Assembly: GCA_026125445.1 (NCBI GenBank)
Contig: JAHCLE010000018.1
Span: forward strand, 1-36,254
DNA: 36,254 bases
Source: Burkholderiales bacterium
GTDB taxonomy: Bacteria; Pseudomonadota; Gammaproteobacteria; Burkholderiales; Usitatibacteraceae
Direction: 5' to 3'
The notes under the pieces are model-generated. The model was not told the DNA's origin. It saw only the letters and a program-made list of their open reading frames with translations, and ran no database searches. The translations under genes and the position numbers were made by a program. The first letter of the stretch is position 1. Each line of letters begins with the position of its first letter. This document shows, one piece after another, positions 1 to 36,254 of the stretch.

Positions 1-164
1 AGGCCGCCGCGGAGGACGCGGCGGTCAAGAACTTCCAGGGCAACATGAAGAAGGCCGGAAAGCCCGTTCCGAAGCCCACGCCCATCGCCGCCGCCGCTCC
101 CGCGAAGGCCGCCCCCGCGGCCCCCGCGAAGCCCGCGGAAAAGGCGCCGGCGAAGAAGCCCTGA
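1..164 (+). CDS. C-terminal end of an Ala/Pro/Lys-rich protein (partial)
   Basis: An open frame enters from the left edge and stops at TGA 162-164. About 53 residues are visible. They begin with a short mixed stretch (AVKNFQGNMKKAGK) and then become a low-complexity tail of alternating Ala, Pro and Lys, ending in APAKKP. Such tails occur on periplasmic, cell-envelope and DNA-binding proteins alike, so no function can be given. The next gene, sodC, starts 16 bases after the stop and could be co-transcribed. The start and any domain lie outside the window. Confidence 0.6.
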   Translation, partial: AAAEDAAVKNFQGNMKKAGKPVPKPTPIAAAAPAKAAPAAPAKPAEKAPAKKP

Positions 165-180
165 GTCGGGAGACATCGAC

Positions 181-699
181 ATGAGGGCATTTCTCTCCAC
201 GCTCGCCGCCGGCGTTCTGGTGGCCGGCTGTGCTTCCCTCGGGGGCGCGCCGGGTCCCAAGGCGGTCGCGAACCTCGCTTCCACCAAGGGCAACTCGGCA
301 TCCGGCACCGTCACCTTCGAGCAGCAGGGCGACAAGGTGCGCGTTTCGGGGACCGTCACGGGGCTCAAGGCCAACGCGGAGCACGGCTTCCACGTGCACG
401 AGAAGGGCGATTGCAGCTCCGGCGACGGCATGAGCGCCGGCGGGCACTTCAACCCGCTGGGCAAGGCCCACGGGCACCAGGGCGCCGAGCATCACGCGGG
501 CGACATGCCCAACCTCAGGGCCGACGCCTACGGCGACGCCTCGTTCTCGTTCGAGGTCGCGGGCATCACGGTGGGCTCGGGGGCGACCGACATCGTCGGC
601 CGGGGCCTCATCGTCCACCGCGACCCGGACGACTACAAGAGCCAGCCCGCGGGCAACGCCGGCCCCCGGCTCGCGTGCGCGGTGATCGCCAAGGGCTGA
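181..699 (+). CDS. sodC: Cu/Zn superoxide dismutase, lipoprotein
   Basis: Dismutates superoxide in the periplasm or at a membrane surface. The 172-residue protein opens with a lipoprotein signal whose lipobox is LVAG followed by Cys17, so it is probably lipid-anchored. All family ligands can be read: copper His71, His73, His89 and His146; zinc His89 (bridging), His97, His105 and Asp108. The disulfide pair is Cys78 and Cys166, and the active-site arginine is Arg163 in GPRLAC. The ATG at 181 has a GGGAGA ribosome site 8 bases upstream. The gene lies just behind an unidentified reading frame and is followed by a strong terminator, so it closes its transcription unit. Length and motif spacing fit bacterial SodC without gaps. 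Confidence 0.96.
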   Translation: MRAFLSTLAAGVLVAGCASLGGAPGPKAVANLASTKGNSASGTVTFEQQGDKVRVSGTVTGLKANAEHGFHVHEKGDCSSGDGMSAGGHFNPLGKAHGHQGAEHHAGDMPNLRADAYGDASFSFEVAGITVGSGATDIVGRGLIVHRDPDDYKSQPAGNAGPRLACAVIAKG

Positions 700-717
700 G
701 CGCGCATCGCCCGACGG

Positions 718-742
718 AAAAGGCGGCCTCGGCCGCCTTTTT
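718..742 (+). terminator. Rho-independent terminator of sodC
   Basis: A perfect 10-bp stem (AAAGGCGGCC 718-727, GGCCGCCTTT 730-739) with a two-base gap runs into a T-rich tail. It sits 19 bases after the sodC stop. Confidence 0.88.
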
Positions 743-768
743 CATTTGCGAGACTGGAAACGGGGGAA

Positions 769-880
769 TTCAACACAGAGGACGCAGAGGTAACACAGAG
801 GAAAGGCAACTCGTTCGCGGGACGCATCTCCGGGAAAGAATGGTTTTCCTCTGTGTTGCCTCTGTGTCCTCTGTGTCGAA
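769..880. repeat. Long inverted repeat built from ACACAGAGG-like units
   Basis: The arms at 769-804 and 845-880 are 36 bases each and are reverse complements with three mismatches, all transitions. Two of the three would still pair as G-U in RNA. Each arm contains three near-copies of the unit CACAGAGG, about 10 bases apart. The 40-base centre is unrelated sequence. The element fills the gap between the sodC terminator and the 3' end of the DUF4139 gene, where two transcription units converge. It resembles short dispersed intergenic repeats of the CACAGAGG type that I recall from various bacterial genomes; that assignment is from memory. Confidence 0.9.
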
Positions 881-911
881 GGCCGGTGCCTCCTGACTCC
901 CTACTGCCGAC

Positions 912-2411
912 CTACCACGTGTACCGAACGGTGTAGCGCACGACGGCCTCGCCCTTGGGCGCGACCTTCACGGGGAAGTGGATCGTGCGCGAGTCCTGCT
1001 TCTCGAAGTCGTGCGTCTTCCTCGTGACCGCCCAGTTGGTCCAGCGGTACAGGCTCTCCCGCACCACCACCGCCACCGCCTCGTCGGGCTTCTGGTTGCG
1101 CACGCGGACCTCGATCTCCTCCTCGATCCACTTCGCCGAGGTGTCGATGCGGTAGTCGAGCTGCTTCCTCTCCCCCACGACGTCGAAGGCCGAGCCGAGC
1201 TTCACCTGGACCTTCTCGTCGCGCGCCGTGTGGTCGATGAGGTCCTCGCCGATGAATTCCAGGCTGCCGTCGGCGTCGTCGCGCTTGGAGACGCGCATCT
1301 TGCCCGCGGGCAGCGGCATGCCCAGCCCGTCGGCCTTCGAGTTCTTCAGCCGCAGGTAGACGTCCACCTTGCGGTTCGACTGGGTACCGTAGTTGCGGTC
1401 GGTCATGGGAGAGCCGTAGACCGGGAAGCTCGTTGCCTGGCCGTAGTAGACGAGGTGCTTCTCGCAGGCGACGCCGGCGGCGGTGGGGAAGAGCTCGATC
1501 TGCTTGGTCGAGTTCTGCGCGAGCGAGGCCGGGCGGCCCAGCGTGTAGAGGTGGTACTCGAAGAAAGCCTTCTCCTCGAATCCGGCCGCCTTTGCCTCCT
1601 GCACGCGGCCGAGCGCGGCGGGGGCGGCCGGGTAGGCGCGCGGCGGCTGCGCGCGCTGCACGTCGCCCGCCACGAGCTTGAGCCTCGCGTTCTCGTAGCT
1701 GGCGCCGGACTGGTTCACGATCGTCACCCAGGCGCCCACGTCCAGCCGGCACTGGCCCGGCTTCGGCTCGGCGTAGGCGAGGTTGTAGTCCGCCCACCAG
1801 GTCATGCCGCCCGTCTGGTAGGCGATGCGCGCGTCGTGGGACCCGGCGCGGCCGGTCTCGACGTCCCAGACGAGCGTGGGCTTGCTGATGAGGCCGCCCG
1901 GAAGGCCCGGAAGCGTCACGCCCGAGTAGCCGTTCACGATCCGCACGCCGCCGTCGGCTCCCTTGAGCGTGAGCCCGCCCTGCGTGCCCACGAGCGTGCC
2001 GGTGAACGAGCCCACGCCCTGGCCCCGCGGCTGCTCGACCGTGATCTCGCGGTCCAGGTAGCGCGAAAGCAGCTTCTGCGTGCTGGTGAGGTCGAACTCG
2101 AAGCTCTGCTCGACCACGCGCGTGTCCCGGGGGTCGGTGAGCGAGGCGAAGGAGACGGTCGTGGGATCGATGAGCGCCGGGACGTCGGGCACGCGCAGCA
2201 GGTTGCGGCCCGCCTTCAGGTCGAAGCGGCGGTCCTCGCGCACGAGCGCGTAGCCGGGGATCGCCATGCCTTCGCCGCCGGAGCGGAAGGCCTGCGGCGA
2301 GAGCGTGCCGGGCTGGGCGCTCGAATAGATGGTCACCGCGGTGCCCGAGACGGCGGGCAGGGCGAGCGCGGCGAGGGTGGCGGCGAGGATCGGGCGGCGG
2401 GCGGGTCTCAT
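912..2411 (-). CDS. DUF4139 domain-containing exported protein
   Basis: A 499-residue protein with an N-terminal signal peptide (hydrophobic stretch about residues 8-23). The body matches my knowledge of the DUF4139 family: an early segment with VYSS-like and VPDVPALIDPTTV patterns, a central WWADYNLAY motif, and a C-terminal beta-rich region ending in VVRYTVRYTW. The family is widespread in exported bacterial proteins and has no settled function. The ATG at 2411-2409 has GGAGA 9 bases upstream. The gene is divergent from the MoxR unit with only 80 bases between starts, so the two may share regulation. Its 3' end faces the inverted repeat at 769-880. I cannot assign a substrate or activity. 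Confidence 0.82.
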   Translation of the reverse strand: MRPARRPILAATLAALALPAVSGTAVTIYSSAQPGTLSPQAFRSGGEGMAIPGYALVREDRRFDLKAGRNLLRVPDVPALIDPTTVSFASLTDPRDTRVVEQSFEFDLTSTQKLLSRYLDREITVEQPRGQGVGSFTGTLVGTQGGLTLKGADGGVRIVNGYSGVTLPGLPGGLISKPTLVWDVETGRAGSHDARIAYQTGGMTWWADYNLAYAEPKPGQCRLDVGAWVTIVNQSGASYENARLKLVAGDVQRAQPPRAYPAAPAALGRVQEAKAAGFEEKAFFEYHLYTLGRPASLAQNSTKQIELFPTAAGVACEKHLVYYGQATSFPVYGSPMTDRNYGTQSNRKVDVYLRLKNSKADGLGMPLPAGKMRVSKRDDADGSLEFIGEDLIDHTARDEKVQVKLGSAFDVVGERKQLDYRIDTSAKWIEEEIEVRVRNQKPDEAVAVVVRESLYRWTNWAVTRKTHDFEKQDSRTIHFPVKVAPKGEAVVRYTVRYTW

Positions 2412-2478
2412 GGCGGGGTCTCCATCGGTTCGGTATCGAGTTTAACGGGCGCGACCGGCAAAGGGGTTGACGGGCCGC

Positions 2479-2492
2479 TATACTTCCCGGCA
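2479..2492 (+). promoter_or_regulatory. Candidate -10 box giving a leaderless moxR transcript
   Basis: TATACT at 2479-2484 ends 7 bases before the moxR ATG at 2492, and there is no purine-rich ribosome site between them. If this is the -10 box, transcription starts at or next to the A of the ATG. The matching -35 position (2456-2461, CGGCAA) is poor. A TTGACG at 2467-2472 is too close to serve as the -35. Confidence 0.4.
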
Positions 2493-3334
2493 TGAGATTC
2501 GATGGCACCGACACCTACGTCGCGGACGACGACCTGAAGATCGCGGTCAACGCCGCGGTCACCCTCCAGCGACCTCTGCTCATCAAGGGCGAGCCCGGAA
2601 CCGGGAAGACCATGCTGGCCGAGGAGGTCGCGCGCGCGCTCGGCATGCCCCTCTTCCAGTGGCACATCAAGTCCACCACCAAGGCGCAGCAGGGCCTGTA
2701 CGAGTACGACGCGGTCTCGCGCCTGCGCGACTCGCAGCTCGGCGACGAGAAGGTGAAGGACATCGGCAACTACATCGTGAAGGGCGTTCTCTGGGAGGCC
2801 TTCGACAGCGAGCGCCAGGCTGTGGTGCTGGTCGACGAGATCGACAAGGCCGACATCGAGTTCCCCAACGACCTGCTGCGCGAGCTCGACCGCATGGAGT
2901 TCCACGTCTACGAGACGCGGCAGACGGTGCGCGCGCGCCACCGGCCGGTGATCCTCATCACCTCCAACAACGAGAAGGAGCTCCCGGACGCCTTCCTGCG
3001 GCGCTGCTTCTTCCATTACATCCGCTTCCCCGACAAGGAGACGATGCAGGCCATCGTCGACGTGCACTACCCGGGGATCAAGAAGCAGCTCGTGCAGGCG
3101 GCGCTCGAGAGCTTCTTCGGCATCCGCGAGATGCCGGGGCTCAAGAAGAAGCCCTCCACCTCGGAGCTCCTCGACTGGCTGAAGCTGCTGCTCGCGGAGG
3201 ACATCCCGCCCGAGGCGCTGAGGAGCGAGGGCCACCAGCAGGCGGTTCCGCCGCTCTACGGGGCGCTGCTCAAGAACGAGCAGGACGTCCACCTCTTCGA
3301 GCAGTTGCTGTTCCTGCAGCGCCGCGGCCGCTAG
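2492..3334 (+). CDS. MoxR-family AAA+ ATPase
   Basis: A 280-residue chaperone-like ATPase. Walker A is GEPGTGKT (residues 33-40), Walker B is VVLVDE (111-116), and a sensor-1 asparagine sits in ITSNNEKE (about 157-162). It is followed by the DAFLRRC arginine-finger region (166-172). The family usually works with a VWA-domain partner to mature or assemble metal-containing or other complexes. The VWA partner is present two genes downstream (4029-5204), with one small gene between. The start is chosen at ATG 2492, giving the compact N terminus MRFDGTDTY. There is no Shine-Dalgarno sequence, consistent with a leaderless message. The target complex is not identifiable here: no carbon monoxide or methanol dehydrogenase genes are in the window. 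Confidence 0.93.
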   Translation: MRFDGTDTYVADDDLKIAVNAAVTLQRPLLIKGEPGTGKTMLAEEVARALGMPLFQWHIKSTTKAQQGLYEYDAVSRLRDSQLGDEKVKDIGNYIVKGVLWEAFDSERQAVVLVDEIDKADIEFPNDLLRELDRMEFHVYETRQTVRARHRPVILITSNNEKELPDAFLRRCFFHYIRFPDKETMQAIVDVHYPGIKKQLVQAALESFFGIREMPGLKKKPSTSELLDWLKLLLAEDIPPEALRSEGHQQAVPPLYGALLKNEQDVHLFEQLLFLQRRGR

Positions 3335-3357
3335 CGGCGCGGGGACCGGGAGGATCC

Positions 3358-4023
3358 ATGGCCACGAAGCGCAAGGCGGCCGTGAAGAGGGCCGCGAGGA
3401 AGCCCGCGGCGAGGAAGCCCGCTGCGCGCCGGGCCGCTCCGCGCGGCGTTCTCGCGAAGGCGTCGGGCGAGGCCCTGCGCCTGGCCGGCATCGGCACCGA
3501 TGCGGTGGCGAGGGCCACCGGCAAGGCCTGGGACCAGTGGCTCGCGATCCTCGACAAGGCCGGGGCCATCGCGATGCCGCACAAGGCCATCGCCTCGCTC
3601 CTCGCCGGCAGGTACCGGGTGCCGTCGTGGTGGAGCCAGATGCTCGCCGTGGGTTACGAGCAGGCCCGCGGCCTGAGGAAGCCGCACCAGAAGGCCGACG
3701 GGTTCGCCGCGAGCGCCTCGCGCACCGTGGCCGCCAGCATCGACAGGCTCTACGGCGCCTGGGCGGACCCGAAGCTGCGCGCCCTCTGGCTGGGAGCGGC
3801 GCCGGTCCAGGTCCGGCGCTCCACCGACGGCAGGTCCATGCGGATCACGTGGACGGCCGGCGGCTCCCGGGTGGACGTCACCTTCCACCCGTTGCCCGGC
3901 GGCCGGAGCCGGGTGCAGGTCGAGCATGGCAGGCTTGCCGACGCCGGGGCGCGGGCCGCGCAGAAGGACTTCTGGTCCGGTGCGCTGGACCGCCTGAAGG
4001 CCATGCTCGAGAAGGCGGCGTAG
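3358..4023 (+). CDS. Basic-tailed protein with a DUF4287-like helical region and SRPBCC-like C-terminal domain
   Basis: A 221-residue protein with three visible parts. Residues 1-30 are a histone-H1-like tail of Lys, Arg, Ala and Pro (two KPAAR repeats). Residues about 50-125 are helical, with W-x-x-WL, HKAIA, WWSQM and GYEQARGLR patterns that resemble DUF4287. Residues about 145-221 have the layout of a START/SRPBCC (Hsp90-activator-like) fold, with MRITWTAGGSRVDVTF and a final helix WSGALDRLKAMLE. The ATG at 3358 has GGGAGGA 8 bases upstream. It sits 23 bases after moxR and its stop is 5 bases before the VWA start, so all three are one operon. The basic tail suggests nucleic-acid binding, but that is inference. 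Domain names are by pattern and moderately secure. Confidence 0.75.
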   Translation: MATKRKAAVKRAARKPAARKPAARRAAPRGVLAKASGEALRLAGIGTDAVARATGKAWDQWLAILDKAGAIAMPHKAIASLLAGRYRVPSWWSQMLAVGYEQARGLRKPHQKADGFAASASRTVAASIDRLYGAWADPKLRALWLGAAPVQVRRSTDGRSMRITWTAGGSRVDVTFHPLPGGRSRVQVEHGRLADAGARAAQKDFWSGALDRLKAMLEKAA

Positions 4024-4028
4024 GCGCG

Positions 4029-5204
4029 GTGCTCGTCGACTTCTTCTTCACCGTGCGCAAGGCCGGGGTGCCGGCAAGCGTGAAGGAGTTCCTCACGCTG
4101 CTCTCCGCCCTGGAGCGCGGCGTCGTGTCCGCGAGCGTGGACGACTTCTACGTGCTCTCGCGCGCGACGCTGGTGAAGGACGAGGCCTACTTCGACCGCT
4201 TCGACCTCGCGTTTTCGGCCTGCTTCAAGGGCGTGGCGTCCGTCCCGGACGACCTCGTGAAGGAGATTCCGGGCGAGTGGCTGAGGAAGCTCGCCGAACG
4301 CCACCTTTCCGAGGAGGAGAAGCGACTGGTCGAGTCCCTGGGAGGGTGGGAAAAGCTCATGGAGACGCTCCGGCAGCGCCTCGAGGAGCAGAAGAAGCGC
4401 CACCAGGGCGGCAACAAGTGGATCGGGACCGCGGGGACGTCGCCCTTCGGCGCCTACGGATTCAACCCCGAGGGAATCCGCATCGGGCAGGAGCGATCGC
4501 GCAACCGGCGCGCGGTGAAGGTGTGGGACCAGCGCGAGTTCCGCGACTACGACACCGACCGCGAGCTGGGCGTGAGGAACATCAAGCTCGCGCTGCGCCG
4601 GCTGCGCCGATTCGCGCGCACGGGCGCGCCCGAGGTCCTCGACCTCCCGGACACGATCCGCTCGACGGCCCGCAACGCCGGGTGGCTGGACCTCAAGATC
4701 GTCCCGGAGCTGCACAACGCCGTGAAGGTGCTGCTCTTCCTCGACGTGGGCGGCACCATGGACGACCACATCCAGGTCGTCGAGGAGCTCTTCAGCGCCG
4801 CCCGCACGGAGTTCAAGAACCTCGAGCACTTCTACTTCCACAACTGCGTCTACGAGACGGTGTGGAAGGACAACCGGCGCCGCAACGCCGAGCGCATCCC
4901 GACCGTGGACGTGATGCGCCGGTTCGGCCACGACTACAAGGCGATCTTCGTGGGGGACGCGGCGATGAGCCCCTACGAGCTGGAGCAGGCCGGCGGCAGC
5001 GTCGAGCACTGGAACGACGAGCCCGGGCGCATCTGGCTCGAGCGGATGCTGCGCGCCTGGCCGCGCGCGGCGTGGCTCAACCCGGCGCCCGAGGAACACT
5101 GGGCGTGGACGGTGTCGACGGAGAACATCCGGCGGATATTCGACGGAAGGATGTTCCCGGTGACGTTGAGAGGGCTCGAGGAGGCGATGAAGTCCCTGTC
5201 CTAG
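4029..5204 (+). CDS. VWA-domain CoxE-like protein, partner of MoxR
   Basis: A 391-residue protein. The N-terminal half (1-220) is helical and charged and carries the CoxE/YeaD-type opening LVDFFFTVRKAGVPASVKEF. The C-terminal half is a von Willebrand A domain. Its metal site is slightly degenerate: LFLDVGGTMDD (Asp239, Gly241, Thr243) in place of the usual D-x-S-x-S. A later acidic residue is Asp310 in VGDAAM. The likely start is GTG at 4029, five bases after the preceding stop; no strong ribosome site is seen, which suggests translational coupling. With the upstream MoxR ATPase it forms the classic MoxR/VWA chaperone pair. The client is unknown. Confidence 0.85.
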   Translation: MLVDFFFTVRKAGVPASVKEFLTLLSALERGVVSASVDDFYVLSRATLVKDEAYFDRFDLAFSACFKGVASVPDDLVKEIPGEWLRKLAERHLSEEEKRLVESLGGWEKLMETLRQRLEEQKKRHQGGNKWIGTAGTSPFGAYGFNPEGIRIGQERSRNRRAVKVWDQREFRDYDTDRELGVRNIKLALRRLRRFARTGAPEVLDLPDTIRSTARNAGWLDLKIVPELHNAVKVLLFLDVGGTMDDHIQVVEELFSAARTEFKNLEHFYFHNCVYETVWKDNRRRNAERIPTVDVMRRFGHDYKAIFVGDAAMSPYELEQAGGSVEHWNDEPGRIWLERMLRAWPRAAWLNPAPEEHWAWTVSTENIRRIFDGRMFPVTLRGLEEAMKSLS

Positions 5205-5315
5205 AACGCCCGCTGCCGACCCTAATTACCCGAGCGCCCTCCCGTGCCGCGAGGGGCATCGTCGCGAACGCCACCCCCTGCGATCCTGCGACCCTCGGCA
5301 GGTTCGTCACCGCGC

Positions 5316-5431
5316 GGAGTTCGGGAGGGCTGACCCGATGTGGAGGAGATCGGAGACGCACGAGACGCGAGCCGATCGGACGAGGCCGCGTCGACAATCT
5401 GGAGCTTGGGGAATGAGCCCTCCCGAACTCC
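5316..5431. repeat. 16-bp perfect inverted repeat in a convergent intergenic region
   Basis: GGAGTTCGGGAGGGCT at 5316-5331 is the exact reverse complement of 5416-5431, with 84 bases between. The gap 5205-5453 lies between two genes pointing at each other and has no convincing reading frame. It also holds a small tandem pair CCTGCGAT/CCTGCGAC near 5277-5292. No target-site duplication or U tract is visible, so a transposon remnant, a structured RNA and a termination region all remain possible. Confidence 0.75.
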
Positions 5432-5453
5432 TCCAGCACCTCGACAGCCGGCG

Positions 5454-6485
5454 CTAGACCCGCACGAAACGCCTCAACCCGCCTTCCTCGATGCGCACCA
5501 CCTTGCCCTCGGCCTCGAGGTAGTGCAGGTGCGCGATGGCCTCGCCCATGGCGAAGCCCAGCTGGTGCTCGTCGAGCTTGCGCCGGAACAGCACGGGGAG
5601 CACCTCGTACGCGGTCACCGGCCGATCGCAGGCGGCGTGGAGCTTCTCGAGCCGCTCCGCGTGGTGCGCGCCCAGCTGGATGATGCGAGGGTGCAGGCCC
5701 TCGAAGACGCGGTCGTGCGAGGGAAGCACGCGCACCGAGCCGGGGATGTCGGCGAAGCGCGCGAAGGAGTCGAGGTACAGGCGCAGCGGGTTCGCCTCCG
5801 GCTGGTTGCCCCAGACGCCCACGTTGGTGGTGATGCGCGGCAGGATCTGGTCGCCGGAGATGAGCACGCCCAGCGAGGGGCAGAAGAGCGCCGCGTGCTC
5901 CGGGGCGTGGCCGTGCACGCAGATCACGCGCCAGTCGTGGCCGCCGATGGCGAGCGTGTCGCCGTGCAGCATGCGCCGGTAGGTGCGCGGCAGCTCCGGC
6001 ACGCCGCGCCGGTAGCGGTTGCCCGTGCGGGCCTTCTCGGGGATGGCGGAGACGTCGAGGCCGTTGAGCCCGAAGAAGGCGATGCCCGTGGGACGGTCGA
6101 AGCCCGCGGTGTCGTCGCGCGCGGCGTGCGCGGAGAGGAACTCCGCGGCGGTCATCCAGACGGGTGCGCCCGTGCGCCGGGCGAGCCACTCGGCGCTTCC
6201 CACGTGGTCGGGGTGGTAGTGGGTGACGACGATGCGCTTCACGGGGCGCCCGGCCATCGCGCCCGGGAGGAGCCGCTCCCAGAGCGTCCAGGTTTCCTCG
6301 GTGCCCAGGCCGGTGTCGACCACGGTCCAGCCGTCGCCGTCCTCGAGCAGCCACAGGTTGATGTGGTCCAGCGCGAAGGGCAGCGGCATGCGGATCCACC
6401 ACACGCCGGGGGCGACGGGCATCGCCTCCCCGGGGGCGGGGAGCGTATCGGCGAAGGGATGGCGGACCGCGGTCCTGTCGGTCAT
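5454..6485 (-). CDS. Metallo-beta-lactamase-fold hydrolase
   Basis: A 343-residue cytoplasmic enzyme. The di-metal signature THYHPDHVG gives His89, His91, Asp93 and His94. Further ligand candidates are in VHGHAPEHAALF, ISGDQILP and LPSHDRVF. The C-terminal 90 residues form a helical, winged-helix-like extension, as in the LACTB2/glyoxalase-II-like branch. The substrate cannot be told from sequence: thioesters, lactones and RNA are all known for this fold. The ATG at 6485 lies 31 bases after the stop of the cyclase gene on the same strand, so the two are probably co-transcribed. Its 3' end faces the 249-base region with the 16-bp inverted repeat. Confidence 0.9.
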   Translation of the reverse strand: MTDRTAVRHPFADTLPAPGEAMPVAPGVWWIRMPLPFALDHINLWLLEDGDGWTVVDTGLGTEETWTLWERLLPGAMAGRPVKRIVVTHYHPDHVGSAEWLARRTGAPVWMTAAEFLSAHAARDDTAGFDRPTGIAFFGLNGLDVSAIPEKARTGNRYRRGVPELPRTYRRMLHGDTLAIGGHDWRVICVHGHAPEHAALFCPSLGVLISGDQILPRITTNVGVWGNQPEANPLRLYLDSFARFADIPGSVRVLPSHDRVFEGLHPRIIQLGAHHAERLEKLHAACDRPVTAYEVLPVLFRRKLDEHQLGFAMGEAIAHLHYLEAEGKVVRIEEGGLRRFVRV

Positions 6486-6516
6486 GGGCGGGGCGCCCCG
6501 GGGCGGCGCGCGCGGA

Positions 6517-8760
6517 CTACTTGGTCGTGAACACGAACACGCCGTCCCAGTCTGCGGGCGGCGGGTTCTGGCGGAAGTGCGCGATGCGCTCGAGGTAGAG
6601 CTTGTAGAGCTTGGTCTCGGGCGCGGCGTAGGCGAGGTTCTTCATCAGCTTCTCGGCCTCGTCCCAGCGCTGCGCCCGGTAGGCCTCCAGCGCCTTGTGG
6701 AAGCGCTCGACCTCCGCGACGGTCTCGGGACCCGCCTCGCCCTGCCTGCCGACGGGCTCGTAGATCGCCACGCCCTCGTGCTTGCCCTTCACCTGCACCT
6801 TGTCGATCTCGCGGTAGACGAAGCCGGGGGCCTTGCGGACGATGTTCTCGGTCACGAGGATGCCGACGCCGTACTGCTTGGTGAGGCTCTCCAGGCGCGA
6901 GGCGAGGTTCACCGAGTCGCCCATCACCGTGTAGGAGCGCCGGAACTTCGAGCCCATGTCGCCCACGTTCATCGTGCCGCAGTTGAGGCCCACGCCGATG
7001 TGCAGCACCGGCCAGCCCCGCTTCGCGAATGGCGCGTCGAGCTCGCGCAGGCTCTTCTGCATCGCGATGGCCGTCTCGAGCGCGTGCGTGGCGTGGTCGG
7101 GGTCCTGGAGCGGCGCTCCCCAGAAGGCCATGATCGCGTCGCCGATGTACTTGTCGATGGTGCCGCGCTTCTCCTGCACCCTCTCGGTCATCGCCGTGAG
7201 GTAGGTGTTCATCAGGTCCTTGAGCCCCTCCGGCGTGAGGCCCTCGGAGATCGAGGTGAAGTCGCGCACGTCGGAGAAGAGGACGGTCATCTCGCGGCTC
7301 TCGCCCTTCATCGAGTACTCGCCGGGGTTCTTCGACATCTCGTCCACCAGCTCCTTGGGCACGTAGGTGCCGAAGAGCCCGGTGATCAGGCGCCGGGAGC
7401 GGGCTTCCGCGAAGAAGCCGTAGACCATGTTGAGGAAGTAGAGCAGGAGCAGCAGCAGCAGCGGGGAGGCGATGGGCACCACCCAGCGATGGGACTGCCA
7501 CATGTAGAGGTTCAGCGCGATCACCAGCGCGACGAGGACGACGACCACGGCGGTGGACCAGAGGGCCGAGAGCCGAGGCATCACGAGCGCGAGGGGCACC
7601 CCGATCAGCAGGACGATGACGATGACGATTCCCTGCACCTCGGGCGGCTTGTTCTTGATCGTCCCGTCGAGGATGCCGGAGACGAGGCTTGCGTGCACCT
7701 CGACGCCGGCCAGGTCCTCCTGGATGGGGGTGGCGCGCAGGTCCACCAGGCCCTGGGCCGAGGTGCCCACGATGACGATCTTGTCCTTGAGTTCGTCGGG
7801 CGGAAGCGTGCCGCGGATCACGTCGGTGGCGGACACGTACCGGAAGCCGCCCGGGGCGCGATAGGGCACGAGCGCGGTCATGGCATTGTCCAGGGGAATC
7901 TGGACGTCGCCGACCTTGATCGCGCTCATCCAGCCCTCCAGCCGGTTGCCGACCTTGCGCGGCTTGTCGAGCACGATCCTCACCGGCGCGTTCCCCAGGT
8001 AGGTGCGCGCGATCGCCAGGGACAGGGCCTCGTAGAAGCCGTCCTTGAAGCGCATGAACATGGGCACGCGCCGCGTGATCCCGTCGATGTCCAGGGCCGG
8101 ATAGAAGTGGCCCGCCGCGGCCGCGGCCTTCTGCAGCTTCTCGACGTTGCCGCTGAAGCCCGTGGAGACGTAGTGCCGGTACTCGACGTCGCCGAGCGCC
8201 TTCATGTCGAAGATGGGCGGCGGCAGGGTGCCGGCGATGTCCTCCTTGCCCCCCATCGCCACGCCGAGGACCACGGGCCACTTGGCCAGCTCGTCGGCCA
8301 GGATCTGGTCGTAGTCCAGCGAGGCCCGGGTCCGCTTCAGGAATGCCTGGTACTCCGCGTTGTCCTTGAGCTCGCCGCGGGCGAGGCTCTCGAAGATGGG
8401 CAGGCCGGAGCTGGTGTCCGGCTCGGGTAGAGCGATGTCGAACCCGACGACCCGCACCTGGTAGCGCTCGAAGAGCTGCCTCACCATGGTGGCCAGCTTC
8501 TCCCGCGGCCACGGAAACCGCCCTTCCGCGTTGAGGCTCTTCTCGTCGATGTCGAGGATGACCACCCGCGTGTCGCGCGTCTTGGGCATGAAGAGGCGGA
8601 TCCGGGTGTCGTAGGACCAGAGCTCGAGCTGCTGGATGGCCCGCAGCTCCTTGTAATCGCCCTCGTGCAGGACGAACACGAGGACCAGCGCGAGGCCGAT
8701 CACCGCGCGGACGACGTCGTTGAGGGAGAACTTCGGCATCCAGCGTGCGCTAAGGGCCAC
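6517..8760 (-). CDS. CHASE2-sensor adenylate/guanylate cyclase
   Basis: A 747-residue membrane sensor that should make cyclic AMP or GMP. Residues about 13-28 are a membrane anchor. An extracytoplasmic CHASE2 domain (about 35-345) follows, with the typical VVILDIDEKSL and VIVGTSAQGLVDLRATP segments. Three membrane spans lie at about 372-450. A class III cyclase domain (about 480-665) follows, with metal-site residues in FSDVRDFT and in the DKYIGDAIMAFWGAP segment. The C terminus (about 690-747) is a short helical tail. The start is GTG 8760, or possibly ATG at 8739. A TATCAT box at 8817-8822 (minus strand) could drive it, without a good -35. It precedes the metallo-hydrolase gene. The ligand sensed is unknown. 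Confidence 0.93.
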   Translation of the reverse strand: MALSARWMPKFSLNDVVRAVIGLALVLVFVLHEGDYKELRAIQQLELWSYDTRIRLFMPKTRDTRVVILDIDEKSLNAEGRFPWPREKLATMVRQLFERYQVRVVGFDIALPEPDTSSGLPIFESLARGELKDNAEYQAFLKRTRASLDYDQILADELAKWPVVLGVAMGGKEDIAGTLPPPIFDMKALGDVEYRHYVSTGFSGNVEKLQKAAAAAGHFYPALDIDGITRRVPMFMRFKDGFYEALSLAIARTYLGNAPVRIVLDKPRKVGNRLEGWMSAIKVGDVQIPLDNAMTALVPYRAPGGFRYVSATDVIRGTLPPDELKDKIVIVGTSAQGLVDLRATPIQEDLAGVEVHASLVSGILDGTIKNKPPEVQGIVIVIVLLIGVPLALVMPRLSALWSTAVVVVLVALVIALNLYMWQSHRWVVPIASPLLLLLLLYFLNMVYGFFAEARSRRLITGLFGTYVPKELVDEMSKNPGEYSMKGESREMTVLFSDVRDFTSISEGLTPEGLKDLMNTYLTAMTERVQEKRGTIDKYIGDAIMAFWGAPLQDPDHATHALETAIAMQKSLRELDAPFAKRGWPVLHIGVGLNCGTMNVGDMGSKFRRSYTVMGDSVNLASRLESLTKQYGVGILVTENIVRKAPGFVYREIDKVQVKGKHEGVAIYEPVGRQGEAGPETVAEVERFHKALEAYRAQRWDEAEKLMKNLAYAAPETKLYKLYLERIAHFRQNPPPADWDGVFVFTTK

Positions 8761-8906
8761 GGTCTCTCGCGAGTCTCGTTGTCTTGACGGGATGGGGTGG
8801 CGACGGCAGACGGGGAATGATACACCGCCGGCCCTCCGGGACGAATCCGGGCGGGAGGCAGCGGCGAGGGGGGGCCGGGCGGGCGGATGAGGGGAGGAAA
8901 GACCGT

Positions 8907-8928
8907 CCGGCCGCCTGGCGGCGGCCGG
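8907..8928 (-). terminator. Possible terminator or attenuating hairpin after the double-glycine peptide gene
   Basis: A perfect 9-bp GC stem (8907-8915 with 8920-8928, four-base loop) lies 31 bases past the peptide stop on the minus strand. It is followed by GGTCTTTCC, which is only a weak T tract. It may reduce read-through into the cyclase gene rather than block it. Confidence 0.4.
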
Positions 8929-8959
8929 AGGTGAGCGAAGGCGTCGTCGAAGGGCGGGA

Positions 8960-9136
8960 TCAGCCGCGGATGGTGTAGCTCCCGTTTCCCACGGCCGTCG
9001 TCGTCTTCTGCTCGGAGCCCGCGAACAAGCCCCGAATGGTATCGAGTATCGTGTCGATCGCGCCGCTGCTGGTGTACGTCGTCATGTCGACGCCGCCGGC
9101 CACGATTTCCAGTTCCTTGTCGTCGAGTGTGCGCAT
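8960..9136 (-). CDS. Small peptide with double-glycine leader (bacteriocin/RiPP-like precursor)
   Basis: A 58-residue peptide. Residues 1-15, MRTLDDKELEIVAGG, match the double-glycine leader pattern (acidic helix, L-x-x-E-L-E-x-V-x-GG) cut by C39 peptidase-ABC exporters. The 43-residue remainder has no Cys, 13 Ser or Thr, one amphipathic-looking stretch (AIDTILDTIRGLF) and the end SYTIRG. The start is fixed by a strong AGGAGGAGA ribosome site directly upstream; the frame upstream of it is shadow coding. A GT2 glycosyltransferase is 187 bases upstream on the same strand and a CHASE2 cyclase follows. No exporter or maturation enzyme is in the window. Function (antimicrobial, signal or other exported peptide) is inference. 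Confidence 0.72.
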   Translation of the reverse strand: MRTLDDKELEIVAGGVDMTTYTSSGAIDTILDTIRGLFAGSEQKTTTAVGNGSYTIRG

Positions 9137-9323
9137 GGCTCTCCTCCTGGAAGGGGTGATGCGATGGGCGCCGGGGATTGCGCCCCCCGCCTGGCGCGGA
9201 GCGAGGGAGGGCGGGTTAACGGATGCTTGCAAGCCCGCACAAAGGATAAACAAGTCGATGCCGGTTCCGCAACCGGGCCGGGACGGGGTGCGGCGCCCGC
9301 GGTGAGTGTCCGGGCGCGATGCC

Positions 9324-10181
9324 TCAGCGGCGCCACCAGCTTCCGAGGGCGGCGGCCAGGCGCGCGCCGAGCGGGGCCCGTGCCGCGGTCGCGCGCTCGC
9401 GGAAGGCGCGCGGCGGGTCCGCGGCGATGAATTCCCGCACCCGGGGCTGGAACTCGGGGAAGCGCTCGTCGACGATCGCCTGCGCGCGGTTGCGGATCTC
9501 CTGGGCCCCGCCCCCGAACGAGACCTCCCCCTGGTGGAAGACGAAGGTGTCCGCAGCGAGCCAGTGGCGCCAGCCGGCGCGCGAGGCCCGCATGCAGAAG
9601 TCGACTTCCTCCCCGTAGCCGCGCCCGAAGGCCTCCTCGTCGAAGGGCCCCACCTCGTCCAGGCAGCGGCGCGAGATGAACATGCAGAAGCCGACGGCTG
9701 TCGGGATCTCGACCGCGCGGCCGGCGTTGGCCCGGGCGAAGGCCGCGTCCAGGCGGGCCGTGGTCGTGCCTTCGGGCAGCGGGTTGGACTGCGCGAAGCG
9801 CGGGTAGCTGCAGATCGTGGCGTTGTTGGAGAAGGGGGTCACCGTGCCGGCGCGCGCCTCGCGCGCGGCGCAGGCGGCGATGCGGTCCAGCCACCCGGGC
9901 GCCACCTCGGTGTCGCTGTTGAGGAGCACCACGTCCCGGTCGGGGTGCGCGCGCATGCCCTCGTTCACGGAGGCCACGAAGCCCCGGTTGCGGTCGTGCA
10001 CGAGCAGGGTGAAGCGCCCCGGCGCGGTCTCGCGCAGCCACGCCGACAGGGCGGGCTCGGGGCTCGCGTCGTCCACCACGAGGATCTCGTGGGGCGCGCG
10101 CACCCGGGCGGCCAGCACGCTCTCGAGGCAGCGGCGCGTCTCGGCCAGCCCTCGGTAGGCGGGAATGATGACGTCGATCAC
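9324..10181 (-). CDS. Glycosyltransferase family 2 protein
   Basis: A 285-residue transferase of the GT-A fold with no membrane span, so cytoplasmic or membrane-associated. It opens with IDVIIPAYRG. The nucleotide-binding aspartates follow in VVDDAS (Asp37-Asp38), and the metal-binding motif is LLNSDTEV (Asp90). The middle part (VEIPTAVGFCMFISR, then EEVDFCMRA) resembles rhamnosyltransferase-type GT2 enzymes that decorate surface glycans. The start is GTG 10181, giving the usual N terminus; there is no clear ribosome site. A TAGAAT at 10209-10214 on the minus strand may be a -10 box. No other glycan genes are nearby; the only gene following closely is the double-glycine peptide, so a peptide acceptor is conceivable but unproven. 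Confidence 0.9.
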   Translation of the reverse strand: MIDVIIPAYRGLAETRRCLESVLAARVRAPHEILVVDDASPEPALSAWLRETAPGRFTLLVHDRNRGFVASVNEGMRAHPDRDVVLLNSDTEVAPGWLDRIAACAAREARAGTVTPFSNNATICSYPRFAQSNPLPEGTTTARLDAAFARANAGRAVEIPTAVGFCMFISRRCLDEVGPFDEEAFGRGYGEEVDFCMRASRAGWRHWLAADTFVFHQGEVSFGGGAQEIRNRAQAIVDERFPEFQPRVREFIAADPPRAFRERATAARAPLGARLAAALGSWWRR

Positions 10182-10219
10182 GGGGACGGGAAGGGGGCTC
10201 TCGGGACGATTCTAGCCTG

Positions 10220-10264
10220 CCGGCGCCGGCCGGCGCCGGGCGGGGCGCACCGAAGGGGTGCGCC
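10220..10264. repeat. 20-bp GC palindrome and adjacent hairpin in the GT2/frdC divergent gap
   Basis: Positions 10220-10239 are a perfect 20-bp palindrome, two tandem copies of CCGGCGCCGG. Five bases on, GGCGCACC 10244-10251 pairs with GGTGCGCC 10257-10264. Both lie directly upstream of the FNR box, in the 176-base gap between the GT2 and frdC starts. They could be cruciform-forming or protein-binding sites. No T tract follows, so they are not obvious terminators. Confidence 0.6.
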
Positions 10265-10267
10265 GGT

Positions 10268-10309
10268 TTGACCCCCATCAACCGGCCGGGGGCGTTTCGG
10301 CGGCAAAGT
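10268..10309 (+). promoter_or_regulatory. FNR/ANR-type box and class II promoter for frdCAB
   Basis: TTGAC-CCCC-ATCAA at 10268-10281 matches the FNR consensus TTGAT-N4-ATCAA at 9 of 10 defined bases. Its centre is 10274.5. A class II start 41.5 bases downstream would be near 10316, and CAAAGT at 10304-10309 lies exactly where the -10 box should be (3 of 6 matches). It points to activation under low oxygen by an FNR/ANR-type regulator, which fits a fumarate reductase operon. Confidence 0.75.
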
Positions 10310-10357
10310 GGGCGGGCCGCCCCCCAACATCCCCGGGGGAGCATGGAGGAGGAGCGA

Positions 10358-11140
10358 ATGGATTCCACCCCGAACGTCATCGCCGGCGTCGGCCTGGCCG
10401 ACCGCCCCCGCAAGAGCCGCTGGCCCGCCCGCATGGACCTGGCGCAGAGCGCCACCGGGCTCGTCCTGGGACTCTTCATGTGGGGCCACATGTTCTTCGT
10501 GTCCTCCATCCTGCTGGGCAAGGACGCGATGTGGTCGATCACGAAGATGTTCGAGGGCTACTTCTTCTTCGGGAAGGCCTATCCGGGCGCCGTCTCCGTG
10601 ATCGTGGGGGCGATCTTCGCGATCCTCATCGTCCACGCCTTCCTCGCCATGCGGAAGTTCCCGGCCAACTACACGCAGTACCGCACCTTCATCGGGCACC
10701 GGAAGCTCATGGCGCACGAGGACACCACGCTCTGGTGGGTGCAGGCGATCACGGGATTCCTCCTCTTCTTCATCGCCGCGGTGCACCTCTACCAGATGCT
10801 CATGCACCCCGGCGACATCGGCCCCTACGAGTCGGCCGACCGCGTCTGGAGCGGCCGCTGGTGGCCACTGTACCTGGTGGCGCTCTTCGCGGTCGAGCTG
10901 CACGGCGGCATCGGCCTGTACCGCCTCTGCGTGAAGTGGGGCTGGCTGGAGGGCAAGGACGCCAACGCCAGCCGCAAGCGCCTGAAGACCCTCAAGTGGG
11001 TGCTGACGGTGTTCTTCATCGCGCTGGGGCTCGCCACGCTCGCGGCCTACATGAAGATCGGCTACGACCACCGCGACCGCGTGGGCGAGCGCTACACCCC
11101 GTCCTGGGTGGTCCCGAACCCGATGGAGAAGGCCAAATGA
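10358..11140 (+). CDS. frdC: Fumarate reductase cytochrome b subunit, Wolinella type
   Basis: The diheme membrane anchor that carries electrons from quinol to FrdB/FrdA. It has 260 residues and five membrane spans. From the ATG at 10358 the four heme-ligand histidines fall at His44, His93, His143 and His182, and two glutamates at Glu66 and Glu180. These are the same numbers known for Wolinella succinogenes FrdC, where Glu66 is needed for menaquinol oxidation and Glu180 for the proton path. That agreement, plus GGAGGAGG upstream, favours this start over the ATG at 10343. The stop overlaps the frdA start (ATGA). The type usually works with low-potential quinols, although it can also run as a succinate dehydrogenase. 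Confidence 0.95.
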
Positions 11141-13113
11141 AGATCGTCTACACCGACGTGCTGGTCATCGGCGGCGGGCTGGCGGGCCTCAGGCTCGCGA
11201 TCGGCGCCAAGCGGCGCGGCCACGACGCGCTCATCCTCTCGCTGGTGCCGGCCAAGCGCTCGCACTCCAAGGCGGCGCAGGGCGGCATGCAGGCTTCCCT
11301 CGGCAACGTGGCCAAGGGCCAGGGCGACACCGAGGACGTCCACTTCGAGGACACCGTGCGCGGCTCCGACTGGGGCGCGGACCAGGAAGTGGTGCGCATG
11401 TTCGTGAACACCGCGCCCAAGGCGGTGCGGGAGCTCGCGGCCTGGGGCGTGCCCTGGAGCCGCGTCCGGAAGGGCGACCGCGAGGTCATCATCAACGGAC
11501 AGAAGGTCACCATCACGGAACGCGACGAGGCGCACGGCCTGATCGCCCAGCGCGACTTCGGCGGCACCAAGAAGTGGCGCACCTGCTACGCGGCCGACGG
11601 CACCGGCCACGCGATGATCAACACCGTGGCCGACCAGGCCATCGCCGACTCGATCCCGGTGCACGAGCGCAAGGAGGCCCTCAGCCTCATCCACGACGGC
11701 AGCCGCTGCTATGGCGCGGTCGTGCGCGACCTCATCACCGGCGAGGTGTCCGCCTACGTCGCCACCGCCACCGCCATCTGCACCGGCGGCGCCGGACGCG
11801 TGTACCGCACCACCACGAACGCCGTCATCTGCGAGGGCATCGGGCACGCCATCGCGCTCGAGACCGGCGTCTCGGCGCTGGGCAACATGGAGGCGGTCCA
11901 GTTCCACCCGACCGGCATCTTCCCCGCCGGCATCCTGGTCACCGAGGGCTGCCGCGGCGACGGGGGGCTCCTCAAGGACGTCGACGGCCACCGCTTCATG
12001 CCCGACTACGAGCCGGAGAAGAAGGAGCTCGCCTCGCGCGACGTGGTCTCGCGGCGCATGGAGGAGCACATCAAGAAGGGCAAGGGCCACAAGTCTCGCT
12101 TCGGCGAGCACATCTGGCTCGACATCACGCTCCTGGGCGAGAAGCACATCCACACCAACCTGCGCGAGGTCTGGGACATCTGCCACTACTTCCTGGGCGT
12201 GGACCCGGTGAAGGAGATGATCCCCGTCCGGCCCGCCCAGCACTACACGATGGGCGGCGTGCGCACGGACCCCTCGGGCCAGAGCCCGACCCTCAAGGGC
12301 CTCTTCTCCGCGGGCGAGGCGGCCTGCTGGGACATGCACGGCTTCAACCGCCTGGGCGGCAACTCGGTGGCCGAGACCGTGGTCGCCGGCATGATCGTGG
12401 GCGAGACGATCGCCGACTACTGCGACAAGCTCGCCAACACGCCCACCGTCCCGCTGGGGCTGGTGCGCGAGTTCGTGGAGCGCGAGCAGGCGAAGCTCGC
12501 CGCCTTCACCAAGGGCGGCGGCCGCGAGGACGCCTCCCTCATCAAGGGCGAGATGCAGGACCTGATGACGGCGAAGGTGGGGATCTTCCGCACCGGCAAG
12601 GACCTCGAGGAGGCCGTCGACAAGCTGCAGAAGCTGCTGGTGAGAAGCCGCAGCATCGGGCTGCGCTCGCCGTCGCTGGGGGCCAACCCCGAGCTCGTCA
12701 CCGCCTACCGCGTGCAGCGCATGCTCAAGATCGCGCTCTCGATCGCCTACGGCGCGGCCGTGCGCACCGAGAGCCGCGGCGCCCACTTCCGCGAGGACTT
12801 CCCGCGCCGCAACGACGCCGAGTGGCTCAAGCGCACGCTCGCCACCTGGAAGAGCGAGTCCGACACGCTGCCCACGCTCGCCTACGAGCCGCTGGACGTG
12901 ACGCGCATGGAGCTGCCGCCGGGCTGGCGCGGCTACGGCGCCAAGGACTACATCGACCATCCGGACACGCCCGAGCGCCAGAAGGCCGTGGAAGCCATCC
13001 GGGCGCAGTACGCGAGCGACCGCTTCGCGATGCAGAAGGCGCTGATGCCCTACGAGCACCTGCTGCCCGAGGTGCTGCGCGGCAAGAACGAACGCATCGA
13101 CGAGCGTTTCTAG
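11137..13113 (+). CDS. frdA: Fumarate reductase flavoprotein subunit
   Basis: The catalytic subunit that interconverts fumarate and succinate, on the cytoplasmic face. It has 658 residues, about the length of the Wolinella protein. The FAD-binding fold opens at [11 protein letters not shown] (residues 8-18). FAD should be covalently held by His43 in [10 protein letters not shown]. Substrate and catalytic residues can be read as His257 (QFHPTG), Arg301 (ASRDVVSRR), His369 (QHYTMGG) and Arg405 (GFNRLGGNS), nearly the Wolinella numbering. It overlaps frdC by four bases and precedes frdB by 12, so the order is frdC-frdA-frdB. Succinate dehydrogenase in reverse is the alternative role; the FNR box, aspartase and Dcu neighbours favour fumarate reduction. 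Confidence 0.97.
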
Positions 13114-13125
13114 AGGACAACGTCC

Positions 13126-13872
13126 ATGGCCGAGACCAGCAACAGCCACCGGAAGCTTCGCATCCACGCCCTTCGCTACAACCCGGCGAAGGCCGACGAC
13201 ACGCCCCGCATCCAGACCTACGAGCTGGAGGAGGCGCCGGGGATGACCCTCTTCATCGCGCTCTCCGAGATCCGCGAGAAGCAGGACCCGTCCCTGCAGT
13301 TCGACTTCGTCTGCCGCGCCGGCATCTGCGGCAGCTGCGGGATGATGATCAACGGGCTTCCCGGCCTCGCCTGCCGCACCGTCACCAAGGACCTGCCCGC
13401 CGACATCTCGCTCGCGCCCCTGCCGTTCTTCGAGCTGATCGGCGACCTCTCGGTCAATACCGGCAAGTGGATGCGCGGGATGAGCGAGAAGCTGGAGACC
13501 TGGGTGCACTCGATGGGGCAGTCGACCGACCTCAAGCGCATCGAGGAGGCCATGGACCCGGCGCTCGCCGAGGAGGTCTACGAGCTCGACCGCTGCATCG
13601 AGTGCGGCTGCTGCGTGGCGAGCTGCGGCACGGCGCGCATGCGCAAGGACTTCGTGGGCGCCGTGGGGCTGAACAAGATGGCGCGCTTCCGCCTCGACCC
13701 GCGCGACAAGCGCACGGACGCGGACTTCTACGAGCTGGTGGGCGACGACAACGGCGTCTTCGGCTGCATGTCGCTGCTCGCCTGCCACGACGTGTGTCCC
13801 AAGAACCTGCCGCTGCAGACGCAGATCGCGTTCCTGCGGCGCAAGATGGTCCTGCAGGGCACCAAGGGCTGA
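13126..13872 (+). CDS. frdB: Fumarate reductase iron-sulfur subunit
   Basis: The 248-residue electron relay between the cytochrome b anchor and the flavoprotein. The [2Fe-2S] ligands are Cys63, Cys68, Cys71 and Cys83. The [4Fe-4S] ligands are Cys157, Cys160, Cys163 and Cys224. The [3Fe-4S] ligands are Cys167, Cys214 and Cys220. All three clusters are therefore intact. The N terminus is about 10 residues longer than the Wolinella protein. The start ATG 13126 is preceded by GAGGACAA. The gene is followed, 27 bases on, by a small cytochrome c gene in the same operon, which is not part of the classical frd set. Confidence 0.97.
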   Translation: MAETSNSHRKLRIHALRYNPAKADDTPRIQTYELEEAPGMTLFIALSEIREKQDPSLQFDFVCRAGICGSCGMMINGLPGLACRTVTKDLPADISLAPLPFFELIGDLSVNTGKWMRGMSEKLETWVHSMGQSTDLKRIEEAMDPALAEEVYELDRCIECGCCVASCGTARMRKDFVGAVGLNKMARFRLDPRDKRTDADFYELVGDDNGVFGCMSLLACHDVCPKNLPLQTQIAFLRRKMVLQGTKG

Positions 13873-13899
13873 AGCACGGCCCTCCAACGAGGAGGAGAG

Positions 13900-14364
13900 A
13901 TGAGGAAGAACGCACTGGCGCTGGCGATCCTGGCGGGTTTCGCGATGTCGGCAAGCGCGCAGGAGCTCACCTGGCGCAAGGACATCGCGCCCATCGTCAA
14001 GAAGGGCTGTGCCGAATGCCACGGCTCGGACGCGCCGGAGTACGGCGACTGGATGCTCCTCGACGACGCCAAGCGCAAGAAGGAGGGCCCGCGCATGGAC
14101 ACCTACACCACGTTCATGAACTACGTGGTGTGGCCCGCCACGGGCGCCGTGATGAGGCGCCTCGACGACGGCGCGAACGCGGGCGGCAAGAAGGGCAACA
14201 TGTACAAGTACCTCGGCGACGACGACGCGGAGCGCGCGAAGAACCTGGCCACGATCAAGGCCTGGCTGGGCGAGGGCGCGTGGAACCTAAACCGCTTCAA
14301 CGCGCGCGAGAACGTGCCGGGCGTCACCAAGGAGCAGCTCGAGAAGGTGAAGGCGAAGTACTAG
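13900..14364 (+). CDS. Periplasmic monoheme cytochrome c linked to frdCAB
   Basis: A 154-residue protein with a signal peptide (cleavage probably SASA/QE after residue 20). One heme-binding motif, CAECH, lies at residues 37-41. Met85 or Met101 may be the sixth heme ligand. The sequence has short helices and a charged C terminus, and resembles small class I-like cytochromes. A very good GAGGAGGAGAG ribosome site precedes ATG 13900. It is the last gene before a terminator, so it belongs with frdCAB. It may deliver electrons to, or take them from, the membrane quinone pool or an outer partner. This is inference, since FrdCAB works on the cytoplasmic side and normally needs no cytochrome c. Confidence 0.86.
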   Translation: MRKNALALAILAGFAMSASAQELTWRKDIAPIVKKGCAECHGSDAPEYGDWMLLDDAKRKKEGPRMDTYTTFMNYVVWPATGAVMRRLDDGANAGGKKGNMYKYLGDDDAERAKNLATIKAWLGEGAWNLNRFNARENVPGVTKEQLEKVKAKY

Positions 14365-14392
14365 CGCCGGCATCGAGCCGGGCGGGACACGG

Positions 14393-14430
14393 TGCGGCGG
14401 CCCCTTCGCGGGGGCCGCCGCATTGCATTT
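14393..14430 (+). terminator. Terminator of the frdCAB-cytochrome operon
   Basis: A perfect 12-bp stem (14393-14404 with 14411-14422) with a six-base loop is followed by TTGCATTT. The stem is strong and the T tract imperfect. It separates the frd operon from aspA. Confidence 0.72.
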
Positions 14431-14483
14431 CTGGACACGGGCTGCGGTCGGACCAAGGTCCCATGGCGTGGCACGAAGGCCGA

Positions 14484-14497
14484 TTGCGGTTCGTCAA
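14484..14497 (+). promoter_or_regulatory. Weak FNR-like site upstream of aspA
   Basis: TTGCG-GTTC-GTCAA matches the FNR consensus at 7 of 10 defined bases. A class II start would be near 14532, with GACAAT at 14519-14524 roughly at the -10 position. The match is modest and could be chance, but it would co-ordinate aspA with frdCAB. Confidence 0.3.
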
Positions 14498-14555
14498 GGC
14501 CGAGGGGTATGCACGGCTGACAATGGTTCATTCCATGCTGCGGAAGGAATGAGCC

Positions 14556-15956
14556 ATGGCACGCATCGAGAAGGATTTCCTGGGCGAGAAGCAGATTCCC
14601 GACGACGCCTACTACGGCGTGCAGACGCTGCGCGGGAAGGAGAACTTCCACATCACCGGCATCCCGATGTCGCTGGAGCCCAACTTCGTGAAGGCCTTCG
14701 GCTACGCGAAGAAGGCCGCGGCGATGGCCAACCGCGACCTCGGCGTGCTCGACGCGAAGATCGCGGACGCCATCATCTACGCCTGCGACCGCCTCATCGC
14801 GGGCGAATTCCGCGACCAGTTCGTCACCGACTTCATCCAGGGCGGGGCGGGCACCTCGACCAACATGAACGCGAACGAGGTGATCGCGAACCTCGCGCTG
14901 GAGAAGCTCGGGCACAGAAAGGGCGAGTACCAGTTCGTGAACCCGAACGACCACGTGAACTTCGGGCAGAGCACGAACGACATGTACCCGACCGCGTTCC
15001 GGCTCGCCCTCATCCTGCGGCTCGCGAGCTACATGGAGGCGCTCACGAAGCTGCAGCAGGCGTTCTTCGCCAAGGCGAAGGAGTTCGACAAGGTGCTCAA
15101 GATGGGCCGCACGCACCTGCAGGACGCCGTGCCCATGTCGCTGGGCCAGGAATTCCACGGCTGGGGCACGACCATCGGCGAGGAGGTCCAGAGGATCGCC
15201 GAGGTGCGCCAGTTCCTGCACGAGATCAACCTCGGCGCCACCGCCATCGGCACGACCGTGACCGCCGCGCCGGGTTACCCCGAGCTCGCGACGAAGTACC
15301 TCTCGGAAGTGACGGGGTTCAAGTTCATCCTCGCCGGCGACCTCGTGGAGGCGACTTCCGACACCGGCGCCTACGTGCTCCTGTCGGGCGTGCTCAAGCG
15401 CACGTCGTCGAAGCTCACCAAGATCTGCAACGACCTGCGCATGCTGGCCTCCGGCCCGCGCTGCGGCTTCAACGAGATCAACCTCCCGCAGATGCAGCCC
15501 GGGTCGTCCATCATGCCGGGCAAGGTCAACCCCGTGATCCCGGAGGTCGTGAACCAGACGGGTTTCCTGGTGATCGGCCTGGACCTCACGGTGACGCTCG
15601 CCGCCTCGGCGGGGCAGCTGCAGCTGAACGTCATGGAGCCCGTGATCACCTTCGCGCTCTTCACCTCGATCGCGACGATGGAGAACGCGGTGAACAGCCT
15701 GCGCGTGAACTGCGTGAACGGGATCACCGCCAACGCGGAGCGCACGCGCGACATGGTCCTCAATTCGCTCGGCATCGTGACGGTGCTCAAGCCGTCCCTC
15801 GGCTACAAGCAGTGCGCGGAGATCGCGCGCGAGGGCTACGAGACGGGCAAGAGCCTGCACGACATCGTCGTGAAGGAGAGGAAGCTCCTCACCCAGGAGA
15901 AGTGGGACGAGGTCTTCTCCTTCGAGAACCTCATCAACCCCAAGTTCGAGCAATAG
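14556..15956 (+). CDS. aspA: Aspartate ammonia-lyase (aspartase)
   Basis: Converts aspartate to fumarate and ammonia in the cytoplasm. It has 466 residues, close to the E. coli enzyme. The opening GEKQIPDDAYYGVQTLRGKENF is the aspartase form rather than class II fumarase. The superfamily signature GSSIMPGKVNP starts at residue 316 and holds the catalytic serine (Ser318) on its mobile loop. GRTHLQDAVP and GTSTNMNANEV, also seen, bind substrate. AAGGAA lies upstream of ATG 14556. The gene follows the frd terminator and leads straight into a Dcu transporter (36 bases), so the product fumarate feeds the neighbouring reductase. The two genes probably form one transcript with the following permease. 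Confidence 0.96.
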   Translation: MARIEKDFLGEKQIPDDAYYGVQTLRGKENFHITGIPMSLEPNFVKAFGYAKKAAAMANRDLGVLDAKIADAIIYACDRLIAGEFRDQFVTDFIQGGAGTSTNMNANEVIANLALEKLGHRKGEYQFVNPNDHVNFGQSTNDMYPTAFRLALILRLASYMEALTKLQQAFFAKAKEFDKVLKMGRTHLQDAVPMSLGQEFHGWGTTIGEEVQRIAEVRQFLHEINLGATAIGTTVTAAPGYPELATKYLSEVTGFKFILAGDLVEATSDTGAYVLLSGVLKRTSSKLTKICNDLRMLASGPRCGFNEINLPQMQPGSSIMPGKVNPVIPEVVNQTGFLVIGLDLTVTLAASAGQLQLNVMEPVITFALFTSIATMENAVNSLRVNCVNGITANAERTRDMVLNSLGIVTVLKPSLGYKQCAEIAREGYETGKSLHDIVVKERKLLTQEKWDEVFSFENLINPKFEQ

Positions 15957-15992
15957 CCCCGGCAGAGGGCCGCCTCGCCAAGGAGAGCGCAA

Positions 15993-17318
15993 ATGACAAT
16001 GTCGATCCTTCTGCAGTTCGTCGTCGTGCTGGCGGCCATATGGATGGGCGCCCGCTACAGCGGCGTGGGCCTCGGCCTGTGGGGCGCCGTGGGCCTGCTG
16101 GTCCTCGTGGTCGCCTTCGGGGTCAACCCGACCTCGCCTCCCATCGACGTGATGCTCATCATCCTCGCGGTCATCATGGCCGCCTCGGTGATGGACGCGG
16201 CCGGCGGCATCGACTTCCTGGTGCGCGTGGCCGAGCGCATCATCCGGGCCAACCCCAAGTACGTGACGATCGTGGCGCCGCTCACCACCTGGAGCTTCAC
16301 CTTCGTGGCGGGAACGGGCCACATCGTCTATCCCCTCCTTCCCGTCATCTACGAGACGGCGCACCAGAGCGGCATCCGGCCCGAGCGCCCGATGGCCATC
16401 GCCACCATCGCCTCGCAGCAGGCGATCACCGCGAGTCCCGTGGCCGCGGCCACCGCGGCGATGATCGGGCTCTTTTCCGAGAAGGGCTTCGCCGAGTGGG
16501 GCCTGCCGCAGATCCTGATGGTGTGCGTGCCGGCCACGCTCACCGGCGTGGTCGTGGCCGCCGTGGTCTCGATGTTCGTCGGCAAGGACCTCAAGGACGA
16601 CCCGGAATACCAGGCGCGCCTCAAGTCCGGCCAGATCCCGGCGCCCAAGGCCGCCGCCGAGCGCCCGCCGCTCAAGCCCGCCGCCAAGGCCTCGGCGTTC
16701 ATCTTCCTGGCGGGCGTGGCGCTCGTCGTGCTGTTCGGCTTCTTCCCCGAGCTGCGCAAGCTTCCCGGCGCCAAGAGCGCGCTGGGCATGCCCATCGTGA
16801 TCGAGATCATCATGATGTCGGTGGCGGCCGTGATGCTCCTGGTCACGAAGGTGAACGTGGACGAGGTGCCCAAGACGCCGACGCTTCGCGCCGGCGTGGT
16901 GGCGGTGATAGGGATCTTCGGCCTGGCGTGGCTGGGCGACAGCTTCATCGCGGCCAACAAGGACGTCATCGTGCCGGCCATCGGCGACATGTCGAAGGCC
17001 GCGCCGTGGACCTTCGCCTTCGGGCTCTTCTTCGCCTCGGTGCTCCTCTACAGCCAGGCGGCGACGACGCGCGCGCTCATGCCGCTGGGCATCGCCCTCG
17101 GCATCCCGCCGCAGTTCCTCATCGCCATGTTCCCGTCGGTCAACGGGTATTTCTTCATCCCGACCTACGGCTCTCTCATCGCGGCCATCAACTTCGACCT
17201 GTCGGGCACCACGAGGATCGGCAAGTACGTGCTGAACCACTCGTTCATGATTCCGGGAATCGTGGCGACCTCGGTCGCGGTGTTCACGGGGCTGGTGCTC
17301 GCAAAGGCCATCTTCTGA
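15993..17318 (+). CDS. Anaerobic C4-dicarboxylate antiporter, DcuA/DcuB family
   Basis: An inner-membrane carrier of 441 residues with 10 or more spans. It would exchange aspartate, fumarate or malate for succinate. Family signatures are SVMDAAGGIDFLVR, the segment TWSFTFVAGTGHIVYPLLPVI, and IASQQAITASPVAAATAAM. A soluble linker lies near residues 190-230. The ATG at 15993 follows AAGGAGAG; an in-frame ATG at 15999 is the alternative. Whether it is DcuA-like or DcuB-like cannot be decided from sequence alone. Aspartase upstream and fumarate reductase nearby support aspartate or fumarate uptake coupled to succinate export. Confidence 0.94.
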   Translation: MTMSILLQFVVVLAAIWMGARYSGVGLGLWGAVGLLVLVVAFGVNPTSPPIDVMLIILAVIMAASVMDAAGGIDFLVRVAERIIRANPKYVTIVAPLTTWSFTFVAGTGHIVYPLLPVIYETAHQSGIRPERPMAIATIASQQAITASPVAAATAAMIGLFSEKGFAEWGLPQILMVCVPATLTGVVVAAVVSMFVGKDLKDDPEYQARLKSGQIPAPKAAAERPPLKPAAKASAFIFLAGVALVVLFGFFPELRKLPGAKSALGMPIVIEIIMMSVAAVMLLVTKVNVDEVPKTPTLRAGVVAVIGIFGLAWLGDSFIAANKDVIVPAIGDMSKAAPWTFAFGLFFASVLLYSQAATTRALMPLGIALGIPPQFLIAMFPSVNGYFFIPTYGSLIAAINFDLSGTTRIGKYVLNHSFMIPGIVATSVAVFTGLVLAKAIF

Positions 17319-17370
17319 CCGCCCCGCGCCTGCGAAGCCCGGTCACGAACCGAGGAGAAGGGTCCGACCC

Positions 17371-18906
17371 GTGACGCCCCGAGCCGCCCGCTTCGTGCGC
17401 CGGGGCGTCCTCTTCGCGGGGCCCGTCCTGGCCCTCGCGACCTTCTTCTCCCTGCCGGAGTTCTTTGTCGACGGCGAGAGCAGGGAGGTCGCGTTCACCA
17501 CCGCCGGCCGCGCCACCCTCGCGATGGTCGTCTGGATGGCGGCGTGGTGGATGACGGAGGCGGTCGACATCGAGGTCACTGCGCTGCTGCCGATCGCGCT
17601 CTTCCCGGTCTTCGGCATCGCCACGATCGCGAAGGCGACCGAGCCCTACGCCTCGGACGTGATCTACCTGTTCCTGGGAGGGTTCGTCCTGGGGCTCGCG
17701 ATCGAGCGCTGGGGCCTCGACCGGCGCATCGCCTTCCACACGCTCCGCCTCACGGGCCCGCGGCCCGGCGCGATGGTGGCGGGATTCATGGCGGCCACCG
17801 CGTTCCTCAGCATGTGGATCTCCAACACCGCGTGCGCGGCCATGATGGTCCCCATCGCGGTGAGCGTGATCGACCTGGTGCTTCGCTCGCGCACGGGAAA
17901 GGGGCTGCGCGAATCGGGGGGCATCCCGCAGGAGCGAAGGGCCGAGCGCAACTTCGCCCTCGGGCTGCTCCTCTCCGTCGCCTATTCCGCCTCCATCGGG
18001 GGCATCGGCACGATCATCGGGTCGCCGCCCAACGGCATCGCCTCGCGCTTCATCGCGCAGACCTACGGCAAGGAAGTCACCTTCCTCGACTGGATGACCT
18101 TCGGCATGCCGTTCACGCTCGTCTTCCTGCCGATCGCGTGGGTGATCCTCACGAGGGTCCTCTTCCCCGTGGAGTTCCGCGAGGTGCCCGGCGGGCGGGA
18201 GATGATCGCCTCCGAGATCGCGAAGCTCGGGCCCATGAACCGCGGCGAGAAGGCCACCCTCGCGGTGTTCGCGGCGGCTGCCTTCCTCTGGATCTTCGGC
18301 GGCCTGCTGCGCGACCTGCAACTCGGCGGCATCCGCCCGCTGCGCGGCCTCACCGACAGCGGCGTGGCGATGCTCGCGGCGCTGGCGCTCTTCCTCCTGC
18401 CCGTCGAGCGGGACAGCGGCAAGCGCGCGATGGACTGGGACACGGCCTCGCGCCTGCCGTGGGGCGTGCTCGTGCTCTTCGGCGGGGGCTTGAGCCTCGC
18501 GGCCGCGGTCGAGGCGAACGGGGTCTCCGGGTTCATCGGCCAGTCGACCCGCGCCCTGGCGGTGCTACCTCCGCTGGGCCTGCTGGTCGCGATCATCGCG
18601 ATGACGGTATTCCTGTCGGAAGTGACGTCGAACACCGCGCAGGTCGCCACGATGACGCCGGTGCTGGCCGCCATGGCGCCGGCGTTGGGGCTGGATCCCA
18701 AGACGCTCGTGGTGGTGTGCGCGCTCGCCGCGAGCAGCGCCTACATGATGCCTGTGGGCACGCCGCCCAACGCGATCGTGTTCGGCACCGGGCTCGTGCG
18801 CATGCCGCAGATGGTGAAGGCGGGCTTCGTGCTCAACCTCGCGGGCATCGCGGTGATCGCCGCGCTCGCGTGGTGGGTCATCCCGAAAGTCGTCGCCGCG
18901 CATTGA
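17371..18906 (+). CDS. DASS-family (SLC13-like) anion:sodium symporter
   Basis: A 511-residue inner-membrane permease of the divalent anion:sodium symporter family. Two-fold symmetry is visible: the substrate motifs SNTACAAMM (first half) and SNTAQVATM (second half), with the paired loops GSPPNGIAS and GTPPNAIVF. These asparagine-threonine motifs bind sodium and carboxylate in VcINDY-type members. The GTG start at 17371 follows GAGGAGAAGG. It lies 52 bases after the Dcu gene, probably in one operon. Likely substrates are succinate, malate or fumarate by context; sulfate cannot be excluded. It would suit sodium-coupled uptake when oxygen is available. Confidence 0.92.
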   Translation: MTPRAARFVRRGVLFAGPVLALATFFSLPEFFVDGESREVAFTTAGRATLAMVVWMAAWWMTEAVDIEVTALLPIALFPVFGIATIAKATEPYASDVIYLFLGGFVLGLAIERWGLDRRIAFHTLRLTGPRPGAMVAGFMAATAFLSMWISNTACAAMMVPIAVSVIDLVLRSRTGKGLRESGGIPQERRAERNFALGLLLSVAYSASIGGIGTIIGSPPNGIASRFIAQTYGKEVTFLDWMTFGMPFTLVFLPIAWVILTRVLFPVEFREVPGGREMIASEIAKLGPMNRGEKATLAVFAAAAFLWIFGGLLRDLQLGGIRPLRGLTDSGVAMLAALALFLLPVERDSGKRAMDWDTASRLPWGVLVLFGGGLSLAAAVEANGVSGFIGQSTRALAVLPPLGLLVAIIAMTVFLSEVTSNTAQVATMTPVLAAMAPALGLDPKTLVVVCALAASSAYMMPVGTPPNAIVFGTGLVRMPQMVKAGFVLNLAGIAVIAALAWWVIPKVVAAH

Positions 18907-18926
18907 GCGCGATGCGCGCGTCCGGC

Positions 18927-19010
18927 GCGCGTTGCACCAAAGTCCAACGGAATCGGGCACGCATCTTCGCGCGTGAAGCGCTCGCGCGTTTCCCCAAAGC
19001 CCCACGAAAT
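18927..19010. repeat. Imperfect direct repeat upstream of the second DASS gene
   Basis: Two copies of about 27 bases, 18927-18953 and 18984-19010, start 57 bases apart and agree at 22 positions. The shared core is GCGCGTT, then CCAAAG, then ACG and AAT. The surrounding 217-base gap between the two permease genes is rich in CGCG and holds no supported gene. The pair could be regulator sites or decayed repeat sequence. Confidence 0.5.
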
Positions 19011-19123
19011 GCGCAATCGCGTCCGCGCAGTTGCGCGCGGTCAAGAAAAGCCGGGACCCCGGCGCGAGAATCCGACGCGAAAGGTCGCGGCTTCCCGCGA
19101 TCGCACGCGAAAGGAAGGTCATC

Positions 19124-20635
19124 ATGTCCGTTGTCGCTCCCGGCCCCGCGCCCTCCAAGGTGCTGGCCGAAAAGACGCCGCACCACGGCTTCCCGTGGCG
19201 CGCGCTGCTTCCCGTGGCGGTCACCGTGGTGCTGGCGCTCTTCCCGGCGCCGGAAGGCCTGCCGCAGCATGCGTGGTACTTCTTCGCGATCTTCGCGGGA
19301 GTGATCGTGGGCCTCATGGTCGAGCCGCTTCCGGGCGGCGCCATCGGCCTCATCGGCGTCACGCTGGTGACGGTGCTGGCTTCCTACGTGCTCTTCTCGC
19401 CGGCGGAGCTCGCCAAGCCGGGCTTCAAGCCCGCGGCGGAGGGCCTCAAGTGGGCGCTGTCGGGATTCTCCAACGGCACGGTCTGGCTCATCTTCGGCGC
19501 GTTCATGTTCGCGCTGGGCTACGAGAAGACGGGCCTGGGACGGCGCATCGCGCTGCTCCTCGTGAAGGCGATGGGCCGGCGCACCCTCACGCTCGGCTAC
19601 GCGGTCACGATCGCCGACACTCTGCTCGCGCCCTTCACGCCGTCCAACACGGCGAGGAGCGGGGGCACGATCTACCCGGTGATCCGCAACCTGCCGGCCC
19701 TCTACGACTCCAAGCCCAACGACCCGTCCTCGCGGCGCATCGGCTCCTACCTGATGTGGGTCGCGATCGCGGCGACTTGCGTGACGAGCTCGATGTTCCT
19801 CACCGGGCTGGCGCCGAACCTGCTCGCCCTGGAGCTCGTCAAGAAGACGGCCAACGTCGACATCACCTGGGCGCAGTGGTTCATGGCCTTCGCGCCGGTC
19901 GGGATCCTGTTGCTCGTTCTCATCCCGCTCATCGCCTACTGGCTCTATCCGCCGGAAGTGAAGCAGGGCGAGGAGGTCCCGAAGTGGGCAGGGGAGGAAC
20001 TGAAGAAGATGGGCCCGATCTCGGGACGCGAGCTGACCCTCCTCGCCCTCGTGATCGTCGCGCTGTCGCTGTGGATCTTCGGCGGCAAGGTCATCGACGC
20101 GACGACCGTGGCGCTGGTCGTGATCTCGCTGATGCTGGTCACCGGCGTGTTCACCTGGGAGGACATGACGGCCAACAAGGCGGCCTGGAACACGCTGGCC
20201 TGGTTCGCGACCCTGGTGGCGCTGGCAGGCGGGCTCAGCAAGGTCGGCTTCGTGAAGTGGTTCGCCGACGGCGTGGCCTCCAGCATGGCGGGCTATCCGC
20301 CGTTCACCGCAATGGTGGTGCTGGTCCTGGTCTTCTTCTTCACGCACTACCTGTTCGCGAGCATCACCGCGCACGTCACGGCGCTCCTGCCCGTGATGCT
20401 CGCGGTCGGCACCACGATCCCCGGCCTCGACATGGCGCAGTTCTCGCTGCTGCTGTGCCTCACCCTCGGGATCATGGGCATGCTCACGCCGTACGCCACG
20501 GGACCGAGCCCGGTGTACTACGGCTCGGGCTACCTCCCCGCCAAGGACTACTGGATCCTCGGCGCGGTCTTCGGCGTGATCTTCATCGGCGCCTTCCTCG
20601 TCCTCGGGCTGCCGTGGATGGCGATGATCAAGTGA
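19124..20635 (+). CDS. DASS-family permease, CitT/TtdT-like
   Basis: A 503-residue inner-membrane carrier with about 12 spans. It is from a different branch of the DASS family than its upstream neighbour. The segment APFTPSNTARSGGTIYPVI is typical of the CitT/TtdT/YbhI group, which exchange citrate, tartrate or 2-oxoglutarate for succinate or malate. A second-half motif, YATGPSPVYYGSGY, supports this. The start ATG 19124 is preceded by AAGGAAGG. The 217-base gap with a direct repeat suggests it has its own promoter, and it ends at a strong terminator. The exact substrate pair is unknown. Confidence 0.92.
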   Translation: MSVVAPGPAPSKVLAEKTPHHGFPWRALLPVAVTVVLALFPAPEGLPQHAWYFFAIFAGVIVGLMVEPLPGGAIGLIGVTLVTVLASYVLFSPAELAKPGFKPAAEGLKWALSGFSNGTVWLIFGAFMFALGYEKTGLGRRIALLLVKAMGRRTLTLGYAVTIADTLLAPFTPSNTARSGGTIYPVIRNLPALYDSKPNDPSSRRIGSYLMWVAIAATCVTSSMFLTGLAPNLLALELVKKTANVDITWAQWFMAFAPVGILLLVLIPLIAYWLYPPEVKQGEEVPKWAGEELKKMGPISGRELTLLALVIVALSLWIFGGKVIDATTVALVVISLMLVTGVFTWEDMTANKAAWNTLAWFATLVALAGGLSKVGFVKWFADGVASSMAGYPPFTAMVVLVLVFFFTHYLFASITAHVTALLPVMLAVGTTIPGLDMAQFSLLLCLTLGIMGMLTPYATGPSPVYYGSGYLPAKDYWILGAVFGVIFIGAFLVLGLPWMAMIK

Positions 20636-20672
20636 CCGGAAGAGGGGGCGCCGGGCGCCCCCGCCAACCCCG

Positions 20673-20705
20673 CCGGGCGGCCTTCGGGCCGCCCGGTCCT
20701 TTTTT
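20673..20705 (+). terminator. Strong terminator after the dicarboxylate-transport genes
   Basis: A 10-bp stem CCGGGCGGCC/GGCCGCCCGG with a TTCG tetraloop is followed by TCCTTTTTT. A second 8-bp hairpin (20644-20651 with 20655-20662) lies just upstream. Together they isolate the transporter genes from feoAB. Confidence 0.92.
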
Positions 20706-20740
20706 CGGGCCCCGAGGGCGGCCTTGCGGGAACGCAAATG

Positions 20741-20788
20741 TTGCATTGCGGGAGGCGAGGGGCTATGATGCAAATAGGAATGACTCTC
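20741..20788 (+). promoter_or_regulatory. feoAB promoter with overlapping Fur box
   Basis: TTGCAT (20741-20746), a 17-base spacer and TATGAT (20764-20769) form a good housekeeping promoter. Directly after it, GCAAATAGGAATGACTCTC (20770-20788) matches the 19-base Fur consensus GATAATGAGAATCATTATC at 12 positions and would cover the start of transcription. Iron-loaded Fur binding here would repress ferrous iron uptake, as is usual for feo operons. Confidence 0.65.
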
Positions 20789-20800
20789 AAAAGCGCCCCC

Positions 20801-21052
20801 ATGACCACCCGCACCCCGCTTTCCCACCTCGCCCCCGGCCAGCAGGGGGTCATCGCCGCCGTCGACGGCCCGGAAGGGCTCCGCCAGCGGCTGGCTGCCT
20901 TGGGATTTCGCGCCGGGCGGGCCGTGGTGGTGCTGCGGCGCGCCAGCCTGCGGGGGCCGCTGCACGTCCGGCTGGGTACCACCGACGTGGCCTTGAGGCA
21001 GGCGGAGGCTGGCGGGGTGTCGCTGCGCGCCGTCGAACCCCAGGCGGCCTAG
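20801..21052 (+). CDS. feoA: Ferrous iron transport protein A
   Basis: A small cytoplasmic SH3-like protein needed for FeoB activity. From ATG 20801 it has 83 residues, the usual FeoA size, with LSHLAPGQQGVI at the start and the conserved RQRLAALGFRAGRAVVVL core. Upstream in-frame ATGs exist at 20738, 20765, 20768 and 20780. The 20765 start has a better ribosome site (GGAGG), but the TATGAT box and Fur-like site at 20764-20788 would then be coding. I prefer 20801 on those grounds and on length. It precedes feoB by 34 bases. Confidence 0.88.
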   Translation: MTTRTPLSHLAPGQQGVIAAVDGPEGLRQRLAALGFRAGRAVVVLRRASLRGPLHVRLGTTDVALRQAEAGGVSLRAVEPQAA

Positions 21053-21086
21053 GCAGGGCGGCCCGCAGTCCCGGCCGCCGCAACCC

Positions 21087-22874
21087 ATGAAACGCGTGGC
21101 CCTCCTCGGCATGCCCAACACGGGCAAGTCGACCCTCTTCAACCGGCTGACGGGCTCGCACGCGCGCGTGGGCAACTGGCCCGGCGTGACCGTGGACCTT
21201 TCCACGGCAAGGGTCCTCGTCGGCGCCCACATGGTCGAGCTCGTCGACCTGCCCGGCCTCTACGACCTGCACGGCTTCTCCGACGACGAGCTGGTGGTCC
21301 GGCACTTCCTCGAGGCGGCGCCGGTGGACGCGGTGGCGGTCATCCTCAATTCCTCGCAGGTGGACCGGCAGCTCGCCCTCGCCCTGCAGGTGAAGGCGCT
21401 GGGCCTGCCGACGCTGGTGATCCTCAACATGGCCGACGAGGCCCGGCGTTTCGGCATCGAGATCGACACGGCGCGGCTGGAGAAGGGCCTGGGGGCGCCC
21501 GTGGCGCCCATCTCCGCGCGCTTCGGCACCGGCGTGCCCGACGCCCTCGCGAAGCTCGCCCGCGTGCTCGACGAGGCGGGGCCCGCGCGGCAGGCGTCGG
21601 TGCGCGAGGCGCTGGCGGAGGATCACCGTCGGGAGGAGCAGATCGAATCGCTGGTCCGCCAGAGCGTCGTGGTTCCGGAGAGGCTCTCGGAGCAGGCCTC
21701 GGACCGCATCGACCGCGTCGTGCTGCACCCGTGGCTGGGCCTTCCGCTCTTCTTCCTCGCCATGCTCGCGGTCTTCCAGGCGGTCTTCTGGCTGGGCTCG
21801 CCTCTGCAGGACGGGGTGGAAGCCGTCTTCGACTTCCTCAAGTCGCATGCCCTGGAGCCCGCCTTCGCGGCGTTCCCCCCGCTGTTGCGCGGCTTCCTGC
21901 TGGACGGCATCTGGGCGGGGCTCGGAACGGTGGCGGCCTTCGTCCCGCTCATCGTCGTGTTCTTCTTCTTCCTCGCGGCCGTGGAGGACAGCGGGTACCT
22001 CTCTCGCGCGGCTTTCCTCACCGACGCCCTCATGTCGCGGCTGGGGCTGGACGGCCGCGCTTTCGTGATGCTCCTCATGGGATTCGGCTGCAACGTGCCC
22101 GCGATCATGGGAACGCGCGTGATGCGCGACCGGCCCATGCGGCTGCTGTCCATGCTCACCATCCCGATGTCGCTGTGCTCGGCGCGGCTGCAGGTGTTCG
22201 TGTTCCTGGCCGCGGCGGTGTTCGCGCCCTCGCGCGCGCCGTGGGTCCTCTTCGGCCTGTACGTGGCGAGCTTCGCGGCGGTGATCGTGACCGCGCTCCT
22301 CTTCCGCCGTCGCTTCGAGAGCCGGGAGCCCTTCGTGATCGAGCTGCCGCCCTACCGCATGCCCACCCTGCGCCAGGTGTGGCTGCGGGGCTGGGGCGAG
22401 GTGAAGCACTTCCTGCGGCGCGCGACCCGCTTCATCTTCGTGGGCGTGATCGCGGTCTGGATCCTCACCCACTTCCCGGCGGGGGCGGCGCCCGCGGGGC
22501 CCGATACCTGGGCGGGATGGATCGGGCACGCCCTGCAGCCGGTGCTGGGGCCGCTCGGCATCGACGAGAAGCTCGCGGTGGCCCTCATCTTCGGCTTCGT
22601 GGCCAAGGAGATCGTGATCGGCGCCTTCGCGGTGATCTACGGGCTCGAGGGCGATGCGCTCGCCGCGAACCTCGCGCAGTCGATGGACTGGGTCGCAGCC
22701 ACGAGCTTCATGATCTTCACCCTGATCTACACGCCGTGCCTGTCCACGGTGGCCACGCTGCGCACGGAATCGAAGAGCCTTTCCTTCACGGCGCTCGCCG
22801 TGGCGTGGCCGCTGGCGCTCGCCTGGGCGGCGAGCTTCGCCTTCTACCAGGGCATGCGCGCGCTGGGCTACTGA
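21087..22874 (+). CDS. feoB: Ferrous iron transporter B
   Basis: An inner-membrane Fe(II) transporter of 595 residues with an N-terminal G domain. The G1 motif is GMPNTGKST (residues 8-16), where many FeoB proteins have GNPN. G3 is DLPG (54-57) and G4 is NMAD (114-117). After a helical region (about 165-205) the membrane part has the Gate motif region, with GYLSRAAF and GFGCNVPAIMGTR, and a second half with FVAKEIVIGAF and YTPCLSTVAT. It is about 180 residues shorter than E. coli FeoB, mostly by shorter linkers and C terminus. No FeoC gene is seen. No ribosome site precedes ATG 21087. Its last 7 bases overlap the end of the convergent gene. Confidence 0.95.
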   Translation: MKRVALLGMPNTGKSTLFNRLTGSHARVGNWPGVTVDLSTARVLVGAHMVELVDLPGLYDLHGFSDDELVVRHFLEAAPVDAVAVILNSSQVDRQLALALQVKALGLPTLVILNMADEARRFGIEIDTARLEKGLGAPVAPISARFGTGVPDALAKLARVLDEAGPARQASVREALAEDHRREEQIESLVRQSVVVPERLSEQASDRIDRVVLHPWLGLPLFFLAMLAVFQAVFWLGSPLQDGVEAVFDFLKSHALEPAFAAFPPLLRGFLLDGIWAGLGTVAAFVPLIVVFFFFLAAVEDSGYLSRAAFLTDALMSRLGLDGRAFVMLLMGFGCNVPAIMGTRVMRDRPMRLLSMLTIPMSLCSARLQVFVFLAAAVFAPSRAPWVLFGLYVASFAAVIVTALLFRRRFESREPFVIELPPYRMPTLRQVWLRGWGEVKHFLRRATRFIFVGVIAVWILTHFPAGAAPAGPDTWAGWIGHALQPVLGPLGIDEKLAVALIFGFVAKEIVIGAFAVIYGLEGDALAANLAQSMDWVAATSFMIFTLIYTPCLSTVATLRTESKSLSFTALAVAWPLALAWAASFAFYQGMRALGY

Positions 22875-23863
22875 GCCGCGGCGGCGGGCTGGATGGCCGC
22901 CACGGGCTCGGGCGCGAGGAGCGTCCCGTCACGTAGCCCCTTCACGGTCGCGAAGGAAAGCGCCAGGATCGCGAGCGAGGCGACGGCGAGGGCGAGGATG
23001 CCCATGCCCGCGATCGCGCTTCCGGCGGGCCCCAGGCGAAGCGTAAGGGCGCTGAAGGCGGCCAGCGGGAAGGACATCGCCCAGTGCGGGATCGCGAAGG
23101 GCAGGGCGAGGATGCGGCGAAGCTGCGTGAGCGCCGTGAGCAACGCGAAGAGCGCCAGGCCCCACGCGCCCCACGCGAGCATCGGGTGCGCGCCGAACTG
23201 CGCGAGCGCCAAACCCACGACCGAGGGCGGCGCGACGAAGATGAAGACCGCGGGCTGCAGCCGCTCGGGCCAGCTTCCCTGGGTTGCGAGGCGCACCGCG
23301 ATGAGCGCGTGCACGATGGGCCAGAAGAAGAGCCCCACCGCGAATTGCGCGGCCGACCAGGCCTCGTGACCGAGGGGGACGCCGGCCAGCGGCACGAGCA
23401 CGTTCCCGACCACGGGGATGAAGAGCGCCGGCGTTAGGGCGGGCCAAACGATGCCGCCCGGCTGGTTTCCGCGCCACCACTTGGCCACCACCCAGGCGGT
23501 CACGGCGAGCTGCGCCAGGGCACCGATCCACCAGGCGGCGCGCGCCCAGGCGCTGGCGCCGGCGAGCGCCACGCCCGCCGTGGCGAGCAGGATGAGCGAG
23601 ATCGGGATCGCCGCCACGAAGGGATGGCGCACGGGATGGGCGAAATCCTCGCGGAAGGCTTCCGGGAAGCGCCGCGCGCGGACGAGGGAGGCAGCCGCCA
23701 GCGCGACGAAGACGATGGCCGCGGCGAAGGCGACGACCAGGGAAATGCCGGTGGCCATCTCGCCCATCGCGGGAACGGCGCGGTGCCAGGCGAGCGCGAG
23801 ACCGGCGAGGCCCATGACCACGGCGAACCAGCCGGGCATGAGGAACTTGAGGGGAGCGGGCAT
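22868..23863 (-). CDS. SLAC1/TDT-family anion or dicarboxylate transporter
   Basis: A 331-residue integral membrane protein with about 10 spans and an open helix pattern (PGWFAVVMGLAGLALAWH near the start). It belongs to the SLAC1/TehA group (tellurite-resistance/dicarboxylate transporter family). Members move chloride, nitrate, malate or sulfite; the substrate cannot be read from sequence. The ATG at 23863 has GGGGGGAG upstream. The C terminus is Ala/Pro-rich. Convergent with feoB (7-base overlap) and probably transcribed alone, it may add to the dicarboxylate traffic of this region, but that is only context. Confidence 0.85.
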   Translation of the reverse strand: MPAPLKFLMPGWFAVVMGLAGLALAWHRAVPAMGEMATGISLVVAFAAAIVFVALAAASLVRARRFPEAFREDFAHPVRHPFVAAIPISLILLATAGVALAGASAWARAAWWIGALAQLAVTAWVVAKWWRGNQPGGIVWPALTPALFIPVVGNVLVPLAGVPLGHEAWSAAQFAVGLFFWPIVHALIAVRLATQGSWPERLQPAVFIFVAPPSVVGLALAQFGAHPMLAWGAWGLALFALLTALTQLRRILALPFAIPHWAMSFPLAAFSALTLRLGPAGSAIAGMGILALAVASLAILALSFATVKGLRDGTLLAPEPVAAIQPAAAAQ

Positions 23864-23936
23864 GGCTGTGACTCCCCCCTAGAATAGCGCATGCATCGAC
23901 TCGACTCGACGGGGGGTATGCGGCCGAGATGGAAGT

Positions 23937-23966
23937 GAAAACGCCCTGCCTCGGGAGGCAGGGCGC
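23937..23966 (-). terminator. Terminator of ssrA
   Basis: On the minus strand, a 10-bp stem (23942-23951 with 23956-23965, four-base loop) begins 10 bases after the tmRNA end and is followed by a run of T (23938-23941). Confidence 0.88.
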
Positions 23967-23974
23967 TTCGTCGA

Positions 23975-24339
23975 TGGTGGAGGCGGCGGGAATCGAACCC
24001 GCGTCCAGATGCCACTCCACAAACAGTTCTACATGCGTAGCCGGTTGTTCAGCTCTCGCGGATCGCCCAGGAACCGGCTCCCGGACATCACCGCCAGCCG
24101 CCTATCGTTTAGGTCCTCACCAAGCGGCCCGATGAGTTCCGATTCCATGTTTATGACTCCGCTGCCGGTGAACTGGCCCAACCCATGGAAAAACTGGTGC
24201 GGAGCTGACCGGGATTAAGCGGCCAGGGCGTACGTTTCGTCGTTCGCAGTTAAATTTGCGATTCCAGCGGTTTTACGAGGCGTTGGCGCTCGGCATGCCC
24301 TGCCTGCTTCACTGCACCTGTCGAAACCAGGTCGCCCCC
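23975..24339 (-). ncRNA. ssrA: tmRNA (ssrA)
   Basis: The 365-base RNA that rescues stalled ribosomes and adds a degradation tag. The 5' end GGGGGCG (24339 downward) pairs with CGCCTCC just before the 3' ACCA, giving a seven-pair acceptor stem with one G-U pair. The T arm is read as GGTTCGATTCC near the 3' end, and CCA is encoded (ends 23975). The tag frame lies at 24247-24215, and GC-rich pseudoknot-like segments follow. The tag ends in LAA as expected. The tag ANDETYALAA is known from betaproteobacteria such as Neisseria. This is a single-piece tmRNA, not permuted. Confidence 0.97.
24215..24247 (-). other. tmRNA tag reading frame
   Basis: The resume codon GCG follows TAACT. The frame encodes ANDETYALAA and ends in TAA. 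Confidence 0.93.
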
Positions 24340-24352
24340 GGAAACCGGGGTG

Positions 24353-24401
24353 TTGCGTGAACACATTCTACACTCGGCACCTCGCGGCGCCGTTCACGCA
24401 A
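24353..24401 (-). promoter_or_regulatory. ssrA promoter region flanked by a 10-bp inverted repeat
   Basis: On the minus strand TAGAAT (24370-24365) is a good -10 box placed about 26 bases before the mature 5' end, which leaves room for RNase P trimming. No clear -35 is seen. TTGCGTGAAC (24353-24362) and GTTCACGCAA (24392-24401) are perfect inverted copies on either side of it. The second arm overlaps the gph stop codon. Confidence 0.5.
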
Positions 24402-25107
24402 GGTTAGATGGGGACCGAAAGCGGGAGTTCAATCCCGCGCCGCCGCAGAGGCCGGCCCAGCGCGCGATTCCGGAAGGCGAGTCGACCACGGCGTCGGCGC
24501 CCCAGCGCGCCGGCTCCGGACCATCGCCCAGGTAGCCGTAGCCCGCGGCGAGCACGGGCATGCCCGCGGCACGGGCCGCCTGCACGTCGCGCTCGTCGTC
24601 GCCCACGTAGAGGACGGCCGAAGGTGCCAGCGAGAGCTTCCCGGCGGCGTGCAGCAGGGGATCGGGGAAGGGCTTGGCGCGCTCGCAGGTGTCGCCGCCC
24701 ACGACCACGGCGGTGCGCGAGGCGAGTCCCAGCCCGTCGATCACGCTGCGCGCGAGGCTCTCGAACTTGTTGGTGACCACGCCCCAGGCGAGCCCCCGGT
24801 CCTCGAGCAGGTCGAGCAGCTCGTCCATCTCGGGAAAGAGCCGCGTGTCCACGCACAGGTTGGCGGCGTAGATGGCGAGGAACTCCTCGCGCAGCGCGGC
24901 GAACCCGGCGTGCTCGGGCGTCACGCCGAAGGCCGCGCCGATCATGCCGCGCGCGCCGCGGGAGACGTAGGGGCGGACGAGCTCCAGGGGAACGGGAGGA
25001 AGGCTCCGCGACTCGCGCATCACGTTGACGGTGCGCGCCATGTCGGGCGCCGTGTCCGCGAGCGTGCCGTCCAGATCGAAGAGGACGGCCTGGATCGGCT
25101 TCGCCAT
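24394..25107 (-). CDS. HAD-family phosphatase (Gph- or MupP-like)
   Basis: A 237-residue cytoplasmic hydrolase. HAD motif I is DLDGTLADT (Asp11, Asp13), motif II lies near VVTNK, and motif III/IV is YVGDDERDVQAA. A helical cap (about 20-80) marks the phosphoglycolate phosphatase group. It follows ubiG by 2 bases and mtaD before that. The same mtaD-ubiG-phosphatase order exists in Pseudomonas, where this gene is MupP, the N-acetylmuramate-6-phosphate phosphatase of cell-wall recycling. Phosphoglycolate and muramate phosphate are therefore both possible substrates. The start ATG 25107 is set by the stop of ubiG. The stop codon overlaps an inverted-repeat arm before ssrA. Confidence 0.88.
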   Translation of the reverse strand: MAKPIQAVLFDLDGTLADTAPDMARTVNVMRESRSLPPVPLELVRPYVSRGARGMIGAAFGVTPEHAGFAALREEFLAIYAANLCVDTRLFPEMDELLDLLEDRGLAWGVVTNKFESLARSVIDGLGLASRTAVVVGGDTCERAKPFPDPLLHAAGKLSLAPSAVLYVGDDERDVQAARAAGMPVLAAGYGYLGDGPEPARWGADAVVDSPSGIARWAGLCGGAGLNSRFRSPSNLA

Positions 25108-25109
25108 GG

Positions 25110-25832
25110 TCAATCCTTGCGCGCTGCGAGGAAGTAGTTCACCCCGGCATCCTTTCCGAGCGCGAACGTCTTGGTCAGCGGGTTGTACGAAAGCCCCGTG
25201 ATGTCGGCCATCGCGAGTCCCGAGGCGCGGCAATGGGCCGCGAGTTCCGACGGGGTGACGAACCTCGCGTACTCGTGCGTCCCGCGCGGCAGGAGGCGCA
25301 GCACGTACTCCGCGCCCACGATCGCGAAGAGGAAGGACTTGGCGTTGCGGTTGAGGGTGGAGAAGACGACGAGTCCGCCGGGCTTCGCGAGGACCGCGCA
25401 GGCGCGCACGGTGCTCGCGGCGTCGGGCACGTGCTCGAGCATCTCCATGCAGGTCACCACGTCGTAGGCGCCGGGTTCCTCCGAGGCGGCGTCCTCGGCG
25501 CTCACGAGCCGGTAGTCGACCTCCACGCCGCTTTCCAGGCGGTGCAGCATCGCCACCTTGAGCGACTTCTCGGCGAGGTCGATGCCCGTCACCTGGGCAC
25601 CCGCGAGCGCCATCGACTCAGCCAGGATGCCACCGCCGCATCCCACGTCGATGGCGCGCTTGCCCGCGAGCCCGCCCGAGAGCCGCTCGATGTGCGCGAG
25701 GCGAAGCGGGTTCATGCGGTGCAGCGGGCCGAACATGTCGCTTTCGGGATCCCACCACTGGTGCGCGAGCGAGCCGAACTTCGCCAGCTCGCCGGCGTCG
25801 ACGTTGAGGCGTTCCTGCGCGTGGATGCTCAT
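25110..25832 (-). CDS. ubiG: Ubiquinone biosynthesis O-methyltransferase
   Basis: Makes the two O-methylation steps of ubiquinone synthesis with S-adenosylmethionine. It has 240 residues. The SAM-binding motif is IDVGCGGGIL (61-70), with the acidic partner in TGIDLAEKSL. Family features include FGSLAHQWWDP at residues 20-29, MNPLRL, the segment CMEMLEHVPDA, and SYNPLTKTF near the end. The ATG at 25832 overlaps the mtaD stop by four bases, so the genes are coupled. Its presence shows that the organism makes ubiquinone, which is of interest beside the low-potential-type fumarate reductase. Confidence 0.95.
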   Translation of the reverse strand: MSIHAQERLNVDAGELAKFGSLAHQWWDPESDMFGPLHRMNPLRLAHIERLSGGLAGKRAIDVGCGGGILAESMALAGAQVTGIDLAEKSLKVAMLHRLESGVEVDYRLVSAEDAASEEPGAYDVVTCMEMLEHVPDAASTVRACAVLAKPGGLVVFSTLNRNAKSFLFAIVGAEYVLRLLPRGTHEYARFVTPSELAAHCRASGLAMADITGLSYNPLTKTFALGKDAGVNYFLAARKD

Positions 25833-27148
25833 GGGTTCGTCCGGATTCGTTGCCGCCACAGCGCGGCGCGGGCCCGCACTTCCTCCTCGTCCACCGTGGC
25901 GAGGCGGCGCTCGGCGAGGCGGGGCTCGCCCGCCACCCAGACGTGGGTGACGTTCTCGCGGCCGGCCGAGTAGACGAGGTCGGAGACGGGATCGAAGCAA
26001 GGGAGCGTTTCCGGGGAGGAAAGTTCCACGGCCGTCATGTCCGCGGACTTCCCCGGCACGAGCGACCCGATGGACGAATCCAGCCCGAGGGCGCGCGCGC
26101 CGTCGAGCGTGGCCATGCGCAGGGCCTGGTGCGTCCCGAGCACGCGCGCGTCCCCGCTGGCGCCCTTGGCGAGGAGCGCCGCGGTGCGCATCTCGCCCAG
26201 GATGTCCAGGCGGTTGTTGCTGGCCGCACCGTCGGTGCCCAGCCCGACGTTCACGCCGCGGGCGAGGAGAGCGGCCACCGGCGCGATGCCGCTCGCGAGC
26301 TTCAGGTTGGAGGAGGGACAGTGGGCCACGGAGGCGCCCTCGCGCGCGAGCATCTCGATCTCGGCCTCCTCCAGGTGCACCGCGTGCACGGCGATGAGCC
26401 TCGGGCCCACGAGCCCCAGCCGGCGCAGGCGCTCCAGGGGCCGCACGCCGTGCTGCGCGAGGCCCTGCGCGATCTCGTCGGCGGTTTCGTGCACGTGCGT
26501 GTGCACGGGGGCGTCGATCTCCTCGGCCAGCGTGGCGATGCGCACGAGCGTCTCGTCGGCCACGGTGTAGGGCGCGTGCGGCGCGAGGCAGAAGGACAGC
26601 AGCTCCTCGCCGCGGTAGGCGTCGCGCGTGGCGAGCCCCTTGTGCAGGTAGCCGGCCGCGTCAGGCGCGTAGGCGCTGGGGAATTCCACCGCGATGATGC
26701 CCAGGCTCGCGCGGATGCCGGCCCGCAGCGCCGCCCGGGCCGTCGCCTCGGGGAAGAAGTACATGTCGTTGAAGCAGGTGACGCCGCCGCGCAGCATTTC
26801 CGTGGCGGCCAGCAGGCTCCCGTCGTGCACGAACTCGTCGCCGACGTGCTTCGCCTCGGCGGGCCAGACGTGCTCCTTCAGCCAGGCCATGAGCGGGAGG
26901 TCGTCCGCGATCCCGCGCAGCAGCGCCATGGCGGCGTGCCCGTGAAGGTTTACGAGCCCAGGAACCAGCAGGTGGCGCTCCAGGCGAACCTCGGAGCGTG
27001 CCGAGAAGGCGCCCGCCGCTTCGTCCGAGGGGACGATCGCGTCGATGCGCCCGTCGCGCACGGCCACGCAGTGCCCCTCCAGGACGACCCCGGCGGGCTC
27101 CACCGGAGCGATCCAGGCGGCGTGGATGAGCGTGTCGACTTCGCGCAT
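25829..27148 (-). CDS. mtaD: 5-methylthioadenosine/S-adenosylhomocysteine deaminase-type amidohydrolase
   Basis: A 439-residue zinc enzyme of the TRZ/ATZ amidohydrolase family. It likely deaminates methylthioadenosine or S-adenosylhomocysteine in the cytoplasm. Metal ligands are seen in NLHGHAAM (His69, His71), THVHETADE and LGTDGAASNN. The family hinge CFNDMYFF and the VAHCPSSNLKLASGI segment are present. It is first in mtaD-ubiG-gph; the adenosyl by-product of SAM methylations such as UbiG makes the pairing sensible. ATG 27148 has no ribosome site and lies 12 bases after a terminator T run, so how it is transcribed is unclear. Guanine or other aminohydrolase activity is the alternative. Confidence 0.9.
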   Translation of the reverse strand: MREVDTLIHAAWIAPVEPAGVVLEGHCVAVRDGRIDAIVPSDEAAGAFSARSEVRLERHLLVPGLVNLHGHAAMALLRGIADDLPLMAWLKEHVWPAEAKHVGDEFVHDGSLLAATEMLRGGVTCFNDMYFFPEATARAALRAGIRASLGIIAVEFPSAYAPDAAGYLHKGLATRDAYRGEELLSFCLAPHAPYTVADETLVRIATLAEEIDAPVHTHVHETADEIAQGLAQHGVRPLERLRRLGLVGPRLIAVHAVHLEEAEIEMLAREGASVAHCPSSNLKLASGIAPVAALLARGVNVGLGTDGAASNNRLDILGEMRTAALLAKGASGDARVLGTHQALRMATLDGARALGLDSSIGSLVPGKSADMTAVELSSPETLPCFDPVSDLVYSAGRENVTHVWVAGEPRLAERRLATVDEEEVRARAALWRQRIRTNP

Positions 27149-27162
27149 GGTCGGGCACGAAC

Positions 27163-27188
27163 AAAAAACCCCGCCGGAGCGGGGTTTT
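27163..27188 (-). terminator. Terminator of the OmpA-family gene
   Basis: On the minus strand, a 10-bp stem AAAACCCCGC/GCGGGGTTTT (27179-27188 with 27165-27174) and loop TCCG is followed by TT. It lies between the OmpA-family gene and mtaD. Confidence 0.9.
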
Positions 27189-27207
27189 CTGCCGGGTTCG
27201 GCGAGGC

Positions 27208-27840
27208 TTACTGCTTCACGCCCTTGAACTCGATGTCCACGCGGCGGTTCTTCTGGCGGCCTTCCTTCGTCTTGTTGGTCGCCACGGGCTGCGATTCGCC
27301 CTTGCCGAGGGTGGTGATCTTCGAGGCCGGGATGCCCTTGGAGACCAGGTACTCCTTGACGGCCGCGGCGCGGCGCTCGGAGAGCTTCTGGTTGTAGGCA
27401 TCGGTGCCGACGTTGTCGGTGTGGCCGGTCGCGATGACCATCTCGACGTCGACGCCCTTCAGCTTGGCCATCGCGTCATCGATGTTCTTCTTGCCATCCG
27501 CGCGGACGACCGACTTGTCGAAGTCGAAGAGGGCGTCGGCCTGGATCACGATGGCCTGCTTGACGGAGGCCGGGGCGGGTTTGGCGGCCGGAGCGGCGGG
27601 CGTCGCCGGGGCGGCGGGCGCGCCGGGGGCGGCAGGCGCGGAGGGCTTCGGCGCCGGGGCATCCTTCTTGGGCTGGCAATCGGGGTGGGCGATGCCGGAG
27701 GTCAGCACGCAGTTGCCCGACGAGTCGCGGACGGGCACGCCCTGAGAGTCGGTCGTGACGTTCACCGTCTGGGCGAGCGCTGAGCCGGAGACGAGGGCCA
27801 CGGCGGCAACCGAGCCGGTGAGCACTTTCAGGATCTTCAT
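27208..27840 (-). CDS. OmpA-family outer-membrane or periplasmic protein
   Basis: A 210-residue exported protein. The signal peptide is residues 1-23 (ALA/Q cleavage). Two cysteines (VLTSGIAHPDC region) and a Pro/Ala-rich linker (about 55-95) follow. The OmpA C-terminal peptidoglycan-binding domain (about 100-210) has LFDFDKSVV, TGHTDNVGTDAYN, LSERRAAAVKEYL and RRVDIEF. No N-terminal beta-barrel is present, so it is probably a peptidoglycan-associated periplasmic or surface protein. The ATG at 27840 has GGGAG upstream. It is divergent from gyrA. Confidence 0.92.
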   Translation of the reverse strand: MKILKVLTGSVAAVALVSGSALAQTVNVTTDSQGVPVRDSSGNCVLTSGIAHPDCQPKKDAPAPKPSAPAAPGAPAAPATPAAPAAKPAPASVKQAIVIQADALFDFDKSVVRADGKKNIDDAMAKLKGVDVEMVIATGHTDNVGTDAYNQKLSERRAAAVKEYLVSKGIPASKITTLGKGESQPVATNKTKEGRQKNRRVDIEFKGVKQ

Positions 27841-27916
27841 ATTGGAACTCCCAAGAGATTTGGTGATTTTTGGATGCCAGGCTTTTTCTAGGCTCGCGCC
27901 TGAGACGACTAAATGG

Positions 27917-27946
27917 ATGATACACAACCCCCCCTCGGGTCGGCAA
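27917..27946 (-). promoter_or_regulatory. Candidate promoter of the OmpA-family gene
   Basis: On the minus strand TTGCCG (27946-27941), an 18-base spacer containing seven G in a row, and TATCAT (27922-27917). The untranslated leader would be about 70 bases. The 306-base divergent gap 27841-28146 holds this promoter and a possible gyrA promoter; no other gene or RNA is seen. Confidence 0.45.
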
Positions 27947-28059
27947 CCAAGCGTGGGGTTTGCGCAACATCCCCCCTTTCCGGGTTGCGTCTTTGCCACA
28001 CCTCCTCCCCTCTCGCGGAGAGTGGCGGGACGGGTGCCGGATGTGCTAGGATTTCACTT

Positions 28060-28088
28060 TTGCCGTCCGGCAAATAACCAATTAAAAC
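28060..28088 (+). promoter_or_regulatory. Possible gyrA promoter
   Basis: TTGCCG (28060-28065), 17 bases and TAAAAC (28083-28088). The -10 match is only fair. The position, about 50 bases before the chosen gyrA start, is reasonable. Confidence 0.35.
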
Positions 28089-28146
28089 AAGCGGTTACGG
28101 GCAGGCCCTGCGAGGCCGGCCCGTGCCCGCCAGCGATCCCCAGCCC

Positions 28147-30762
28147 ATGGAACAGTTTGCCAAGGAAACCCACCCGATAAGCCTGGAACAGGAGATGCGC
28201 CGCTCCTACCTCGATTACGCCATGAGCGTGATCGTGGGGCGGGCGCTTCCGGACGTGCGCGACGGCCTCAAGCCGGTGCACCGGCGGGTCCTCTACGCGA
28301 TGCACGAGCTCTCCAACGACTGGAACAAGGCCTACAAGAAGTCGGCGCGCATCGTGGGCGACGTGATCGGCAAGTACCACCCCCACGGCGACACGGCGGT
28401 CTACGACACCATCGTGCGCATGGCCCAGGACTTCAGCCTGCGCTATCCCCTGATCGACGGGCAGGGCAACTTCGGCTCGGTGGACGGCGACAACGCCGCG
28501 GCCATGCGCTACACCGAGATCCGCATGGCCAAGGTGGCCCACGAGCTGCTGGCGGACCTGGAGAAGGAGACGGTCGACTTCGGCCCCAACTACGACGGCA
28601 GCGAGTCCGAGCCCCTCATCCTGCCGGCGCGCTTCCCGAACCTGCTGGTGAACGGCTCCTCGGGCATCGCGGTGGGCATGGCGACCAACATCCCCCCGCA
28701 CAACCTGGGCGAGGTGGTCGACGCCTGCATCGCGGTCCTCGACAACCCGGACATCGACATCGAGGAGCTCATCAATATCATCCCGGCTCCCGACTTCCCG
28801 ACGCGCGGCATCATCTACGGCACGGCGGACGTGAAGGAGGGCTACCGCACCGGGCGCGGGCGCGTCGTCATGCGCGCGCGCGCGCACGTCGAGGACATGG
28901 AGAAGGCCGGCAAGCAGGCCATCGTCGTCGACGAGCTGCCCTACCAGGTCGGGGGCGACCAGCTCCTCAAGCGCATCAGCGAGCTGGTGCACGAGAAGAA
29001 GATCGAGGGCGTCGCGGACCTGCGCAACGAGTCCGACAAGAAGGGCATGCGGCTCGTGATCGAGTTGAAGCGCGGCGAAGTGGCCGAGATCGTGCTGAAC
29101 AACCTGTACAAGCTCACGCAGATGCAGGAGACGTTCGGCATGAACATGGTCGCCCTCCTGGACGGCCAGCCGAAGTGCCTGAACCTCAAGCAGTTCCTGG
29201 ACGCCTTCCTGCGCCACCGCCGCGAGGTGGTCACGCGGCGCACGGTGTTCGACCTGAGGAAGGCGCGCGAGCGCGGCCACGTGCTGGAAGGCCTCGCCGT
29301 GGCGCTCTCCAACGTGGACGAGGTGATCGCGATCATCAAGGCCTCGGCGACCCCGGCCCTGGCCAAGACGGAGCTCATGGCGCGCACCTGGCGCTCGACG
29401 CTCGTGGAGGAGATGCTCGCGCGCGCCATGTCGGACCAGTTCCGCCCCGAGAACCTGCCCAGGGAGTTCGGGCTGGCCGGGAACGGCTACCGGCTCTCGG
29501 ACGTGCAGGCGCAGCGCATCCTCGAGATGCAGCTGCAGCGCCTGACGGGGCTGGAGCAGGACAAGATCCTCTCCGAGTACCGCGAGGTGATCGCCGCCAT
29601 CGAGGACCTGCTGGACATCCTCGCCAAGCCCGAGCGCGTGACGAGGATCATCGCCGACGAGCTGCGCGAGATAAAGCGCGAGTTCGGCGACGCCCGCCGC
29701 AGCGAGATCGTGGTGAACGGGCAGGACCTCTCGATGGAGGACCTCATCGCGCCCGAGGACGTGGTGGTCACGCTCTCGCACGCGGGCTACATCAAGAGCC
29801 AGAAGCTCGACGAGTACCGCGCCCAGAAGCGCGGCGGCCGCGGCAAGCAGGCGACCACCACCAAGGAAGACGACTTCATCGAGAAGCTCTTCATCGCCAA
29901 CACGCACGACTACGTGCTGTGCTTCTCCAACAAGGGCAAGGTCTACTGGATCAAGGTCTACGAGGTGCCGCAGGGCAGCCGCGGCAGCCGCGGAAAGCCC
30001 ATCGTGAACCTCCTCAAGATGGACGAGGACGAGCGCATCAACGCCATCCTTCCCGTGCGCGAGTTCGTCGAGGACCGCTACGTGTTCTTCGCGACGCAGG
30101 AAGGGGTGGTCAAGAAGACGGCGCTCTCGGAGTTCTCCCGGCCTCGCGCCTCCGGCATCATCGCCGTGGACCTGGACGAGGGCGACCGCCTCGTGGGCGT
30201 GGCGCTCACCGACGGCCACCACGACGTCATGCTCTTCTCCGACGAGGGCAAGGCCGTGCGCTTCGCCGAGGACGACGTGCGCGCCATGGGCCGCGGCGCC
30301 CGCGGCGTGCGCGGCATGAACCTCGCCAAGGGCGGCAAGGTGATCGCGCTCCTGGTGGCCGAGGACGAGGCGCAGAGCGTCCTCACCGCCACCGAGAACG
30401 GCTACGGCAAGCGCACGCCCATCGCGGAGTACACCCGCCACGGCCGCGGCACGCAGGGCATGATCGCCATCCAGACGAGCGAGAGGAACGGCAAGGTCGT
30501 GGCCGCCACGCTCGTGTCGAAGGACGACGAGATCATGCTCATCACCTCCGGCGGCGTGCTCATCCGCACGCGCGTGAACGAGGTGCGCGAGATGGGCCGC
30601 TCCACCCAGGGCGTCACGCTCATCAACCTGGGGGAGGGCGAGAAGCTCTCGGGCCTGCAGACGGTGATGGACCGGGACGAGGAAGACAGCGGCAACGGCA
30701 ACGGGCACGGCAACGGTAACGGCGGCGGCAACGGCGGTCCGGGCGATCCGGCCGCGGGCTGA
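28147..30762 (+). CDS. gyrA: DNA gyrase subunit A
   Basis: The DNA breakage-reunion subunit of gyrase. From ATG 28147 it has 871 residues and its catalytic tyrosine is Tyr122 (RYTEIRM), the E. coli number, which supports this start over GTG 28123. The quinolone-determining region reads [10 protein letters not shown]: Thr83 instead of the E. coli serine, with Asp87 kept; Thr83 is also wild type in Pseudomonas. The gyrase-defining box is QKRGGRG at about 560-566. The C-terminal DNA-wrapping pinwheel follows. The last 25 or so residues are an unusual Gly/Asn-rich tail. It heads the serC-serA-pheA-hisC-tyrA-aroA series and the gap to serC is 31 bases. Confidence 0.97.
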
Positions 30763-30793
30763 GCGCGACGCCGCGAGAGAAAGGGCAGGCGAG

Positions 30794-31873
30794 ATGCATA
30801 TCTGGAATTTCGGCTCCGGGCCGGCGATGCTGGTCCCCGCGGTCCTCGAGCAGGCGAAGGCCGAGCTCCTCGACTGGCACGGCAAGGGCATGTCCGTGAT
30901 GGAGATGAGCCACCGCGGCAAGGAGTTCGTCGCCATCGCGGCCGAGGCCGAGGCGGACCTGCGCTCGCTCATGGGCATCCCGGCCAACTACAAGGTCCTC
31001 TTCCTGCAGGGCGGCGCCACCGCCCAGTTCGCGGCCGTGCCGATGAACCTGCTGCGCGGCAAGGCGACCGCGGACTTCGTCCTCACCGGCGAGTGGTCGC
31101 GCAAGGCCATCGCCGAGGCGAAGAAGTACTGCCGCCCCAACGTCGCGGCCACCGCGGAGGACCGCAACTTCACCTACGTGCCGAAGCAGGCGTCGTGGAA
31201 GCTCTCGCCCGACGCGGCCTACGTGCACGTGTGCACCAACGAGACCATCGGCGGCGTGGAGTACCACTGGACGCCGGACACGGGGGACGTCCCGCTGGTC
31301 TCCGACATGTCCTCGCACATCCTGTCGCGGCCCGTGGACGTCTCGCGCTACGGCCTCGTCTTCGCCGGCGCGCAGAAGAACATCGGCCCGGCGGGGCTGG
31401 TGATCGTGATCGTGCGCGAGGACCTCATCGGCCACGCGCTGCCCGACACGCCCAACATCCTCGACTTCAAGCTGCAGGCGGAGGCGGACTCGATGCTCAA
31501 CACGCCGCCCACCTTTGCCGTGTACCTCGCGGGGCTCACCTTCAAGTGGCTTCTCGCCAAGGGCGGCCTCGCAGCGATGGAGCGCGAGAACGTCGCGAAG
31601 GCGAACCTCCTCTACGACTGCCTGGACGCGATCGACTTCTACTCGACCCCGGTGGCGAAGGAGGACCGCTCGCGCATGAACGTCCCCTTCCGCCTGAAGG
31701 ACGACGCCCTCGACGCGAAGTTCCTCGCCGAGGCCGAGGCGCGCGGGCTCTCGCAGCTCAAGGGCCACCGCTCCGTGGGCGGGATGCGCGCCTCCATCTA
31801 CAACGCGATGCCGCTGGAGGGGGTCGAGGCCCTCGCCGGCTTCCTGCGCGATTTCGCGCGCCGCCACGGCTAG
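30794..31873 (+). CDS. serC: Phosphoserine aminotransferase
   Basis: A PLP enzyme of serine and pyridoxine synthesis that converts 3-phosphohydroxypyruvate to phosphoserine. It has 359 residues, the usual size. It opens with [10 protein letters not shown]-like sequence, has [12 protein letters not shown], and holds PLP at Lys195 in [10 protein letters not shown]. The end carries [19 protein letters not shown], a family signature. An AAAGGGCAGG ribosome site precedes ATG 30794. Placement between gyrA and the aromatic genes is conserved in beta- and gammaproteobacteria. The next gene supplies its substrate. Confidence 0.97.
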
Positions 31874-31909
31874 CGCCGGCGCGGCCCCGGTCAACGCGCC
31901 GACGCGACG

Positions 31910-33103
31910 ATGCCCGCGCCGTTCCGCATCGCCACCTGGAACGCGATCTCGGCGAAGGGCCTGCGCCGGTTCCCCGCGCACGCCTACCGCGTCGAGCACG
32001 CGCTCGCCGATCCCGACGCGATCCTGCTGCGCTCGCACGTGCTCGAGGCCCCGGCCGTCGCCGCGAGCGTGAAGGCGATCGCGCGCTCGGGCGCGGGAGT
32101 CAACAACATCCCCGTCGCGGAGATGAGCCGGCGCGGCATCCCCGTCTTCAACGCGCCCGGCGCCAACGCCAACGCGGTGAAGGAACTCGTGATGGCGGCG
32201 ATCCTGCTGGCCGCCCGCAACCTCGTGCCCGCCATCGACGCCGTGCGCGCGCTCGCCCCCGGCCCGGACTTCGAAAAGCGCGTGGAGGAGGGCAAGAAGG
32301 CCTTCGCCGGCGTCGAGGTGCGCGGCAAGACGCTGGGCGTGGTGGGCCTGGGGGCCATCGGCGGGCTGGTCGCCGACGCCGCCCTGCAGCTGGGGCTTCG
32401 CGTCGTGGGTTTCGATCCCAAGGCCACTGCCGAGACCATCGCGAGACTGCCTTCCCCGGTGCGGCTCGTGGGGTCGGTCGACGAGTGCTTCGCGCACGCC
32501 GACTTCGTGACGCTGCACGTGCCGCTGCTGGAATCGACCCGCCACCTCGCCGACGCGCGACGGCTGGCGCTCGTGCCGCCGGGCGCGGTCCTCCTCAACT
32601 TCTCGCGCGCCGCCATCGTGGACGAGGAGGCCGTGGTCGCCGCGGTGGCCTCGGGGCGGCTGAAGGCCTACGTGTGTGATTTCCCGAGCCCGCGCTTCGC
32701 GGGGAGGCCGGGCATCGTGGCGCTTCCGCACCTGGGCGCCTCGACCGAGGAGGCGGAGGAGGCGAGCGCCGCCATGGTCATCGACCAGCTGCGCGATTTC
32801 CTCGAGGACGGCACGGTGAGGAATGCGGTCAACTTCCCCGCCGTCGAGATGCCGCGCGGCTCGCCGCACCGCGTGGCGATCGCCAACGCGAACGTGCCCA
32901 ACATGCTCGGGAAAATTTCGACTACGATGGCAGCGGGCGGTCTCAACATCCACAACATGGTCAACAAGTCGAAGGGGGAGGTGGCCTACACCCTCGTGGA
33001 TCTCGACAGCGAGGTCGGCGAGGCCGTCCTCGGCGAGATCTCCCGCATCCCGGGCGTGCTCTCCGTGCGCCTGGTGCCGCCGCTGCCGGAGATGCCCGCA
33101 TGA
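31910..33103 (+). CDS. serA: D-3-phosphoglycerate dehydrogenase
   Basis: Makes 3-phosphohydroxypyruvate with NAD, the first step of serine synthesis. It has 397 residues. The catalytic Arg233 is in NFSRAAIVDE and the catalytic histidine in LPHLGASTEEA. The Rossmann motif is VVGLGAIGG (about 144-152). A C-terminal ACT domain (about 325-397, HRVAIANANVPNMLGKIS) suggests serine feedback control. The early KGLRRFPAHAYRVEH segment is typical of the short SerA form. Its stop overlaps the pheA start (ATGA). serA is not always part of this operon, so its insertion between serC and pheA is notable. ATG 31910 has no strong ribosome site. Confidence 0.93.
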   Translation: MPAPFRIATWNAISAKGLRRFPAHAYRVEHALADPDAILLRSHVLEAPAVAASVKAIARSGAGVNNIPVAEMSRRGIPVFNAPGANANAVKELVMAAILLAARNLVPAIDAVRALAPGPDFEKRVEEGKKAFAGVEVRGKTLGVVGLGAIGGLVADAALQLGLRVVGFDPKATAETIARLPSPVRLVGSVDECFAHADFVTLHVPLLESTRHLADARRLALVPPGAVLLNFSRAAIVDEEAVVAAVASGRLKAYVCDFPSPRFAGRPGIVALPHLGASTEEAEEASAAMVIDQLRDFLEDGTVRNAVNFPAVEMPRGSPHRVAIANANVPNMLGKISTTMAAGGLNIHNMVNKSKGEVAYTLVDLDSEVGEAVLGEISRIPGVLSVRLVPPLPEMPA

Positions 33104-34170
33104 GCGAGGAGCTCGATCGCCTGCGCGGCGAGATCGACCGGGTCGACGGCGAGATCCTCGAGCGGCTCAACGCCCGCGCCCAGCTCGCGCGCAGGATCGG
33201 CACGCTCAAGGTCGGGCAGGCCTACCGCCCGGAGCGCGAGGCCCAGGTGCTGCGCCGCATCAAGGAGCGAAACCCCGGCCCGCTCTCGGGCGAGACGGTG
33301 GCCACCATCTTCCGCGAGATCATGTCGGCCTGCCTCGCGCTCGAGCGACCGATCACCGTGGCCTACCTCGGGCCGCAGGGCACCTTCAGCGAGAGCGCGG
33401 CCATGAAGCACTTCGGCCTCGCCGCGGTCACGAAGCCCCTGCCTTCCATCGACGAGGTCTACCGCGCCGTGGAGTCCGGCGCCGTCGACTTCGGCGTGGT
33501 TCCCGTGGAGAACTCCACCGAGGGCGCCGTGGGCCGCTCGCTCGACCTCATGCCGCAGACGCCGGCCAAGGTCTGCGGCGAGGTCCTGATCCGCATCCAT
33601 CACCACCTCATGTGCAAGGAGGCGGGAACGGGCCTTCCCTCCATCCGCCGCATCTACTCGCACAGCCAGTCGCTCGCCCAGTGCCACGAGTGGCTCAACG
33701 CCAACCTGCCGGAAGCCGAGCGCGTGGCGGTGGCGAGCAATGCCGAGGCCGCGCGCCGCGCCTCCGAGGAGCCGGGCACGGCGGCCGTCGCGGGCGACCG
33801 CGCCGCCGAGTTCTACGGGCTGGCGATCCTCGCCTCCAACATCGAGGACGAGCCCAACAACACCACGCGCTTCCTCATCCTGGGCGACTACGAGCCCAAG
33901 GCCTCGGGGCGCGACCGCACCTCCCTCGTGCTCTCCGCGCGCAACCGCGCCGGCGCCGTCTACGAGATGCTCACGCCCTTCGCCACGCGCGGCGTGTCCA
34001 TGACCCGGTTCGAGTCGCGGCCCTCCAAGGTCGCGCTCTGGGAATACCTCTTCTTCGTCGACATCGAAGGCCACCGGGACGACCCCAACGTCGCCGCCGC
34101 GCTCGACGAGGTGGGCCGCATCGCCGGCTACCTCAAGGTGCTCGGCTCCTACCCGATGGCCGTCCTCTAG
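33100..34170 (+). CDS. pheA: Bifunctional chorismate mutase/prephenate dehydratase (P-protein)
   Basis: Converts chorismate to prephenate and prephenate to phenylpyruvate for phenylalanine. It has 356 residues. The AroQ-type mutase domain is 1-85 (RLRGEIDRVDGEILERL). The dehydratase domain is about 88-270 (YLGPQGTFSESAA, PVENSTEGAVG and the substrate loop NNTTRFLILG). The ACT regulatory domain is about 280-356, with ESRPSK, the phenylalanine-binding motif. This indicates feedback inhibition by phenylalanine. The start overlaps the serA stop by four bases and hisC follows by 7 bases. Confidence 0.97.
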   Translation: MSEELDRLRGEIDRVDGEILERLNARAQLARRIGTLKVGQAYRPEREAQVLRRIKERNPGPLSGETVATIFREIMSACLALERPITVAYLGPQGTFSESAAMKHFGLAAVTKPLPSIDEVYRAVESGAVDFGVVPVENSTEGAVGRSLDLMPQTPAKVCGEVLIRIHHHLMCKEAGTGLPSIRRIYSHSQSLAQCHEWLNANLPEAERVAVASNAEAARRASEEPGTAAVAGDRAAEFYGLAILASNIEDEPNNTTRFLILGDYEPKASGRDRTSLVLSARNRAGAVYEMLTPFATRGVSMTRFESRPSKVALWEYLFFVDIEGHRDDPNVAAALDEVGRIAGYLKVLGSYPMAVL

Positions 34171-34177
34171 CACGAAA

Positions 34178-35308
34178 ATGCACCCGAGAGACCTCGCCCC
34201 GGCCCACGTCCGGGAAATCGCCCCCTATGTGCCGGGCAAGCCCATCGCCGAGACCGCGCGCGAGCTGGGCCTGGACCCGGCCGACATCCTGAAGCTCGCC
34301 TCGAACGAGAATCCGCTCGGCTCCTCGCCCAGGGCCATCGCGGCCCTGCGCGGCGCGCTCGGCGACCTCGCCTGGTATCCCGACGGCAGCGGCCACGACC
34401 TCAAGGAGGCGATCTCGCGCAAGCTCGGCGTTACGCCCGCCAACGTCGTGCTGGGCAACGGCTCCAACGACGTGCTGGAGCTCGTGGCGCGCGCCTTCCT
34501 CACGAGCGCCGACACGGCCGTCTACTCGCGCCACGCCTTCATGGTCTATCCCCTGGTGGTGAAGGCCGTCGGCGCGCGCGGCATCGAGGTCCCGGCCCGC
34601 GATTACGGCCACGACCTCGGCGCCATGGCGGCGGCCCTCCGTCCCGACACGAAGATCGTCTTCCTTGCGAACCCCAACAACCCGACGGGCACGTTCCTCC
34701 CGTGGGCCGGGATCCGCGCCTTCGTCGAGCGCGTGCCGGCCACCACGCTCGTCGTCCTCGACGAAGCCTACGGCGAGTACCTTCCCGACGAGCTTCGCTC
34801 GCCCACGGCCGGGTGGCTCGCGGACTTCCCGAACCTCGTGATCTCGCGCACGCTCTCCAAGGCCTTCGGTCTCGCCGGCCTTCGCGTGGGCTTCGGTCTC
34901 GCGCACCCGGAAGTCGCCGAGCTCATGAACCGCGTGCGCCAGCCCTTCAACGTGAACCACCTCGCGATGGTGGCGGCCTGCGCGGCGCTCGACGACGACG
35001 AGTTCATCGCCGAGAGCCGGCGCGTGAACGCCGAGGGCCTCGCGCAGCTCGCCGCCGGCTTCGCGCGCCTGGGGCTGGAATTCATCCCCTCGGCCGGCAA
35101 CTTCGTCGCCGTGCGCGTGGGCGAGGCGGCGCGCGTCTACGACTCGCTGCTGCGCCAGGGCGTCATCGTGCGCCCCGTCGCGGGCTACGGCATGCCCGAG
35201 CACCTGCGCGTGACCGTGGGCACCGCGGCGCAGAACGAGCGCTTCCTCGCCGCCCTCGGGCGCGCGCTCGCCGAGGCGCGGTCCGGCCGAGCGCCGGCCA
35301 CGCCGTGA
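34178..35308 (+). CDS. hisC: Histidinol-phosphate / aromatic aminotransferase
   Basis: A PLP aminotransferase of 376 residues. The PLP lysine is Lys228 in SRTLSKAFGLAGLRVGF. Other signatures are LASNENPLG, LGNGSNDVLELVARAF and ANPNNPTGT. The enzyme acts in histidine synthesis. In this pheA-hisC-tyrA setting, hisC (often called hisC2) can also transaminate phenylpyruvate and 4-hydroxyphenylpyruvate. I infer a broad role here. The start ATG 34178 lies 7 bases after pheA, and the TTG start of tyrA is 7 bases beyond the stop. Confidence 0.95.
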   Translation: MHPRDLAPAHVREIAPYVPGKPIAETARELGLDPADILKLASNENPLGSSPRAIAALRGALGDLAWYPDGSGHDLKEAISRKLGVTPANVVLGNGSNDVLELVARAFLTSADTAVYSRHAFMVYPLVVKAVGARGIEVPARDYGHDLGAMAAALRPDTKIVFLANPNNPTGTFLPWAGIRAFVERVPATTLVVLDEAYGEYLPDELRSPTAGWLADFPNLVISRTLSKAFGLAGLRVGFGLAHPEVAELMNRVRQPFNVNHLAMVAACAALDDDEFIAESRRVNAEGLAQLAAGFARLGLEFIPSAGNFVAVRVGEAARVYDSLLRQGVIVRPVAGYGMPEHLRVTVGTAAQNERFLAALGRALAEARSGRAPATP

Positions 35309-35315
35309 GGCCGCC

Positions 35316-36203
35316 TTGCGCCGCCTGAAGACCATCGCGGTCGTGGGCGTGGGCCTCATCGGGGGCTCCTTCGCGCTGGCGATGCGCCGCGCGGGCGCTG
35401 TGACGCGCATCGTCGGCGTGGACCGCGACGCGCAGGCCCTCGAACGCGCGGCGTCGCTGGGCGTCATCGACACCGTTTCGCAGTCGGCCTCCGAGGCCGC
35501 CGCCGGCGCCGATCTCGTCTTCGTCTCGGTGCCGGTGCGCGCCATGGGACCGGTGCTGCACGACGTGGCCCTGGGGCTGGGTCCGGACGCCGTGGTCACC
35601 GACGCCGGGAGCACGAAGGCCGACGTGGTGCGCACCGCCGGCGAGGAGTTGCGCGAGCGCATCGCGCGCTTCGTGCCCGGGCACCCGATCGCCGGGCGGG
35701 AGTCGAGCGGCGTGGATGCCGCGGTGGCCGACCTGTTCCGCGGCGCGCGCGTCGTGCTCACGCCGGACGAGGCGACCTCGCCGGGGGCGACGGCGCTCGT
35801 TCGCTCGTGCTGGGAGGCGTGCGGGGCGCGCGTGACGGAGATGCCCGCCGCGGCGCACGACCGGGTCTTCGCTTCCGTGAGCCACCTGCCGCACCTGCTC
35901 GCCTTCGCCCTCGTCTCGGAGATCGTCTCGCGCCCCGATGCGGCCGACCTCCTGGGCTTCGCCGCCGGGGGCTTCCGCGACTTCACGCGAATCGCCGCGA
36001 GCTCCCCCGAGATGTGGCGCGACATCGCGCTCGCCAACCGCGAGGCCCTCCTCGAGGAGATCGACCGCTACTGCGCGCGCGTGGCCGTCTTCCGCGAGCT
36101 CGTGGCCAGTGGCGATGCCTCCGGGCTGCAGCGCCTGATGACCGAGGCCCGCAACGCGCGCCGCGCCTGGCCGGGCGGCAAGCGCTCGAGCTCGGACGAA
36201 TGA
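35316..36203 (+). CDS. tyrA: Prephenate dehydrogenase
   Basis: Oxidises prephenate (or arogenate) to the tyrosine precursor. It has 295 residues and one domain, without a chorismate mutase or ACT part. The NAD-binding motif is VVGVGLIGGSFALA (9-22). Other signatures are TDAGSTKADV, FVPGHPIAGRESSGVDAA and FASVSHLPHLLAFAL. The only plausible start is TTG 35316, since no ATG or GTG fits the frame nearby. It is squeezed 7 bases after hisC. The stop overlaps the aroA start (ATGA). Whether it uses NAD or NADP is not settled by the sequence. Confidence 0.94.
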   Translation: MRRLKTIAVVGVGLIGGSFALAMRRAGAVTRIVGVDRDAQALERAASLGVIDTVSQSASEAAAGADLVFVSVPVRAMGPVLHDVALGLGPDAVVTDAGSTKADVVRTAGEELRERIARFVPGHPIAGRESSGVDAAVADLFRGARVVLTPDEATSPGATALVRSCWEACGARVTEMPAAAHDRVFASVSHLPHLLAFALVSEIVSRPDAADLLGFAAGGFRDFTRIAASSPEMWRDIALANREALLEEIDRYCARVAVFRELVASGDASGLQRLMTEARNARRAWPGGKRSSSDE

Positions 36204-36254
36204 GCGCGGCGTACCTGGATCTCCCGCACGCGTCCCGGGCCTCGGGCACGCTGA
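36200..36254 (+). CDS. aroA: 3-phosphoshikimate 1-carboxyvinyltransferase (partial, N terminus)
   Basis: The first 18 codons are visible: ATG 36200 overlaps the tyrA stop, and the frame reads SAAYLDLPHASRASGTL. This matches the start of EPSP synthases (LDLPP-x-x-x-A-x-GT, before the PGSKS loop), and tyrA-aroA is the expected order. The assignment rests on 18 residues plus context. The rest is outside the window. Confidence 0.75.
   Translation, partial: MSAAYLDLPHASRASGTL

Follow-up and report, generated by a model that had tools for sequence, protein, structure and literature searches.

A small reading frame with a double-glycine leader downstream of a GT2 glycosyltransferase gene: a candidate orphan precursor for export in trans

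We wanted to determine whether a 58-codon open reading frame next to a glycosyltransferase gene in a bacterium of the order Burkholderiales encodes a secreted peptide, and whether the glycosyltransferase takes part in making it. The window, i.e. the whole stretch of DNA analysed here, comprises 36,254 nucleotides of one contig. The original prediction had described the reading frame as a double-glycine leader peptide, with the neighbouring GT2 enzyme as its possible modifying enzyme, as in glycocin loci.

The candidate peptide gene and its leader

The reading frame starts with ATG and lies on the minus strand at 9136..8960, with the stop codon at 8962..8960. The ribosome-binding site AGGAGG (9143..9148, minus strand) was found 6 bases ahead of the start codon. 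The product consists of the 15-residue leader MRTLDDKELEIVAGG (9092..9136, minus strand) and the 43-residue core VDMTTYTSSGAIDTILDTIRGLFAGSEQKTTTAVGNGSYTIRG (8960..9091 with the stop codon, minus strand), which contains 13 Ser/Thr and no Cys. Thus the frame with its good ribosome site, the leader ending in VAGG and the Ser/Thr-rich, Cys-free core were all confirmed as they had been described. The codon score of the peptide frame was 0.41 bits per codon, higher than that of 97% of wrong frames in the window and at the 14th percentile of its true gene frames (mean 0.56, s.d. 0.54). The promoter of the gene probably lies in the gap between the GT2 stop codon and the ribosome-binding site (9149..9323, minus strand). 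Scans around the gene, which are weak in GC-rich genomes, gave no promoter or terminator consensus. The peptide was the sole candidate ORF between the GT2 gene and the adenylate cyclase gene that follows; no candidate immunity gene was found among the ORFs of this interval, and no exporter gene was seen within the window.

We compared the leader with the consensus of Gram-negative double-glycine leaders, M(R/K)ELX3E(I/L)X2(I/V)XG(G/A), as quoted in PMC3140520. The sole mismatch at the fixed positions was Thr for Glu at position 3. The leader also shares its length from Met to GG and its pattern with those of p1, a precursor family of the genus (MKxLTDxExLAIAGG) whose leaders are kept in 6 of 8 genus genomes (MNVLTDDEVLAIAGG, MKELTDREVLAIAGG, MKELTDLEVVCVAGG and MKTLTEQEILAIAGG; MKTLTEQEALAIAGG adjoins one further pattern match). 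The leader was scored against the five sequences MKELTDREVLAIAGG to MKTLTEQEALAIAGG, with the window peptide left out of the reference. The fetched stretches of the source genome, 135.8 kb, offered 8,069 possible start sites; among these the leader ranked second, directly after the genome's own p1, and 1 of 100,000 shuffled leaders scored as high. Both figures are somewhat optimistic, as p1 was picked as a yardstick after the likeness had been noticed. A DNA pattern of ribosome site, ATG and leader matched 2-7 times per genome in the eight genus genomes, and the reversed pattern once overall. Alone this pattern is unspecific, because several of the matches are N-termini of other proteins, e.g. 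fumarate reductase flavoprotein. The signal model TIGR01847 did not report the window peptide and matched a precursor encoded near another exporter of the genome (contig C2, described below; also in the sister species G003) below the cut-off. On the basis of the consensus and of the likeness to p1, the leader is predicted to be cut after Gly15.

The calculated pI of the core is about 4.7 and its average mass is 4471 (4.47 kDa). AlphaFold, run on the single peptide sequence, gave a low-confidence model (pLDDT 59.7) with one helix at residues 24-39, and the hydrophobic moment peaked at 0.46 in the same part. The core may therefore hold one amphipathic helix, as modelled.

Relatives of the peptide and of its neighbours

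The original prediction had proposed a search for homologues with a conserved GG. Neither the GTDB r220 contigs nor any of three genome samples, which overlap and comprise 100, 399 and 369 genomes, yielded a homologue over the full length of the peptide, and searches of PHROGs and PDB sequences gave no match. Three of the best order-level matches were read; two were HU proteins, and the third was part of a larger, unrelated protein. In class-wide searches residues 9-57 matched HU repeatedly, with E values per genome down to 7e-5. A profile built from HU sequences selected by the peptide gave 23 bits, compared with at most 12 for shuffles, a score that we discounted because the sequences of the profile had been chosen for matching the peptide. 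An unselected profile of 27 HU/IHF sequences gave 7.2 bits (9 of 20,000 shuffles were as good) and one of 8 HU-proper sequences gave 9.9 bits (1 of 20,000), and the Pfam HU model was not reported for the peptide. With unselected profiles the likeness to HU is at the level of chance, given the comparison against thousands of families, and we did not accept a relation to HU, even a distant one being improbable.

The GT2 gene (9324..10181, minus strand; PF00535, E 2.6e-17) is located upstream of the peptide gene on the same strand, and its end is separated from the peptide start codon by 187 bp. A gene for a CHASE2-adenylate cyclase lies on the other side of the peptide gene (6517..8760, minus strand). 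In a sister species whose GT2 is 84% identical (G004), the cyclase gene directly follows GT2 at a distance of approximately 100 bp and the peptide is absent between them. The bases GGTGTATCATTC ahead of the cyclase start are identical in both genomes, and the window has approximately 490 extra bases between GT2 and the cyclase gene, with the peptide gene inside. Another sister species, G003, has a GT2 that is 92% identical; there the contig breaks off within GT2, and the cyclase gene is truncated at its 5' end. In further relatives, including G001, G006 and G007, the GT2 match sits in a longer open frame. Two of these clusters were annotated, those of G006 and G007, and in both the GT2 domain was fused to glycosyltransferase group 1 domains; the interval from GT2 to the cyclase gene encodes a WbsX protein in G006, and a GHMP kinase, a nucleotidyltransferase and further glycosyltransferases in G007. 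At two loci from other species of the genus (L104 and L105), a variable glycan-biosynthesis cluster was observed where the window has one GT2, with the fumarate reductase gene on one side and the cyclase gene on the other. Thus the pair of GT2 and peptide, whose conservation had been proposed as a check, is not kept: G004 lacks the peptide, and in G006 and G007 the GT2 domain belongs to multi-domain enzymes.

Among NCBIfam models GT2 matched no glycocin glycosyltransferase; the best were MftF and exopolysaccharide models, far below the cut-off. The nearest solved structures were weak, generic matches to glycosyltransferases and chondroitin synthase. GT2 is probably a surface-glycan enzyme and not a part of the peptide system. 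Its locus is a variable surface-glycan locus, of which the GT2 of the window looks like the remaining enzyme. The adenylate cyclase is a neighbour only and stands outside the peptide system.

Exporters and other double-glycine precursors of the genome

The source genome encodes three C39 peptidase-ABC exporters, on contigs C2, C57 and C235. All of them score over the curated cut-off and have the catalytic Cys, His and Asp intact. Those on C57 and C2 lie beside double-glycine precursors of their own, and none of the three adjoins the window peptide. The claim that the exporter would be encoded elsewhere was thus supported.

The C57 exporter belongs to an operon (L032 15502..10580, minus strand; also in L107, L108, L109, L095 and L098) that consists of p1, p2 (MKEIEKKDEPEVSGG...), p3 (...VGGGGDSCSPESILGITSSLTQAYENLVDFTSHVIERVSIK), a CPBP-type protease, HlyD, supported by a Pfam match, and C39-ABC. 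The p1-p2-p3 set is present in 6 of 8 genus genomes, the source genome counted. The p2 peptide is Pro-rich, p3 carries the conserved QAYxNLVDFTSHVIERV, and no NCBIfam family was matched by the precursors of this operon. In L108 there is one precursor-like ORF more, the fourth, and also a second membrane-protein ORF. A GT2 gene is also located directly upstream of p1 (L032 16469..15633, minus strand), beside a heptosyltransferase-like gene, and occupies the same place in L107, L108 and L109; at the p1 operon, unlike in the window, the neighbourhood of GT2 and double-glycine peptides is conserved.

With the NHLM model TIGR03796 the C2 exporter scored higher than the cut-off. The precursor encoded near it has 79 residues and a leader that ends in VSGG (L030 8057..8296 and L071 1459..1698, both on the plus strand); its protein sequence is identical in the source genome and in G003. 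This precursor holds two copies of VVKL(E/D)K(I/V)TVTAKRE. On C235, C39-ABC and a HlyD-like ORF, the latter called by reading only, are accompanied by two tandem 43-residue GGG peptides (L035 5857..5726 and 5697..5566, minus strand) with the common ending LELSLVGGGSGDVAFG. The tandem peptides are convergent with the pair of HlyD-like and C39-ABC genes and have about seven residues after GGG. TolC-type outer-membrane proteins (OEP family) are also present in the source genome. With three C39 exporters, HlyD and TolC-type proteins available, an orphan precursor could therefore mature in trans.

Interpretation and comparison with known systems

We consider it likely that the peptide is an orphan double-glycine precursor, processed and exported in trans, and as part of the same reading that its ORF is a real gene. 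The observed parts are the ORF, the ribosome site, the leader pattern, the gene-like codon use, the exporters of the genome and the absence of the peptide in G004. The gene would be transcribed from its own promoter, and another locus of the genome would supply the exporter whose C39 domain recognises the leader. The C57 exporter is the most likely partner, because the leader closest to that of the window peptide belongs to p1, a precursor of the same operon as this exporter. The precursor would be cleaved behind VAGG, and the core, acidic, rich in Ser/Thr and with its predicted amphipathic helix, would leave the cell through ABC, HlyD and a TolC-type channel. The core is probably unglycosylated and would act either like a class II microcin or as a signal.

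The frame could also be a chance ORF or decaying sequence without a product. It is a singleton, it is missing at the sister locus, and 58 codons stay open easily at 69% GC; however, the ribosome site, the leader pattern and the codon use concur, and we regard this explanation as unlikely. Far less probable is a remnant of an HU-type DNA-binding protein with an accidental GG motif: it would account for the repeated class-wide matches and for the score of the selected profile, but unselected HU sets gave 7-10 bits and the Pfam model was silent. We assign an equally slight chance to a glycocin locus, in which GT2 would glycosylate Ser/Thr of the core before export. The position of GT2 just upstream on the same strand, the Ser/Thr-rich core and the GG leader agree with it. 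However, G004 has GT2 at the same place without the peptide, the GT2 of relatives belongs to multi-domain glycosyltransferases of a glycan cluster, neither the family search nor the structure matches point to a glycocin enzyme, and no exporter is nearby. Disulfides occur in all experimentally characterised glycocins (PMC12457901), and the core has no Cys. We therefore rejected GT2 as a glycocin enzyme on the relatives' loci, the family search and the Cys-free core, and the corresponding part of the original prediction did not hold. That prediction had also made itself depend on peptide homologues, on conserved neighbours of GT2 and on an exporter in the genome; the exporter was found, but the samples searched gave no homologue, and the neighbours of GT2 were not conserved together with the peptide.

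Within the preferred reading of an orphan precursor, the product might be a secreted signal or a programmed-death factor instead of a bacteriocin. The absent immunity gene and the acidic core are in favour of this sub-case, as is the precedent of bacteriocin-like peptides of Neisseria, for which antimicrobial activity was undetected and which promoted autolysis (PMC11798529). However, no receptor or regulator gene was recognised beside the peptide and nothing supports this role specifically, so we regard it as a tentative option. We hold just as tentatively the idea that this is a newly arisen or newly acquired secreted peptide with an undescribed core family, which uses the p1-p2-p3 exporter in trans as a narrow-range microcin or signal.

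In summary, these results suggest one more candidate secreted peptide of a size that gene callers miss, and indicate that a GT2 gene beside a double-glycine peptide need not signal a glycocin. Of greater use is a by-product of the analysis, the genus-conserved operon of three precursors with CPBP, HlyD and C39, whose precursors stand outside NCBIfam families. In comparison with the glycocins sublancin, glycocin F and enterocin F4-9, the locus shares the GG-type leader and the presence of a glycosyltransferase gene close by, but it lacks Cys, a match to a glycocin-type glycosyltransferase model, an adjacent exporter and a thiol oxidoreductase, and its neighbour pair is not conserved. Gram-negative double-glycine precursors and class II microcins resemble the peptide in leader consensus, small size and a core that follows GG, and C39-ABC, HlyD and TolC-type proteins are likewise encoded in the genome; the window peptide differs in that it lies apart from the exporter, has no immunity gene and carries a core unlike known families. 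The core of p1 (MKELTDREVLAIAGG...) is unrelated, and p1 is encoded in the p2-p3-CPBP-HlyD-C39-ABC operon, whereas the window peptide stands alone; the two share the length of the leader from Met to GG, its pattern and a strong ribosome site.
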